Source: Bacteroidetes bacterium ADurb.Bin037 (GTDB lineage Bacteria > Bacteroidota > Bacteroidia > Bacteroidales > UBA932). From it: DNA of 64,000 nt. Shown piece after piece: positions 1 through 64,000 of the stretch. The notes under the pieces were generated by a model. That model was not told where the DNA came from and ran no database searches. It saw only the letters and a list, made by a program, of their open reading frames with translations. The stretch covers positions 1 to 64,000 of the forward strand of contig MWER01000012.1 in assembly GCA_002071175.1 (NCBI GenBank), given 5' to 3'. The number at the start of each line of letters is the position of its first letter. Positions within the stretch are counted from its first letter, which is position 1. A program made the translations under genes and the position numbers.

Positions 1-25
1 AAGGTGTGGCTGGAACACCTCCTTT
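1..25 (+). rRNA. 16S ribosomal RNA, 3' end only
   Basis: The first bases match the conserved 3' terminus of Bacteroidetes 16S rRNA, including the anti-Shine-Dalgarno core CCTCCTTT at 18-25. Only the last ~25 bases lie in the window. The exact 3' end is inferred from homologous genes, not from processing signals. tRNA-Ile follows after about 50 bases, the usual spacer arrangement, but no 23S gene comes after the tRNAs. Confidence 0.9.
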
Positions 26-77
26 TTGGAGCAAGTTTCGTTACGTGCTCTACTCTTTATCTTCCAATTTTTTATTC

Positions 78-151
78 AGTCCCGTAGCTCAGTTGGTTAG
101 AGCACTACACTGATAATGTAGGGGTCAGCGGTTCAACTCCGCTCGGGACTA
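78..151 (+). tRNA. tRNA-Ile (GAT)
   Basis: Cloverleaf folds by eye: the acceptor stem AGTCCCG (78-84) pairs fully with CGGGACT (144-150), the anticodon stem 105-109/117-121 is perfect, and the anticodon GAT is at 112-114. The discriminator base is A151. CCA is not encoded. It sits in the 16S spacer position typical of rRNA operons. Confidence 0.97.
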
Positions 152-165
152 CTGCATAAGGCTAC

Positions 166-239
166 GGGGATATAGCTCAGTTGGCTAGAGCACCTGCTTT
201 GCAAGCAGGGGGTCGTCGGTTCGACTCCGTCTATCTCCA
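166..239 (+). tRNA. tRNA-Ala (TGC)
   Basis: The acceptor stem GGGGATA (166-172) pairs with TATCTCC (232-238) with one G-T pair, the anticodon stem 193-197/205-209 is perfect, and the anticodon TGC is at 200-202. The discriminator is A239 and CCA is not encoded. It is the second spacer tRNA of the rRNA transcript and is followed at once by a terminator. Confidence 0.97.
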
Positions 240-243
240 CAAC

Positions 244-272
244 AAAAAGCACCTGATTTTCAGGCGCTTTTT
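244..272 (+). terminator. Intrinsic terminator after tRNA-Ala
   Basis: AAAAAGC and CCTG pair with CAGG and GCTTTTT around one A-C mismatch and a short loop, ending in a run of T. It would stop the 16S-tRNA transcript here, before any 23S gene. Confidence 0.8.
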
Positions 273-304
273 TGTTTTATGTAATGAAATTCCCGGAGAT
301 TCAT

Positions 305-312
305 TAATTTTG
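305..312 (+). promoter_or_regulatory. -7 element TAATTTTG for the AraC-type gene
   Basis: Exact match to the Bacteroidetes -7 consensus TAnnTTTG. It ends 5 bases before the ATG at 318, so transcription would begin at or beside the start codon. No clear -33 TTTG was seen. Confidence 0.55.
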
Positions 313-317
313 GGCAC

Positions 318-1400
318 ATGAACACACTGGTCTGGATAGGATTCTCTCAAGCTTTGTTTGCATCCATACTGATGATCACAAAAAGTGATCGGGCCGTATA
401 TGACAAAATTCTGACCACCTGGTTGATATTGCTGGCAATCGACTTTCTTACCAGCGCCATAGATTACCAGCTATTTGGAGTTCCCCTGTTGTCAGGCACC
501 TATTTACTGTTCAATCCTGCTTTGTATCTGTATGTCAGATCCCTTACCGTTGCCGGGTTTAGGTTGAAATACCGGCATTTGTTTCATTTGCTGCCTTTCC
601 TGGTATTTGAAATAATGGCCTATGTCATCAGGGAACCCCTTCTGCTGGGAGATTACCTTGTTCAAAATGAAAATTATATTTTCCGTTTTTCTTTTGCCTT
701 GGCCAGTTTGGTATCCTGGTTGATATACAGTCCTCTGAGCATTACATTGGTGTATAACTACCGCACCAACCTGCAGAACGAAACTTCATACATAGAAACA
801 AACGAAAACATCAGGTGGCTGATGTCGCTCACCACTTTTTATGTGATGTATTGTATTATCGGGTATATCATATCCTTTGTAGTCAACATAACAGAGGATT
901 ATCACTCTATAATTCCGGACATCTACAATTATTCTTTGTTGCTTGTTTTGGTTTATATGCTGAGTTTTTACGGATTGAGGCAAAAACATATACCGGAACG
1001 GCTTCAGATCCGGGATAAAAAAAGACCGTATAAAAACCCTCTGTTAGATGATCACGACAGAAAAACAATAGGAGAACAGGTTTTAGAATATTTTAATAGA
1101 CAGAAAGCATACCTCAATCCCGGTCTAAACATGGATTTACTGTCTTCTGAACTGAAAATTCCCAAACATCAGCTCACGGAAGTTCTGAATGTAGAGATCG
1201 GGAAAAGTTTCTTTCGCCTGGTAAATTCATTCCGCGTAGAAGCCGTCAAGAAAATGCTGGAAGATCCGGGAAACATTTATTCTATTGAAGCTATCGGATA
1301 TGAATGCGGATTTTCCAATAAATCTTCTTTTTTTAAGATATTTAAAGAGACAGTGGGTGAAACTCCCCTCGAATACAAAAAACGATTTTCTAACGACTAA
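318..1400 (+). CDS. Membrane-anchored AraC-family transcriptional regulator
   Basis: A 360-residue protein with about seven hydrophobic segments in the first ~220 residues (around 5-20, 33-50, 58-75, 87-103, 124-147, 167-188 and 200-218), then a C-terminal AraC-type double helix-turn-helix domain (about 255-357, with the signature around ECGFSNKSSFFKIFKE and TPLEYKK). The architecture implies a sensor in the inner membrane that binds DNA directly; the signal is unknown. It stands alone before, and on the same strand as, the export module starting at 1507, which makes it the likely regulator of that module. That link is inference from position. Confidence 0.85.
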   Translation: MNTLVWIGFSQALFASILMITKSDRAVYDKILTTWLILLAIDFLTSAIDYQLFGVPLLSGTYLLFNPALYLYVRSLTVAGFRLKYRHLFHLLPFLVFEIMAYVIREPLLLGDYLVQNENYIFRFSFALASLVSWLIYSPLSITLVYNYRTNLQNETSYIETNENIRWLMSLTTFYVMYCIIGYIISFVVNITEDYHSIIPDIYNYSLLLVLVYMLSFYGLRQKHIPERLQIRDKKRPYKNPLLDDHDRKTIGEQVLEYFNRQKAYLNPGLNMDLLSSELKIPKHQLTEVLNVEIGKSFFRLVNSFRVEAVKKMLEDPGNIYSIEAIGYECGFSNKSSFFKIFKETVGETPLEYKKRFSND

Positions 1401-1418
1401 TTTTTCCTCCATCTTTTG

Positions 1419-1458
1419 CAACACTTACTTATTAGTGTTGTCTGTTTTTTGAAAACAG
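1419..1458 (+). other. Two tandem hairpins between the AraC gene and the export operon
   Basis: CAACACT (1419-1425) pairs with AGTGTTG (1434-1440), and CTGTTTT (1442-1448) pairs with AAAACAG (1452-1458). Neither is followed by a proper T run. They could be a weak terminator, an attenuator, or a regulator-binding palindrome for the neighbouring AraC protein. Nothing in the sequence decides between these. Confidence 0.4.
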
Positions 1459-1506
1459 GACCGTTTATCCGTTCGTTTTTTATTTCTTTGCCGGAAAATT
1501 ATAAAA

Positions 1507-2826
1507 ATGAAAAGAACGGTTTTCCTTTTTTGTATTATGATCTGGGCGGCTACTGTGTGCCGTGCCCAGGAAAACGGTACAATAAATTTAGGTGGTTTTG
1601 GAAGAGGATCTGTCTATGGGGGAGGGAAAGATTATAACATAGCATCTGCTTTTTCCGAGCTCTCTCTGCGTGTTAAAGCCGGGAAAGGAGCAGCTTTTTT
1701 AGAATCCGACATCAGGTTCAGAACTGGGGTTATGTATGGTCAAAATGATGTTACCTTGGATGTAAGGGAACTTTATGCCGGGTATAAAAGCCGGAAATTC
1801 GATATATTTCTCGGTAATCAGATAGTTGTATGGGGCCGTACGGACGGATTCAATCCCACCAACAATATTACACCGCAGGATTACTTCTTTTTGTCTGCCG
1901 ATCATGATGATCAGCTACAGTCTAATTTAATGCTCAGGATGAATTACCGGCCGGTATCTGGTATGAAAATTGAATTCATAGGTATTCCCTTTTACAAGAT
2001 GTCTGTTTACCGGTTTAATCTTTTTCAAATGGGTGATTTTGTACATGTTGGTGAAGATATCATTCCGGAAAAAAAATTAAAGAACGGAACACTTGCCTGT
2101 CGGATTGACTTTGATTATCCGGCTATCGGTGGTTCGATCTCATTTTTTAACGGATACGATCCTTATCACGGTTATGGGGTCACTTCTGTAGAACTGACTT
2201 CAGGACAACCGGCTATAAACCTGGCGTCTACTGCCTATCGCAAGACAACCGTAGGGGCGGATATATCCGTTCCGGTCAGTAACTGGATAATCCGGGCAGA
2301 AGCTGCGTATAATAAAACAGATAATCCCGATAATGAGATGTTTATTCCCAATTCGGATTTGAGTTATGTTGTAGGCTTGGAAACCGGTATTGCAGGATTT
2401 ACCATTATAGGACAATATATCGGAAAATATACGTTTGATTTTTCTCCGCTCCCTGATTTTTCTCTGATGACTCCGCCATCCAGTACAGATTTCCCTGGAT
2501 TGATAGAGTACATGAATGAATTGATCGATTACGAAAACAGGTTATTTAACCGTAAAATATTCAACCAGCAGAAAAAAACCAACCACGCAGCTTCCCTTAC
2601 CGTTACCCGGTCATTTGCCTACGAAACATTATCAGCTGAATGTACGGCGTATTACAACTTCACATCTAAAGAATTGTTTATCAGGCCAAAACTTACTTGG
2701 AAGATCTCTGACACCTTAGCTGCTGCGGCGGGGGGTAATTATATGTATGGAGAAGAAAAGACAATGTTTAGCTATTCATCTTCCATTTTGAACGGGGCAT
2801 TTGTAGAATTGAAAGTCAGTTTTTAA
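1507..2826 (+). CDS. Outer-membrane beta-barrel protein (DUF1302-like) of the export module
   Basis: A 439-residue protein with a cleavable signal peptide (about residues 1-20, ending near CRAQ). The rest is rich in alternating aromatic/hydrophobic strands and ends in ...ELKVSF, a terminal Phe as expected for BAM-assembled barrels. The region VVWGRTDGFNPTN resembles the DUF1302 family, whose members often sit beside RND/MMPL exporters. It starts the operon; the MMPL gene follows after 3 bases. The role as an outer-membrane partner or acceptor for the exported substrate is inferred from context. The family assignment is by remembered motif, so it is moderate. Confidence 0.65.
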   Translation: MKRTVFLFCIMIWAATVCRAQENGTINLGGFGRGSVYGGGKDYNIASAFSELSLRVKAGKGAAFLESDIRFRTGVMYGQNDVTLDVRELYAGYKSRKFDIFLGNQIVVWGRTDGFNPTNNITPQDYFFLSADHDDQLQSNLMLRMNYRPVSGMKIEFIGIPFYKMSVYRFNLFQMGDFVHVGEDIIPEKKLKNGTLACRIDFDYPAIGGSISFFNGYDPYHGYGVTSVELTSGQPAINLASTAYRKTTVGADISVPVSNWIIRAEAAYNKTDNPDNEMFIPNSDLSYVVGLETGIAGFTIIGQYIGKYTFDFSPLPDFSLMTPPSSTDFPGLIEYMNELIDYENRLFNRKIFNQQKKTNHAASLTVTRSFAYETLSAECTAYYNFTSKELFIRPKLTWKISDTLAAAAGGNYMYGEEKTMFSYSSSILNGAFVELKVSF

Positions 2827-2829
2827 AAT

Positions 2830-5103
2830 ATGAAAAGAACAACACCTATTATCCGCTTCAGGTGGTGGATCATCGTAACTACGTTACTTCTGGTTGCAGC
2901 CAGCATTATTCCGCTATTAAATATCCATATCAATCCGGATCTTGAATCATATCTTCCTGATTCCATGATATCCAGACAAAATCAAAAGAAGATAAATGAG
3001 GCTTTTGGTAACGAGGAAATGCTGCTTATTGTTTTTGAAGCTCCGGATGTCCTGGAGCAGGAAACGCTTCTTCGTGTCCAGCAAATAAGCGATTTTTTTG
3101 CTCAGATGCCACAGTTTACGGTTTTTTCATTATTCCAGGCTAAAGATATTCAATCCGGTGACGGTATGATGATCGTTGACCCTCTTGTTGATCAGATACC
3201 GGAAACGACTATCGAACGTGAGGAATTGCGCAGGACAATTATGTCAAACGAGCTGGCTTACAAATTGACCGTATCGGAAGATTTCAGATACATGCTGATT
3301 ATGCTTGGTTTAGATGGGACAGTAGGGGACGAAGAGTTAATGGAAATGGTGCAGGAATCATTGGACAGTTTTCCCGGTCAGGAAAATGTCTATGTAACCG
3401 GGCTTCCTTATTTAAGAGAAGAATCCAACAAGAAGATCGGACGCGATCTGATCGTTTTGTTACCTGTCGGATTGTTGGTCATGTTTTTAGTTCTGCTTAT
3501 TTCATTCCGCGATCTGAAAAGTGTCATGCTCCCTTTCTCCGTAGTTCTTTTTTCCATTGTGATCTGCATGACGTTTATTCCGATCTTTGGTTGGGAATTG
3601 AGTCTTATTGGCGTGCTTATTCCCATAATGATGATTGCCATTGCCAACAATTATGGGGTCTATTTTGTGGTGCGTTACCATGACGTATCAATCTCCGAAC
3701 CGGAAATAAGTGTTTTTGACAGGGTTAAAAAAACTGTCGATTACCTGAAGACACCTGTTGTATTATGTGGATTAACCACTATTGTAGGTATTCTGGGTTT
3801 GGTTGCACACCTGCTTCATCCGGCAAGACAAATGGGTGTGGTGACAGCCATTGGGGTAACATTCGCCCTGTCGGCCAGTTTGTTGTATATTCCAGCTGTT
3901 TTATCATTCCAGAAAAAAGAGAAAAAATTTAAAAAACGTTCCGGCGGTAACGGCGGATTTTTCCTTTCTCTATCTGAAAACATTGCAAAATATGTCGTTT
4001 TGCACCCTAAAATGATCCTGGTAACGTTTATTGTTTTTCTGACATTGTGTACCTCTGGTTTGTTCTTTTTGAAAACGGCACCCGATTCCAACAAGGTCAT
4101 GCCGGCAAATCATTCTTATAACAAGGCAATTACCATACTCGATAATCATTTTGGCGGGAGCAAGATGATCCAGGTAATGTTTGAAGGAAACACGAACGAC
4201 CCCTACCTGTTGCAATGTTTGGACAGGTACGAAAAGGAGCTCAAAACACTTTCAAACGTCGGAACGGTTTCTTCCCTTTCTACTGTAGTGAAAAAGATCA
4301 GTACGGCATTGAATGATCCGGGAGAGCCGGGGTATGACCAGATACCCGAAACGAGTGAAGCTGTAGCCCAATACCTTGAACTGTATGCTTTAAGTGGAGA
4401 TCCCGGCGATCTGGAACAATTTGTAAATTTTGATAATACGAAAACATTAATGACCATTCAGTTCCACGCAGATAAAATTTCGGAGATCGACCAAGTGATA
4501 GAAAAAATCGGTGAACTAACCGAATCGGATTCACTGGAGCCGGTACTTGGAGGATTTTCTTTAACCGATAGAGATCTAAGTGAATCGGTCAAACGCGGTC
4601 AATACTATTCCCTGCTGGCAGCTTTCATATTCATTCTGATTTTATTGAGTATAATCTTTAAAAGTGTACAGGCTGGAATCATCGGAAGTTTACCGTTGGT
4701 CTTTGCCGTTTTCTGCACTTTTGGGCTTATGGGCTGGTTGGGTATTGAGCTTAATATTGTTACGGCCCTGCTTTCTTCCATATCCATAGGACTGGGCGTT
4801 GATTTTACCATTCACGTTTTCTGGCGAATACAATGGGAACTGGCTCAGGGAAATGATTATGCGGGCAGTATAATCACAACGCTAAAGACTATGGGCAGGG
4901 GAATCATTATTAATGCAAGTTCGGTTATGCTGGGATTTGCCGTATTGTTTTTGTCGGCTTTCCCCTTAATCCGTTCTTTTGCATTCCTGATAATCATTTC
5001 TCTTTTTCTGTGCCTTGTTAGTGCCCTGGTATTCATACCGGCCATATGTTATTGTATACGACCAAAATTTCTTGAGAAAAAAACAAATAAAATAATAGCA
5101 TGA
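2830..5103 (+). CDS. MMPL/RND-family transporter
   Basis: A 757-residue inner-membrane protein with the duplicated RND layout: one membrane helix near the N terminus (about 13-33), a periplasmic loop of ~170 residues, a bundle of five to six helices (about 205-360), a second single helix (about 395-415), a second periplasmic loop, and a second bundle (about 595-745). The SSISIGLGVDFTIH segment in the second half is the typical acidic/His helix that carries proton movement. MMPL proteins export lipids and other hydrophobic molecules to the periplasm. The stop overlaps the next ATG by 4 bases, so translation is probably coupled to the LolA-like carrier. Confidence 0.85.
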   Translation: MKRTTPIIRFRWWIIVTTLLLVAASIIPLLNIHINPDLESYLPDSMISRQNQKKINEAFGNEEMLLIVFEAPDVLEQETLLRVQQISDFFAQMPQFTVFSLFQAKDIQSGDGMMIVDPLVDQIPETTIEREELRRTIMSNELAYKLTVSEDFRYMLIMLGLDGTVGDEELMEMVQESLDSFPGQENVYVTGLPYLREESNKKIGRDLIVLLPVGLLVMFLVLLISFRDLKSVMLPFSVVLFSIVICMTFIPIFGWELSLIGVLIPIMMIAIANNYGVYFVVRYHDVSISEPEISVFDRVKKTVDYLKTPVVLCGLTTIVGILGLVAHLLHPARQMGVVTAIGVTFALSASLLYIPAVLSFQKKEKKFKKRSGGNGGFFLSLSENIAKYVVLHPKMILVTFIVFLTLCTSGLFFLKTAPDSNKVMPANHSYNKAITILDNHFGGSKMIQVMFEGNTNDPYLLQCLDRYEKELKTLSNVGTVSSLSTVVKKISTALNDPGEPGYDQIPETSEAVAQYLELYALSGDPGDLEQFVNFDNTKTLMTIQFHADKISEIDQVIEKIGELTESDSLEPVLGGFSLTDRDLSESVKRGQYYSLLAAFIFILILLSIIFKSVQAGIIGSLPLVFAVFCTFGLMGWLGIELNIVTALLSSISIGLGVDFTIHVFWRIQWELAQGNDYAGSIITTLKTMGRGIIINASSVMLGFAVLFLSAFPLIRSFAFLIIISLFLCLVSALVFIPAICYCIRPKFLEKKTNKIIA

Positions 5104-5876
5104 AAACTTTTTTCATTCCACTGGTGTCCGCAATGATTTTATTTTCTGGATTACAACTTGCCGGACAAGATGCTGCCGAGATCAGTAAAAGATCAATGGA
5201 TGCAGTAGATATGAGTTCCATACAGATGGATCTTACGATTCACATTCTGGATAATAGGGGAAACACTAGAACACGGAAGATCACAATGATCACCGGTACG
5301 TTTAATGACGTAAATAAAACCCTGATACGTTTTACGGCTCCCCCGGACGTAAAAGGAACATCCCTTTTGATTTATGATTACGAGGACAAAGATGATGATA
5401 TGTGGATATATATGCCGGCGCTAAGAAAAGTCCGGAGGATTGTCAGCTCTGAAAAGGGTAAAAGCTTCATGGGATCTGAATTTACCAATGCCGATATGAG
5501 CCGTCCCAATCAGTCGGACTTCAATTATCAAATCCTGGGAACTGAACTCTTTGAAGATAAAATGTGCTGGAAAATAGAATCTGCCGGTATCAGTGCGGAT
5601 GTTAGGAAATCCAGCGGTTACAGTAAAGCCGTCAGTTTTATCGATCAGGAGAACTACTTGTGTTATAAGGTAGAATACTATGATCTTTCAGGGAAGTTGC
5701 ACCGGATCCAGTACATATCTGATTATCGAAAGAAAGAAAATGGCAATTATATTGCCTGTCGGATGAATATGGAGAATGTTCAGAACAAACGTGTTTCCAA
5801 AATGATTGTGGATCATTTTGAAACAGGCGTACAATTATCTGAGAACGCTTTCTCTCCTTCGGTTTTAGAACAATGA
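5100..5876 (+). CDS. LolA-like periplasmic lipid/lipoprotein carrier
   Basis: A 258-residue secreted protein (signal peptide about 1-22) of the outer-membrane lipoprotein-sorting (LolA/LolB-like) fold: early strands with a TFNDVNKTLIRF segment, then PDVKGTSLL and the DDDMWIYMPALRKVRRI block that marks this family. These proteins hold acyl chains in a half-open barrel. It overlaps its neighbours by 4 bases on both sides, so it is made together with the MMPL pump. Known parallels are aryl-polyene and flexirubin clusters, which also pair an MMPL pump with a LolA-like carrier. The substrate here is unknown; no lipid-synthesis genes are nearby. Confidence 0.8.
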   Translation: MKTFFIPLVSAMILFSGLQLAGQDAAEISKRSMDAVDMSSIQMDLTIHILDNRGNTRTRKITMITGTFNDVNKTLIRFTAPPDVKGTSLLIYDYEDKDDDMWIYMPALRKVRRIVSSEKGKSFMGSEFTNADMSRPNQSDFNYQILGTELFEDKMCWKIESAGISADVRKSSGYSKAVSFIDQENYLCYKVEYYDLSGKLHRIQYISDYRKKENGNYIACRMNMENVQNKRVSKMIVDHFETGVQLSENAFSPSVLEQ

Positions 5877-6313
5877 GAAAAATTATTAAAATAGTAATCC
5901 CGTTGGTCTTATTTTGGATGACACCTCTGATATCTCATTCACAGATGCTGAATATAAATATAACAGGCATACGTGGGATGTCGGGTAATTTATGTATCGC
6001 AGTTTTTACCTCTGCCTATGATTACATTAAAGAAAAAGCCTATATAATAGAATGTTTTTCCAAATCAACCCTACAGGAAGGTTCCATTTGTATTAATATG
6101 TCATTGAGTCCGGGAACATATTGTTTAACGGTTCATGATGATGAGGACGGTGACGGGAAAATGAGGTACAATGTTTTGGGAATACCGCGTGAGGGATTCG
6201 GATTTTCAAATCTGGATCAGAACCGTTTAAGAAGACCGTCTTTTGATGAAATTTCATTCACCGTAGATCAGGACGAAGTAATAGACGTCAATGTCAAGAT
6301 GAGATATTATTGA
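5873..6313 (+). CDS. DUF2141 secreted protein
   Basis: A 146-residue protein with a signal peptide (about 1-24). The mature part carries the DUF2141 signature: LTVHDDEDGDGKMRYN followed by GIPREGFGFSN. The acidic loop DDEDGDG looks like a metal-binding loop, probably calcium. The molecular function of DUF2141 is not established. It is the last gene of the module, overlapping the carrier gene by 4 bases. Confidence 0.85.
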   Translation: MRKIIKIVIPLVLFWMTPLISHSQMLNINITGIRGMSGNLCIAVFTSAYDYIKEKAYIIECFSKSTLQEGSICINMSLSPGTYCLTVHDDEDGDGKMRYNVLGIPREGFGFSNLDQNRLRRPSFDEISFTVDQDEVIDVNVKMRYY

Positions 6314-6350
6314 TCGTCTAGATGTTCTCGAAAAAATCAATCACGGGGAT

Positions 6351-7049
6351 TTACAGCAACAGCCGCTCCTCGGGGGAATATAGGATCATTTCGAGTATAG
6401 GCCGCAAGGCATCCCGGAATAGATATATTAGAAAGATGATCAGAACGATGGTCAGCAAGATGGTAAGCAACACCCAGGGCCATTGTGATTTTTTCTTTTC
6501 AAGGGCTTTGGGTTTCAGGGCCGATCCCGGTTCTACCGGTATGGCAGGCGTTTTATCACGATCAGAGACCAATGATCTGTCCTGTTTTATGCCGGTTACG
6601 GTTTCAGTATCAGCAGGTCTGGAAACATCACATTGTAACTTTGAAGGGGTGGGCAGAGGACTCAGTGACAGGGGTACCAATCCGAATCCGTCGGGATTTA
6701 GAGATACGTTTTTGTCCATGACAAAGAAGATGTCTCCTTCCCGCGTTCTTCTGAGCTTCCCGAATCCGTCCAGGGTCACGGATTTTTCCTTTGCCAGCTT
6801 CCTGGAAATTTCTGCGAGCAATTCGTTAAGTTTCTCACTGGACCCATAGGATTGTTCCAGTAATCCGTCGTTCCAGGTCTCACTTTCCCTGAAAGAGATG
6901 CGTCTTCCGGGTGGTAAGAGCACATGAGAATCATGGGTCAGTCTGGCAGGTATGTCTTCTGCTATGAAACTGCCCATATTTCCCAGGGAAACCCGATTAT
7001 GGGAACGTAACAATTCTATACAACGGGAAGAAAGAAAGAATGTGTCCAT
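6351..7049 (-). CDS. HU-like (CCDC81-type) DNA-binding protein with a membrane anchor
   Basis: A 232-residue protein. Residues 1-125 look like the duplicated HU-type domain found in Bacteroidetes CCDC81-like proteins (VSLGNMGSFIAEDIPA, then VTLDGFGKLRRTREGDIFF). A polar linker follows, then one transmembrane helix (about 192-212) and a short tail. Relatives usually end in a SPOR peptidoglycan-binding domain; here only ~18 residues follow the helix, so that domain is absent. It faces the export operon tail-to-tail, 37 bases apart. A role linking nucleoid and envelope is a guess from the domains. Confidence 0.7.
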   Translation of the reverse strand: MDTFFLSSRCIELLRSHNRVSLGNMGSFIAEDIPARLTHDSHVLLPPGRRISFRESETWNDGLLEQSYGSSEKLNELLAEISRKLAKEKSVTLDGFGKLRRTREGDIFFVMDKNVSLNPDGFGLVPLSLSPLPTPSKLQCDVSRPADTETVTGIKQDRSLVSDRDKTPAIPVEPGSALKPKALEKKKSQWPWVLLTILLTIVLIIFLIYLFRDALRPILEMILYSPEERLLL

Positions 7050-7057
7050 AGTTCGGG

Positions 7058-7065
7058 CAAATTTA
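7058..7065 (-). promoter_or_regulatory. -7 element TAAATTTG for the HU-like gene
   Basis: Exact TAnnTTTG match read on the minus strand, ending 8 bases before the ATG at 7049, so the leader would be only a few bases long. Confidence 0.5.
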
Positions 7066-7085
7066 TACTTTTTTTTGGAAAAGAT

Positions 7086-7117
7086 TTTGCTGGTTCAGGA
7101 AAATCCGTTTATATTTG
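7086..7117 (+). promoter_or_regulatory. Promoter of tRNA-Asn
   Basis: TTTG at 7086-7089 and TATATTTG at 7110-7117, separated by 20 bases, match both halves of the Bacteroidetes consensus. This is one of the two best promoters in the window. Confidence 0.75.
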
Positions 7118-7139
7118 CACTCCCTAAGCAGAAAAACAT

Positions 7140-7216
7140 TCCTCATTAGCTCAGTTGGTTAGAGCACCTGACTGTTAATCAGGGGGTCCAAGGTTCAAGT
7201 CCTTGATGAGGAGCCA
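7140..7216 (+). tRNA. tRNA-Asn (GTT), CCA encoded
   Basis: The acceptor stem TCCTCAT (7140-7146) pairs fully with ATGAGGA (7206-7212), the anticodon stem 7167-7171/7179-7183 is perfect, and the anticodon GTT is at 7174-7176. The discriminator is G7213 and CCA at 7214-7216 is encoded, unlike in the two tRNAs at the left end. It has its own promoter and terminator. Confidence 0.97.
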
Positions 7217-7221
7217 CAGAC

Positions 7222-7256
7222 AAAAGCACTTACAAAAAAACGTAGGTGCTTTTTTT
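7222..7256 (+). terminator. Terminator of tRNA-Asn
   Basis: AAAAGCACTTAC pairs with GTAGGTGCTTTT (one T-G pair) around an A-rich loop and ends in a run of T. Confidence 0.85.
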
Positions 7257-7260
7257 ATTG

Positions 7261-7359
7261 AAAATTCATCTGTCTTTAAGCCAAAACTCGGAGTTATGTA
7301 GGGGACACAACATGTAACTAAGGTGCTTTCCGGATTGTAAGCAACAAGCGCATAATGGT
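7261..7359. other. Spacer between tRNA-Asn terminator and fic
   Basis: About 100 bases downstream of both the tRNA terminator and the fic stop. No supported gene, hairpin or promoter was seen. Confidence 0.5.
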
Positions 7360-8235
7360 TCATCCTTCCTCTTCGTAATAATAGGAGTAGTCTATTCCTT
7401 TCATAAATACTTCGTGACTGTTGATCTCATCGGTCAGCGCATGTTGAAGCAGGTTTTTAATAGTTGTGCTGTCAGTAGTGCTTTTGATCATAGCACTTAA
7501 GTAGTCGTTTTTGCTTATTTTACTCCAATCCACGCATTTTTTCAGACGTTTTTTTAGTATCAGATCAAGCCAAAGACGGGTGCTGCGCCCATTGCCCTCC
7601 AAGAATGGATGGGCAACGTTCATTTCTACATATTTCCGGACAATCTCATCGAATGTATTATCAGGCATTTTTTCAATTTGCCGTAAGGTGTTGTCCAGAT
7701 GTTGCGCCATGGCAAACTTAAAACCGCCTTTAGAGATGTTTTTCTGCCTTATCTGTCCGGCAAAGTCGTAAAGTCCTCCAAACAGATATGCGTGAATTTG
7801 CTGCAATCCTTTAACAGTTCCCACTTCTATACTATCTATCAGAGAACTTTCAAATAAGGCATATGCCTTATATTTGCTTTTGCTGTCTATGGTTTCATCA
7901 CTGTAGGTAAACCAATCTATGAAACGGTTTGCCTGTTTACTTGGGAATTGCTTGGCCAAGGCAATGATACCATTGTAATCCAGCATATCAGTTAAATATC
8001 GCTTGCCATCTTTTGCAACAAGTTTCAGTTGGGTAGTGGTACTAACCAACTCGCTGTTTTCCTTTTTAAGCTTTGATTTCAGGTATTTCCAATAGTTACG
8101 TGTTTTGTTGTAGTCGTCCTGGTTGGCAAGCACAGCCACTATGTCAAGAACAGAAAACCACCAAAGGGCTTTCTCCTGGTCCCAAACAGCACGCACTTCG
8201 CGGTCGTTAAAGAAACGAATGGAAATCTTACTCAT
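7360..8235 (-). CDS. BRO-N/Fic fusion protein, putative AMP transferase
   Basis: A 291-residue protein. The first ~105 residues resemble the BRO-N domain of phage and mobile-element proteins ([19 protein letters not shown], then a DMLDYNGI segment). Residues ~120-280 are a Fic domain with the catalytic motif HPFLEGNGR at 209-217; Fic enzymes usually transfer AMP from ATP to a protein hydroxyl. The C terminus has SYYYE (Ser284, Glu288), the position and form of the self-inhibiting motif of class III Fic proteins, but the next residue is Glu rather than the usual Gly or Asn. It overlaps by 8 bases an ORF that ends as a type I restriction S subunit, a setting in which fic genes are often found. 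Confidence 0.8.
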
Positions 8236-8431
8236 ATTTCATAAAGGTAAGAAGATTACTTCTAAAAAACTCGTATTGTTTGCGGTGGGCCTCAATTTCT
8301 GCAGGCAAGCCTATTGATATATCACTAACCAAGGCCCAATATATATGTTCCATGTTGTTTTTTAGTGACCTCTCTTGATTATGTTTCAAAAAATGATAAA
8401 ACTTCGTTAATACAAAATCAACAGAAATCAT
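8228..8431 (-). pseudogene. Remnant of a type I restriction specificity gene (hsdS 3' end)
   Basis: A 67-codon ORF. Its last ~35 codons (8228 to about 8335) read SDISIGLPAEIEAHRKQY followed by a EFFRSNLLTF segment, the characteristic C-terminal helix of HsdS subunits. The first ~30 codons do not resemble HsdS. No target-recognition domain, hsdM or hsdR is present nearby. The fragment ends 8 bases inside fic, as in intact loci where fic follows hsdS. I read it as what is left after deletion of a type I restriction locus. Whether the short ORF is still translated, for example to couple fic translation, is unknown. Confidence 0.7.
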
Positions 8432-8485
8432 TACGTATATCCGGCTGTTGTGGTACCTGAGCTGTAAGGTAAAAGAAAATATCCT

Positions 8486-9043
8486 CTATATGATTCCGGT
8501 ATGTTCCAGCAATATCTTTACCCCTATCAAAACCAGAATGATCCCTCCCAGAAGTTCGGCTTTTGAACTCAACCGGGCCCCGAATATATATCCCAGTTTC
8601 ACTCCGGCAAATGACATCACAAACGTTACTGAACCAATTAAGATAGCTGCCTTAACGATATTGATTTGCAGAAACCCCAGTGATATTCCCACTGCCAGGG
8701 CATCTATGCTGGTGGCAAAGGCCAGGATGAGCATGGGACGGAACCTGAAAGAACAATCTACAGGTTTGTTGGGACGAAAAGATCCTATGATCATTCTGCC
8801 TCCTATGAATCCCAGCAATCCAAAGGCGATCCAGTGATCTGCCGTCTTGATCAGGTGTTCGAACCTGGAGCCGGCCCAGTATCCCAGTAACGGCATCAAA
8901 GCCTGAAATATTCCGAAAAAAAGACCGGCCTTCAGTGCATTTTTCCATTGCATGCGGGATTGCCCCATTCCCTTACAGATAGAAGCTGCGAATGCATCCA
9001 TGGCAAGGCCGATGGCCATAAAGATCAGGTTCAGCGTTTTCAT
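8486..9043 (-). CDS. mntP: Manganese efflux pump MntP
   Basis: A 185-residue integral membrane protein with six hydrophobic segments and the two internal repeats of the MntP (DUF204) family: GLAMDAFAASICKG near the N terminus and ATSIDALAVGIS in the second half. The paired Asp residues in these helices are needed for Mn(II) export in known members. Length is as expected. It is transcribed alone, divergent from the asparaginase gene. Confidence 0.92.
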   Translation of the reverse strand: MKTLNLIFMAIGLAMDAFAASICKGMGQSRMQWKNALKAGLFFGIFQALMPLLGYWAGSRFEHLIKTADHWIAFGLLGFIGGRMIIGSFRPNKPVDCSFRFRPMLILAFATSIDALAVGISLGFLQINIVKAAILIGSVTFVMSFAGVKLGYIFGARLSSKAELLGGIILVLIGVKILLEHTGII

Positions 9044-9139
9044 CCGGTAGCTTTTACATACATAAACAGGGAGTGATTGGTGTTACAAGTAAAATAAGGA
9101 AGGAACAAGCTCTTTTGTATAATGGAATGCATAAATTCC

Positions 9140-9147
9140 TATTTTTG
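9140..9147 (+). promoter_or_regulatory. -7 element TATTTTTG for the asparaginase gene
   Basis: Exact TAnnTTTG match with TTTTG at 9113-9117 as a possible -33 element (22-base spacing). The leader would be ~27 bases, which supports the ATG at 9180. Confidence 0.55.
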
Positions 9148-9159
9148 CTTTACAAGTAA

Positions 9160-9167
9160 CAAAGATA
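9160..9167 (-). promoter_or_regulatory. -7 element TATCTTTG reading toward mntP
   Basis: Exact TAnnTTTG match on the minus strand. It would give mntP a leader of about 110 bases and crosses the asparaginase promoter. I could not find a recognisable yybP-ykoY (manganese) riboswitch core in that leader. Confidence 0.4.
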
Positions 9168-9179
9168 AAATAATTGACC

Positions 9180-10241
9180 ATGACCGTGAAGAAATTTTTA
9201 CTCCTGAGCACACTCTCCCTATTGTTTATTCCGGCTTTTGGCAATGGGTACACGCCCAGGGTTACCATAATTGCCACAGGCGGGACGATTGCCGGGATAG
9301 CTCCGTCATCTGCCGGTACGTTTTACGATCCGGCACAACTCACCGTGGGAGCGTTGATGGAACAGGTTCCGGAGATAAGATCAAAAGCCTCCATAACGGG
9401 TATACAGCTGTGCAATATAGCCAGTCAGCATATGACGACAGAGATATGGATCCGGCTGGCATCTGTAATTGATTCGCTTTTCAGCAACGATCTTTGTGAT
9501 GGCATTGTTGTGACCCATGGCACGGACACTATGGAAGAAACGGCCTTTTTTCTAAACCTGGTCGTACCCCATGACAAACCCGTCGTACTGACAGGGTCGA
9601 TGAGACCTTCCAACGCGCTGGGTGCTGACGGTCCGGCAAACCTGTATAATGCCGTTTGTCTGGCTGCCTCTCCGGCAGCCCGGGACAAAGGTGTGATGGC
9701 TGTCATGAACGACTATATCTTCGCTGCTGCAGAATTTACTAAGACCCATACGGTAAATCCGCATGCTTTTGAAAGTCCGGGAAGGGGTCCCTTAGGAATT
9801 ATCCGGGGAGGAATCCCTGTTTTTTTTAGGGATCCGGGTCCCATGCACACGGTTCATTCTGAATTTTCCATTAAACATTTGCACGGAACGGACCTTCCTC
9901 CGGTTGGCATTGTTCTATCCTATGCAGGAGCATCTGCAGTTCCGGTTGAGGCGTTAATCGCCAGTGGCGTGGAGGGCATTGTGGTGGCAGGAGTCGGACA
10001 TGGTAATTACTCCCTAGAGATCGAAGCTGCCATACCCGGTATTATTGCCCGGGGCGTACTTATTGTTCGCGCAACACGTATTCTTTGCGGAGGCGTTGCA
10101 TCAGATGTGGAATCTCCTTTTGAAGGGCAACTGACCAGCGGCTTACTGTCTCCGCAGAAAGTAAGGATCCTGCTTATGGTTGCCCTTACGCGTTACCGCG
10201 ATCCGGACAACTTGCAAAGGATCATTGACGGCTATCAATGA
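9180..10241 (+). CDS. Type II (periplasmic) L-asparaginase
   Basis: A 353-residue enzyme that hydrolyses L-asparagine to aspartate and ammonia. It has a signal peptide (about 1-20), then both active-site motifs: IIATGGTIAG with the nucleophile Thr and VVTHGTDTMEET with the second Thr, Asp and, later, the catalytic Lys region LTGSMRPSNALGADGP. I use the ATG at 9180 rather than the upstream TTG at 9174. It ends base-to-base against the convergent DUF389 gene; the two stop codons share the palindrome TGATCA. Confidence 0.9.
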   Translation: MTVKKFLLLSTLSLLFIPAFGNGYTPRVTIIATGGTIAGIAPSSAGTFYDPAQLTVGALMEQVPEIRSKASITGIQLCNIASQHMTTEIWIRLASVIDSLFSNDLCDGIVVTHGTDTMEETAFFLNLVVPHDKPVVLTGSMRPSNALGADGPANLYNAVCLAASPAARDKGVMAVMNDYIFAAAEFTKTHTVNPHAFESPGRGPLGIIRGGIPVFFRDPGPMHTVHSEFSIKHLHGTDLPPVGIVLSYAGASAVPVEALIASGVEGIVVAGVGHGNYSLEIEAAIPGIIARGVLIVRATRILCGGVASDVESPFEGQLTSGLLSPQKVRILLMVALTRYRDPDNLQRIIDGYQ

Positions 10242-11609
10242 TCATTCGGCTATTAGTTTCAAATGTTTGGCGTTGACACGCGTTTTCAACCACTCCTGCA
10301 GCACTTGGAGTTCTTCCTGCGGGGGAATGGAATCGAACTTTATAACGGCTATGGTCAGGGTGTCGGAACGTGACAGGTCTACTGCTATGTTAAGGGCTTG
10401 CGATATCGACAATTCTAAGGCAGCAGGACAGAGCACGGACAGTTCTTTGATCAATTCACCTCCCAGACGTTCGTAAAGCCTGTATTCTTCCAGGTTGTTC
10501 CGGAGTGTATCAATGACGGCCTGTTGTGCATGGAGTCGTTCTTCGCTCCGTTTGTAAAAGTCTTCCATCACAGAGGAACGAATCGCATCCAGGTTGACCT
10601 TCTCCCCTCCGCCCTGTACAACGGTCAGTTGGGTGCCTTCGAGGACCTTGAACTGATTCATCTGGTTGCGGGCAACGGCTAATGAGGCTTCGGGGATTTC
10701 CTGCCCGATAAGCATCAGATCGATAGTTTTATTTTCAAACGATATTTTTTTGCTTATGATCTGGGAATCGGGAAAGGAAAAGGTCTTTTCAATGAACTGG
10801 TTGGCTTCGCTTTCATAAATAGTGGCCCGGACAATATTTATGGTCAGAATGACGGCAGGGATCATAGTGACTATCCCAATAGCCAGAATGGATTGTTTAA
10901 CGGTTTGTTCCCGTTTCTTTTCCTGGAACACCTTAGGGACATAACCCCTTATGCGCGTACCAAGGAACGTTGCAGCTACAATGAATACTGTGTTGATAAA
11001 ATACAGGTAAAAAGCGCCCATGAAAAAACGCAGGTTACCCGTAGCTATTCCGAACCCTGCAGTACAAAGAGGGGGCATCAGTGCCGTAGCGATGGCAACA
11101 CCCGGGATCACATTGCCTTTGTCTTTTGTAGACAAAGCAATAAATCCGGCCAACCCGCCCAGTAGTGCTATGAAAACATCATAGATTGTAGGAGAGGTTC
11201 GTGCCAGAATCTCCGACTGTGGCTGGTCAAAAGGCGAAAGAATAAAGAAGAGGGTAGCCGTCAGGATACTGATGACGGTTGCCACCGAATAGCTCTTGAG
11301 GGATTTTTTTAACAATTCATAGTCGTTGATTCCCAGTGACAGACCCATCCCAATGATCGGCCCCATGAGCGGGGAGATGAGCATGGCACCTATGACCACT
11401 GCCGTCGAATTGATACTTAGACCGAGTGAAGCTATGAGAATGGCAAAGATCAGGATCCACAGGTTCGCTCCCTTAAATTCCACACCGGAGCGGATATTGG
11501 CAATAGTCTCCAATTCGTTTTCCCTGTCCTTTCTAAGGTAGAAATAGTGCCTTATAAAGCGGGTAAAAGCTGATCTTGATTTATCTTGCTTAGGATTTTC
11601 AGTTGTCAT
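10242..11609 (-). CDS. DUF389 (TIGR00341-like) membrane protein
   Basis: A 455-residue protein with about six membrane helices between residues ~48 and ~260, including the conserved AVVIGAMLISPLMGPIIG segment and GVAIATALMPPLCTAG that define DUF389. The C-terminal ~190 residues are soluble and probably cytoplasmic or periplasmic. The transport substrate, if any, is not known. It is the last gene of trpS-dnaG-metG-DUF389, 24 bases after metG. Confidence 0.85.
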   Translation of the reverse strand: MTTENPKQDKSRSAFTRFIRHYFYLRKDRENELETIANIRSGVEFKGANLWILIFAILIASLGLSINSTAVVIGAMLISPLMGPIIGMGLSLGINDYELLKKSLKSYSVATVISILTATLFFILSPFDQPQSEILARTSPTIYDVFIALLGGLAGFIALSTKDKGNVIPGVAIATALMPPLCTAGFGIATGNLRFFMGAFYLYFINTVFIVAATFLGTRIRGYVPKVFQEKKREQTVKQSILAIGIVTMIPAVILTINIVRATIYESEANQFIEKTFSFPDSQIISKKISFENKTIDLMLIGQEIPEASLAVARNQMNQFKVLEGTQLTVVQGGGEKVNLDAIRSSVMEDFYKRSEERLHAQQAVIDTLRNNLEEYRLYERLGGELIKELSVLCPAALELSISQALNIAVDLSRSDTLTIAVIKFDSIPPQEELQVLQEWLKTRVNAKHLKLIAE

Positions 11610-11633
11610 AAGATGTTGTTGTGGTTAGTTTTG

Positions 11634-13667
11634 TTATCCAACAATAGCCCCTTCGGAGATACCTTCTTCGGGAGAAATGACACGCATCTTACCGTCAGGT
11701 TCTTTTGCCATCAGGATCATTCCCTGTGATACGATACCGCGTATGGTCCTTGGGGCCAAATTGGCCAGGATACAGATTTGCCGGCCGATCATTTCTTCGG
11801 CAGAATAGTATTGGGCAATTCCCGATACGATCACCCTCCGGTCCAATCCGGTGTCGATCTTCAATTTGAGCAGTTTGTCCGTATTCGGCACCTTTTCCGC
11901 CTGCAGAACCGTGGCAATCCGTATATCTATTTTTTCAAAATCGTTTATAGAACATTCCGGCAAGGCAGGTGCCATATCTTTTTTTGCAGGTTCCGTTCTC
12001 TTTAATTTGCTGATCTGGGCTTCGATAACATTGTCTTCAATCTTGTCAAACAGCAATACCGGTTGATTCAGCCGGTGTCCTTCCGCCAGCAGGGCTTCCC
12101 GTGCAAGGTCCGTCCATGGCATGGTTTCGGTTATGTTCAGGATGTTCCTGAGTTTTTTTGTCGTGAACGGAAGGAAAGGCTCCAGTGCTATGGTCAATCT
12201 TGCGCACAGCTGCAGCGAGAAATTCAGGATAGTTCCCACGCGTGCGATATCTGTTTTGGCCACTTTCCAGGGTTCGGTATCGGCGAGGTATTTATTTCCC
12301 AGCCTGGCAAAATTCATGGCCTCTTTCAATGCGTCCCGGAAACGGTAATGTTCCAGGTGGTCTTCCAGTGCAGATGCCATAGACGGCACAGATTTCATCA
12401 CTTCTCTGTCGTAATCCGTCAGGGTATCAATGGGGGGAACGAGCCCATTGAAGTACTTGTGTGTCAAGACAACGGCCCGGTTAACGAAATTCCCTAGAAT
12501 AGCTACCAGTTCGTTGTTGTTGCGGGCCTGATAATCCTTCCAGGTAAAATCGTTGTCTTTTGTTTCCGGCATAGTGGAACAGAGGGTATAGCGCAAAACA
12601 TCTTCTTTTCCGGGAAGTTCGTCCAGGTATTCGTGCAGCCACACAGCCCAATTGCGCGAAGTGGATATCTTCTCTCCTTCAAGATTCAGGAATTCGTTGG
12701 CAGGAACGTTCTCGGGCAGGATATACCCGCCGTATGCCTTAAGCATGCAGGGAAAGACAATACAATGAAAAACAATATTGTCCTTTCCTATAAAATGGAC
12801 CATTTTGGTGTTTTCGTCCTTCCACCATTCTTCCCAGGTGTCGGGGAAAAGTTCTATCGTATTGGAGATATATCCTATAGGGGCATCAAACCATACATAG
12901 AGAACTTTGCCTTCACCCCCTTTCACCGGGACGGGTACGCCCCAGTCCAGGTCACGACTGACGGCCCTTGGCTGCAATCCGTTGTCCAGCCAGGATTTAC
13001 ATTGTCCGTAAACATTGGGTTTCCATTCCTTATGTCCTTCGAGGATCCATTCCCTCAGCCACGGTTCATATCTGTCCAGCGGCAGATACCAATGTTTTGT
13101 CTTTCTTTTTTCGGGTGTGCTTCCGCTGATGGAAGAACGCGGATCTATCAATTCGTCCGGGGAAAGGGTCGAACCGCACTTTTCGCATTGGTCGCCAAAT
13201 GCTTCATTATGTCCGCAACGCGGACATGTCCCGATTATATACCGGTCTGCAAGGAACACATTGGCTTCGGGGTCAAAGTATTGTTCGCTTTCCTTTTCCA
13301 GTAACTTTCCTTGGTCATACAATTTTTTAAAAAAGTCCGAAGCGGTCTTGTGATGGATCTTTGAAGATGTCCTGGAATATATATCGAACGATATACCCAA
13401 CCGTTTGAATGACTCCTTGATCTGTACGTGATACTTGTCAACTATGTCCTGAGGTGTGACTCCCAATTGGTGGGCTATGATCGTGATAGGGACCCCATGC
13501 TCGTCAGAGCCTCCTATAAAGCAGACCTTGCGTCCCCTGAGACGAAGGTAGCGTACATAAATATCTGCCGGGATATACACGCCGGCAAGATGTCCGATAT
13601 GAATGGGCCCGTTGGCATAGGGAAGGGCCGAAGTGACCAGGTAACGTTTATATTCTTTCTGCTTCAT
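11634..13667 (-). CDS. metG: Methionyl-tRNA synthetase
   Basis: A 677-residue class I synthetase. It carries the HIGH motif (PIHIGHLAG near residue 21), a four-Cys zinc knuckle (CPRCG...CEKCG, about 145-160), the KMSKS-type loop as KISTSR, the anticodon-binding helical domain, and a C-terminal EMAP/Trbp111-type tRNA-binding domain (about 575-677). Full length and intact. It lies 16 bases after dnaG in the same operon. Confidence 0.96.
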
Positions 13668-13683
13668 TGCAAACGAAATTATG

Positions 13684-15603
13684 TTAATTCAATCTATTCA
13701 GCTCCCTTGCGAAGGAATTTCTGACGTCCATCATGACAGTGAGCTCTTTCAGAATACTTTGTATTTTATCTTTTTCCCCCAATTGTTGCGATTGCCTGAG
13801 CTCCTGGGCCAGGCGGGAACAGGTAAGGGAAACGATCTTCAGTTTATAGACCAGGATCGCTTTGGTGACGTTTTCCTTTAGCAATGTCTCTTCAACGGGT
13901 AAACTTTCCTTGAGTACCTTCACGTTTATCGTGTGAGGATCGTTCAGCAAGTCCAGAATGTGCCTGGAAATATCAGGATCGGAATGATTGATGAAAAATT
14001 TCATTCTCACCTCGTCGTCTCCTGTCAGGTTGTTGTATTCGCTCAATATCCTTGAGTAGAAGGGATCCTGGAATTCCAGTTCATCCTCTGCCAGAGCACT
14101 AAAAATGAAATGGCATACTGTCATATCATCATCCAGTTTAGTCTGTCCAAATTTAATCAGATAGTACAAAATGTCTTTCTCACACCGACTCAGATCGTCA
14201 CTGCCGGGAGAAATGGCCGTCTGTCCGGACAGTTCACTTGTTTCCGTAACGGATGGCGGAACAAACGGGTGAGCGGATCTTGTTGTCCTTTTTTTGCGGA
14301 TCCGGGCGACTTCCCTTGTAAGAACCACTTCCTTTATATCAAGATGGCGGCTACATTCTTCTATGTAAACAGTCCGGGTAATGGCATCGGGCATTATGGC
14401 AATACTTTCCACCACATCCCGTATAAGTCCGGATCTTTTTAGCGGGTCCTTCATTTCGTCTGCCATCAGGGAGATCTTGAAATGGATGAAGTCGGTTTCG
14501 TTTTTTTTCAGAAAATCGAGCGTCTCGCGGGCACTGTGAGAACGTGCATATGAATCGGGATCGTCTCCCTGGGGAAATCTTACTACTTTGACCTGAAGCC
14601 CTTCTTCCAACAGCATGTCTATCCCCCGGATAGAGGCTTTAATCCCGGCATCGTCTCCGTCGTAGAGGACGGTAACCTGTTGGGAGAACCTTTTTATCAG
14701 CCGGATCTGTTCTCTTGTAAGAGATGTTCCTGAAGAGGAAACCACATTCCTGATCCCGGCTTGGAACAAAGATATCACGTCTGTATAGCCTTCTACCAGG
14801 TAACATTTCTGGAGTTTAGTAATGTGTTGCTTGGCAAAGTAGATCCCGTACAGTGACCTGCTTTTATTATAGATCTCACTTTCCGGAGAGTTTATATATT
14901 TTGAAAGTTGCTTGTCCGTTCGCAGTGTCCTGCCTCCAAAACCTATTATCCTGCCACTAAGTGAATGTATGGGGAATATGACTCTGTCCTGAAAACGATC
15001 AGCCAGGGCTTCCGGCATATTATCCCTTGCAGGGTAATGGATAGTCAGTCCGGTCGATGTCAGGAGATCCTGTTTATACCCGTCTGCAAGGGCTGCATTG
15101 GTAAAAACGTTTTTCCCTGCCGGGGCGAATCCAAGCTGGAATTCCCTGATGACCGGTTCTTTTAAACCTCGTTCCTGCAGGTAGCTCAGACCGACATCCC
15201 TACCTTCCTGCTCTTCCCATAGGTAACGGGTGTAAAATTCCTGGGCATATGCGTTGACCACCATCATGCTGTCTCTTCTCAGTCTTGATTCTGCTTCCTG
15301 CGGCGATTCCTCCCTGTCATCAACAGGAATGTTATATTTATTCCCCAGGAACTTAAGGGCCTCTCTATAAGTAAGTTGCTCGTGTTCCATAATAAAACGG
15401 ATCACATTTCCAGCTTTTCCACATCCGAAACATTTAAAAATGCCTTTAGATGGAGACACAGAAAATGACGGCGTCTTTTCGTTATGAAAGGGGCAACAGG
15501 TCACATAATTGGCGCCACGTCTCTTTAGTGTGACATATTCACCAATAACCGCTTCTATGGGAGCAGCTTCCAGGATACGTTCTATGGTGTCCTGGCTAAT
15601 CAT
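13684..15603 (-). CDS. dnaG: DNA primase
   Basis: A 639-residue replicative primase. The N-terminal zinc domain has [11 protein letters not shown] and [11 protein letters not shown]. The catalytic core shows the Toprim motifs LVEGYTDV and LYDGDDAG. The C-terminal third is the helicase-interacting region. Its ATG overlaps the trpS stop by 4 bases, which indicates translational coupling. Confidence 0.96.
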
Positions 15604-16592
15604 TTGAAAACTTTGAATCCGACAGCTTTACGTACCAGCTCCATAGTCTGGCACGCAGATGCCCGGGCTTCGCTGGTCCCTTTCTCTATTACATATTTGA
15701 GATAGGCGTTGTCGTTAGATATCTCTTCGATCCTTTCCCTGATGGGGAGGGTATGCTTGCAAATATCTGCAGCCAGTTGTTTTTTCAGATCCCCGTAGCG
15801 GATCTTACATGTATCATATTGTTCCCTGAAATGTGCAACTACTTCCGGTTCCGATACTACGGAGAGCAAGGTGAACAAGTTGGTGACTTCGGGGCTCATG
15901 GGACTGCCGGGGGTGACAGGACCGCTGTCTGTTACGGCACGCATCACTTTTTTGGTGATCGTTTTCTGATCATCGATCAGGTAAATGCCGTTGCCTTCAG
16001 TTTTGCCCATCTTCCCGCTGCCGTCCAGCCCGGGAATTTTCACCAAATTGTTCCCAAAATTGTAGGCTTCCGGTTCCGGAAAGACATTTACATTATATAA
16101 TCTATTGAATCTTCTTGCCAGTAACCGTGTAATTTCCAGATGTTGTTCCTGGTCTTTTCCCACAGGGACCCAGTCAGCCCTATGGACCAGGATATCGGCC
16201 GCCATAAGTACAGGATAGGTCAGCAGTCCGGCATTCACGTTATTGGGGTTCAGACGTACCTTGTCCTTAAACGAGGCGGTACGTTCCAATTCCCCCTTGT
16301 AGGTGATCATATTCAGAAGTACATATAATTCACTGACCTCAGGCACGTTGCTTTGAACGTAAAGAGTGGATTTTTCCGGGTCAAGGCCGCAGGCAAGATA
16401 TTCGGACAGGATGATTTTAACGTTAGAGTGAAATTCTTCCGATTTAGGATGTGTCGTAAGGGAATGCAAGTCGGCAATAAAAAAGTAACATTTGGCCTGG
16501 TGCTGCAATTCGATAAAATTTTTCAGTGCCCCGAAATAATTACCCAAATGCAGGTGCCCAGTGGAACGTATGCCGCTCAGAACAGTTTTCAT
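15600..16592 (-). CDS. trpS: Tryptophanyl-tRNA synthetase
   Basis: A 330-residue class I synthetase with the HIGH-type motif STGHLHLGNYFG near residue 11 and the KMSKS-type motif KMGKTEGN. It leads the trpS-dnaG-metG-DUF389 operon. The length is normal for TrpRS. Confidence 0.96.
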   Translation of the reverse strand: MKTVLSGIRSTGHLHLGNYFGALKNFIELQHQAKCYFFIADLHSLTTHPKSEEFHSNVKIILSEYLACGLDPEKSTLYVQSNVPEVSELYVLLNMITYKGELERTASFKDKVRLNPNNVNAGLLTYPVLMAADILVHRADWVPVGKDQEQHLEITRLLARRFNRLYNVNVFPEPEAYNFGNNLVKIPGLDGSGKMGKTEGNGIYLIDDQKTITKKVMRAVTDSGPVTPGSPMSPEVTNLFTLLSVVSEPEVVAHFREQYDTCKIRYGDLKKQLAADICKHTLPIRERIEEISNDNAYLKYVIEKGTSEARASACQTMELVRKAVGFKVFK

Positions 16593-16619
16593 AGCGTAGG
16601 AGAATCAAATTTCAACTTA

Positions 16620-16627
16620 CAAAGTTA
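16620..16627 (-). promoter_or_regulatory. -7 element TAACTTTG for the trpS operon
   Basis: Exact TAnnTTTG match on the minus strand, 27 bases before the trpS ATG. It is divergent from the aroA promoter. Confidence 0.55.
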
Positions 16628-16646
16628 GTCTTTTTTGGGTAAATGT

Positions 16647-16654
16647 TATCTTTG
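16647..16654 (+). promoter_or_regulatory. -7 element TATCTTTG for aroA-aroC
   Basis: Exact TAnnTTTG match. Transcription would begin near 16660, which excludes the upstream in-frame start at 16635 and supports the ATG at 16674. Confidence 0.6.
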
Positions 16655-16673
16655 TATATCTAGTACTTTGACC

Positions 16674-18032
16674 ATGATTACAATATCTAAAGGCTGCCTG
16701 AAGGGCAAAGTTTCGTTACCTCCATCTAAAAGCATGAGTATTAGAGCGTTAGCTGCTATTTTTTTAGCCGGGCGGGACACATTGCTAAAAGGGGCATGGC
16801 CCAAAGACGGGACACAGCTATGTGAGGATGTACAGGCAGCTTATCGTGTGGTCAGATCTGTGGGATCCCAGTTTGTGAAAGAAGATATATGGCCTAATGT
16901 CGCCTCTCCGGGTTCGGGAAAGGATCATTTAAGGCATCAGCTGGATTGCGGAGAATCGGCCCTGGCGTTGCGTATGTTTGCTCCCATACTGGCACTTTCT
17001 TCCTATATATATTGTCTGAGAGGACGTACAACTTTGATAACAAGGCCTGTAGATTTTGTTATAGAAGGATTGCGTGAACTCGGGTGCTGGTGTGAAAGTA
17101 TGAATACGCTTCCAACTCTGTCGATCATTGATAATTTAAAAGAGATAGGTAAATGGGAAACACGCGATTCCTCGCTCAGCCTGTCACGTCCCATATTGCT
17201 GGTACAGGGTCCTCTCAGGGGAGGAAAATACCTGGTCAATGCAGGAGGCAGTTCCCAGTTCCTGAGCGGATTGCTCATGGCCCTTCCCCTTGCAGAGAAG
17301 GATTCAATACTTGAAGTCGAACGTTTGGAAAGCCAGCCATATATTGATCTTACCCTAAATGTAATGGAATCCTTTGGAGTGAGAGCGACACATGATGATT
17401 ACAAGGTGTTCCATATTCCGGGCAGGCAGACATACCGTGCCCGTAAGATCGCTATAGAAGGAGATTGGAGTGGAGGGGCCAATTTTATTGTAGGAGCTAC
17501 ATTGTTCGGGGACCTGCGCATTGGCCATCTCTGGAAAAACAGCCTGCAGGCCGACAAGGCGATCCTGGAGGCAATAGGACGTGCCGGAGGTTCATGGGCG
17601 TGGGCCTCGGCAAATCAGCTGAAGGTGTATAGACATGAAAATTTACAGGGATTTATTTTTGATGCACAAAAATGCCCTGATCTGTTTCCCCCGCTGGTTG
17701 CTTTGGCTGTACACTGCAAGGGAACAACGAGCATTCACGGGATAGACCGCCTTTTTCACAAGGAGTCCAACAGGGCGTTGGCGTTACTGGAAGAGTATTC
17801 AAAAGTGGGTGCAAATATCAGGTTGGAAGGGAACAACATGATCATTGAAGGAGGCAAACTGCCGGGTGGGACGCGTATATCTGCCAGGGGCGACAACCGT
17901 ATTGCCATGTCGCTTGCCATTGCAGCACTGGGAGCTGAAAATTCCATAGAGATAGAAGGCAAACATACTGTTGCCAAATCTTTCCCGGATTTCTGGGTAG
18001 AGTTGGAAAAAGTAACAAAGAAAGAAGAATGA
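16674..18032 (+). CDS. aroA: 3-phosphoshikimate 1-carboxyvinyltransferase (EPSP synthase)
   Basis: A 452-residue enzyme of the shikimate pathway that joins shikimate 3-phosphate and phosphoenolpyruvate. Residues matching the known active site are visible: PPSKSMSIRA (Lys, Ser, Arg), the CGESALALR loop, SSQFL, PDLFPP (catalytic Asp), KESNRA (Glu, Arg), GDNRIAMS and the VAKSFPDF Lys. Overall it looks divergent from typical Bacteroidetes AroA. The start at 16674 is chosen because the promoter lies inside the longer ORF. Its stop overlaps the aroC start by 4 bases. Confidence 0.92.
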   Translation: MITISKGCLKGKVSLPPSKSMSIRALAAIFLAGRDTLLKGAWPKDGTQLCEDVQAAYRVVRSVGSQFVKEDIWPNVASPGSGKDHLRHQLDCGESALALRMFAPILALSSYIYCLRGRTTLITRPVDFVIEGLRELGCWCESMNTLPTLSIIDNLKEIGKWETRDSSLSLSRPILLVQGPLRGGKYLVNAGGSSQFLSGLLMALPLAEKDSILEVERLESQPYIDLTLNVMESFGVRATHDDYKVFHIPGRQTYRARKIAIEGDWSGGANFIVGATLFGDLRIGHLWKNSLQADKAILEAIGRAGGSWAWASANQLKVYRHENLQGFIFDAQKCPDLFPPLVALAVHCKGTTSIHGIDRLFHKESNRALALLEEYSKVGANIRLEGNNMIIEGGKLPGGTRISARGDNRIAMSLAIAALGAENSIEIEGKHTVAKSFPDFWVELEKVTKKEE

Positions 18033-18970
18033 ATGGTTTTGGAAGGAATTACAGGGTAACCGTTTACGGGGAGTCACACGGTCCTGAGGTGGGCGTTGTC
18101 CTGGATGGTGTTCCTCCGGGGATCCCCTTGTCCGAGATTGATTTCATGGAAGATATTGCCCGTCGCAAGAGCGGTGCTCCGGGGACGACCCGCAGGAAGG
18201 AAAGCGACGAACCCCTGATTCGCAGTGGTGTTTACAGGGGATATACTTCGGGCACGCCCTTGTGTATAGCTTTCCTGAACCGTGATGCCCGTCCGGCAGA
18301 ATACTTGTCTGCAGATGACGGCGATTCTTCCCAAAAGCCTTCGTTCCGTCCCGGGACGGCCGACTATACCGGAAACGTTAAATACCAGGGATTTCAGGAT
18401 CCGCGCGGAGGAGGTCACTTTTCCGGCAGACTGACCCTTCCCCTAGTTGCTGCCGGAGTAGTAGCCAAAAAAATGATAGAAAAACGATATCCCCAGTTAA
18501 AGATCACGGCATTCCTTTCGCAGGTGGGAGGCGTTCCTCTGATCAGGGACAAGTCCTTTCCACAGGCCGTAAGTGATATGATAACTGCAGCGGTGGAACA
18601 AGGTGACTCACTGGGAGCTGTCATATCCTGCGAAGTTACCGATATCCCAGCCGGTCTGGGCAATCCTTTTTTTGACTCCGTTGAATCGCTCCTGTCGCAT
18701 GTCATATTTGCCATTCCCGGGATCAAAGGGATCACTTTCGGACTTGGATTTGACGAAACATTGATCATGGGTTCACAGAACCCACACATAGGAGGGCTCG
18801 CCGGCGGAATTACCAACGGAGATACGGTCTCATTTCAGGTGGCCGTAAAGCCGACTCCAACAGTGGGAAAGAAAGGCAGGCACGATGCCTGTTTTGCCCT
18901 TCGTGTCCCGGTCGTGATAGAGGCTGTAACAGCTATGGTTTTAGCTGATCTGATAATCACTCCGGCGTGA
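18029..18970 (+). CDS. aroC: Chorismate synthase, short divergent form
   Basis: A 313-residue protein of the chorismate synthase family, which makes chorismate from EPSP using reduced FMN. The YGESHG motif with His17 and RGGGHFSGR (about 126-134) are present. Three departures stand out: the conserved second catalytic His in RPGHAD is Thr110 here (RPGTAD); and two loops that normally lie after the FGLGF segment and inside KPTP...GRHD are much shorter, which explains a length ~45 residues below the usual. The RGGGHFSGR form recalls clostridial-type enzymes rather than the usual Bacteroides type. Activity is therefore uncertain. It is coupled to aroA. Confidence 0.8.
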   Translation: MNGFGRNYRVTVYGESHGPEVGVVLDGVPPGIPLSEIDFMEDIARRKSGAPGTTRRKESDEPLIRSGVYRGYTSGTPLCIAFLNRDARPAEYLSADDGDSSQKPSFRPGTADYTGNVKYQGFQDPRGGGHFSGRLTLPLVAAGVVAKKMIEKRYPQLKITAFLSQVGGVPLIRDKSFPQAVSDMITAAVEQGDSLGAVISCEVTDIPAGLGNPFFDSVESLLSHVIFAIPGIKGITFGLGFDETLIMGSQNPHIGGLAGGITNGDTVSFQVAVKPTPTVGKKGRHDACFALRVPVVIEAVTAMVLADLIITPA

Positions 18971-18977
18971 TAACCGG

Positions 18978-20006
18978 CTATTTCTGTAGTAAAGCGGCCC
19001 TGACTTTTCCTTCGATCTCTTCTTTGAGTTCGGGATTGTCTTTAAGCATTTGTTTAACCGCATCGCGGCCCTGACCTATTTTTGTGTCTCCGTAGCTGAA
19101 CCAGGAACCGCTTTTTTTGATGATGTTCAGTTCAACACCCAGATCGATGATCTCACCGATGAGCGAAATACCTTCTCCGAAAATAATGTCAAATTCGGCC
19201 TTCTTAAAAGGCGGGGCCATCTTGTTCTTGACCACCTTTACCCTCACATGATTACCGGTGGCTTCATCCCCGTCTTTCAATTGGGTGGTACGCCTGACAT
19301 CTATACGTACAGTAGCATAGAACTTCAGGGCGTTCCCACCGGTAGTCGTTTCGGGATTTCCGAACATGATACCGATCTTTTCCCTGAGTTGGTTGATAAA
19401 GACACAGCAGGTGTTAGTCCGGCTGATGTTAGCGGTCAACTTCCTCAATGCTTGGGACATCAGCCTTGCCTGAAGGCCCATTTTGGAATCTCCCATTTCA
19501 CCTTCTATCTCGGCTTTTGGGGTAAGAGCCGCTACAGAGTCAATGACCACAATGTCAATTGCACCGGAGCGGATCAGGTGGTCTGCCACTTCCAGGGCCT
19601 GTTCCCCGTTGTCGGGCTGAGATATGAGCAGCGTTTCCACATTGACACCCAATTGCTGTGCGTAATTACGGTCAAAGGCATGTTCGGCATCAATGATGGC
19701 GGCTATGCCTCCGAGTTTTTGAGCTTCGGCGATTGCATGAATGGCTAAAGTGGTCTTCCCGCTGGCCTCCGGTCCGTAGATCTCTACTACACGGCCTCTT
19801 GGATAACCGCCTATTCCCAATGCGCAATCCAGTCCGATAGATCCCGATGGTATAACGGACACATCCCATTTTGGCTGATCCCCCAATTTCATAATCGTCC
19901 CCTTTCCGAAATCTTTCTCAATCTTATCCAGGGTTGCCTGGAGAGCTTTCATTTTTTCCTGACTGACGGTGGCTCCTCCTTTTACTTCTTCACTTACTTT
20001 TGCCAT
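18978..20006 (-). CDS. recA: Recombinase RecA
   Basis: A 342-residue recombinase with the Walker A motif GPEASGKTT, the loop NQLREKIG and a normal RecA core. The longer ORF opens 34 codons upstream, but those codons lie across the promoter; the ATG at 20006 (MAKVSEE) gives the family length. It is convergent with aroC, 7 bases apart, and divergent from rlmN-recX. Confidence 0.97.
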
Positions 20007-20030
20007 AATATTTATGATATGATTAGATGA

Positions 20031-20038
20031 CAAATATA
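20031..20038 (-). promoter_or_regulatory. -7 element TATATTTG for recA
   Basis: Exact TAnnTTTG match on the minus strand, 24 bases before the recA ATG. It lies only 22 bases from the rlmN -7 element on the other strand, so the two promoters must share DNA. No LexA-type palindrome was noticed. Confidence 0.6.
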
Positions 20039-20060
20039 CAAATTCGCAGACAAAATCCCG

Positions 20061-20068
20061 TATCTTTG
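20061..20068 (+). promoter_or_regulatory. -7 element TATCTTTG for rlmN-recX
   Basis: Exact TAnnTTTG match ending 4 bases before the rlmN ATG, which predicts a leaderless transcript. Confidence 0.6.
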
Positions 20069-20072
20069 GAAC

Positions 20073-21101
20073 ATGAAAGAATGGTTGATCGGAAAAAATC
20101 TTGACCAATTGCGCAGCATAACTGCCGGATACGGTTTGCCTTCCTATACGGCAAACCAGATTGCACGCTGGATATATGGCAAAAGGATTAGGGAGATAGG
20201 GCAGATGACCGATTTGAGTAAAGCGGCTAGGGAGCGGTTAGACCGCGGGTACCAGGTAGGGGGATTTGATCCTCTGCAGGTTCAGGTTTCTTCCGATGGA
20301 ACGAAGAAGTACCTGTTTCCGTTTACTGACAAGGACCATGGTGGGATAGAAGCCGTTATGATTCCGGAAGGGGATAGGGTCACTTTGTGCATATCTTCCC
20401 AGTCGGGATGCAAACTCGGTTGTGCTTTCTGCATGACAGGACGTATGGGCTTTCAAGGGGATCTTACAACAGGCCAGATCGTTGGACAATTTTTAAGGAT
20501 AGATGAAACGGATCGCCTTACAAATATTGTATATATGGGCATGGGTGAGCCTTTGGATAACTGGCACCATGTCTTGTGCTCACTTCAGATCTTTACTGCA
20601 GATTGGGGATTTGCCTGGAGCCCCCGCCGTATTACTGTTTCCAGCTCCGGGATCCTGCCCGTGCTGGATGATTTTATGGAAAAGACTCAGGCGCATCTTG
20701 CCATCAGCCTGCACAATCCCTTTGACTCCGAACGGGCACAGATCATGCCTGTACAAAAAGCTTACCCGGCAAGCAGCGTGATCAAAAAATTAAGACAGTA
20801 CGACTTTACCGGACAGCGCAGGCTCAGTTTTGAGTATATTCTTTTTGACGGCTGGAACGATACGCAAAGACATGCTGCCGCTTTGATACAATTGCTGAGG
20901 GGAATGGAATGCAGGGTAAATCTGATACGTTTTCACACCATACCTGACTTTCCAATGCTCCCGTCAAGGGAAGAGGTCGTCAATGCTTTTTTAACAAGAC
21001 TTAGTAAAGCCGGATTGACAGCTACGGTGCGCAGCTCAAGAGGTCAGGACATCTTGGCGGCATGCGGGCTGTTAAGTGTACAGAATAAAAAAGACTCATA
21101 A
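20073..21101 (+). CDS. rlmN: Dual-specificity 23S rRNA/tRNA methyltransferase RlmN
   Basis: A 342-residue radical SAM enzyme that methylates C2 of adenine 2503 in 23S rRNA and A37 in some tRNAs. It has the iron-sulfur motif CKLGCAFC, the YMGMGEPL motif, and the paired methyl-carrying cysteine in DILAACG near the C terminus. It starts 4 bases after its promoter element. The stop overlaps the recX ATG by one base (TAATG). Confidence 0.95.
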
Positions 21102-21577
21102 TGAATCGGGAGGAATACAACAAACTGCTGGGAAGGATGCAATCTTTGTGCAGCCGGAGCGAAAAATGCCGTACCGATATCAAAAAAAAATTAAAAGGAC
21201 TGAATGTGCCTTCCCCGGTAACGGAACAGATACTTAGTGATCTGGAAAAGGAAAGCTACATAGACGAACAAAGATATGCGCGGGCTTATGTAAACGATAA
21301 AGGACGTTTACAGGGATGGGGACCGGTCAAGATTGCTAATATGCTTAGAATGAAAGACATACCGGATGATATTATAAAAACGGCTCTATCTCAGGTAGAT
21401 GAAAATTTGTTTTCAGAAAAGCTCAAAACCGCACTTTTACATAAGGATAAGACCATGAAAGAACAGGATCCGCGTAAACGTCATGCCCGCCTAGTGAGGT
21501 TCGGTTTGGGAAAAGGATATAGTTTTTTACAGGTAATAAGGACTTTGGAAATATTAAAAAACAATAAAACTGATTAA
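21101..21577 (+). CDS. recX: Regulatory protein RecX
   Basis: A 158-residue helical protein of the RecX family, with the RecX-typical SRSEKCRTDIKKKL and DEQRYARAYVNDK blocks. RecX binds RecA filaments and limits recombination. Here it is co-transcribed with rlmN and divergent from recA, so recA and its modulator are expressed from facing promoters rather than one operon. Confidence 0.9.
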   Translation: MNREEYNKLLGRMQSLCSRSEKCRTDIKKKLKGLNVPSPVTEQILSDLEKESYIDEQRYARAYVNDKGRLQGWGPVKIANMLRMKDIPDDIIKTALSQVDENLFSEKLKTALLHKDKTMKEQDPRKRHARLVRFGLGKGYSFLQVIRTLEILKNNKTD

Positions 21578-21582
21578 TTTTT

Positions 21583-21612
21583 TTTGCATAATTGAAATTC
21601 TTATTATATTTG
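21583..21612 (+). promoter_or_regulatory. Strong consensus promoter of the 59-residue small protein
   Basis: TTTG at 21583-21586 and TATATTTG at 21605-21612, 18 bases apart, match both halves of the Bacteroidetes consensus. Transcription should start near 21617-21620, giving a leader of about 42 AT-rich bases. Confidence 0.75.
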
Positions 21613-21660
21613 TGCTTTAGAATACAAGCCATTTAATCACTAAATTTAAATATTACTGTT

Positions 21661-21840
21661 ATGACAATCTTGGACATCACATTGCAGCCTCTTTATGACA
21701 TCTTAGCAGCAATCTGGGCTTTTATATTTCAAGGCGCCGGAGCTTGGGCAAATGATCTCTATGTTATTCTGAACAAAATTTTTGACATTTTCCAGAATAT
21801 CTTTACATTTGTAATCAGAGAGGTAACACCAGTTGTATAG
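21661..21840 (+). CDS. Small hydrophobic protein of 59 residues, unknown
   Basis: The ORF runs from ATG at 21661 to TAG at 21838-21840. The protein begins MTILDITLQPLYDILAAIWA and ends with REVTPVV. It is mostly hydrophobic and aromatic with scattered acidic residues (about five acidic, two basic), has no cleavage site or Cys, and could form one or two amphipathic or membrane helices. I do not recognise the family. It is real in my view because it lies alone between a consensus promoter and a perfect terminator. It could be a membrane-associated small protein or peptide; a non-coding RNA with a chance ORF is the alternative. Confidence 0.65.
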   Translation: MTILDITLQPLYDILAAIWAFIFQGAGAWANDLYVILNKIFDIFQNIFTFVIREVTPVV

Positions 21841-21878
21841 TTTTTTAGCTAACAATTACTGATCAGTACCTTAATAAT

Positions 21879-21909
21879 AAGGCTGTCTCGTACGAAGACA
21901 GCCTTTTTT
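21879..21909 (+). terminator. Terminator of the small-protein gene
   Basis: AAGGCTGTCT (21879-21888) pairs perfectly with AGACAGCCTT (21896-21905) around a 7-base loop, followed by T residues. It closes the transcript that begins near 21618. Confidence 0.9.
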
Positions 21910-21913
21910 GCTT

Positions 21914-22459
21914 ATGCATATCTGTAAAACAGGAAACATCTTTTTTACATTATATAGAAGCACGCGAAAATCATTGGGAATAAACGTCAGAAAGGACGGA
22001 TCGGTACATGTGAGGGCTCCTTTCTGGTTGGGTAAAGGGGTCGTTATCCGCATGGTTTCCGCCAGGGCTTCCTGGATACGGAGCCGTCAGGAGGCTTTGA
22101 AAAAAGAACCCGTACTTCCGAAAAACAATGAAGACCTGAATTTGCTAAAGCGTAAGGCATTATTGAAATTCAAAGGCATGGCAATTCCCTGGGTAGAACA
22201 TTTCAGGAAAACCTATGGGGTTGAACCTAAAAAATGGACAATCCGGGCGATGGATACGCGCTGGGGAAGTTGTTCTTCTGCAACGGGAAGGATCACACTC
22301 AATTTGAAATTGATCTACAAACCCGATGAATGTGTGGAATATGTGATTGTCCATGAGCTCTGTCATCTGATCCATCCCGATCACGGGAAAGGATTTTATA
22401 CGATATTGGAAAGAGAGCTCCCTGACTGGAAGGCAAGAAAAAAGAAATTAAAGATGTAA
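21914..22459 (+). CDS. YgjP-like (DUF45) metal-dependent protein
   Basis: A 181-residue protein of the YgjP/DUF45 family, zinc metallopeptidase-like. It has RWGSCSS and the zinc motif VHELCHLIHPDHGKGF (HExxH plus a third His). Some family members are reported to act on nucleotides, so the substrate is not certain. A TTG at 21908 extends the frame, but it lies in the preceding terminator; ATG 21914 is preferred. No separate promoter was seen, so it may depend on read-through. Its TAA stop forms the first bases of the prfB promoter element. Confidence 0.85.
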   Translation: MHICKTGNIFFTLYRSTRKSLGINVRKDGSVHVRAPFWLGKGVVIRMVSARASWIRSRQEALKKEPVLPKNNEDLNLLKRKALLKFKGMAIPWVEHFRKTYGVEPKKWTIRAMDTRWGSCSSATGRITLNLKLIYKPDECVEYVIVHELCHLIHPDHGKGFYTILERELPDWKARKKKLKM

Positions 22460-22464
22460 CTTTG
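22457..22464 (+). promoter_or_regulatory. -7 element TAACTTTG for prfB
   Basis: Exact TAnnTTTG match ending 4 bases before the prfB ATG at 22469. Its first three bases are the stop codon of the YgjP-like gene. A leaderless prfB mRNA is predicted. Confidence 0.55.
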
Positions 22465-22468
22465 CACT

Positions 22469-23555
22469 ATGGTATACAATGCAGATAATTATAAAAACCT
22501 ATTGCAGCGTGGGCAACGGTTGAGGGGGTTTCTTTGACGTAGAGGCCAGGGAGAAAGAACTAAAAGAACTGATAGATACTTCACAAGAGCCCGGTTTCTG
22601 GGACAAGCCCAAAGAGGCTGAAGTGCTCCTTAAGAAACAATCCATGCTCAAGACTTCCCTGGATGCCTATTACAGGATTAGGGAAGGGTTGGATGATCTG
22701 CAGGTGCTTGTAGAGCTGGAAGCCTCGCAGGAAGACTTGGATTCCCAGATGGGCAAAGTGCTTGGATGGATTGAGGAAGAAGAGTTAAAAGGCATGTTGG
22801 GCAATGAAGGGGACGAACTGGGGGCCTTGCTGAAGATCAACTCAGGTGCGGGGGGAACCGAGAGCAATGACTGGTCTGCCATGCTCATGCGGATGTATAT
22901 CCGCTGGGGAGAAAGAAACGGATATAAAGTCAGGGTGCACAACATCCTGGAAGGAGAAGAAGCTGGTATCAAATCCTGTATTCTGGAGTTCGAAGGCAGT
23001 TATGCCTATGGCTATCTTAAAGCCGAGAATGGGGTACACCGTTTGGTCCGCATTTCACCGTTCAATGCACAAGGGAAGCGGCAGACAACTTTTTCATCTG
23101 TTTTCGTTTATCCGGCTGTTGACGATACGATAGAGATCGAAATCAACCCTGCTGACCTGGAATGGGACACCTACCGCTCCAGTGGTGCTGGAGGACAGAA
23201 TGTTAACAAGGTAGAAACGGGGGTCAGGGTATGCCATATTCCTACAGGGATCGTTGTGGAAAACACGGAAACAAGAAGCCAGTTTGATAACCGTCAAAAC
23301 GCCCTGCGTATTCTGAAGTCCCATTTGTACGAAATAGAGTTGGAAAAACGGAGGGAAAAAGAATCACAGTTGGAAGGTCAAAAGAAAAAGATCGAATGGG
23401 GTTCACAGATCAGGTCCTATACCCTGCATCCGTATAAAATGGTAAAAGATCACCGTACCGGTTATGAAATGACTGACACACAGGCAGTGCTGGACGGGGA
23501 CCTTCTCGGGTTCATCCATGCCTATCTTATGGGAGGATCCGCAAATGGCTCTTAA
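22469..23555 (+). CDS. prfB: Peptide chain release factor 2, with programmed +1 frameshift
   Basis: Terminates translation at UGA and UAA. The reading frame is 22469-22534, then a +1 slip over the T at 22535, then 22536-23555, for 361 residues in all. The first frame encodes a normal RF2 N terminus (MVYNADNYKNLLQRGQRLRG) and stops at an in-frame TGA (22535-22537). The second continues DVEAREKELKEL and contains the SPF codon-recognition motif and the GGQ motif (SSGAGGQNVNK). It overlaps the start of the AddA-like gene by 11 bases. Confidence 0.96.
22523..22538 (+). promoter_or_regulatory. RF2 programmed frameshift site
   Basis: AGGGGG (internal Shine-Dalgarno-like sequence), three spacer bases TTT, then CTTTGAC: the classic slippery CTT codon before a TGA stop. 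Low RF2 favours the +1 slip, so the protein controls its own level. Confidence 0.95.
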
Positions 23556-26500
23556 GGTATATAAAGCATCGGCCGGTACGGGAAAAACGTACCGCCTGAC
23601 ACTTATGTACCTGTCACTATTGCTGGGTAGTGAAAAACATTACGATCCCCTTGCATTCGGTAAGATCCTTGCCGTAACTTTTACCAATAAGGCTACCGGA
23701 GAGATGAAGTCCAGGATTCTCGATACACTGGAATCCCTGGCCCGGGGACAGTCTTTTCCGATGGCTGCGGATCTTAGCAAGGAAACGGGTCTTTGTCATG
23801 ATGTTCTGGTATCACGTGCACGAATAGTCCACAAGTCGTTATTACATAATTATTCCTGGTTTTCCGTATCTACCCTGGATGCTTTTTTCCAACGCGTGCT
23901 ACGATCATTTGTTATGGAAGCAGGTCTTGGTTCCGGATACTTGGTAGATACCGACACGGAATTTTTGCTGGAAAGAACTGCCAGAAGGATCATTGCCAAG
24001 ATCCCTTTTGACATATCCCTACGCACTTGGTTCACAGACCTGATACATGATAAAATCTCCAGGTCCGACAGTTGGAATGCCGTCCGTCTTTTGAAACATG
24101 TTGGCCATCAGGCTACCCGTGAGTCATTCAGGGCAATGGGAGAATCCTTCGCCAAAAGATTGTCTGACCGGGATTTTCTTCGTGAATTCATCAAAAAGAA
24201 CGGGTGTATCATCAAAGACTACCAGGACCGGATGGCCTTATGGGGAAAACAAGCACTGGAAATAATCTATGGGCACGGTTTTTCAACAACAGATTTTCCC
24301 AACAAGCAATCTTCTTTTGCCCGTTATTTTGAAAAAATATCGGACCCTGATCCCAATGTAGGCAATTATATACCCGGGACACGTGTTAAGGAAGCCCTGG
24401 AAGGCGTCGAAAATGTCTGGTTTAACAAGAATTCGCCTAAAGGTCTAGAAAAGATGCAATCTTTACTGATGCCTTTACTGCATGAGATCCTGGAGTACTA
24501 TGGAAGTCATTATCAGGAGTATGCTACTGCCGTATCTGTAAGGGATCAACTGTTTCAGATGGGATTGCTTGCCGATGTCATAATTACCATGCGCCAGATA
24601 CAGGAAGAGAATAACACCCTGGATATAGGGGATTCCACGTATCTGCTCAATCAGTTGGTGGGAGATGGGAACACCCCATTTATTTTCGAGCGGATAGGTG
24701 CCTTTTATGAATCTTTTCTGCTGGATGAATTTCAGGATACCTCTTATCTTCAGTGGAGAAACATGTATCCGTTGATACTGAACGGTCTTTCACAGGGAGC
24801 TGATTCCCTGATAGTGGGAGATGTAAAACAATCTATTTACAGATGGAGAAACAGCGATTGGAGGATCTTGGGAGAACAGATTACCAATGACCGGCAGTTG
24901 TTGAAACAAGGAGTAGATGTTTTTACGCTGAACACGAATTACAGAAGTCGAAAGGAAATAATCGATTTCGTCAATATGCTGATAGATAGAGTTTTAAATT
25001 CCCTGTCAGAAGAGATCGGGAAAAAAACGGCTGCAAGTACCAACCTGAAAGACAGCGAAAGAGATTATTTTGAGAATATGTTGAAACATGCCTATGCCGG
25101 TTACCGGGAAAATATCCCTGAAAAGGAAAAAGACGGGCAACCAGGCTATGTACAGGTGAACACATTCGCTTCTGAAAAGAAAGAGGAGGCAAAGGAAAAA
25201 GTACTTCCGGCACTGAAGGATCTTCTGATCTCGTTGCTGCGCAGGGGATACAAACCGTCGGATATCCTTGTCCTGGTAAGGTCAAATGAAGATGCCCGTA
25301 CGATCTCCCAGTATTTTTTCCGCTATAGAGCGGAATATTCCGAAGATAAACCGTCTTGTCCCCAGGTTGTATCTGAAGAAGCACTCTATCTGGCCTCATC
25401 GCCGTACGTAGGTCTGACCATAGCCTTGCTGCGCATGGCACATTATCCTCAAGATGAGTGCAATACCCAGACGGTTCTCAGGATCTCATCGGAATTCGGG
25501 AAACAGGATATTATAAAGGACGGGGATTTTTTTTACCGAATAAAGATCCTTCCCCTTCCCGATGCATTTGAAGCCATAATGCAGAGAATGGATTGGACCG
25601 GAAGTATCCCGGCGTTTCCTTATCTGCAGGAACTACACGATACATTGCTGCAATTTGTCGGCAGGAACAGCGGTGGAGCTTATGCATTTCTTAAATGGTG
25701 GGACGAAAGGGGAAAAGAAAAGATACTGGCCACGGACCCGCCACCGTATGCCGTCCGGTTGATGACCATACATAAGGCAAAAGGACTTGAATCACCGGTA
25801 GTCATTGTCCCATTTTGTGGCTGGCCGATGGATTCCCGTATTGGCAGCCACGTGATTTGGACCAGTACTACACGGGAACCGTTCAACTTGCTGGACCGGT
25901 TGCCGGTTGTATTTAACGACCGTCTGCTGAACACCTATTTTGCACATGATTATTTCCTGGAATATACCCAAAGGTTGCTCGATTCGTTGAATATGCTGTA
26001 TGTTGCAGTAACACGGCCGAGAGAAGAACTGTATGTTTTCCTGCCGTTGACTGAGAAAAAATCAAGTGGAGATATTGCCTGTCACATAGCTAAGGCCTTG
26101 TTTTCAGAAGATCAGGAAAAGGATCAGGTATGGTCATCCGGCCGTCAGTTACCTTTGGTAAGTTCACAACAGGCGGACGAATCTACGGGTTTTAAAATGG
26201 AAGCATATCCTTCTGCAGATTTCAGCGATACTTTAAAACTTGTTTATAGGGAAGATGATTTTAATTATGCTCCCGGCGATTCACCCCGACAATGGGGGAT
26301 CATCTTACACAAAGCCCTTTCACGGATTGAAGGACCGGGTGATATTGAACTTGTTCTTCAGGATCTGATCATGGAAGGAGAATTGTCGGGGAACAAAGAA
26401 ACAGTAATGCGTTTTACGCTTGCTATAGAGAAAACTTTGTCTGATCCGGCAGTCTCTCAATGGTTTGACGGTTCGTGGACCGTAAGGAATGAGGCTTCCA

Positions 26501-26688
26501 TCCTTGGTCCTTTAGGGAAATTACGCCCCGACAGGGTCATGGAAAAGGAAGGCCGTACGATAGTGCTGGACTATAAATTCGGACAACCGGACCCTTCACA
26601 CCGCAGACAAATGGACAAATATGTGACCGTTCTGCGGAGGATGGGATATACAGGAGTGGAAGGTCATCTTTTATATATAGTTCCTTAA
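23545..26688 (+). CDS. AddA-like UvrD-type helicase/nuclease
   Basis: A 1047-residue ATP-dependent helicase-exonuclease for double-strand-break processing. The Walker A motif ASAGTGKTYRL lies within the first 20 residues, Walker B is DEFQDTS, the later helicase motif is VTRPREELYV, and a C-terminal RecB-type nuclease domain has LRPDRV and LDYKFG. The longer frame from 23518 is less likely because MALKVYKASAGTG is the usual family start. The partner AddB is not in this window. The end overlaps the convergent aminoacylase gene by 4 bases. Confidence 0.88.
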   Translation: MALKVYKASAGTGKTYRLTLMYLSLLLGSEKHYDPLAFGKILAVTFTNKATGEMKSRILDTLESLARGQSFPMAADLSKETGLCHDVLVSRARIVHKSLLHNYSWFSVSTLDAFFQRVLRSFVMEAGLGSGYLVDTDTEFLLERTARRIIAKIPFDISLRTWFTDLIHDKISRSDSWNAVRLLKHVGHQATRESFRAMGESFAKRLSDRDFLREFIKKNGCIIKDYQDRMALWGKQALEIIYGHGFSTTDFPNKQSSFARYFEKISDPDPNVGNYIPGTRVKEALEGVENVWFNKNSPKGLEKMQSLLMPLLHEILEYYGSHYQEYATAVSVRDQLFQMGLLADVIITMRQIQEENNTLDIGDSTYLLNQLVGDGNTPFIFERIGAFYESFLLDEFQDTSYLQWRNMYPLILNGLSQGADSLIVGDVKQSIYRWRNSDWRILGEQITNDRQLLKQGVDVFTLNTNYRSRKEIIDFVNMLIDRVLNSLSEEIGKKTAASTNLKDSERDYFENMLKHAYAGYRENIPEKEKDGQPGYVQVNTFASEKKEEAKEKVLPALKDLLISLLRRGYKPSDILVLVRSNEDARTISQYFFRYRAEYSEDKPSCPQVVSEEALYLASSPYVGLTIALLRMAHYPQDECNTQTVLRISSEFGKQDIIKDGDFFYRIKILPLPDAFEAIMQRMDWTGSIPAFPYLQELHDTLLQFVGRNSGGAYAFLKWWDERGKEKILATDPPPYAVRLMTIHKAKGLESPVVIVPFCGWPMDSRIGSHVIWTSTTREPFNLLDRLPVVFNDRLLNTYFAHDYFLEYTQRLLDSLNMLYVAVTRPREELYVFLPLTEKKSSGDIACHIAKALFSEDQEKDQVWSSGRQLPLVSSQQADESTGFKMEAYPSADFSDTLKLVYREDDFNYAPGDSPRQWGIILHKALSRIEGPGDIELVLQDLIMEGELSGNKETVMRFTLAIEKTLSDPAVSQWFDGSWTVRNEASILGPLGKLRPDRVMEKEGRTIVLDYKFGQPDPSHRRQMDKYVTVLRRMGYTGVEGHLLYIVP

Positions 26689-28319
26689 AGGACCTCTCCG
26701 GACAGGGCACCCGTATGTGAGCCGTTACGGATGGTATGTACCCCATTGACCCATACGTGAAGTATGCCTTCCGGATAACGATGGGGATCGGTAAATGTAG
26801 CTTTGTCGATCACCTTTGCCGGATCAAAAACCACTATGTCGGCACAGTAACCGGGAATCAGAAGCCCCCTGTCTTTCAGTCCGATCCTGGAGGCGGGCAG
26901 GGAGGTTATCTTTTGTATAGCACGCGAAAAATCCATCAATTTTCCTTCACGGCAGTACCTGCCCAGAAAACGCGGGAACGTGCCATAGGAACGTGGATGA
27001 GGGATGGTCTCTGACAAAGGACCCTGAGGTGAATATACGCTTCCGTCGGACGCAGGCATACCCAGGGGATGTGAAAGGAAAAGACGCACATTGTCCTCTG
27101 TCATGGCAAAGGCAACTATATCCGGACTCAGACGCTCTTCTATCAACAGGTCCCTGATCAGATCCCATTCACTCTTTCCGGATATAACCATACACTCTTC
27201 CAGAGTCCTGCCCATAAAGGTTTCTTTATTGTGGGGCAGTTTACAGGCAGAAATGATCACATTGCGTGTGCCTCCCAGACGGGTGATCCGGGACAGGGCA
27301 TATTTTTCGAATTCAGCGGATGTCGTCTTATCTTCTAATCTTTCCAACACATCTTCAACGGAACCCTGTCTTCCGCTCAAGGGTATGAAGCTGGTCAGAC
27401 CGGTGGAAAAAGCGGTATAGGGATAGCGGTCAAACGCCACGTCAACTCCTTCCCTTTTGGCATTGTCAATCAGACGCAACAATTCAGGTCCCTTGTGCCA
27501 ATTGTTTGAATTCTGGGCCTTCAGATGCGATATCTGAAGTCTTACCCCGGTTTTCAAAGCCATGGCAATGGCTTCCGAGAGGGCTTCTTCCACACGGTCA
27601 TCCTCATTTCGCATATGAATGGCAAATAAACCGTTGTGTTTGGCCACAATTTTCAACAGCTCCACCAGTTCCTCATCGGATGCATAGGCTCCGGGTGCAT
27701 ATTCCAATCCTGATGACAATCCTATGCTTCCCTGATCAAGCTGCCTGTCAAGCAGCTCTTTCATCTTCTGTATCTGCTCCGCTGTAGCCGGGGCGTTCCA
27801 GTCACCTATTACTGCAGAGCGGATAGAACCTTGTCCCGTAAAAGTGCAATAATTGATCCCTATCTTCTGATCTCTTAAAGCATTCAAAAAGGAAGACGCA
27901 TTTTCAAAAGGCCCGTCAGGGAACGGAGATCCCCCGCAATTTCCTCCGACGTCTGTCGTGATGCCCTGAAAAATACGGCTATCTCCGGTGGGACACTGTA
28001 ACAGATTGGTATCTGTATGGGTGTGGATGTCCACAAATCCGGGACAGATTGCCATCCCTTTTACATCCACCACCTTGTCTGCATAATCTCCCAGCTTTCC
28101 CAATGCCGAGATCCGGCCATTCTTAATACCGGCATCACCACGGAAAGGTGGTGTTCCGTCACCATTGAAGATCAATCCATTGGAAATAATTGTGTCGAAT
28201 GGCTGCGCTACACGAAAACTTGATGCATAGGAGGATAATCCGCCGGCAGTGGCAAAAATGCCGGTTCCCAGCATAATGCTCCGTTTTAGGAACGACCTAC
28301 GGGAAATATTGGATTTCAT
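26685..28319 (-). CDS. D-aminoacylase/N-acyl-D-amino-acid deacylase, probably Tat-exported
   Basis: A 544-residue amidohydrolase. The N terminus has a twin-arginine signal (SRRSFLK followed by a hydrophobic stretch). Metal and catalytic motifs of the D-aminoacylase family are present: HTHTD, the Cys of GGNCGGS, ISHLKAQN and a C-terminal composite domain (LIPGYCADIVVFD). It should hydrolyse N-acyl-D-amino acids, perhaps from cell-wall or D-peptide scavenging; the precise acyl and amino acid preference cannot be read. No TAnnTTTG element was found upstream. Confidence 0.88.
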   Translation of the reverse strand: MKSNISRRSFLKRSIMLGTGIFATAGGLSSYASSFRVAQPFDTIISNGLIFNGDGTPPFRGDAGIKNGRISALGKLGDYADKVVDVKGMAICPGFVDIHTHTDTNLLQCPTGDSRIFQGITTDVGGNCGGSPFPDGPFENASSFLNALRDQKIGINYCTFTGQGSIRSAVIGDWNAPATAEQIQKMKELLDRQLDQGSIGLSSGLEYAPGAYASDEELVELLKIVAKHNGLFAIHMRNEDDRVEEALSEAIAMALKTGVRLQISHLKAQNSNNWHKGPELLRLIDNAKREGVDVAFDRYPYTAFSTGLTSFIPLSGRQGSVEDVLERLEDKTTSAEFEKYALSRITRLGGTRNVIISACKLPHNKETFMGRTLEECMVISGKSEWDLIRDLLIEERLSPDIVAFAMTEDNVRLFLSHPLGMPASDGSVYSPQGPLSETIPHPRSYGTFPRFLGRYCREGKLMDFSRAIQKITSLPASRIGLKDRGLLIPGYCADIVVFDPAKVIDKATFTDPHRYPEGILHVWVNGVHTIRNGSHTGALSGEVL

Positions 28320-28431
28320 TGCGTGAAGTTTGTATAAGTATGTATTCGATTGTCTTCATAAAACAGGATGGAAATAAAAATAGAATCGGGTACCCTGTTA
28401 TTGTGAGCTGCACATTGCCTGGTCGCTTTTC

Positions 28432-29445
28432 TCATAAGTTATTTATGATCTTATCCGTAGCATATGTTTTGAAAACACCGTTTTCGTCATAGATCAGAAA
28501 AGCTTCCATCCCGGGATGTCTTTCCAAGAAATGTATGCTGGCTTCCAACCCCATTACCATAAAGGCTGTAGCATAGGCATCTGCGGTCATACAATCGTTA
28601 GCGATTACTGTTGCGCTCAGTAGATTATGTTTAACGGGACAGCCTGTTTTCGGATCTATGATATGAGCGAACTTTTCTCCGTCGATTATATAATAATTCC
28701 TGTAATTTCCGGAAGTGGCAAGGGCTTTGTCGGTCAGACCGATGACCGTCTGTGTTTTTTCCCCGGGATTTATATTTCCGTCTATGGGGGAGTCAATACC
28801 GATCCGCCAGGGTTTGTTTTTAGGGTTCAAGCCCTTGCATACGATTTCCCCTCCGATTTCAACCAGCAGGTCCGTAATTCCCAAGGCAGTCAGTTCCGTT
28901 GCAACCAGATCACACGTATATCCTTTGGCTATTGCATTCATGCTCAAACGGCATCGTGGGTCCGACTTATAAAGCATCATACCTTCCAGGCGGAATTTGT
29001 CCATTCCCACATACCGGCGAATCTCTTCCAGGTCTTCAGGTTGTATACCGTCACGTTTTTCAAGTCCGAATCCCCACAGATCAAAAAAAGGAGCAGCCGA
29101 AATGTCGAAAGCTCCGTCCGTGTCTGCAGTGATCTGGCATGATCTTTCAAATACAGTTCTGAATAAACTGTCCGTTTCTTGCGTAAGGTTCCGGTTGATC
29201 CGGCTAATTAAGGAATGATTATTGTATATGGAAAGAGAGTTGTTTACCTTTTCAAAACATTTCAGGATCGATCTTTCTGTCAGCAAAGACAGATCTGACG
29301 ACGAACCGGCAGGTGTTTTGTAGGTAATGGCATAAGTAGTACCCAGAGCGCTGCCTTCCAGACGGACATATTTTCCTGCCTGTTTGCAGCTGAGAACGCC
29401 AAATACCATAATGCACAGGACAATAAACAGAAATGTTTTTCTCAT
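28432..29445 (-). CDS. apbE: FAD:protein FMN transferase, ApbE-type lipoprotein
   Basis: A 337-residue lipoprotein (signal peptide with lipobox VLSC) that attaches FMN to Thr or Ser of flavoproteins in or outside the membrane. Motifs seen: DGAFDISAAPFFDLWG, SMNAIAKGY, LVEIGGE and IIDPKTGCPV, with the late metal-binding Asp in MTADAYATA. I use the ATG at 29445, not the GTG at 29451, because the promoter element ends between them. No Rnf or Nqr genes are nearby, so the target is not evident. Confidence 0.92.
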   Translation of the reverse strand: MRKTFLFIVLCIMVFGVLSCKQAGKYVRLEGSALGTTYAITYKTPAGSSSDLSLLTERSILKCFEKVNNSLSIYNNHSLISRINRNLTQETDSLFRTVFERSCQITADTDGAFDISAAPFFDLWGFGLEKRDGIQPEDLEEIRRYVGMDKFRLEGMMLYKSDPRCRLSMNAIAKGYTCDLVATELTALGITDLLVEIGGEIVCKGLNPKNKPWRIGIDSPIDGNINPGEKTQTVIGLTDKALATSGNYRNYYIIDGEKFAHIIDPKTGCPVKHNLLSATVIANDCMTADAYATAFMVMGLEASIHFLERHPGMEAFLIYDENGVFKTYATDKIINNL

Positions 29446-29450
29446 AAACA

Positions 29451-29458
29451 CAAAGCTA
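29451..29458 (-). promoter_or_regulatory. -7 element TAGCTTTG for apbE
   Basis: Exact TAnnTTTG match on the minus strand, ending 5 bases before ATG 29445: leaderless-type spacing. Confidence 0.55.
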
Positions 29459-29470
29459 TAAATTTTTACC

Positions 29471-29478
29471 TACATTTG
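29471..29478 (+). promoter_or_regulatory. -7 element TACATTTG for the FISUMP/TPM operon
   Basis: Exact TAnnTTTG match 15 bases before the ATG at 29494, divergent from and close to the apbE promoter. Confidence 0.55.
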
Positions 29479-29493
29479 TAGACTATAATTGAT

Positions 29494-30546
29494 ATGGTAC
29501 GTAACAGCAGATTTCTTTTTTTCTTATTCTTTTTTACAGTGCTTGTACTCGTTACAGGATGCAAAAAAGACGATCCGGATCCTCTTTATATGTTAGGAGC
29601 CCTTAAGTTCGATCTTCCTTCCTATTCATATCCGGGAGAAACGTTCCTTATTGAAGCCGGTGGTATAACAAAACCAAGTGAAGATTCGGTCACGTATATT
29701 TTTCAGGGGAAACATTTTACCCCTGATTCCATCGCGGCAAAATCTTTCATGATAACCGTACCGGACAGCCTGGGTACGTTCACTCTTACCCTGACTGCAT
29801 CGGCAGAAGGGTATGCCAAAAGTACGACAAGCCGTACCACGACGGTGATCCACAGGTTTTTTACTGTCATGATGGAAGGATTTCAGCCTTCGACCGATTC
29901 CATATCGGATCCCCGGGACGATAAAGTCTATTATTATAAGCGATACGGAAACCTGGATTGGTTTATTCAAAATCTGAACTGGGACGGGGCTGGAGTGACT
30001 TATTCCAATATTCTGGCATTCGGTACCATAATGGGACGACTTTATACCTGGGATCAGGCCATTTCGGGTGAAGATATCCCCATGATGCCTGGCGGACCAT
30101 TTATTGGTCTGGGGGAAGGCCCCCGGGGTGTATGTCCTCCGGGGTGGACTATTCCCACGGCAGAGGATTGGGCTGATCTGGCAACTGCAGTTTCGGGTAC
30201 TCCCATGGGTTTCCTGGATACATGGAACGGATTGGGAGAAATTTTTGCAGTTGATGTAAAAGTCAACGGGAAAAAACTCTGGAAATATCATCCCGACAAT
30301 GAAAAGACAAACACGACAGGTTGGAATGCGGTTCCTGCAGGATATGCCATCCTTTCGGGAGAAATCTTTTCCGGGTACGGACAGACTTCATTCTGGTGGT
30401 CGGCTTCTACGGATGGGGACAAAGGTTATTACCGTCTTATTCATTATGCCGTTGACAGGTTTTCCTGTGCTTTGGCTGATAAATCGGCGGTATATGCCTC
30501 TGTAAGATGTGTCCGTAAGGCAGGGGATAATTCACAAAATGAATAG
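29494..30546 (+). CDS. FISUMP-domain lipoprotein
   Basis: A 350-residue lipoprotein (lipobox VTGC, about residue 23, then acidic residues KKDDPD that suit surface export). After an Ig-like N-terminal part (about 35-125) comes a FISUMP domain (Fibrobacter succinogenes major paralogous domain) with the CPPGWTIPTAEDW motif, FWWSAS and a terminal SVRCVRK. The function of such proteins is unknown; they are cell-surface exposed in Bacteroidetes. It starts an operon with two TPM proteins, 3 bases downstream. Confidence 0.85.
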   Translation: MVRNSRFLFFLFFFTVLVLVTGCKKDDPDPLYMLGALKFDLPSYSYPGETFLIEAGGITKPSEDSVTYIFQGKHFTPDSIAAKSFMITVPDSLGTFTLTLTASAEGYAKSTTSRTTTVIHRFFTVMMEGFQPSTDSISDPRDDKVYYYKRYGNLDWFIQNLNWDGAGVTYSNILAFGTIMGRLYTWDQAISGEDIPMMPGGPFIGLGEGPRGVCPPGWTIPTAEDWADLATAVSGTPMGFLDTWNGLGEIFAVDVKVNGKKLWKYHPDNEKTNTTGWNAVPAGYAILSGEIFSGYGQTSFWWSASTDGDKGYYRLIHYAVDRFSCALADKSAVYASVRCVRKAGDNSQNE

Positions 30547-30549
30547 TAG

Positions 30550-30981
30550 ATGTCAAAATTTTTTACATCTCAAGAAAAGAAAAGTATCGTTGCTGCAATT
30601 ACCCGGGCAGAATTGAAGACTTCCGGAGAAATAAGGGTACATATAGAAACTTATTGTCCTTCCTCATCACTGGACAGGGCAGTTTTTGTCTTTAATCAAT
30701 TGAAGATGTACAAGACTAAAGACCGCAATTCCGTACTGATCTACCTGGCTACCGACTCAAAAAAATTTGCTGTTTTGGGAGATGTCGGGATCAACACAGT
30801 TGTTCCTGAATGTTTCTGGGAATCTGTCCGTGAGACTATGCAGCAGTTCTTTGCGGATGGACGTTTTGTTGAAGGCATTTGTGCCGCCGTCGAGGAAATA
30901 GGTTCAAAACTGGCTCAGTATTTTCCTTATCGTAAAGACGATATGGATGAATTACCCAACGATATATCTTTTGGAGAATGA
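30550..30981 (+). CDS. Small cytoplasmic-type TPM domain protein
   Basis: A 143-residue protein without a signal peptide that matches the TPM (TLP18.3/Psb32/MOLO-1) fold: TSQEKKSIVAAITRAELKTS at the N terminus and LIYLATDSKKFAVLGDVGI in the core. In many bacteria this gene and the next follow lemA; no lemA is seen here. The role is unknown. It overlaps the next gene by 4 bases. Confidence 0.82.
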   Translation: MSKFFTSQEKKSIVAAITRAELKTSGEIRVHIETYCPSSSLDRAVFVFNQLKMYKTKDRNSVLIYLATDSKKFAVLGDVGINTVVPECFWESVRETMQQFFADGRFVEGICAAVEEIGSKLAQYFPYRKDDMDELPNDISFGE

Positions 30982-31805
30982 GAAAGTCCGGCATAATATC
31001 ATTGTTCGCATGTTGTTTACTGGGTGTCGGTATCCCTGTTAACGCTCAGATACCAGAACGTCCGGCGGTCCAACGACTTGTCAATGACCTGGCAGGTCTG
31101 TTTACGGTACAGGAAACGGAAACCCTTGAGGCAGAACTTGTTGATCTTGACAATTCCTCTTCCAATCAGATATGTGTAGTCACGGTTTCCTCTCTTCAGG
31201 GAGAGGACATTAACATGGCCGCTTACCGGATATTGGTCGACTGGGGAGTCGGATCTGCCGGCAACAATAACGGTGTGGTAGTCCTTGTGGAACATGAGCC
31301 CGGTACGCAAGGCGGCCGGGTGGCCATTTCCGTAGGCTATGGACTGGAAGGTGTACTGACAGATGCCCTATCGAAACGGATCATTACCTACGATATGATC
31401 CCGGCACTGAAAGAAGATCGTTATTACGATGGTGTAAAGGCAGGTGTGACATCCATCAAAGCAGTAGTTTTGGGTGAGTACGATATTGCCCGGGTTCAGG
31501 GTGATGATATCCCGACGCCAGCAGGAGTGATCATTGGTCTGACCTTGTTCTTTATTCTTTTCTTCTTTGTTTTGATAATCTATATTGCCAATAAAAGAAA
31601 AGGTCCGATTAATCTGGGAGGTAATGACCGGAAAGGGCCCAGTATCCTGGAACTGATGATACTAGCCAACCTTTTGGGTGGCAAGAGTAAAGGCGGATCA
31701 GGATCAGGATTCGGAGGGGGAGTTGGAGGGGGATTCAGCGGAGGAGGATTTGGCGGATTTGGCGGAGGTCTTGGCGGAGGCGGCGGTGCTTCCGGTAGCT
31801 GGTAG
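30978..31805 (+). CDS. TPM domain membrane protein with glycine-rich tail
   Basis: A 275-residue protein: signal peptide (about 1-23), periplasmic TPM domain (about 30-170, with NNNGVVVLV and VGYGLEGVLTD), one membrane helix (about 185-207), then a Gly-rich, repetitive C terminus (from about 235). The tail is encoded by GGA/GGC-rich DNA and overlaps the end of the opposing phoH gene by 102 bases. Related proteins are implicated in envelope maintenance, but the function is not settled. Confidence 0.85.
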   Translation: MRKSGIISLFACCLLGVGIPVNAQIPERPAVQRLVNDLAGLFTVQETETLEAELVDLDNSSSNQICVVTVSSLQGEDINMAAYRILVDWGVGSAGNNNGVVVLVEHEPGTQGGRVAISVGYGLEGVLTDALSKRIITYDMIPALKEDRYYDGVKAGVTSIKAVVLGEYDIARVQGDDIPTPAGVIIGLTLFFILFFFVLIIYIANKRKGPINLGGNDRKGPSILELMILANLLGGKSKGGSGSGFGGGVGGGFSGGGFGGFGGGLGGGGGASGSW

Positions 31806-32741
31806 ATCACTGAAAGCAGCCACGATCTTTTTTACGAGAGGATGGCGGATTATGTCGCTTGAATCGAAACGCACAAAAGTAATACCTTTGATGTTTTTCA
31901 ATAGTTCCATACAGCGGGACAAACCGCTGTCGCTTTTTTTTACCAGATCTATCTGACTTGTATCGCCTGTGATGATGAATTTTGCATCCCTGCCCATCCG
32001 TGTAAGGAACATCTTCAATTGTGACAGACTTGTATTCTGTGCCTCGTCAAGGATTACACATGCATGGTCCAGGGTTCTTCCCCTCATATAAGCCAGCGGT
32101 GCTATCTGTACAGTTCCTTCTTCCATCAGCGCTTCCAGTTTTTTTGGAGGGATCATGTCTCTCAAGGCATCATAAAGGGGCTGCAGATAAGGGTCCAATT
32201 TCTCTTTCATGTTTCCCGGCAGGAATCCCAGTTGTTCTCCTGCTTCCACGGCAGGACGGGTCAGTATAATCCTCCTGACCTCCTTGTTTTTCCAGGCACG
32301 GACAGCCAGTGCAATGGCCGTGTAGGTCTTACCCGTACCGGCAGGACCTTCCGCAAAGATCAGATCGTTTTCCTCATAGGCTCGAACAAGAACCTCCTGA
32401 TTTTTGGTGCGTGCCTTTATCAGACTTCCATGATTCCCGTAAACCAGCACATTGTCCTGTTTGTCAATGCCTTCCTCCTCGGCCTGTACGGCACCACGAA
32501 GTATGGAGAGCACACTTTCTTCCGATAGATGATGCTTCTTTTCATACAAACCAACCAGGCTATCCAGTTTTTCCTCAAAACGGTCAATGATTTCCGGGGG
32601 TCCCTGTACTTTGATCTGTTCTCCCCTTGCGACGATCTTCAATTGGGGAAAGGCTTTTTTTAACAGGGGCAAGAAGGGGCTGTCGGGCCCATACAGGGTG
32701 GCAGGATGGATGGTTTCCAAAATAAAGATTTTCTCGTTCAT
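31704..32741 (-). CDS. PhoH-family ATPase
   Basis: A 345-residue P-loop ATPase of the PhoH family, often linked to RNA metabolism. Walker A is GPAGTGKTYTA, followed by ILTRPAVEAGEQLGFLPG and ILDEAQNTS. The start MNEKIFILE at 32741 fits relatives; an ATG at 32765 would add 8 residues. The last ~30 residues are only Ser, Ala, Lys and Pro and are antisense to the glycine tail of the TPM gene, so the natural stop may have been lost and the tail may be dispensable. Confidence 0.88.
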   Translation of the reverse strand: MNEKIFILETIHPATLYGPDSPFLPLLKKAFPQLKIVARGEQIKVQGPPEIIDRFEEKLDSLVGLYEKKHHLSEESVLSILRGAVQAEEEGIDKQDNVLVYGNHGSLIKARTKNQEVLVRAYEENDLIFAEGPAGTGKTYTAIALAVRAWKNKEVRRIILTRPAVEAGEQLGFLPGNMKEKLDPYLQPLYDALRDMIPPKKLEALMEEGTVQIAPLAYMRGRTLDHACVILDEAQNTSLSQLKMFLTRMGRDAKFIITGDTSQIDLVKKSDSGLSRCMELLKNIKGITFVRFDSSDIIRHPLVKKIVAAFSDLPATGSTAASAKTSAKSAKSSSAESPSNSPSES

Positions 32742-33828
32742 AGGGCGGATATCGTCTGCGTTCATTAATTCCGGGAGATGTCTCCCGCATAAAGTTACGA
32801 AGTGTTTTGATAGTTTTAAAGATATTGATCGTATCTGAAGGATCTTTTAACAGTTTCCTGTATAGACGGGGGTCTGAAACAGGCAACACATGGTATAACA
32901 ACTTTCCCTGATCCACCGCTTGCCATGTCCAGATCCATTCATACCAGGGAGATTCTATACACGGACCTGTTTCCGTCAAAACAATATCGAAACTCAAAAG
33001 TAGTCCCATCCTGGAAAATGGTTCCGGTTGATTGGATATGAAATTGCCAAGGGAATAGGCTGTCATGAATTCTATCTTTCCATTTTGTCCTTTTCTGACC
33101 TCAATGCTCTGGGGCACGTGTGGATGAGATCCGATAACGGCCGTTATCCCAGCGTTGTAAAGCCAATCGGCCAGTGAACGCTGCATTCCGGATGGTTGCA
33201 ATTGGTATTCCGTTCCCCAATGCATGCAACATATGATACAATCTACTCCTTTCTCCCGAACTTCCCGGATATGTCGTCTTATTATCAGGGTGTCCGTCCG
33301 GTTAACCGGAAACTCATCTGCAGGAATATGATGATTGCTGGAATACGTATAATTGAGTACGGCAATCCTGATTCCGTTCCTTTTAACGATAATCCACGGA
33401 TTTATTGTTCCGCAGTGTAGTATGCCCAGGGAATCATATAGTGCGACAGTCCTGATGGCACCTCTGGCACCTTTGTCCAAAATATGATTGTTGGCCGTAA
33501 GGAAAAGATTGACACCCGATTTTTGTATGGCAACAGCCAATTCATTTGGGGAGGAAAAAGACGGATATCCCGAATACGGTGGACCGCTGAAAGTCGTTTC
33601 AATGTTCATGCCGGTAAGATCTGCCTCTTTAAGGTGTTCCTTGACGAAAACAAAACAAGTGTCATAAAGATAGGAACCATCCTGTTGTCGGGCAGAACGG
33701 ATCTGTTTCCCATGTTGCATCAGGTCGCCGGCAAAACAGAGCCTGACCCGGCACTCCTGTTGGGAATAGAGCCAAAGAGGGGTAAAAACCATCAGGCTTA
33801 AGAACAGAATCCGTAAACATTTTATCAT
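32584..33828 (-). CDS. CapA-family (poly-gamma-glutamate-type) metallophosphatase-fold protein
   Basis: A 414-residue protein with a signal peptide (about 1-22) and the PGA_cap fold: FAGDLMQHG, NIETTFSG, TANNHILDKG, CCMHWGTEY and GSHPHVPQ carry the metal ligands. Such proteins are tied to capsule polymer or cell-wall functions, but most are uncharacterised. The last ~55 residues are Arg/Pro-rich, lie in the same DNA as the start of phoH in another frame, and are unlike relatives; the ancestral stop was probably near residue 355. A TAATG junction in a third frame sits just there. Confidence 0.8.
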   Translation of the reverse strand: MIKCLRILFLSLMVFTPLWLYSQQECRVRLCFAGDLMQHGKQIRSARQQDGSYLYDTCFVFVKEHLKEADLTGMNIETTFSGPPYSGYPSFSSPNELAVAIQKSGVNLFLTANNHILDKGARGAIRTVALYDSLGILHCGTINPWIIVKRNGIRIAVLNYTYSSNHHIPADEFPVNRTDTLIIRRHIREVREKGVDCIICCMHWGTEYQLQPSGMQRSLADWLYNAGITAVIGSHPHVPQSIEVRKGQNGKIEFMTAYSLGNFISNQPEPFSRMGLLLSFDIVLTETGPCIESPWYEWIWTWQAVDQGKLLYHVLPVSDPRLYRKLLKDPSDTINIFKTIKTLRNFMRETSPGINERRRYPPYERENLYFGNHPSCHPVWARQPLLAPVKKSLSPIEDRRKGRTDQSTGTPGNH

Positions 33829-33878
33829 AATGGATACTGCAAGTTACCTTTTTTTTTACAGTTCACGTTTTTTTCACG

Positions 33879-33886
33879 TATATTTG
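33879..33886 (+). promoter_or_regulatory. -7 element TATATTTG for the SPOR-gcvT operon
   Basis: Exact TAnnTTTG match, 29 bases before the ATG at 33916. Confidence 0.55.
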
Positions 33887-33915
33887 TTATAATATAACTA
33901 TCTAATTTGTTTATT

Positions 33916-34389
33916 ATGAAGAAAATATTCCCTTTGCTCATTGGAATTATACTGCTGGGCAGTTTAAATTCCTGCGATTGGATACGTTCCATATTTGGAA
34001 TGCCTACATCTGAAGAATTAAAACAGAAACAGGAACAGATGATTAAGGATTCCCTCGATAGGGTTGCCAGAGAGCAGGAAGCCGCATTGGAACAGTTCCG
34101 GTTGGATTCTTTGGCGCAAATTGAAGCGCAGAAAGCGGCCCTGAAAAGATACCATGTAGTTATGGGATGTTTCATTATGGACGGCAATGCCGTAAGGATG
34201 ATGCAGAAATTGCCGCAATACGGGTATGAGCCCGTCCGAATTGAATTTAAAAATGGATATTCGGCCATTTCTGCATACCAGACAAATTCCCTTACCGATG
34301 CCTATAACAGGATGTATAAAATGTTTGCCCTTGACATCACTCCACATGATGTCTGGGTATATGACACTCACCAAAACCTACATTTCTGA
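33916..34389 (+). CDS. SPOR-domain lipoprotein
   Basis: A 157-residue protein with a lipoprotein signal (lipobox LNSC), an acidic/Gln-rich coiled-coil segment (about 35-78) and a C-terminal SPOR domain (about 80-150, YHVVMGCFIMDGNA then MMQKLPQYGYEPV). SPOR domains bind glycan strands stripped of peptides, as at division sites. ATG 33916 is chosen because it begins a typical signal sequence. gcvT follows after 3 bases. Confidence 0.85.
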   Translation: MKKIFPLLIGIILLGSLNSCDWIRSIFGMPTSEELKQKQEQMIKDSLDRVAREQEAALEQFRLDSLAQIEAQKAALKRYHVVMGCFIMDGNAVRMMQKLPQYGYEPVRIEFKNGYSAISAYQTNSLTDAYNRMYKMFALDITPHDVWVYDTHQNLHF

Positions 34390-34392
34390 TCT

Positions 34393-35508
34393 ATGTCTAT
34401 GAAAAGAACGGTCTTTACCCGGTTCCATGAAGAGCTGGGTGCTAAAATGGTGCCCTTTGCGGGATATATGATGCCCATTGAATATCAGGGGATCAATGCA
34501 GAACACTTCCAGGTACGCACTAACGCCGGCGTTTTTGACGTCAGCCATATGGGAGAAATATGGGTCAAGGGGCCCAGGGCCCTGGATTTTATACAGTACG
34601 TAACAACAAATGATGCTTCTGCGTTGCAGGACGGAAAGGTGCAATATACCTGTTTTCCAAATGGCAGGGGTGGCATCGTGGATGATCTGCTGATATACCG
34701 GGTAGATGAACATACCTATTTGCTGGTAGTAAATGCGGCCAATATTGAAAAAGACTGGAACCACCTTTGCAAATATGCACCGGACTTTGGCATAACCCCC
34801 GGCCGGGAGCTTTACAATGCCTCTGACGAGATTTGCCAGTTGGCAGTTCAAGGACCCAATGCCATGAAGATCGTTCAGAAAATCTGTAATTGCGATATTA
34901 TGGATATGGAGCAATATGCTTTCCGTAAATGCACGATTGCTGGTATTCCTGAGGCGATCCTTTCAACTACGGGATACACGGGGGCCGGAGGATGTGAGAT
35001 TTATGTTGCCAATCAGGACGGGGAAAAACTCTGGAAAACACTTTTTGAGGCAGGGAAGGAATATGGTCTGGTCCCGATAGGACTTGGAGCCAGGGATACA
35101 TTACGTTTGGAAATGGGTTTCTGTCTTTACGGTAATGATATTGACGACACGACTTCCCCTCTTGAAGCCGGACTGGGTTGGATAACAAAATTTTCAGAGA
35201 CAAAAGGTGATTTCATTGACAGGACATTCCTGTTAGAGCAAAAAGCCCGGGGCGTGCCACGTAAATTGGTGGGATTTAAAATGATAGACAGGGGAATACC
35301 TCGTCACGGTTATGCAGTATGTACTTCGGACGGAATAGAAATTGGCAGGGTAACATCGGGCACCATGTCTCCCATGCTTAAAATTGGCATAGGAATGGCA
35401 TACGTAGAACCGGCCTATGCAGGGTTGGACATTGAATTGTACATAAATGTCAGGGACCGCCTTTTGAAGGCCGTGGTGGTCCGCCCTCCGTTTTATAAAA
35501 AACAATGA
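34393..35508 (+). CDS. gcvT: Glycine cleavage system T protein (aminomethyltransferase)
   Basis: A 371-residue folate-dependent enzyme that releases ammonia from the aminomethyl-lipoyl H protein and forms methylene-THF. The family motifs GVFDVSHMGE, GGIVDDLLIYR, STTGYTGAGGCEIY and ARDTLRLEMGFCLYG (with the catalytic Asp region near 96-101) are present. The glycine cleavage H and P genes are not here. It is translated with the downstream M28/TonB-C gene (4-base overlap). Confidence 0.95.
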   Translation: MSMKRTVFTRFHEELGAKMVPFAGYMMPIEYQGINAEHFQVRTNAGVFDVSHMGEIWVKGPRALDFIQYVTTNDASALQDGKVQYTCFPNGRGGIVDDLLIYRVDEHTYLLVVNAANIEKDWNHLCKYAPDFGITPGRELYNASDEICQLAVQGPNAMKIVQKICNCDIMDMEQYAFRKCTIAGIPEAILSTTGYTGAGGCEIYVANQDGEKLWKTLFEAGKEYGLVPIGLGARDTLRLEMGFCLYGNDIDDTTSPLEAGLGWITKFSETKGDFIDRTFLLEQKARGVPRKLVGFKMIDRGIPRHGYAVCTSDGIEIGRVTSGTMSPMLKIGIGMAYVEPAYAGLDIELYINVRDRLLKAVVVRPPFYKKQ

Positions 35509-36800
35509 AAATACCCTTAACGATCCTTATACTGATCCTGGGTCTTGCCTCTGTGCAGGCTCAGGATTCTTTTGAAAATGAACTTAAGGTACATGTCAGA
35601 GAACTGACTGCAAATAGACTTAATGGCAGGCAGGCAGGAACTGAGGGGGAGAACGAAGCGGCGGATTATATTTCCCGGGTGTTTACTGAGAAAGGCCTTG
35701 AGCTGTTGTACCCACATGGTTATCAGGATTTTTCCTTTATTGATGAATCTACGGGTGACACCCTCTTTTCCAGGAATGTGGTAGCGGTCATTCCAGGTTA
35801 TGATCCCGTACTCAGGGATGAATACATTGTCATAGGAGCACATTACGATCATCTGGGGAAGTATACCATGCGAGTCAACGGAAGGGACTCCCTTTGTATT
35901 TATCCGGGAGCCGATGCCAATGCTTCCGGTGTGGCTGCCTTGCTCGGACTGGCAGGAGCTGCGCAGAGACAATTCTTTATGTATAAACGGAGTCTTCTGT
36001 TTGTTGCTTTCGGAGCTGGAGAAAAGGGAGGGTTGGGATCCTGGTATTTCGTTAACAGGGCCTTTCCATCTTCTGTTGTCAAAATAATGATCAACCTGGA
36101 CAGGATGGGGAGAGCTTCACAGGATAATTCTCCTAAAGCTTTTTGCGGATTGCCTAATTATGAATTGGAACATTTGCTCACACGTTTGACATATAACCCT
36201 TATTTGCCTCAGGTTCAGGTTTACGGTTCCGATCATTTTCTCTCCGACCATCAGGCGTTCCTCGAGCAAGGCATACCTGTTTGCCTTTTCACGACAGGCC
36301 TGCATCCGCATCATCAGACCTTGCGTGATACCCCGGACAAACTGGAATACGGGAGAATGGATGACTTTTGCCAGTATATCTCACTGTTTATTATGGAAGC
36401 GGCCAATGATACAGGTGACCTTTTTAGTTCGGAGAAACCTGTCTATTCCCCCGCGGAGGAAGAGCCTGTTTATCCGTATTCAGAAGTAGATATTCCTCCC
36501 AAATTTATGAACGGGGACATACAGTCTTTTGTGGACAGATGGTTGTACAAGTACCAGAAATATCCCCGGGAAGCCGTCAGTCAGGGCATTAAAGGCCGTG
36601 TTATGGTATCATTTATCATAGAAAAAAACGGGGAGGTAACACAAGTGGAAATCACACGATCGGTACATCCTTTGCTTGACCGGGAAGCCATCCGTATAAT
36701 TACTGCTTCGCCAAAATGGAAAGCCGGTGAAAAGAACGGGGAAAAGGTGCGTGTCAGAATTACGCTGCCCGTATATTTTGAATTGGCCCCTACGCGCTGA
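35505..36800 (+). CDS. M28-fold peptidase-like domain fused to a TonB C-terminal domain
   Basis: A 431-residue secreted protein: signal peptide (about 1-20), an M28 aminopeptidase fold (about 25-305), a Pro/Glu linker, and a TonB_C domain (about 345-428, YPREAVSQGIKGRVMVSF, DREAI, PKW). The zinc ligands His113, Glu173, Asp199 and the late His near 267-270 remain. However, the Asp that bridges the two zincs is Ala138 (GADANASG instead of GADDNASG) and the general-base Glu is Gly172 (GAGEKGG instead of xGEExGL). Peptidase activity is therefore unlikely. A binding or docking role in the periplasm is possible. Confidence 0.8.
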   Translation: MKIPLTILILILGLASVQAQDSFENELKVHVRELTANRLNGRQAGTEGENEAADYISRVFTEKGLELLYPHGYQDFSFIDESTGDTLFSRNVVAVIPGYDPVLRDEYIVIGAHYDHLGKYTMRVNGRDSLCIYPGADANASGVAALLGLAGAAQRQFFMYKRSLLFVAFGAGEKGGLGSWYFVNRAFPSSVVKIMINLDRMGRASQDNSPKAFCGLPNYELEHLLTRLTYNPYLPQVQVYGSDHFLSDHQAFLEQGIPVCLFTTGLHPHHQTLRDTPDKLEYGRMDDFCQYISLFIMEAANDTGDLFSSEKPVYSPAEEEPVYPYSEVDIPPKFMNGDIQSFVDRWLYKYQKYPREAVSQGIKGRVMVSFIIEKNGEVTQVEITRSVHPLLDREAIRIITASPKWKAGEKNGEKVRVRITLPVYFELAPTR

Positions 36801-37706
36801 TCAGGTTTTAAGTGTTTCAAATCCTGTCCCATAGACGCCGGAAACGCTTGCCTTGGAAATGAAGGCGTCCCTATCTGTTTCCTTTACGATCCTGGCGATC
36901 GTATTCGATTCGGTTCTCCGGACTATTACAAGCAATACTCTTTGCTCGGATTTGCTATACCAGCCCTGCGACGTAATGACCGTTACACCCCGGTTTAACT
37001 CACTCGATATACGGTTTGCGATCTCTTCATATTTTGAGGAAAAAATGAAATACTGAACTGAACGTTTGGTGCCGGATAAAATGGTATCCACCGTATAACT
37101 GGACATCCCGATGATCAAATAACCATACAGGACTACAGCCAGTCTCAATCCTATGGTAGGTTCATCTGAAATGAAAAATAAAGAACCGATTATCACAAGG
37201 TCACAAGACATCATGAAGCGTCCCGGCTGTATGTTCCGGTATTTGCCTATGATCTGGGCAAGAATATCGGTGCCACCGGTACTGCCTCCCTGTGCCATGA
37301 CCGCTCCGACACCGGCTCCTGCAATAGCCGCCCCAAGCAGTGAGGAGATCAGTTTCCCATTATCCAGGGCCATTACCTGTATTAGGTCCTGTGGGATAAT
37401 TTGGGGCATCACCTGGAAGGCGATTGTCGTCATGACGACTCCATATATGGTCTTGATCCCGAATTTCCAACCTACGGTTTTCAGACCTATTAAGATCAAT
37501 ATAACATTGAAAGCGAAAAAAGATATGCTGATAGGCAGACCGGTGGCATAATAGATAAGGGTAGAGATTCCGGTAACGCCACCTCCTACCAGCTGGTTCG
37601 GTATAAGAAAAGTTGTCCAGGATGCAACATAGACAAACAGGCCAATAGTAATGATCACATATTCTTTTATAGTGTTCCCTGCTTTGAACGGAAATTTTAT
37701 TTTCAT
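36801..37706 (-). CDS. YitT-family membrane protein (DUF161/DUF2179)
   Basis: A 301-residue protein with about five to six membrane helices in the first ~210 residues (including [12 protein letters not shown] and [14 protein letters not shown]) and a C-terminal cytoplasmic DUF2179 domain (about 215-295, [19 protein letters not shown]). The transported substrate is unknown. Co-transcribed with leuS: its start overlaps the leuS stop by 4 bases. Confidence 0.9.
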
Positions 37707-40468
37707 ACTACTATGTTTATAATTTTACCGGGAACTACAATGATCTTCCTGATCTTTTTTCCGCCCGAATACTTTTCCGTCCTTTCATCTTCCATAACAA
37801 GGCGTTCAATTTCACCTTTGTCAAGGTCCAGGGCCAGTTGTTTTTTAAAACGAAACTTCCCGTTGAATGATACAGGATATTCAAAAGTGTCTTCTTTGGT
37901 ATAGGCCGGATTGAAGACAGGGAAAGATGCATTGGCTACCGAAGGACTGTTCCCGAGCAGAGACCACAATTCCTCCGCTATATGCGGGGCATACGGAGAG
38001 ATCAATATAACAAGCTGTTCCAGTATCTGACGCTTATGACAATTCAAATCTGTCAGTTCGTTTACACTGATCATAAAGGCACTGATAGTAGTATTGAAGG
38101 AAAAGTTTTCAATATCATCTTCTACTTTACGGATCAAATTGTGAAGGATCTTCAACTCTTTTTCAGCAGGGTCGGTATTGTTCACAATCAACTCTCCGTC
38201 TTTGTCAAAGAACAACCTCCAGAATTTTTTCAAAAATCTGTGTACTCCGTCAATCCCGTTCGTGTCCCATGGTTTTGATTGCTCTAAGGGCCCCAGAAAC
38301 ATTTCATACATACGCAGGGTATCGGCTCCATACCCGGCGCAGATGGTATCGGGATTCACTACATTGAACATTGATTTGCTCATTTTTTCGATAGCCCAGC
38401 CGCATATGTATTCGCCGTTCTCGAGGATGAATTTTGCATTTTTATATTCCGGGTTCCATTTCCTGAATGCATCCAGGTCAAGACGGTCGTTTGTGACCAG
38501 GTTGACATCCACATGGATCTCGGTCGTTTCATATTGATCTTTCAGATTATACGATACGAACTTATTGGTATTCTTGATGCGGTAAACGAAATTGGACCGT
38601 CCCTGTATCATTCCCTGATTGACCAGTTTCCGAAAAGGTTCGTCCTTACATACATACCCAAGATCGTACAGGAATTTGTTCCAGAATCTGGAATATATCA
38701 GGTGTCCGGTCGCATGTTCGGTCCCTCCGATGTACAGATCGACATGCTGCCAGTAATTGTTTGCACTGGCAGAAACAAGGGCTTCTTGATTTTGCGGGTC
38801 CATATAACGCAGGTAGTATGCAGAACTGCCTGCAAAACCGGGCATAGTGCTTGTTTCAAGGGGGAATCCCCGGTATGTCCAGTTTTTTGCCTTTGCAAGA
38901 GGGGGCTCTCCGTCCGGGGAAGGTTGAAAGGACTCTATAGCGGGCAATTCAAGCGGAAGTGACGATTCGGGAAGAGGCCTTGCAATTCCGTCTTCATAGT
39001 ATATGGGAAAAGGCTCACCCCAGTAACGTTGCCTTGAGAAGATGGCATCCCGCAGACGATAATTAGTTTTGCGTTTTCCCAGGTTCCTTTTTTCCACTTC
39101 AATGATGGCAGCCGGAATAGCTTCCTCTACAGTCATACCGTTCAAAAAACCTGAATTACACATGATGCCCTCTTTGGCGTCGAAGCTTTCATGGCTGATA
39201 TCACATCCTTCTATCAAAGGAATGACGGGAAGGTTAAAATGTCTGGCAAAAATATAGTCACGACTGTCGTGTGCCGGGACGGCCATAATAGCTCCTGTTC
39301 CATATCCGGCCATAACATATTCGCTGATCCAAACAGGTATTTCTTTTCCTGAGAACGGATTGGTCGCATAGGAACCGGTGAACACACCGGTAACACGGTG
39401 CGTTTCCGTCATCCTTTCCCGTTCTGTTTTTGTTTTAACATAAGCGAGGTATTCTTCAACTTCTTTTTTATTCTCGGGGACTGTTAGTTTTTCGATCCAC
39501 TCACTTTCCGGTGCAAGTACCATGAAGGTTACACCAAAAATGGTGTCGGCCCGTGTTGTGAAGACGTTCATGGTAAACTCTTGCGAACCGTTGTTTACTG
39601 CAAACTCCAGTTCTGCACCGTCGGATCTCCCTATCCAGTTTCGCTGCATTTCTTTAAGTGAATCGGACCAGTCCAGGTGATCCAAAGATTCAAGCAGCCT
39701 TTCTGCGTAGGCAGAGACACGCAATTGCCACTGTTTCATCTTTTTCTGCTCCACTGGATGTCCGCCCCTTATGGAAAGTCCTTCTTTAACTTCGTCGTTG
39801 GCCAAGACGGTACCCAGATCGGCACACCAATTGACGGATGTCTCGCCCAGATAGGCGATCCTGTAACACATAAGTATGTCTTCCTTTTCATTTTCAGAGA
39901 ATGCTTGCCATTGCTCTGAACTGAACGTTATCGGGCAGTGGTGTGCGGCATTTACAGATCCGTTTCCGCGGCGTGTAAATACATTGACGAGTTCGTCTAT
40001 AGGTTCGGCTTTATTGGAATCCTTATTGTACCAATGATGGAACATTTTTAAGAATGCCCATTGTGTCCATTTATAATATGACGGATCGCATGTTTGGATT
40101 TCGCGATCCCAGTCATATGAAAAACCAAGCTTATCCAACTGCTTCCTATATCTTCTGATATTCTCCTCTGTCGTCTTCTGAGGCGGCTGACCCGTCTGAA
40201 TGGCATACTGTTCGGCAGGAAGGCCGAATGCATCATATCCCATGGGGTGTAAAACATTGTATCCTTTAAGCCTTTTGTAACGGGCATATATATCACTGGC
40301 AATATATCCAAGCGGATGACCTACGTGAAGACCGGCCCCGGAAGGATAGGGAAACATATCCAATACATAGAACTTGGGCTTGGAAGGATCGATCTGGACC
40401 TTAAAGGTTTTCCTTGACGACCAGTATGACTGCCATCTCTGTTCGATTTCAGTAAAATTGTACTCCAT
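37703..40468 (-). CDS. leuS: Leucyl-tRNA synthetase
   Basis: A 921-residue class I synthetase with the HIGH-type motif [16 protein letters not shown] near residue 40, the CP1 editing domain, and the KMSKS motif in [14 protein letters not shown]. The start [13 protein letters not shown] at 40468 is the family's usual one; upstream in-frame codons would lie at or before the transcription start. Confidence 0.95.
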
Positions 40469-40498
40469 CTTGCTTGATCCTGTCATCTCATAAAGGCA

Positions 40499-40506
40499 CA
40501 AAGGTA
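40499..40506 (-). promoter_or_regulatory. -7 element TACCTTTG for leuS-yitT
   Basis: Exact TAnnTTTG match on the minus strand, 30 bases before ATG 40468. Confidence 0.55.
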
Positions 40507-40781
40507 ATAAAATACTTTAAAGCCGGGAATAATACCTTGTGTAGCATGGGAACTGTTACCTGTTGTCAAAAAGAAATAAAAAATATTAACCTTAAATGTA
40601 AAAACTTTAAGATAAATCAATTTTTTGTTCTGTACAATAAATTGAATATCAGCAAAGTATAAAGGACAAAAAAACAGACAATTGTTTGATCGTAATTACA
40701 GTATTTATCATTTTCTTTTTAATAATAGATTTGTAATTTTGGATACGGCTCCTATATTATTAATAATCAATTAAATGTAAA
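40507..40781. other. AT-rich spacer between leuS and the AraC pair
   Basis: About 275 bases between divergent genes, visibly more AT-rich than the coding regions. Apart from the two promoter elements at its ends I see no hairpin, repeat or credible ORF; a 62-codon frame at 40474-40662 has no family features. Confidence 0.5.
40734..40741 (+). promoter_or_regulatory. -7 element TAATTTTG for the AraC pair
   Basis: Exact TAnnTTTG match 40 bases before the ATG at 40782. Confidence 0.5.
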
Positions 40782-41903
40782 ATGATTTCTTTTGTTACAA
40801 ATTTAACAGCTACAATTGTTTATTGTGTGGCGGCTTCCCTTTTAAAAGCAAAAGTAAAGGTAAAAGCCGTGCTTCATTTTTCACCATCCTCACCTTTAAA
40901 GGTTCTGATATGTTCCCTATTTGCATTGGGGGCAATTTATTCTGTCAGAATAACTCTTGTTTTCGGTGCATATGATCTGTTAAGCCAGTTTATGAAAGAG
41001 GATTATTATCTGCGTATTGCAACTACTTCACTGCCTTTGTACTGCATTTCCTTTTCTTCCATTTCATCTGTTCATCACAGAAGATTATTAATGAAAAGGA
41101 CTCTGCTCTCTTTTTTTATATTATTTCCTTTGATGGCAGGTATAGGGATTTTTCAGAATCGGTCGTTATCAGTTGGCATGATCCTTTCCAATTCATTACA
41201 TGCACTCTGTATGACCAGCGTCGTATCCGGGATCATGCTATTTATAATTTTGAACAAGAAACTTGAGCTTCATCACAAACTTTATCCCAAAGAGATTCGG
41301 TCTTTCAGGTATCTGATGGGATTCCTTCCAATCATTTCGCTGTTCTCATACCTGACCGTGAGCTTTGAGATCATTTTGCCTGCCCATTTGTTTTTTACCT
41401 GTATCATGCCTGTGCATATTATGTTCGTCAACGCCATCATCATGAAGGATGCGTCCCTTGTTTACGGGGGGAAATGGGTGGAAGAGACACAGATGCCCGA
41501 CAGTGAAGCCTGGGTAGCCCTGGAAGAGGCACATAGAAACGTGAACCGGATATACATGGATATCTATAACCGTATAAAGGAATACATGGTCAAAGAAGAG
41601 GCTTACAGATCTTCTGGCATTACAAGGCAAGAACTGGCAGCCAGGGTAGGGACTAATACAACATACGTATCCAGGGCATTGAACGAGTGTGCAGGCGTTA
41701 ACTTTAAACAGTTCATAAATGCTTACAGGGTAAAATATGCTCAGGATTATTTTAGGCAACATCCCGATGCACGCCTTATTGAATTATGCAATAAATCCGG
41801 ATTCAGGTCCCTGACAGCGTTGAACATGGCCTTCAGGATCAATGTAGGCATGACTCCGGGGGAATGGTGTAGAATGCAGTTAAATGATGATAATAAAACG
41901 TGA
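40782..41903 (+). CDS. Membrane-anchored AraC-family regulator
   Basis: A 373-residue protein with about six to seven hydrophobic segments (from ~8 to ~225) and a C-terminal AraC-type DNA-binding domain (about 285-365, ITRQELAARVGTNTTYVSRAL and the second helix-turn-helix GFRSLTALNMAF, then TPGEW). The layout is like the protein at 318-1400 but the sequences are not close. It is followed after 4 bases by a second AraC-type gene. No obvious target operon lies beside it. Confidence 0.82.
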   Translation: MISFVTNLTATIVYCVAASLLKAKVKVKAVLHFSPSSPLKVLICSLFALGAIYSVRITLVFGAYDLLSQFMKEDYYLRIATTSLPLYCISFSSISSVHHRRLLMKRTLLSFFILFPLMAGIGIFQNRSLSVGMILSNSLHALCMTSVVSGIMLFIILNKKLELHHKLYPKEIRSFRYLMGFLPIISLFSYLTVSFEIILPAHLFFTCIMPVHIMFVNAIIMKDASLVYGGKWVEETQMPDSEAWVALEEAHRNVNRIYMDIYNRIKEYMVKEEAYRSSGITRQELAARVGTNTTYVSRALNECAGVNFKQFINAYRVKYAQDYFRQHPDARLIELCNKSGFRSLTALNMAFRINVGMTPGEWCRMQLNDDNKT

Positions 41904-41907
41904 AAGT

Positions 41908-42381
41908 ATGAATGTGGGAAAAAGGTTTTTAAGAAGATTGACAAGATATACAAGGGGTTGGTTGCTGACAGATCCCTTACTGTTCAAAAAAAAGGATGCT
42001 GCCTATCCTGACAATCCCGAGGACATTATTTTGAAAATGAATAAACTAATGGTCAAGCACGAGTATTTTAAAAATCCGGATCTGACTATTGATCAACTTT
42101 GTCGGGAGACAAACACGAACCGGGCCTACCTGTCGCGATCCATTCACCGCATGTACGGTACAAATTTTTGTGAGTGGGTGAACATTTTCCGCATAGAGGC
42201 ATCTAAGCGCCTGATGAGGGAAATCTCCGGTAATAAGGTAGATTTGAACGATCTGGCCATGGAATGCGGTTTCAATTCGGTACGTTCACTTTCCCGCGTG
42301 TTCAAGGCAAGGGAATCATGCACTCCCAGGCAGTATTTTTATGGAAAACGTCAGGAAAAAGATCAGACGAAAAATTTATGA
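41908..42381 (+). CDS. Stand-alone AraC-type DNA-binding domain protein
   Basis: A 157-residue protein that is almost only an AraC DNA-binding domain (about 55-150, LTIDQLCRETNTNRAYLSRS, then LNDLAMECGFNSVRSLSRVF and TPRQYF), with a basic N terminus and no sensor domain or membrane helix. I chose ATG 41908, 4 bases after the upstream stop; ATG 41884 would overlap it. As the second of a tandem pair it could share or compete for the sites of the membrane regulator. Its end overlaps convergent trkA by 19 bases. Confidence 0.82.
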   Translation: MNVGKRFLRRLTRYTRGWLLTDPLLFKKKDAAYPDNPEDIILKMNKLMVKHEYFKNPDLTIDQLCRETNTNRAYLSRSIHRMYGTNFCEWVNIFRIEASKRLMREISGNKVDLNDLAMECGFNSVRSLSRVFKARESCTPRQYFYGKRQEKDQTKNL

Positions 42382-43715
42382 ATGGTTTGAAGTGCGGAAG
42401 GAAGTGAAAAAACGACTACCCTGTCGTAGGGTTTGATTTCAGTATCTCCCCGTACGATAAGACTTGTATTTCCTCTTGTGATCCCTCCGATAATAGCATC
42501 TTGCGGGAATTCAAGATCACGGACCTTTTTCTGTGTGACCAAACTTCTTGGTTTGGCAATGAACTCCATGACTTCGGCATCCGAACCATTGAGACATTTC
42601 ATAGATGGCACGTCTCCCATCATAGTAAAACGGAATATCCGGCTGGCCGTTATGAGCTTTTTGTTAATCGTGGCATCTATTCCTACGCTTTCAGCCAGTT
42701 TGATATAGTCCAGATTCTCGACTTGGGCAATAGTTTTCTTTACCCCGGCTCTTTTAGCGGCCATACAGGAGAGAATGTTGGCTTCGGCACTTGAAGTGAC
42801 AGCTACAAAGGCATCCATATGGGGTAAATCTTCTTCCAGAAGCAGGTCAGTGTTGCGGGCATCTCCGTTTATTATCAGTGAACGGGGTAGGGATACTGTC
42901 AGTTCCTGGCACCGGTTGTTGTTAAGTTCTACCACACGGACTTTTTCTATTCTGGTCTCCATGTGGTGGGCGACCATTTCGCCAACCCGGCCGCCTCCCA
43001 TGATCATCAGGTTCTTGACTACCACGTTCTCTTTTCCACTAAGTACCATGGCGGCATGAGCCGCTTCCCTTTTTGTAATCACAAAAACAAGGTCGTGCAA
43101 TTGAAAGACCGTATCTTTCCGTGGAATGATAGTTGTCCCTTCCCTTGCAATTGCTACGGCACGAAAAGGAAGGTCGCCCCCGTTTTCCTCGGCAACCTGT
43201 TTCATGCTTTTATTTACGATCAGGGAACTTTCCGTCAGTTTAAGTACGATCAGTTGAAGCCTGCCTCCGGAAAAATCCATAAATTCTGAAGTGCCGGACT
43301 GTTTCAGCAGGTCAAGTATTTCGTGTGCCGCAATTTTTTCCGGATAAAAAAGCAAGTCGATCCCTAATTCTGTGAAAATGACCCTGTTCTCATTCTTAAG
43401 ATATTCATTGTTGTTGATACGCGCGGTTACCCGTTTGGCACCAAGCTGTTTTGCCAGCAATGACCCTACAATGTTCATGTCCTGTTCGTCGGCTGGACTT
43501 ACGGCAATGAACAAATCACACCGGCTTATGTCAGCTTTCTCCAATGTAGATATGGAGGTGATTGAACCGGGCACGGGTACTACATCCGAAGTCTCGGCTA
43601 TCTCATGAAGACGGGCTTCATTTTTGTCAATGATAGTGATCTGATGATTTTCACCCGATAACATCTTTGCCAGGTGAAACCCAACTTCTCCGGCTCCTGC
43701 AATGATGATATTCAT
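42363..43715 (-). CDS. trkA: Trk potassium uptake regulator TrkA
   Basis: A 450-residue cytoplasmic protein with two RCK units: NAD-binding IIIAGAGEVGFHLA (residues ~3-16) and LMIMGGGRVGEMVA (about 233-246), each followed by a TrkA_C domain. It gates the TrkH/TrkG potassium channel. trkH is not next to it on this side. It starts 9 bases after the DUF2795 gene, so the two form an operon. Confidence 0.93.
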   Translation of the reverse strand: MNIIIAGAGEVGFHLAKMLSGENHQITIIDKNEARLHEIAETSDVVPVPGSITSISTLEKADISRCDLFIAVSPADEQDMNIVGSLLAKQLGAKRVTARINNNEYLKNENRVIFTELGIDLLFYPEKIAAHEILDLLKQSGTSEFMDFSGGRLQLIVLKLTESSLIVNKSMKQVAEENGGDLPFRAVAIAREGTTIIPRKDTVFQLHDLVFVITKREAAHAAMVLSGKENVVVKNLMIMGGGRVGEMVAHHMETRIEKVRVVELNNNRCQELTVSLPRSLIINGDARNTDLLLEEDLPHMDAFVAVTSSAEANILSCMAAKRAGVKKTIAQVENLDYIKLAESVGIDATINKKLITASRIFRFTMMGDVPSMKCLNGSDAEVMEFIAKPRSLVTQKKVRDLEFPQDAIIGGITRGNTSLIVRGDTEIKPYDRVVVFSLPSALQTIHKFFV

Positions 43716-43724
43716 TAAATGATC

Positions 43725-43946
43725 CTAGTATTCATCTTCGTTAAAGAAAAAATCTTCCTTACTCGGATAATCAGGCCAAATGTCTTCTATGCTGTCGTAA
43801 ACCTCACCGTCATCCTCAAGTTCTGACAGATTTTCAATTACTTCCAACGGAGCGCCTGAGCGTGTGGCATAATCAATAAGTTCATCCTTGGTAGCTGGCC
43901 AAGGGGCGTCTTCCAGTTTTGATGCCAATTCAAGTGTCCAGTACAT
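43725..43946 (-). CDS. DUF2795 small acidic protein
   Basis: A 73-residue, strongly acidic protein with the DUF2795 pattern (YWTLELASKLEDAPWPATKD, then IDYATRSGAPLEVIENL). Common in Bacteroidetes; function unknown. It has its own promoter and precedes trkA by 9 bases. Confidence 0.9.
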   Translation of the reverse strand: MYWTLELASKLEDAPWPATKDELIDYATRSGAPLEVIENLSELEDDGEVYDSIEDIWPDYPSKEDFFFNEDEY

Positions 43947-43971
43947 TGATACAATTATTAAAAAAGGTCAG

Positions 43972-43979
43972 CAAAGTTA
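43972..43979 (-). promoter_or_regulatory. -7 element TAACTTTG for the DUF2795-trkA operon
   Basis: Exact TAnnTTTG match on the minus strand, 25 bases before ATG 43946. It overlaps the last codons of the cobalamin adenosyltransferase gene. Confidence 0.55.
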
Positions 43980-44528
43980 TAAAAAAAAGTCTTCTTTACA
44001 ACCTGTTTCTACCGTAATGAACCGGGACAGGACAAAAAGGTAATCAGAGAGCCGGTTGATATAGGTAAGCATATGTGCGTTGACAATATCCGTGCCAAGT
44101 GCAACCATATGTCGTTCTGTTTCCCGACATATGGTGCGGGCAACATGGATCTGGGCAGAAATCTCTGGTTTATAGGGAAGTATAAACGATTTAAGCTTAG
44201 GTGTCCTGGTCTGCAACTCGTCTGTTGACTTTTCCAGGAAATCAACAGCCGTTGTAAAGTCATAAACCGGCTGATGTGCCGGATTAGCAGAGGCCAACAT
44301 CCCGGCAAGATGCATCAGGTGAACCTGTACGGTCCTCAGCGAAGAGTCTATACCCTGTAATATCGGGTCAGATGAAAGTTCAGGCCGGGAACGGATCATT
44401 CCCAACCATGAGATAAGTTCATCTGTTTTGCCGTAAGCCGCAACTTGCGGATGGGCTTTTGATATCCTGGTTCCGTCTGAAAGGGATGTCGTTCCCGTAT
44501 CTCCCTTGCCGGTATAGATCTTTTTCAT
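43977..44528 (-). CDS. Cob(I)alamin adenosyltransferase, PduO type
   Basis: A 183-residue enzyme that transfers the adenosyl group of ATP to cob(I)alamin. The N-terminal ATP motif [15 protein letters not shown] and the helix [12 protein letters not shown] with the conserved Arg and Glu are present. Its ATG overlaps the stop of the ABC ATPase gene by 4 bases. No cobalamin synthesis genes lie near, so it probably serves salvaged B12. Confidence 0.92.
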
Positions 44529-45238
44529 GAATTGGCCAACACGGGGTTGTCGTTTATCTCGTCACTTTCTACAAGCCCGTCTCTTAACCTGACTACACGT
44601 CTTGCATAACGGGCAATATCTTCTTCGTGTGTTACCACGATAATCGTATTGCCTTTAGCATAAACCTGTTCAAAAAGCGCCATAATGTCAAGTGACGTTT
44701 TTGTATCCAGATTTCCTGTCGGCTCATCTGCCAGTATAATGGAAGGATTGTTGACCATGGCACGGGCCAAGGCCACCCTTTGTTTTTGTCCGCCGGATAA
44801 TTCATTAGGTTTGTGATCCATCCTATCCCCAAGATCAACGTTTATAAGGGCCTTCTTGGCTTCCCGTTCCCGTTCCTGTCTTGGTATTCCTGCATAGATC
44901 AGGGGCAATGCCACATTATTCAGAGCATTGTATCTGGGTAGGAGATTGAAGGATTGGAATACGAACCCGATCTCCTTATTTCTCACTTCTGCAAGCTGGT
45001 CATCACGCATTTGACTTACATCGGTCCCGTTCAGAATATACGTCCCTTCAGTAGGGGTGTCAAGACATCCCAGCAAATTCATAAGGGTTGATTTTCCCGA
45101 TCCCGAAGGTCCCATGATCGCCACATATTCGTTTTTCCTGATTTCCAGATCAACACCGTTCAGTGCACGGACTTCCTGGGTCCCCATATCGTAGATCTTC
45201 TTGATCCCCCTTATCTTGATAAGTAATTCTTTTTCCAT
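44525..45238 (-). CDS. LolD/MacB-type ABC transporter ATP-binding protein
   Basis: A 237-residue ATPase with Walker [11 protein letters not shown]-loop [13 protein letters not shown], signature [14 protein letters not shown], Walker [13 protein letters not shown] and the H-loop His. The family powers lipoprotein release, macrolide export or division complexes. No permease gene is adjacent, so it may work with one elsewhere. The frame extends 39 codons upstream, but ATG 45238 begins at the normal domain start. Confidence 0.9.
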
Positions 45239-45243
45239 AGCTG

Positions 45244-45251
45244 CGAATGTA
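45244..45251 (-). promoter_or_regulatory. Degenerate -7 element TACATTCG for the ABC ATPase operon
   Basis: One mismatch from TAnnTTTG, ending 5 bases before ATG 45238. The spacing copies that of the leaderless-type promoters, but the mismatch makes it doubtful. Confidence 0.35.
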
Positions 45252-45343
45252 CAAAAAATAAATATTAACCAATAACCGATTTTCCCATTTGACTCTAACC
45301 TACGGGGAAAGTTTAAGTATTTCCCCGGGATATTCTTTTTTTG

Positions 45344-45351
45344 TATTTTTG
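45344..45351 (+). promoter_or_regulatory. -7 element TATTTTTG for folE
   Basis: Exact TAnnTTTG match 23 bases before the ATG at 45375. Confidence 0.55.
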
Positions 45352-45374
45352 CCACCTAGATCATATCTGATATT

Positions 45375-45962
45375 ATGTCTTATCTAAACAACGACCTTTA
45401 TACTCCCGAGATAACGAAAAAACTGGAAGAACATTACAGGGAAGTGCTTAAATTATTGGGTGAAGACCCGCAAAGGGAAGGTTTGCTCAGAACACCCCAG
45501 CGGGTGGCAAAAGCCATGCAATTCCTGACAAAAGGATATCGGGAGGATCCGGCTGCTATCCTTAATTCTGCCAAATTCCGTGAAGAATACCGGCAGATGG
45601 TCCTGGTAAAGGATATTGAAATGTACTCCCTGTGTGAACATCATATACTTCCGTTTTACGGGAAAGCCCACGTGGCATACATACCCAATGGTTATATCAC
45701 CGGATTGAGTAAGATCATAAGGGTTGTTGAAACATATGCCCGGAGGCTCCAGGTGCAGGAACGGTTAACGGTAGAGATCCGTGATTGTATTCAGCAGACA
45801 CTTAACCCTATGGGAGTAGCCGTCGTTATAGAGGCGGAGCACATGTGCATGCAGATACGGGGTGTTCAGAAACAACATTCAAAAATGGTAACATCTGCTT
45901 TTACGGGAACTTTCCTGAAAGATGTCCGGACAAGGGAGGAACTTATGCACCTACTTCACTGA
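45375..45962 (+). CDS. folE: GTP cyclohydrolase I
   Basis: A 195-residue zinc enzyme that converts GTP to dihydroneopterin triphosphate, the first step of folate synthesis. The zinc motif [15 protein letters not shown], the late Cys in HMCMQIRGV and the family end are intact. It is monocistronic; its last 20 bases overlap the convergent CCA-adding gene. Confidence 0.95.
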
Positions 45963-47373
45963 GCCCCAGTTCTGCCGCACGTTGTTTCATAAGGGCCAGC
46001 GCTTCATCGTAATTGTTCCCGATCTGACCGTCCAGGATAGCTTCTTTGATAAAGTCCTTTATCATTCCGACTTCACGGCATGGAGGCAATCCGTATGTCT
46101 TCATAATGATCTCACCCGAGATGGGGGGTTGAAAATTCCGGATCGCATCTTTTTCCTCGACTTCTATCAGTTTCTTGCTGACCAACTCAAAATTAGTCAG
46201 ATGCCGTTTGACTATTTGGGGATTTTTTGAAGTGATATCGGCCCGGCAAAGCAACATCAGATCATCAATGTTTTCCCCCGCGTCGTAGAGCAACCTGCGC
46301 ACGCCGGAATCGCTTACTTCATTTACAAGAGCAATAGGCCTCAAATGCAATTGGACCAATTTCCTGACATATTTCATTTCTTCACCCAGCGGGAGTCTGA
46401 GATTCCGGAATATAGCAGGGATCATTTTGCTGCCGACAAAATCATGACCGTAAAAAGTCCAGCCTGTATCCTTGTCAAAATGCTTTGTGGGCGGTTTTCC
46501 TACGTCATGCAACAGAGCCGCCCAGCGCAGCCAAATGTTATCGGATACAGCTGCCACGTTGTCCAGGACCTGCATCGTGTGGCTGAAAATTTCCTTATGA
46601 CCTTTTCCTTCCATGGTTTCCACGCCCCTGAGCATTGCCACCTGAGGCAGAATGATCGAGAGAAGTCCGCTTTCCTCCAACAGGTTAAAACCTATGGACG
46701 GTTTACGGGAAGCCATGATCTTTTGTAATTCGGCTGTAATTCTTTCCTGGGATACAATATTGATCCTTTCGGCGTTCTTGGATATGGAAGCGAATGAATC
46801 TTTGTCGATGGTAAATTCCAATTGTGCAGCAAAACGGATAGCTCGGATCATCCGCAGCGGATCGTCACTAAATGTCGAATCAGGGTCCAGGGGGGTCCTT
46901 ATGATTTTGTTACGGATGTCTTCCAGACCGTTAAAAGGATCGGTCAGCGTTCCATAATCCTCTTCCTGCAAGCTGAAAGCCATCGCATTGATGGTAAAAT
47001 CACGTCTTTCCCTATCGTCTTCCACCGTTCCGTTTTCTACTACAGGATTCCGGGAATCCGACCGGTAAGATTCTTTCCTTGCTCCGACAAATTCGATCTC
47101 CAATCCCCTGTACCGTAACATGGCCGTGCCAAAGTTTTTGAACAGGGTTGCATTCACCTTTAAAACGGATGCTACGGCCAAAGCCATATCCATTCCGTTG
47201 CCTTCCACTACGATATCGATATCTGTTGTACGTCTTTTTAAAAAATAGTCCCGAACATACCCTCCTATGACAAATGCGCGGACATTCTTCAAGGCTGCCT
47301 GTTGGGATACTATCCTGAATATCCTGGATCTCAGAGGTGCTTTTATTACGGGAGATTTAGAGTAGTTCTTCAT
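45943..47373 (-). CDS. CCA-adding tRNA nucleotidyltransferase with HD domain
   Basis: A 476-residue class II nucleotidyltransferase with [10 protein letters not shown] and the catalytic DIDIVVEG, the [11 protein letters not shown] block, the RNA-binding head, and an HD domain ([12 protein letters not shown]). It adds or repairs CCA ends of tRNA; poly(A) polymerase activity is a less likely alternative. The tRNAs Ile and Ala at the left end lack an encoded CCA and need it. Its start overlaps the HsdR-N gene by 17 bases. Confidence 0.92.
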
Positions 47374-47758
47374 AAGCGGGGATATCCTTCATGAATTCAT
47401 AAGTAAGGGTGGTGGTGTTGAATTTCCAGAAAAATGTTCTTATACCGTTGCTCATTAACAGATAAGGTGCCATGATCGTGGAATTGTACCTGCGAAGCTG
47501 CTCAACGGTTTTGTTGCCGATTGTCACGGACGGGGACTTGAACTCTGCCAGTATCAGGGGCTTCCCATTCCTGTCATGTATCACAAGGTCGGCGCGGTGG
47601 TTCAGATAATGTACGGGATACTCACAACTCATCAGATGCAGAGGGGCCCCACAAACAATATGGAGGTGCTTGATGATCTGCTGCCGTACTTCTTCTTCCG
47701 GTGTGCGTTCAACCCATTTTTTTCTCACTGAACAATATATAACAGACGGACTGTTCAT
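47357..47758 (-). CDS. Stand-alone HsdR N-terminal (PD-(D/E)XK-type) domain protein
   Basis: A 133-residue protein equal to the N-terminal nuclease domain of type I restriction R subunits (HSDR_N_2-like). A plausible catalytic set is Asp57 in HRADLVI and Glu72-x-Lys74 in AEFKSP. No motor domain or hsdM/hsdS follows, so it is not a complete restriction enzyme. Lone proteins of this type are widespread in Bacteroidetes, but their role is unknown. It leads the operon with the CCA-adding enzyme. Confidence 0.85.
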   Translation of the reverse strand: MNSPSVIYCSVRKKWVERTPEEEVRQQIIKHLHIVCGAPLHLMSCEYPVHYLNHRADLVIHDRNGKPLILAEFKSPSVTIGNKTVEQLRRYNSTIMAPYLLMSNGIRTFFWKFNTTTLTYEFMKDIPAYEELL

Positions 47759-47762
47759 TATG

Positions 47763-47770
47763 CAAATTTA
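47763..47770 (-). promoter_or_regulatory. -7 element TAAATTTG for the HsdR-N gene
   Basis: Exact match on the minus strand, ending 4 bases before ATG 47758. It is one half of a perfect palindrome with the holA element. Confidence 0.6.
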
Positions 47771-47773
47771 ATG

Positions 47774-47781
47774 TAAATTTG
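47774..47781 (+). promoter_or_regulatory. -7 element TAAATTTG for holA
   Basis: Exact match ending 4 bases before ATG 47786. Together with the minus-strand element it forms CAAATTTA-ATG-TAAATTTG. Confidence 0.6.
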
Positions 47782-47785
47782 TCTT

Positions 47786-48829
47786 ATGGCTAAAACGACG
47801 GCAAAAGAAACCTTGTCCACCTTCAGACGGATCATGAAAGATCTTGAACAAGGTAAATACAAACCTTGTTACCTGCTCATGGGAGAAGAGCCTTATTATG
47901 TAGACAGAATTGCTTCCTATATAGCTGCTTATGCACTTACTGAAGATGAGAAGGCCTTCAACCAGATGATTCTTTATGGTCAGGATGCCACCGTTATGCA
48001 GATTGCGGACAATGCCAGGAAATATCCCGTAATGGCTCCCAGGCAGGTGATCATAGTAAAGGAGGCACAACAGCTTAAGGGACTTGATACTTTGTCGGTC
48101 TATCTGAAAGCCATGAATCCTGCGTGTGTACTGGTACTATGCTTTATGGGCAAATCGGTCGATAAGCGGACCGAGTTCTGGAAAACGGCTCAAAAATATT
48201 GTGAAATCCTGGAAGCGGCGCCCTTGAGGGATTATGAAATTCCGGACTGGATAACTTCATATCTGTTGGAAAAGAATACAAGCATAGAGCCACAGGCGGC
48301 TCAACTGCTGGCAGATTACCTTGGGACTGACTTGCAGCGGATCGTGATGGAACTGGAAAAACTCTTCATTCTCATCCCCGAAAATACCTGGGCCATAACA
48401 ACGGAAATGGTGGAAAGTTCAGTGGGGATCAACAGGGATTTCAGTCCCTTTGTTATGTTCAAACATATGACCGACGGTAATTTTGCAAAGGTCCAACCCA
48501 TATTGCGATACTTTGCAGATAACGAAAAGAAATATCCGCTGGTGATGATCATCAGCCTCTTGTATACACAATTGTGTAGAATTCTGAGATTCCATACATT
48601 GAGAATGGAAAATCCCACCCTTCCGGTAGAAGGGATAGGGAAGATAATGGGAGGGAATTATTATTTTTTCAAGGAGACGGTCCGGGCTTCCCGTTTTTTC
48701 AATTTTCCGCGTACCGTAAGGGCGATGGAACTGTTATGTGTCTATGACAGTCTCTATAAATCTTCTGAAAGGGGAGAGGCGGGAGATGGCGAATTACTAC
48801 AAGAAATGATTTGTAAGATGATGGCTTGA
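47786..48829 (+). CDS. holA: DNA polymerase III delta subunit
   Basis: A 347-residue clamp-loader subunit that opens the beta sliding clamp. The N-terminal CYLLMGEEPYYVDRI block, the internal P-loop-less AAA region and the C-terminal helical domain (MVIISLLYTQLCRILR region) match bacterial HolA. It ends base-to-base against the convergent alr gene. Confidence 0.9.
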   Translation: MAKTTAKETLSTFRRIMKDLEQGKYKPCYLLMGEEPYYVDRIASYIAAYALTEDEKAFNQMILYGQDATVMQIADNARKYPVMAPRQVIIVKEAQQLKGLDTLSVYLKAMNPACVLVLCFMGKSVDKRTEFWKTAQKYCEILEAAPLRDYEIPDWITSYLLEKNTSIEPQAAQLLADYLGTDLQRIVMELEKLFILIPENTWAITTEMVESSVGINRDFSPFVMFKHMTDGNFAKVQPILRYFADNEKKYPLVMIISLLYTQLCRILRFHTLRMENPTLPVEGIGKIMGGNYYFFKETVRASRFFNFPRTVRAMELLCVYDSLYKSSERGEAGDGELLQEMICKMMA

Positions 48830-49936
48830 TCAGGACACATATATTCTTGGGACCCGGAAAGCGACCGAAGTCAGAATTTCATAAGGAATGGTGCCAAGGA
48901 TGTCAGCCAGTTCGAAGATCGTGGGATCATCACCAAACACCGTGACCATGTCACCGGGTTTTACATCTATCCCCGAAACATCTATCATACACATGTCCAT
49001 GCAGATGTTGCCAATAGTCGGTGCCCTGTGCCCATTTACCGAAAAACAGGCCTTGCCCCCGCTCAGGTGGCGGTTTACCCCATCTGCATACCCTATGGCC
49101 AAGGTGGCGATACGGGCTTCAGGAACAGTAACTTTTCCGGCCCTGGCATAACCAACGGTGTCACCTTGCCTTACCGTTTTAACCTGTAGTACCGGCGTTT
49201 TAAGGTAAGCTGTCGGCCGGAGCAGACTCCGGTCAACATAGGACATTCCAAACAGGCCGATCCCCAACCGTACCATATCGAATTGCGCTTCTTTGGCAAA
49301 CCGTTCGATTCCCGGAGAATTAAGCAAATGACGGATAGGTTTGTAATTCAGATGTGATTCCAGGAAAGAGGACAATGTCTGGAAACGGGCAATCTGTGTT
49401 TTGGTGAAATCATCATGTAATGGATCTCCCGATGCAACAAAATGAGAAAAGACAGAAGCAATCCTTACTGACTGGGCTAAAGGTAATTCTTTTGTCAATG
49501 CGTCAAGTTCTGCTTTTTCAAATCCCAGGCGGTGCATTCCTGTATCAAGCTTGATGTGGACGGGATAGCCGTGTTCACCTAGTTTGGCAGCTTCAGTTTG
49601 AAAGCGCTGAAAGGCTTCCAGGCAGGGTAGACTTGGTTCCAGCCGGTGATGTATCAGGAGGGGATAGTGTTCCATACCGGCAGAAAAAACTATTACTGGC
49701 AGTTTAACGCCGGCCTGGCGTATAGCCACTCCTTCACTGGGGAAGGCAACCGCCAGGTAATCTATACCGTTGTCTTCCAGGATACGGGAAAACTCTCCGA
49801 TACCGTGACCGTATCCGTAAGCTTTTACCAGTACCAGTATTTTCGTATTATCACTCAGGAACGAACGGAAATATTTCAGATTATACTTGATGTTCGGAAT
49901 ATTAATTTCCAGATGGGTAAATTGATTTGTGTTCAT
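48830..49936 (-). CDS. alr: Alanine racemase
   Basis: A 368-residue PLP enzyme that makes D-alanine for peptidoglycan. The PLP lysine is Lys38 in [16 protein letters not shown] carries the second catalytic Tyr, and IGYADGVNR and GNICMDM are conserved. It is the last gene of a six-gene operon and overlaps tdk by 35 bases. Confidence 0.95.
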
Positions 49937-50495
49937 GTGTTATTTGATTGAAACAATGCCTACATAAAGGTTCATATATGTTTTTTTCGCCCAGTTCTAC
50001 CAGTTTCGTACTATCGCTTAGTCTATGGGAATACTGCGCTGGATCGCCGCATTGCAGGCAGATGGCATGGACTTTGACAATGTGCTCTGCAACTGCCATA
50101 AGGTTTGGCATGGGACCGAACGGATTTCCCAGGTAATCCATATCAAGTCCGGCTACGATTACCCGGATGCCGTTGTTAGCCAGTATTTGACAGACTCTTA
50201 CCAGGTTTTGGTCAAAGAATTGTGCTTCATCAATAGCCACTACATCAACGTTATTGGCCAGCAGGAGGATACTTTCGGCCGAATCGACAGGGGTAGAAGG
50301 AATGGAATGACTGTCGTGAGAAACGACTTCATCCGTGGAATACCTTTGGTCAATACGGGGTTTGAAAATTTCCACCCTTTGATTGGCAAATTTTGCTCTT
50401 TTAAGCCTGCGTATCAATTCTTCTGTTTTTCCCGAGAACATGGATCCGCAGATCACTTCTATCCGTCCGTTCCATTTTTGAGTTTCCAGAAACAT
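49902..50495 (-). CDS. tdk: Thymidine kinase
   Basis: A 197-residue salvage kinase with the P-loop [12 protein letters not shown], the DEAQFF motif, and the zinc-binding pairs CLQCGD and CRHCF. Size and order match type II thymidine kinases. It lies 12 bases after the metallophosphatase gene, which fits a shared nucleoside-salvage theme. Confidence 0.95.
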
Positions 50496-50507
50496 ATTGA
50501 AATCCGG

Positions 50508-51317
50508 TTAAAAAATTATATCAATTCGTCCGGCATATACTCCGTATGCACCGGTCTGTACAATAACAACATCCCGGCCGTCCATATTTGCCTGCATAAC
50601 GGGTTCTTCAAGGAATGTATGCGAATGTCCCCCAATGATCAGATCGATTGCACGGGATTGTGCTGCCAGTTCAATATCTCCTTTTAATCCCAGGTGTGTC
50701 AGACAGATTATCAGATCGCATCCTTTTCTTTTCAATTTGGAGGCCAAACGGTTAGCGGTTTGAATAGGATCTATGTAACCCATCCTGCGAAGCACTTCGC
50801 TTGAAGTAAGTCCTTGAAGATCGAGTGTCAGCCCGATTACTCCTGCTTTTTTCCCATTAAGATCAAAAATAACGTATGGTTTGACGATCTTTCTAAGAGG
50901 CCGGTACTTGATATTGTAGTTGGCACACAGAATATGGTAATCTGCTTTTTCGAGCCTCTTTACGAGATCTTCAAGCCCATTGTCGAATTCATGATTCCCC
51001 AAGACCGTAGCATCCAATCCCAACGCATTCATGGACTCTACTTCCACCATACCTCCGAAAAGGTTGAAATAGGGTGTTCCCTGGTTGTAATCTCCTGCAT
51101 CCAGGTATAGTAATCCGGGGTGTTCTTTTCTCATTTCTTCAAGGTAACCGGAAAGACTCAGCAGACCTCCGCTCCCGGCGTTCCTTCCGGAGACGAACGG
51201 TTCTATTTGGCTATGGAAATCATTGGTGTGAATAATCACCGCGTCCTGAGCTGTAACGGACAAGGGAACCGCCAAAAGGAGAAAGAAAAGATTCTTATGC
51301 AAAATACTCTTTTTCAT
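50508..51317 (-). CDS. 5'-nucleotidase-type metallophosphatase, N-terminal domain only
   Basis: A 269-residue exported protein (signal peptide about 1-23) that holds all metal-binding motifs of the UshA/5'-nucleotidase catalytic domain: HTNDFHSQIEP, DAGDYNQG, GNHEFDNG, THLG and GGHSHTF. It stops exactly where the substrate-binding C-terminal domain would begin. That domain is encoded by the preceding gene, 2 bases upstream, so the two proteins probably join to form one enzyme. Confidence 0.9.
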   Translation of the reverse strand: MKKSILHKNLFFLLLAVPLSVTAQDAVIIHTNDFHSQIEPFVSGRNAGSGGLLSLSGYLEEMRKEHPGLLYLDAGDYNQGTPYFNLFGGMVEVESMNALGLDATVLGNHEFDNGLEDLVKRLEKADYHILCANYNIKYRPLRKIVKPYVIFDLNGKKAGVIGLTLDLQGLTSSEVLRRMGYIDPIQTANRLASKLKRKGCDLIICLTHLGLKGDIELAAQSRAIDLIIGGHSHTFLEEPVMQANMDGRDVVIVQTGAYGVYAGRIDIIF

Positions 51318-51319
51318 TG

Positions 51320-52099
51320 TCAGTCAGGATTGTTTATCACAACACGTCCGTCTATTTTGGCAGGCACGGGTTCCCCATTCTTAGTAAACACCCCGATATA
51401 CTCCAGTATCGCATCCCGGATGGTAATACCCGAATAATCAACTCCCAGATTGTTTTTCAGGATAGTCATCCGGTCTCCGCCGGTGAGCAGAAAATCAATC
51501 GTAGCCAGATGATAGATCCGTTCGGTTTCCAAAGGCAGACCATTTATAAGCAATTCGGTGATCTTATGGTCATGGATCTTTAGCCGGACACCGGCCAGGG
51601 CTTCTACCCGGCGTTGGGCAAAGAGCTCAAACAACTCCTTTACCTGGCTTCCTTTCAGGCTTACCAGAACCAATGAGTTTTCAAAGGGAAAAGCCGAGTA
51701 AACATAGTATAGTGTAAGATCCCCCTTGGGGAACGAAGTACGAATACCTCCGAAATTAGTCATGGCAAAGTCCACCCGGTCCATACCATAATACCTTCTT
51801 GCAATGGCCAGAAGGGCATCGGCTGCCATGTTAGACAAGGGGCTTTCAGGTGGATAAGAGTCCATGGCGACAGTCGTATAGCCGACTACCTTGTTCATTT
51901 TCCTGTTCACCTCCGGGGCATATTGCTGCATGATTTTTTTGACAGCGGGGGAAGCTTGTTGCTGATAAACCGATGTGTCCATCAGCATGCGCGTGGCCTT
52001 GATGGTCTGTGCCGGTAAAACGACCAGACTTGCGGTCATCATCAGGAAAAAGACAAGTGATGACCTTCTCAGCCGTTTTTGTAACGCATCCATTTCCAT
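51320..52099 (-). CDS. 5'-nucleotidase C-terminal domain protein
   Basis: A 259-residue exported protein (hydrophobic signal about 14-30) equal to the substrate-binding domain of 5'-nucleotidases (SPLSNMAADALL, AMTNFGGIRTSFPKG, FPFENSLV, ATIDFLLTGGD). It has no catalytic metal site. It precedes its catalytic partner in the operon, the reverse of the domain order in one-chain UshA. ATG 52099 overlaps the ABC permease by 31 bases; ATG 52093 is an alternative. Confidence 0.88.
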   Translation of the reverse strand: MEMDALQKRLRRSSLVFFLMMTASLVVLPAQTIKATRMLMDTSVYQQQASPAVKKIMQQYAPEVNRKMNKVVGYTTVAMDSYPPESPLSNMAADALLAIARRYYGMDRVDFAMTNFGGIRTSFPKGDLTLYYVYSAFPFENSLVLVSLKGSQVKELFELFAQRRVEALAGVRLKIHDHKITELLINGLPLETERIYHLATIDFLLTGGDRMTILKNNLGVDYSGITIRDAILEYIGVFTKNGEPVPAKIDGRVVINNPD

Positions 52100-53415
52100 A
52101 ATTCTTTCCAGGTAACTTTTTTACCGTACATCAGGATACCGACTTTATAGATCTTGGCTGAAAAATATACTGCAGCAAGAAATGAAAGGAATAACAGTAC
52201 GATAGATACGATCAGCTGCCAGAGGGGTACGCCTCCGAAAGGAAGACGTGCCAGCATTACCATTGGAGACGTAAAAGGGATCATAGAGGCCCAGACCGAC
52301 AGGGAACTGTCGGGGTGCTGGAACGTATGCATCATGATGAACAGGCCGAGGATCAGGGGGATGGTAATAGGGAGCTGGAATTGCTGGGTGTCGGTCTCTG
52401 CATCGGAAACCGATCCGATAGCTGCGAACATAGAGGCGTACATCAGGTACCCTCCTATGAAATACAGGCAGAAACTGAGCAGGAATTTTCCCACATGGAT
52501 CTGTGACAATGTGCTGGCAATGCCCGTCAACACTCCGCTGCCTGTATCAAAGGAAGCGATCGCACCTGCCAATCCTCCCTGTATCTGGGGAGCAGTCTGG
52601 GTCAGCTCGGAAACAGTACCCGATCCTAGCGCAATCATTACGATGAAAATAATGATTATTGTGAGCAGTATCCACAAAAGGAACTGAAGCAATGCAACCA
52701 GGGCAACCCCCACAATTTTGCCCAGCATCAGTTCAACCGGTTTAACGGATGAAATAATTACTTCTACAATACGGTTTGTTTTTTCTTCTATCACGCCCCG
52801 GATGACCATCGAACCGTACATAAAGATGAACATATAGATCAGGAAGCTGCTCAAGTAGGCAATGGCCATGTAAACTTCCGTGATGGTTTCCTTTTCGTCC
52901 CCTGTTTCAGTCCATGTAAAGGATTTGACCTGGATGTTGGTCTTGATGTTTTCCATGATTTCCTTCAACTCTGGAATGTTATATGATTCCAGCTTTCGTT
53001 TTTCCACTTCACTGCTGATCTGCCTTGACACATATTTCTGGACATCCTGGTCGATTTGACCTGTACTATACATTCTCACATCCACATTATTGGGCTGGAT
53101 TTCTTCAATAACACACACGGCATGGATATTCCGGATATCGAACGTCTGTTTATATTGTTCCAGATCCCCTTCCTTCACAAATTTAAAAGAGGTATATTCC
53201 TGATCTTCCAGTACGGACTGACCGATACCGGATGGATCGATCACTTCTATAATCTTTTCCCGGTTGTCTTTGACCGTGGTCATCAGCATGGGAACGGTAA
53301 TCAGTGCGGCCATCAGCAAAGGCGTAAGAAAGGTGGCAATGAGAAACGATTTCTTTCTCACACGGACAGTGAATTCTCTTCCGACAATAAATTTTATCTT
53401 CTTGAAATTCATCAC
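52069..53415 (-). CDS. ABC-2 type (NatB-like) permease
   Basis: A 448-residue membrane protein with one N-terminal helix (about 25-47), a large extracytoplasmic domain (about 50-185) and five to six C-terminal helices (from ~195). The signature region VIRGVIEEKTNRIVEVIISSVKP is typical of NatB/ABC-2 sodium- or drug-export permeases. It overlaps the ATPase gene by 4 bases. The substrate cannot be read. Confidence 0.9.
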   Translation of the reverse strand: MMNFKKIKFIVGREFTVRVRKKSFLIATFLTPLLMAALITVPMLMTTVKDNREKIIEVIDPSGIGQSVLEDQEYTSFKFVKEGDLEQYKQTFDIRNIHAVCVIEEIQPNNVDVRMYSTGQIDQDVQKYVSRQISSEVEKRKLESYNIPELKEIMENIKTNIQVKSFTWTETGDEKETITEVYMAIAYLSSFLIYMFIFMYGSMVIRGVIEEKTNRIVEVIISSVKPVELMLGKIVGVALVALLQFLLWILLTIIIIFIVMIALGSGTVSELTQTAPQIQGGLAGAIASFDTGSGVLTGIASTLSQIHVGKFLLSFCLYFIGGYLMYASMFAAIGSVSDAETDTQQFQLPITIPLILGLFIMMHTFQHPDSSLSVWASMIPFTSPMVMLARLPFGGVPLWQLIVSIVLLFLSFLAAVYFSAKIYKVGILMYGKKVTWKELWKWMRYKNG

Positions 53416-54338
53416 CTTTCCTCCTTATTTGTTACAAGTTTGATAAAAATATCGTGCATGCGCGGTATAATCTCTGTTATTCCCACTATGCTTATATGGG
53501 GTATAAGGGCTTCTAGTATTTCGTTCGTATCAATGCCGGCATTCGGGGTAATGACCATTTGGTAAGAACCGTCTTTCTGTCCTTGCGAAATAATGCTAAA
53601 AGGTGCCTTTTTAAGGCTTTGTAATTCCAGTGGTGCCGATGCCTTGTACAGGATTTCTATGTGGTTGTCGCCGTGGATACGGCGGATATCATGAATCTTT
53701 CCTGCCACTACGAGACGGGCATTGTCTATAAGTGCGATCTGGTCACACATCTCTTCCACTGATTCCATATTGTGGGTGGAAAGTATGACAGAAGTGCCCT
53801 TTTCCTTCATCCTGATGATTTCATTGCGGATAAGGTCCACATTAATAGGGTCGAATCCGCTGAAAGGCTCATCCAGAATGAGCAGGGCAGGATCGTGCAT
53901 GACTGTTGTAACGAATTGGACTTTTTGCGCCATTCCTTTGGACAGTTCGGTGATTTTTTTATTCCACCAGGCCTGTATCCCAAATCGTACGAACCAGGAT
54001 TTAAGGCTGGTCATGGCCTGGGCATGGGACATTCCCTTGAGTTTTGCCAGGTACATGGCCTGATCTCCGATCTTCATTTTTTTATACAAACCTCTTTCTT
54101 CGGGGAGATATCCTATACGGAATACATCGTCTGCAGCCAGGGGATGACCGTCAAAAAACACATGCCCGCTGTCGGGGGCCGTGATCTGATTGACGATCCG
54201 AAGAAGGGTAGTCTTGCCTGCTCCGTTAGGTCCAAGCAGACCAAAGATCTTTCCACGAGGGACTTCAATACTGACGTTATCCAATGCTAGTTGCCCTTCG
54301 AAGCGCTTCACCACGTTATCAGTAACCAGAATATTCAT
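53412..54338 (-). CDS. ABC transporter ATPase (NatA-like)
   Basis: A 308-residue ATPase with Walker A GPNGAGKTTLL, signature ELSKGMAQKV, Walker B LLILDEPFSGFDP and H-loop STHNMES, followed by the ~80-residue C-terminal extension (DUF4162-like) common in this group. It is the first gene of the operon natA-natB-nucleotidase pair-tdk-alr. Confidence 0.92.
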   Translation of the reverse strand: MNILVTDNVVKRFEGQLALDNVSIEVPRGKIFGLLGPNGAGKTTLLRIVNQITAPDSGHVFFDGHPLAADDVFRIGYLPEERGLYKKMKIGDQAMYLAKLKGMSHAQAMTSLKSWFVRFGIQAWWNKKITELSKGMAQKVQFVTTVMHDPALLILDEPFSGFDPINVDLIRNEIIRMKEKGTSVILSTHNMESVEEMCDQIALIDNARLVVAGKIHDIRRIHGDNHIEILYKASAPLELQSLKKAPFSIISQGQKDGSYQMVITPNAGIDTNEILEALIPHISIVGITEIIPRMHDIFIKLVTNKEER

Positions 54339-54372
54339 AGAATGAATTGGTGTTTGAGAATTTTATATCCGA

Positions 54373-54380
54373 CAAATATA
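54373..54380 (-). promoter_or_regulatory. -7 element TATATTTG for the ABC exporter operon
   Basis: Exact TAnnTTTG match on the minus strand, 34 bases before ATG 54338. Confidence 0.55.
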
Positions 54381-54393
54381 GAAAAAATACCGC

Positions 54394-55074
54394 TCAATGC
54401 AGATACCAGCCGATTTTACGTGCCTGTTCATTAGACAAAATGTTGTCCCGGAGCAGATTCTCCAGTGTACAGGAATCTGCACCGACCGTTTCGCGGTATC
54501 TTATGATGCATCGTGCCAGATACCTTCCAATGTAGAGGTGTCCGGCCAACTGGTCCTCTTCTGCAATTTTTATGTCCATTTTCCTGATAAAGGTCGAATC
54601 TGCGAACACGTTCTCATAGAAACCCGTCAGTCTTTCCCTGTCGATGCCCGGTATTTCGAGCAATTGTTCAGGTATGGCAAATCCACCCAGTTTTTCTCTG
54701 TACTGTAATATCCTGGTCGCATAATACTGACCAATGCCGTATAATTTCACCAATTCTGCGCTGTCTGCCGTATTGAGTTCCACCTTGTAAGCGGTATGTG
54801 GATCGTATGGCTGAGGTCCTGTAGTTTTTTCAGCTGAGGACCGCAGCAGCTGAACCTCCTGTTTGACAGTTCTTCTCAGAGTATCTTCTTTTACCTGTTC
54901 TACTTTAACGATATCGTTATCACAATATTCCCGGAATGAATCCGCAATCTGTCCCGATACATGTTCTTTGTATGTAGATCTGTTACTATAGAAGATCTTT
55001 AAGACGAGTAAGATAAGAATACCTGCAATTCCCGTTGCATGTATGATGTAGTGATGTTTATTGCCCCATTTCAC
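54394..55074 (-). CDS. ComEA-like helix-hairpin-helix membrane protein
   Basis: A 226-residue protein with one N-terminal membrane helix (about 11-28) and two helix-hairpin-helix DNA-binding units (VELNTADSAELVKLYGIG and the following LEIPGIDRERL; a second, weaker set near the C terminus). It resembles ComEA, a DNA receptor in the envelope. No other competence gene is next to it. It overlaps rsmI by 17 bases and ends the ahcY operon. Confidence 0.85.
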   Translation of the reverse strand: MKWGNKHHYIIHATGIAGILILLVLKIFYSNRSTYKEHVSGQIADSFREYCDNDIVKVEQVKEDTLRRTVKQEVQLLRSSAEKTTGPQPYDPHTAYKVELNTADSAELVKLYGIGQYYATRILQYREKLGGFAIPEQLLEIPGIDRERLTGFYENVFADSTFIRKMDIKIAEEDQLAGHLYIGRYLARCIIRYRETVGADSCTLENLLRDNILSNEQARKIGWYLH

Positions 55075-55753
55075 AATCCTTCCCTCTACCTTTTATCACA
55101 ATGACTATTTCACCTTTTGGGGTATGATCCCTGTACCACAGACATAGTTCCGACAATGTTCCGCGTCTGTTTTCCTCATGTATTTTTGTCAACTCCCTGC
55201 TAACCGATGCATAACGATCCGGTCCCATGATTTGTGAAAGTTGTTCCAGGGTTTTTACAAGACGGAAAGGGGATTCATACAATATAATGGTACGCGTTTC
55301 GTTTGCCAGAGAATCCATCCGGGCGCGTCTTCCTTTTTTAAGCGGCAGGAATCCTTCAAAACAAAAACGGTCTGTAGGAAAACCACTGTTTACCAAGGCC
55401 GGAATCAATGCGGTTGCTCCCGGAAGACATTCAACGGGAATGTCAGCTTTCAGGCATTCTCTGACGAGCATAAATCCGGGGTCTGAAATACCTGGGGTCC
55501 CTGCATCGCTTATAAGGGCAATGAGTTTCCCCTGTCGTATCTTTTCCAGTACGGCACCGGTTTGCTGGTGTTCGTTGAATTTATGAAATGATTCCATATG
55601 CGTTCCGATAGCGTATTTTTTCAATAAGATACTGCTTTTACGCGTATCTTCAGCCAGGATCAGATCAGCTTCTCCAAGCACTTTCAGGGCGCGTAATGTG
55701 ATATCCTCAAGGTTCCCTATCGGAGTGGGTACTATGATCAGTTTAGAACACAT
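55058..55753 (-). CDS. rsmI: 16S rRNA 2'-O-ribose methyltransferase RsmI
   Basis: A 231-residue SAM-dependent enzyme that methylates C1402 of 16S rRNA. The tetrapyrrole-methylase fold shows IVPTPIGNLEDITLRAL, AEDTRKS, ISDAGTPGISDPG and ETRTIILYESPFRL. It overlaps the genes on both sides. Confidence 0.95.
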   Translation of the reverse strand: MCSKLIIVPTPIGNLEDITLRALKVLGEADLILAEDTRKSSILLKKYAIGTHMESFHKFNEHQQTGAVLEKIRQGKLIALISDAGTPGISDPGFMLVRECLKADIPVECLPGATALIPALVNSGFPTDRFCFEGFLPLKKGRRARMDSLANETRTIILYESPFRLVKTLEQLSQIMGPDRYASVSRELTKIHEENRRGTLSELCLWYRDHTPKGEIVIVIKGRGKDCEMGQ

Positions 55754-56246
55754 TTTCCAATTGGCTCAGAAATTTCTGTACTGCGGGAGTTGATAATTCC
55801 CAGGAGGGAAAATGCTCGGCAAGATATTTCTCTGCCTGTTGCATGTTATCCATTGATTGCAGGTCGGCAAGGGTTTTTTCATAAAGTCCGTCGTCCCCCG
55901 AGAATAGGGTTTTCATATACAGAAATTTATCATTGAACGGAATATGCTCCTTTAAGGGACCTTTCTTTTTTGTCCTGGCCAATGAGTCTGCCACGGTCGG
56001 GCGTTTGGCCATATCGGAAAAAAGATCTCCCACGGTACCGGCAGATGATCGGAGGGGTTTTACATCAGCATTGTCCGGAGTAAACGATGCTGTCTCCTGA
56101 ACAGGTATTTCTTTCGTTTCCATACCTGTTTCCAGTTCAAAATCACTTACCGGTCCAGGGGTTGTGGCGGAATCGTAAAGAGCATCGATCTTGGCGGTGA
56201 GCTGAGCCAGCAATTCTTTTATTTCCTGGTATTGCCTTTCGTTCAT
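55743..56246 (-). CDS. Conserved hypothetical protein
   Basis: A 167-residue cytoplasmic protein. It has an N-terminal coiled coil (about 1-25), a polar, probably disordered middle, and a conserved-looking C-terminal half beginning IPFNDKFLYMKTLFSGDDG and ending EHFPSWELSTPAVQKFLSQ. Similar C-terminal blocks occur in other Bacteroidales proteins of unknown function. It lies between a TonB-like gene and rsmI (10-base overlap with rsmI). Confidence 0.75.
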   Translation of the reverse strand: MNERQYQEIKELLAQLTAKIDALYDSATTPGPVSDFELETGMETKEIPVQETASFTPDNADVKPLRSSAGTVGDLFSDMAKRPTVADSLARTKKKGPLKEHIPFNDKFLYMKTLFSGDDGLYEKTLADLQSMDNMQQAEKYLAEHFPSWELSTPAVQKFLSQLENVF

Positions 56247-56270
56247 GTCTCAAAATTACACAATAAATGC

Positions 56271-56984
56271 TTATTGTGGAATAAAACGATAGACTATTTT
56301 CCCCGGTTGCAGGGCAGGGGCTTGGGTCGAAGCAGTAAACCGACTTTGTCTGGCCGCTCGCAGGGCAAACTCCTGCAGACACCGATCCTGGGATGAAAAA
56401 GCAGCTTCTATGGAAGCTTTTTGCACATAACCTTTTCTATCTACCTGAATAGAAACCGTTACGTCTCCTCCCCCCAGGCATTTATACACAGGGATAGACA
56501 GACTCATGGCTTTTCTTCCTTCCAGCCAGTATTCCAGGACAGCCGGCCCCGTATAAGGTTTTACCTCCTGTTTTTCATCTTCAGTTCCGCCAACGCTCAT
56601 GGTTTCGTTACCTCCCTGTTCTTCTACTTCTTTTCTGGCGGCATCCAGCCGTTTTTGCAATTCTTCCGCTTCCTTATAGACTTGTGATGGATCCGTGTGC
56701 CTGTCATCCTTAAGGGCAAGGTTTCTCTGTGTGGCATCAACTGCAACGTTTCTGGATTGCCTTTGTATACCGGATATCAGATCTTCCAGTTCTTCGCTCA
56801 ACTGTGCTCTCATATTTTCCCGCATTTGTGCCGCCTCCAGTTCTTCCTGTTGAGTAAAATCAAGTACAAAGGAGGACTCTTTGCGTATCATGGATGAAAA
56901 TTGAAGCGATAGAAAAACGATCAGTACAACCAGGTGTACAATGACAGTCAGATAAAGTCCGATTCTTGTTTCCTTTTTCATCAC
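56271..56984 (-). CDS. TonB-like energy-transducer protein
   Basis: A 237-residue protein: one N-terminal membrane helix (about 10-31), a charged, coiled-coil periplasmic stretch (about 42-125), and a C-terminal domain (about 150-237) with the TonB_C outline (GDVTVSIQVDRKGYVQKASI, CLQEFALRAARQSRF, PGKIVYRF). The Pro-rich spacer of classic TonB is missing and the YP motif is absent, so it is a divergent member. ExbD genes lie at the right end of the window but in another operon. Confidence 0.72.
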   Translation of the reverse strand: MMKKETRIGLYLTVIVHLVVLIVFLSLQFSSMIRKESSFVLDFTQQEELEAAQMRENMRAQLSEELEDLISGIQRQSRNVAVDATQRNLALKDDRHTDPSQVYKEAEELQKRLDAARKEVEEQGGNETMSVGGTEDEKQEVKPYTGPAVLEYWLEGRKAMSLSIPVYKCLGGGDVTVSIQVDRKGYVQKASIEAAFSSQDRCLQEFALRAARQSRFTASTQAPALQPGKIVYRFIPQ

Positions 56985-56993
56985 GGGAAAAAC

Positions 56994-57608
56994 TTATCTG
57001 GTATGCAGTGCCTGTTCAATAGTAGAAATGAGCATGTTGATGGCTACAGTATTATGGCCTCCCTGTGGGATGATGATGTCTGCATATCGCTTTGTAGGCT
57101 CAATAAATTGCAGATGCATGGGTTTGACCGTCTTTTCGTAGCGATCCAGCACCTTGTTTACCGAACGTCCTCTTTCCACTATATCCCTGGAAATAACCCT
57201 GGAAAGTCTGTCGTCAGGATCTGCATCTACGAAGATTTTCATGTCCAGACATTCTCTTAGGGAAGGGTCAGTAAAAATGAGGATGCCTTCCACAATAATA
57301 ATCTGCGTAGGTTCAATATGGATCGTATCCTTTGACCGGGTACATGTAATGTACGAATACATAGGTTGCTCAATGGAATATCCTGCCTTCAATCGTTGGA
57401 TTTGTTCCACCATCAGAGTCCAGTCAATGGAGTCGGGGTGATCGAAATTCAATTCCTGTCTTTTTTCGAGCGGGAGGTGTGAATTGTCCTTGTAATAGGA
57501 GTCCTGGGGTATTACCGTTACCTGTGTCTGATCAAGCCGTTCAAGGATCTTGTTCACTACCGTTGTTTTTCCGGAACCGGTCCCGCCGGCTATGCCAATT
57601 ACAAACAT
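56994..57608 (-). CDS. udk: Uridine kinase
   Basis: A 204-residue P-loop kinase (GIAGGTGSGKTTV at the N terminus) that phosphorylates uridine and cytidine in salvage. PQDSYYKD, NFDHPDS and DIVERGRS are conserved. Two bases separate it from asnS. Confidence 0.95.
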   Translation of the reverse strand: MFVIGIAGGTGSGKTTVVNKILERLDQTQVTVIPQDSYYKDNSHLPLEKRQELNFDHPDSIDWTLMVEQIQRLKAGYSIEQPMYSYITCTRSKDTIHIEPTQIIIVEGILIFTDPSLRECLDMKIFVDADPDDRLSRVISRDIVERGRSVNKVLDRYEKTVKPMHLQFIEPTKRYADIIIPQGGHNTVAINMLISTIEQALHTR

Positions 57609-57610
57609 GA

Positions 57611-59002
57611 TCAGAATTCTGCAGATTTCGGTGTGCGCGGGAAGGGGATGACATCCCTGATGTTTGACATACCGGTGATAAAAAGAAGAAGTCTTTCAAA
57701 TCCCAGCCCGAAACCGGAATGAGGAGCCGTCCCAAATCGCCTTGTGTCAAGATACCAGTCCAGTTCTTCTACGGACATGTTCATTTCCTTGATCCTTCTG
57801 GCAAGTGTATCCAGATCTTCCTCGCGTTGTGAACCTCCAATGATCTCACCGATTTTCGGGAACAGGATATCCATAGCCCTTACGGTTTTTCTATCCGTGT
57901 TCTCTTTCATGTAAAAGGCTTTGATCTCTTTGGGATAATCGGTCATAATGACGGGGCGTTTAAAGTGTTTTTCCACCAGATACCTTTCATGTTCGCTTTG
58001 CAGGTCTGTTCCCCATGATACGGGATACTCAAAGGATTGTCCGCTGGAACTCAGTATTTGGATTCCCTCTGTGTAGGTCAGTCGTGCAAATGTGGTATCA
58101 CACACACTTTCCAGTCTTTCGATCAGATCTTTGTCTATCATATTGTTGAGGAACTGCAGGTCGGGGGCACAGTTCTCGAGGGCATACCGCACAAGATATT
58201 TGATGAAATCCTCTGCCAGATCCATGTTGTCATGGATATCGTAAAAGGCCATTTCAGGTTCGATCATCCAAAATTCGGCCAGGTGTCTGGGTGTGTTGCT
58301 GTTTTCGGCACGGAAAGTCGGACCAAACGTATAGATCTCTCCCAATGCCATGGCACCCAATTCTCCTTCAAGCTGGCCACTGACGGTCAGGCTTGTCTGG
58401 CGACCGAAGAAGTCCTGAGAATAGTCCACCAGGCCGTCTTTACCTCTGGGCGGATTGTTTAAATCCAGGGTAGTTACCTGGAACATCGCGCCGGCCCCCT
58501 CACAGTCAGAAGCGGTAATGATAGGGGTGTGGAGATAAACGAATCCCTTGTCATTAAAATATTTATGTATGGCAAAAGCCATGGCATGCCGGATCCTGAG
58601 TATGCATCCGAACGTATTTGTCCTGGGTCTGAGGTGGGCAATCTCCCTTAGGAATTCCATACTGTGCCCTTTCTTTTGAAGGGGATAGGTGGCAGGATCG
58701 GCTGTTCCGTATATCTCTACTTTCCTGGCCTGGATCTCTACAGACTGTTCAGTGCCCAAAGAAGGCACCAACAATCCTTCTACCCGCAGACACGCGCCGG
58801 TTGAAATGGGACGGAGCTCCTCTTCTTTGAACTGCTCCATATCACATACGATCTGTACGTTGTGTATGGTTGAACCATCGTTAAGGGCAATGAAAGTGAT
58901 CTTTTTATTGCCTCTTTTGGTGCGGACCCATCCCATAACAAGTACGGAAACTCCCGGCTGCATCTTCAGGATGTCAATGATCTTGGTGCGTGATTTTATC
59001 AT
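57611..59002 (-). CDS. asnS: Asparaginyl-tRNA synthetase
   Basis: A 463-residue class II synthetase: N-terminal OB-fold anticodon domain ([20 protein letters not shown]), motif 2 region [22 protein letters not shown], and motif 3 [12 protein letters not shown]. The [13 protein letters not shown] form distinguishes AsnRS from AspRS. It follows ahcY after 4 bases. Confidence 0.95.
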
Positions 59003-59006
59003 AATA

Positions 59007-60401
59007 TCAATATCTGTAATAATCCGGTTTGAAAGGTCCGTCTTTGGTTACTCCTATGTAATTTGCCTGTTTTTCGTTAAGTTGGGTCAACTCGACTCCC
59101 AGGTAATCCAGGTGAAGTCGGGCCACTTCTTCATCCAACTTTTTCGGAAGCTGGTAAACCCCCAGTTTGTGTTCCGTACTCCACAAAGAGATCTGTGCCA
59201 ATACCTGGTTTGTAAAAGAGTTACTCATGACAAAAGATGGGTGACCGGTGGCACAACCAAGATTCACCAGCCTCCCTTCTGCCAGCAGTATGATAGAACG
59301 GCCGTCAGGAAAGATGAACTGATCTACCTGGGGTTTGATGTTGATTTTTCTGACACCTGGATATTGCATAAGTTCGTCTACCTGGATCTCATTGTCAAAA
59401 TGCCCGATATTGCATACAATGGACTGATCCCGCATTTTTTCCATATGTTCCACACGGATCACATCGCAATTTCCGGTTGCCGTTACAAAAATGCGACCTT
59501 CTTCCAGGCAGTTTTCCAGCCTACGTACCTCAAAACCTTCAATAGAAGCTTGCAATGCACAAATCGGATCGATCTCTGTAACGATGACGCGTGCCCCGTA
59601 GGAACGCATGCTTCTGGCACATCCTTTTCCCACATCCCCGTAACCGCATACGACAACCACCTTGCCTGCGATCATAACGTCCGTAGCACGTTTGATACCG
59701 TCTGCCAATGATTCATGGCAGCCATACAGGTTGTCGAATTTTGATTTGGTTACCGAATCATTTACGTTGATGGCTGGGAACAGGAGTTCTCCTTTTTCAA
59801 ACATCTGGTAGAGCCGGTGAACTCCGGTAGTTGTTTCTTCGCTTACTCCTTTGATTTCTGCCGCCATCCGGGTCCACATGCCCGGACGTTCCCTGAGCGT
59901 TGTACGCAAGAGGGCTGCTATCGCTTTTTCTTCTGCGTTTTTATTGAGCTTATTCAGAACAGAAGGATCCTTTTCAGCTGCAACACCTTTGTGAACAAGC
60001 AAAGTGGCATCTCCTCCGTCATCTACGATCAGATGAGGGCCCTTGTCTTGTGGGAAGGATAGTGCTTGCAGCGTACACCACCAATACTCTTCAATTGTTT
60101 CCCCTTTCCAGGCAAATACGGGAATGCCCGCATCTACCATGGCTGCTGCCGCATGATCCTGTGTGGAGAATATATTGCAAGAGGCCCAGCGCAGGTCTGC
60201 TCCCAGCATCCGGAGTGTCTCTATCAGAACGGCAGTTTGCACGGTCATATGCAAGCTTCCAGTAATACGTGCTCCAAGCAGGGGTTTCTTTCCTTTGTAA
60301 CGACGCCGCAATGCCATCAGACCGGGCATTTCCGCTTCTGCCAGCGCAATCTCTTTTCTCCCAAAACCGGCAAGTCCCAGATCTTTTATCTTGTAATCCA
60401 T
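59007..60401 (-). CDS. ahcY: Adenosylhomocysteinase
   Basis: A 464-residue NAD-dependent enzyme that splits S-adenosylhomocysteine into adenosine and homocysteine. The NAD motif [28 protein letters not shown] and the C-terminal FKPDYYRY are all present. ATG 60401 is chosen over the upstream in-frame start at 60434, which would precede the promoter element. It leads a seven-gene operon. Confidence 0.96.
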
Positions 60402-60414
60402 CTCTTTTTTTTTA

Positions 60415-60422
60415 CAAAGGTA
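60415..60422 (-). promoter_or_regulatory. -7 element TACCTTTG for the ahcY operon
   Basis: Exact TAnnTTTG match on the minus strand, 13 bases before ATG 60401. Confidence 0.55.
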
Positions 60423-60443
60423 AGCAAAAAACAAAATCCAGTC

Positions 60444-61214
60444 TCAAAAACCAAGCGCTTCTTTGAGGGTTCTGTATCCTGAAGCGCTTATTTTGACGGA
60501 CTTGCCATTGGTCAGGATGATCAGCTGTTGTTGTCCGTAACGTTCTATACGGCTGATTTTGGACACATTTACTATGAATGACCGGTGGATCCGGACGAAC
60601 TGTGAGGGAGACAGGGTTTCCTGGAGGTGTTTCATGGTCTCCTCTTTCAGCCATTTTCCCTCCTCGGATACGAGCCATACGTAGTCCCCGTCTGCCTGAA
60701 TATAAAGCAGATCCCCGACAGGAATAACTTTGATGCCGGTTCTCGAGCGCACAACTATCTTATCCGGGTATTCTGTCGATGGCAAAGATTTCGGTACGGA
60801 CTTTTCCAGTTGGGGCTCATTAGTTTTATCTGCTATTCCGGCTTTCTTTGCGAACAAGAAGATCAGGCATATGAGTGCGAAAATAAAGATCCGCAAAGGA
60901 ATGATGCGTACAAATACATGAAATGCCTCCGGATCAAGATACAGATATATTGCCAAAAGGGGAATACCGGTAATGCCTGCACAGAAAATCATGTTCTGAA
61001 CATAAGAAGGCATGCCGTAAGCGTCCATTTTACAGGTAAAAAGGCCCAGTCCCGTTATACATGCAGCAATGATCAATCCGTCTGCAAGTATTTCATACCA
61101 GGTGAAATATACAATCGAACCGGTCAGATAAGCAAACAGAAGCGCTGTCAGAAGAACAACGCCCGCTGTTACTGTTATCTTATATTTACCTGATTTCTCC
61201 ACCGGCAAAGACAC
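60444..61214 (-). CDS. LytTR-type transcriptional regulator with membrane domain
   Basis: A 256-residue protein with four hydrophobic segments (about 14-30, 38-60, 75-92, 103-122), then a LytTR DNA-binding domain (about 155-252, LLYIQADGDYVWL, FVRIHRSFIVNVSKI). There is no response-regulator receiver, so the membrane part may sense directly. There is no ATG: GTG 61214 or GTG 61202 are the candidate starts, both inside the end of the LiaF-like gene, so translation is probably coupled. Confidence 0.83.
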   Translation of the reverse strand: MSLPVEKSGKYKITVTAGVVLLTALLFAYLTGSIVYFTWYEILADGLIIAACITGLGLFTCKMDAYGMPSYVQNMIFCAGITGIPLLAIYLYLDPEAFHVFVRIIPLRIFIFALICLIFLFAKKAGIADKTNEPQLEKSVPKSLPSTEYPDKIVVRSRTGIKVIPVGDLLYIQADGDYVWLVSEEGKWLKEETMKHLQETLSPSQFVRIHRSFIVNVSKISRIERYGQQQLIILTNGKSVKISASGYRTLKEALGF

Positions 61215-61968
61215 ATTCTGCTTTTATGATCAGTTTGGAATTCTTATCTACATCGGCCGTGAAAAGCCTGTTGTCCTTAAAGGAACCGAATACCGAATTA
61301 CTTTGGATCTCTACGTTCCATTCTGCCGGTATATATAAGGTGATCCCTCCGAAGACCGAAGACACCTTAAGATAAGATACACCTTCCTGTAGGGTAGTCT
61401 TTCTCAGGTCCAGGGTGCCCCCTCCGAAAACATTTTCAATATTTCCTCCGCGAAATACGGGTTCTAGAAAGATACTGTCGGATCCGCCGAAAACCATTGA
61501 ATAATTTACGTATCCGTTATCAAAACGGGCAGCCTCCCGAGGCGTATGATGCCTGTTCCCACAATAGGGCTGATCGCCTCTTCTGGCTTTTGTAAAGATC
61601 AGAATTCCCACTGCCACAAGGATTAGCGGCCATAAATTTTTCCAATTGAATTTAGTAAACCATTCCATGCCCGGAAAAAGATCCAGGGAGCCAATGCGCG
61701 GCAACATGAAAATGGTCCCTATCACCAGCAATATGATGCCCTGGGTGATCTGCCTTCTTGCAAAGGATATGAGTCCTAATACAATCAGAAGCATTTGCCA
61801 TGAGAGCAGAATGCGGCGTACTTCCCAGGAGATCCATCCGGCATTGGATAAAATTAGTATAGCACCGGCAAGGATCATGATAAGTCCGACGATGATCCCT
61901 CCTGAAAAATTGTTCCTGCGTCCCGGATCACGGGAGAGATCGGATTCCTGTTTGTCCAGAATTTCCAT
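61186..61968 (-). CDS. LiaF-like membrane protein
   Basis: A 260-residue protein with four hydrophobic segments (about 24-44, 54-70, 77-93, 108-125) and a C-terminal LiaF-type beta domain (about 155-258) with repeating VFGG motifs (MVFGGSD, VFGGGTLDL, VFGGITLY, VFAGGEIR). LiaF proteins control cell-envelope stress responses. It is paired with the LytTR gene, overlapping by 29 bases, a frequent partnership in Bacteroidetes. Confidence 0.87.
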   Translation of the reverse strand: MEILDKQESDLSRDPGRRNNFSGGIIVGLIMILAGAILILSNAGWISWEVRRILLSWQMLLIVLGLISFARRQITQGIILLVIGTIFMLPRIGSLDLFPGMEWFTKFNWKNLWPLILVAVGILIFTKARRGDQPYCGNRHHTPREAARFDNGYVNYSMVFGGSDSIFLEPVFRGGNIENVFGGGTLDLRKTTLQEGVSYLKVSSVFGGITLYIPAEWNVEIQSNSVFGSFKDNRLFTADVDKNSKLIIKAECVFAGGEIR

Positions 61969-61998
61969 AATTCAAAATTTAAATTGTTAAGTATACCG

Positions 61999-62006
61999 CA
62001 AAAGTA
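61999..62006 (-). promoter_or_regulatory. -7 element TACTTTTG for the LiaF-LytTR operon
   Basis: Exact TAnnTTTG match on the minus strand, 30 bases before ATG 61968. Confidence 0.5.
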
Positions 62007-62082
62007 AAGGCATACTGCTTCCGGTACAACAGGAGATCGGTGAATACAGCCTATAAACCCGACGAATGAATAATTTTCCGGG

Positions 62083-63288
62083 TTAAAAGGAAATTCCCAT
62101 GGCCTGACAGATCTTTTTGGGAATATCCGTATTATCCATCCTGCCCGAAAAAAGTTCACTTTTTACCCCCATGGCATATACGGGAACAGGAATCCCCGTA
62201 TGGGAAGAGGTAGTCCACATCCGGGCCTTTTGATTCATTTCACTTATCTGATCGGCTTTTTTCCTGTCTCCGCTTTGCAGTAGTATGTCCTTAGATGCAG
62301 TCTGTTCTGCTATTTGGTCAGAATGCATGGTGTGCAGACCTTCCCACCCCAGGGATAGTCCCCCGGTTTCATGATCTGCAGTTACAATGATAAGGGTTTC
62401 CCGGGGATGTCTAGCAGCAAAATCTATAGCTACCTGAACGGCCAGGTCCAGGTCTATCGTTTCCAGGATAGAGGTTTTCGCATCATTGGAATGACAAGCC
62501 CAATCAATTTGACCGCTTTCACTCATTAGGAAAAAACCGTCTTCGTTTTCCAAAAAATCTATAGCAGCGGTAACAACGTCTGCATGTGTTAAGTCACCCT
62601 CTTTCCGGTCAATGGCATATGGCAGTGCGCCCAGGTAATTTTTTTCCTTGTCCTGGAGCAGTAACATTTTTTCAGCGTCACGGGACTTGTCAAATTCTTC
62701 CATTCCGTAAACAAGAGTGTATCCGGCGTTTTCTATCAGGGTTATAATTGAAACCTGATCTTTATTCCTTCCTTCCGGTTGAACAAATCCGCCGCCTCCG
62801 AAAAAGTCAAATCCGGTATCTGGCAATTGTACGGCTATATTGTAGTAATCACTCCGTGATGCGGCATTGGCATAAAAAGCCCCGGGAGTGGCATGGTCTA
62901 GGGTAACGGTTGATGATACGCCTACTTTAAAACCTGCTTCCTTGATCTTGTAGGTAATCGCTTTTAGGTTAACTGAATCCGGGGCCATTCCCAGCATGCC
63001 GTTTTTGGTTTTGGTACCTGTGGCCAGAGCAGTCCCTGCAGCCGAGGAACATGTAACCATATTACTGGCACTGTATGTGGTGACCGTTCCCAATACCGGG
63101 AAGGCGGTAAAGTTCAGTGTCCGGGACCCGATTTCTCCGTCGGATCCGGCCAGATAAGCTTCGGCAAGGGCGACTTGGGCCAATCCCATCCCATCCCCGA
63201 TAAAGTAAAACACATATTTTGCCTTTGGTTCAGTATGTTGACAACTCACTAAAACCACTAAAAATAGAATGGTAAAAAACCTTTTCAT
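62083..63288 (-). CDS. Alkaline phosphatase lipoprotein
   Basis: A 401-residue lipoprotein (lipobox VVSC-type LVSC near residue 16) of the alkaline phosphatase superfamily. It has the metal motif FIGDGMG, the nucleophile region TCSSAAGTALATG (the Asp usually before the Ser is Cys here), TLDHATPGAF, the ESGQIDWACHSND site and TADHETGG. It should release phosphate from monoesters at the cell surface or in the periplasm. No Pho-box was identified. Confidence 0.92.
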   Translation of the reverse strand: MKRFFTILFLVVLVSCQHTEPKAKYVFYFIGDGMGLAQVALAEAYLAGSDGEIGSRTLNFTAFPVLGTVTTYSASNMVTCSSAAGTALATGTKTKNGMLGMAPDSVNLKAITYKIKEAGFKVGVSSTVTLDHATPGAFYANAASRSDYYNIAVQLPDTGFDFFGGGGFVQPEGRNKDQVSIITLIENAGYTLVYGMEEFDKSRDAEKMLLLQDKEKNYLGALPYAIDRKEGDLTHADVVTAAIDFLENEDGFFLMSESGQIDWACHSNDAKTSILETIDLDLAVQVAIDFAARHPRETLIIVTADHETGGLSLGWEGLHTMHSDQIAEQTASKDILLQSGDRKKADQISEMNQKARMWTTSSHTGIPVPVYAMGVKSELFSGRMDNTDIPKKICQAMGISF

Positions 63289-63310
63289 GCTTATACAATT
63301 TTGTTAAGTG

Positions 63311-63318
63311 CAAAGATA
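63311..63318 (-). promoter_or_regulatory. -7 element TATCTTTG for the alkaline phosphatase gene
   Basis: Exact TAnnTTTG match on the minus strand, 22 bases before ATG 63288. It directly follows the T run of the exbD terminator. Confidence 0.55.
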
Positions 63319-63352
63319 AAAAAAAAGCCGCAGGGTAAATTGCGGCTTTTTT
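63319..63352 (-). terminator. Terminator of the exbD operon
   Basis: AAAAAAGCCGCA (63321-63332) pairs perfectly with TGCGGCTTTTTT (63341-63352) around an 8-base loop. Read on the minus strand it ends in nine T residues, 14 bases after the exbD stop. Confidence 0.9.
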
Positions 63353-63366
63353 GTCATACATAGTTC

Positions 63367-63846
63367 TCAGAAACCGGAATGCTCTGTTTTTTTACGTGTA
63401 GAATACATGATCTTCAAAGCGGAACAACGCCGGAGTTCCTGTTTTACGTCCGTTACGATACCCATACGGACGTTTTCGTCAACTTTCAGATTTACCGTCA
63501 TTAAAGGACGATCGGCTTCCGACATGGATTCACGTGAAGCAGCTATGAAGTCACGGATATCATCAATGGTACTGAACGTATCGTTCAATTGTATTCGTGA
63601 ATCCGTCCCATATTGGGCCTGGAAAGCCGGAATAGGGCTCCCTATATTGATGTGGCTGGCCAGGTCTTTCCGGTCAAGTTTGGCGATCTCGGTTGCTTCC
63701 GGAAGCCTGACAGTCACAACGCGTTCCACCTGACGGAAACTTACTGAGATCATAAAGAAAAACAGAAGCATGAACACTACGTCCGGCAATGAAGCCGTAC
63801 TGATAGGCTTTAAGCTTTTGTCCCGTTTGGTTTTAAATTTTGCCAT
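63367..63846 (-). CDS. ExbD/TolR biopolymer transport protein
   Basis: A 159-residue protein with a basic cytoplasmic N terminus, one membrane helix (about 20-41) with the conserved Asp in SLPDVVFMLLFFFM, and a periplasmic domain. It works with ExbB and TonB to energise outer-membrane transport. It is preceded by a second exbD-type gene with 12 bases between the stop and this ATG; AGGAGG at 63855-63860 is an unusually clear ribosome binding site. Confidence 0.92.
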   Translation of the reverse strand: MAKFKTKRDKSLKPISTASLPDVVFMLLFFFMISVSFRQVERVVTVRLPEATEIAKLDRKDLASHINIGSPIPAFQAQYGTDSRIQLNDTFSTIDDIRDFIAASRESMSEADRPLMTVNLKVDENVRMGIVTDVKQELRRCSALKIMYSTRKKTEHSGF

Positions 63847-63858
63847 AGTTGTAACCTC

Positions 63859-64000
63859 CTATCTTCTTCTTCTGGTTTTGACTTCTCTCGGTTCTCTTTC
63901 GGAAAGGTTCATAGGAACGGCCTCTCTTACGATCCGTTGCTGATCCTCTTCAAGAAAATTATATTTTTTACCGAAATGTAACATTGCAAATTCGTCACGG
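63859..64000 (-). CDS. Second ExbD-type protein, C-terminal part
   Basis: Only the last 46 codons lie in the window; the 5' part is beyond the right edge. The readable end contains RDEFAMLHFGKKYNFLEED and finishes with a basic RRRR tail. The FGKKYN block and the position directly before exbD match the first of the paired ExbD proteins of Bacteroidetes. Identification from so short a piece is moderate. Confidence 0.65.
   Translation of the reverse strand, partial: RDEFAMLHFGKKYNFLEEDQQRIVREAVPMNLSEREPREVKTRRRR

Follow-up and report, generated by a model that had tools for sequence, protein, structure and literature searches.

The first 64,000 nucleotides of contig MWER01000012.1 of Bacteroidetes bacterium ADurb.Bin037, hereafter the window (64 kb), contain a compact unit between recX and a ygjP-like gene, which is centered upon a small open reading frame that we refer to as orf59. 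A first-pass annotation of this DNA had placed three elements between these two genes, namely a consensus promoter, an ORF of 59 codons and a terminator, and all three are found at the positions given. The features of the locus are as follows:

21101..21577, + strand: recX, the upstream neighbor (PF02631, E 4.9e-14), found upstream of the unit in 11 of 11 genomes
21583..21612, + strand: sigma-ABfr type promoter, with TTTG at 21583-21586, an 18-nt spacer and TATATTTG at 21605-21612
21618..21660, + strand: AT-rich 5' leader, with the conserved core CCATTTAAT at 21629-21637
21661..21840, + strand: orf59, ATG to TAG, 59 aa, a predicted anionic amphipathic two-helix small protein with a homologue at the same position in each of the 11 genomes
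21858..21867, + strand: 3' UTR palindrome ACTGATCAGT, from alignments of the loci
21879..21912, + strand: intrinsic terminator, a hairpin with a 10-bp stem (21879-21905) followed by a T-run
21914..22459, + strand: ygjP-like metallopeptidase-fold gene, the downstream neighbor (PF01863, E 1e-43)

The -33 TTTG and -7 TATATTTG elements perfectly match the sigma-ABfr consensus of Bacteroides, TTTG ... TAnnTTTG (PMC7366714). Only 7 perfect matches of this kind occur in the 64 kb window with both strands counted, and the orf59 terminator is among the very few strong terminators of the same stretch. As judged from the sequence, the promoter, short leader, coding ORF and intrinsic terminator constitute a single monocistronic unit of ~290 nt. 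The high expression of orf59 that the first-pass annotation suggested is a possibility raised by the promoter. A second perfect sigma-ABfr-like promoter match is present within orf59 itself (21782-21811); it is a product of the codons for a conserved C-terminal motif, and few other members of the genus have a match there.

Our genus set comprised 13 genomes, 11 of which have a recX match, and all 11 of these carry the orf59 unit. The remaining two (G003 and G012) are uninformative regarding the orf59 site, because they have no recX match. The named relatives carrying the locus are uncultured Bacteroidales MAGs, namely Rikenellaceae bacterium DTU002, UBA5226, UBA1374, WOFB08 and Bact_09. Searches with the orf59 protein identified six other genus members with a clear homologue and several others with a weak one, and with rlmN, recX, ygjP and prfB mapped onto the loci, the strong matches as well as three of the weak ones were all found between recX and ygjP. 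The eleventh case (G010) was found by position, as its 54-codon ORF encodes a peptide too diverged for profile search, while being accompanied by the same promoter, leader and terminator. At this locus (L035 1243-1404), the peptide is nearly unrecognizable and the three flanking elements are almost unchanged. orf59 is single copy in each genome of the genus that carries it.

The signals surrounding the ORF are even more strongly conserved. A perfect TTTG-N18-TAnnTTTG is located at -56 to -58 from the orf59 ATG in all 11 genomes, and the joint recurrence of promoter, ORF and terminator at the same position in every one of them places these signals beyond chance. Over the 11 genomes, mean pairwise identity reaches 80% in the leader core and 85% in the terminator, as compared to 44% at the third codon positions of orf59. 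These elements are also specific to the locus: a leader search of the 13 genus genomes, allowing 2 mismatches, returned only one weak extra match, a combined promoter and leader model recovered nothing except orf59 loci at E below 1e-14, and the terminator sequence is essentially unique to the locus in each genome. All 10 of its base pairs are kept in 11 of 11 sequences and the 21-nt hairpin core is exactly GCTGTCTCGTACGARGRCAGC in 8 of them. In 9 of the 11 genomes, the terminator loop (within 21882-21902) includes CGTACG, whose self-complementarity could allow the loops of separate transcripts to pair with one another. Further upstream in the 3' UTR, G006, G008 and G009 have a different palindrome, TCAGCGCTGA, at roughly the ACTGATCAGT position, and RNAalifold finds no conserved structure for the ACTGATCAGT/TCAGCGCTGA palindrome.

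Several features of the alignment indicate that orf59 is almost certainly protein-coding. Among the seven closest members, there are zero indels in the first 53 codons, and identity is 0.73, 0.84 and 0.51 at the first, second and third codon positions, respectively, making the third positions the most diverged. pN/pS ranges from 0.18 to 0.59, with many synonymous distances saturated, which is consistent with purifying selection at the level of the protein. All five other frames contain stops in every member, whereas orf59 itself is uninterrupted in every one of the 11 genomes. Synonymous-site bias had been suggested beforehand as a check, along with the opposite scenario of a conserved RNA harboring a frameshifted ORF, and it is the former pattern that is observed. 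Across all 11 ORFs, 23 of 62 pairwise gaps are not multiples of 3, a count that carries little information because the distant pairs align badly.

The encoded peptides, of roughly 50-60 residues, share a distinctive composition. That of the window has 5 D/E and 2 K/R, while D/E exceed K/R in all 11 peptides, each of which contains 9-16 aromatic residues. Maximal hydrophobic moments are 0.43-0.69 over the 11 members, for each member a value attained by no more than 1% of shuffled sequences of the same composition, and Wimley-White interface sums range from -4.5 to -12.5. The initial description of an amphipathic, negatively charged and aromatic-rich peptide is therefore borne out by the moments, charge balance and aromatic counts of the whole family. 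In the AlphaFold2 models, the window protein forms a helical hairpin (H3-23 and H28-54; pLDDT 74, pTM 0.47) and the most diverged member, G010, has two helices (H5-20 and H26-43; pLDDT 67, pTM 0.36), both models being of moderate confidence and built from a shallow alignment. The best 19-residue Kyte-Doolittle mean is 0.58-1.57 in all 11 members, and none has a segment of sufficient hydrophobicity for a classical transmembrane helix. Likewise, neither a signal peptide nor a double-glycine leader was seen upon reading the sequence. Of the membrane peptide proposed earlier, a surface-binding amphipathic form is thus plausible, whereas a transmembrane form is not, given Kyte-Doolittle values of at most 1.57 in every member. 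Since the moments are strong and the segments too weakly hydrophobic to span a membrane, a role at the membrane surface is our best guess from these predictions. Amphipathic helices such as these could equally well bind a protein partner.

Beyond the genus, the family appears to be absent. Sequence and profile searches of Pfam, NCBIfam, PHROGs and the PDB produced no significant match to orf59, in agreement with the earlier remark that no family was known for it; weak matches to PHROG tape-measure proteins (E 0.027) and to Nup84 (E 0.098) are at chance level. A fold search of the PDB returned nothing with E below 9, and no relatives were found among viral contigs, phages or plasmids. When 250 genomes of the taxonomic family were searched with the orf59 profile, nothing convincing came from the other genera, and among 393 genomes of the order its sole strong match was the window itself, the 392 other Bacteroidales being negative. 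Furthermore, no comparable unit was evident when the region upstream of ygjP was read by eye in 19 loci of other genera. Weak protein matches (L009, L013-L025, L063-L070, L089-L091) fall within long ORFs, include stops or have chance-level scores and were treated as chance; L065, when read directly, is not a small gene of the orf59 type. The best promoter-leader match outside the genus (L103 of G122, E 3.8e-6) covers mainly promoter positions and precedes a long ATPase-like ORF, while the terminator model matched other genera at E 2e-5 at best, and these matches resemble generic terminators. Homologues were accordingly found only within the genus, and orf59 appears to be restricted to it at the sensitivity of these searches. 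Older relatives may have been missed, because the divergence seen in G010 already outruns profile searches.

The position of the terminator relative to ygjP is conserved as well. In all 11 genomes, the in-frame ygjP ATG lies 31-33 nt past the start of the terminator-stem GCTGTCT, leaving a gap of 7-9 nt between the stem and the start codon (8 nt in the window, ATG 21914). Three genomes (G004, G006 and G008) have an earlier, out-of-frame ATG four bases upstream of the ygjP start. A scan reaching from 320 nt upstream of the terminator to 1 kb downstream of it found no other consensus-type promoter shared by the 11 genomes, although weaker, non-consensus promoters of ygjP-prfB would escape it. 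The short gap, together with the lack of another conserved promoter, makes it probable that the terminator additionally restrains read-through into ygjP-prfB. Start codons of Flavobacterium tend to lie in an unstructured stretch from -20 to +20 (PMC6847099); by analogy, a hairpin ending near -9 should lower ygjP translation as well.

Based upon these features, we somewhat favor a combined view, in which a real small-protein gene confined to the genus encodes a small accessory or modulator associated with the membrane, with read-through from the unit into ygjP-prfB. The product would be made without a signal peptide and would fold into two amphipathic helices separated by a Gly-rich turn. Through its aromatic and aliphatic face, the peptide would then lie upon the inner membrane face or pack as a helical oligomer. 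Its net negative charge should weaken electrostatic binding to anionic lipids, which counts against the membrane step. ygjP-prfB would be transcribed mainly by read-through past the orf59 terminator, which would also keep ygjP expression low.

Alternatively, the unit could be mainly a cis-acting leader, in which the small ORF and terminator attenuate ygjP-prfB and the peptide is a mere leader peptide. We consider this unlikely, albeit with several observations in its favor: the terminator separates a small ORF from a gene for which no other consensus promoter is conserved, all 11 genomes have only 7-9 nt between the stem and the ygjP ATG, identity in the leader amounts to 80%, the hairpin core is exact in 8 of 11 genomes while synonymous sites are near saturation, and small ORFs of the leader type have been reported from long 5' UTRs of B. 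thetaiotaomicron (PMC7366714). However, the amino-acid sequence of orf59 is under purifying selection and has no run of regulatory codons, the distance from stop codon to hairpin varies from ~30 to 58 nt, and RNAalifold finds no conserved, mutually exclusive antiterminator fold. Attenuator leader ORFs do resemble orf59 in placing a small ORF and then an intrinsic terminator directly before a structural gene, although orf59 is longer, its amino-acid sequence is conserved, it lacks a conserved antiterminator and its stop-to-terminator spacing is variable. A transcript with two jobs, supplying a genus-specific amphipathic peptide and using its leader and terminator (CGUACG loop) to gate read-through into ygjP-prfB, is conceivable but rather doubtful; if true, the supply of release factor 2 would be tied to an attenuator unlike any described.

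It is decidedly improbable that orf59 encodes a secreted or surface-acting amphipathic peptide resembling bacteriocins or phenol-soluble modulins. Its size, amphipathicity and richness in tryptophan and phenylalanine would be suitable, and small proteins of this kind are known from UTRs, such as LspU (PMC12607899), yet the sequence exhibits neither a signal peptide nor a double-glycine leader, has no sequence match, and adjoins rlmN, recX, ygjP and prfB rather than a transporter or immunity gene. Its presence in every covered genus member also differs from the patchy occurrence of bacteriocins. Even less can be said for a small hydrophobic toxin of a type I system, which is very unlikely even though the peptide is short and hydrophobic and its gene has a promoter and a terminator to itself, as no antisense promoter opposite the unit is conserved in the 11 loci, each genome has one copy, the helices are amphipathic rather than transmembrane, and mobile-element or phage relatives are lacking. 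Lastly, a non-coding small RNA with an incidental ORF, to which the better conservation of leader and terminator relative to the ORF might point, is extremely unlikely and was rejected on the basis of the codon statistics (low pN/pS, most diverged third positions, an ORF open in 11 of 11 genomes) and of a terminator that is the sole structure identified by RNAalifold, with a folding z-score of just -1.17 and no Rfam match to the unit, the one Rfam hit being a sub-threshold chance match elsewhere.

Among known systems, the phenol-soluble modulins and LspU of Staphylococcus are, like orf59, short leaderless amphipathic helices, and the LspU gene shares its mRNA with a gene downstream of it (PMC12607899). 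orf59 differs in belonging to Gram-negative Bacteroidales and in its two predicted helices, and no sequence relation was found. A Pmt-type exporter is absent from the genes neighboring orf59. SpoVM of Bacillus is similarly a small protein whose amphipathic helix could lie on a membrane, whereas it is unrelated in sequence and taxonomy, sporulation-specific and much shorter than orf59. A further parallel is provided by the smORF products of GMSC (PMC11364881), which are equally short, unannotated, confined to narrow lineages and devoid of domain matches; for orf59, synteny, promoter, terminator and selection have in addition been documented in 11 genomes, and GMSC may itself hold an orf59 entry. 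The best reading is that orf59 belongs to the taxonomically restricted small proteins. It represents a well-supported small-protein gene that was missed by profile libraries, its clean signals persisting despite large divergence, and it offers a defined target for studying the function of lineage-restricted amphipathic peptides in Bacteroidota. Moreover, with its terminator so close to the ygjP start and the release-factor-2 gene further downstream, the locus provides a testable case of regulated read-through. prfB, which encodes release factor 2, begins ~10 nt after ygjP (22469), and its sequence includes CTT TGA C, the classical programmed frameshift site, at 22532-22538.
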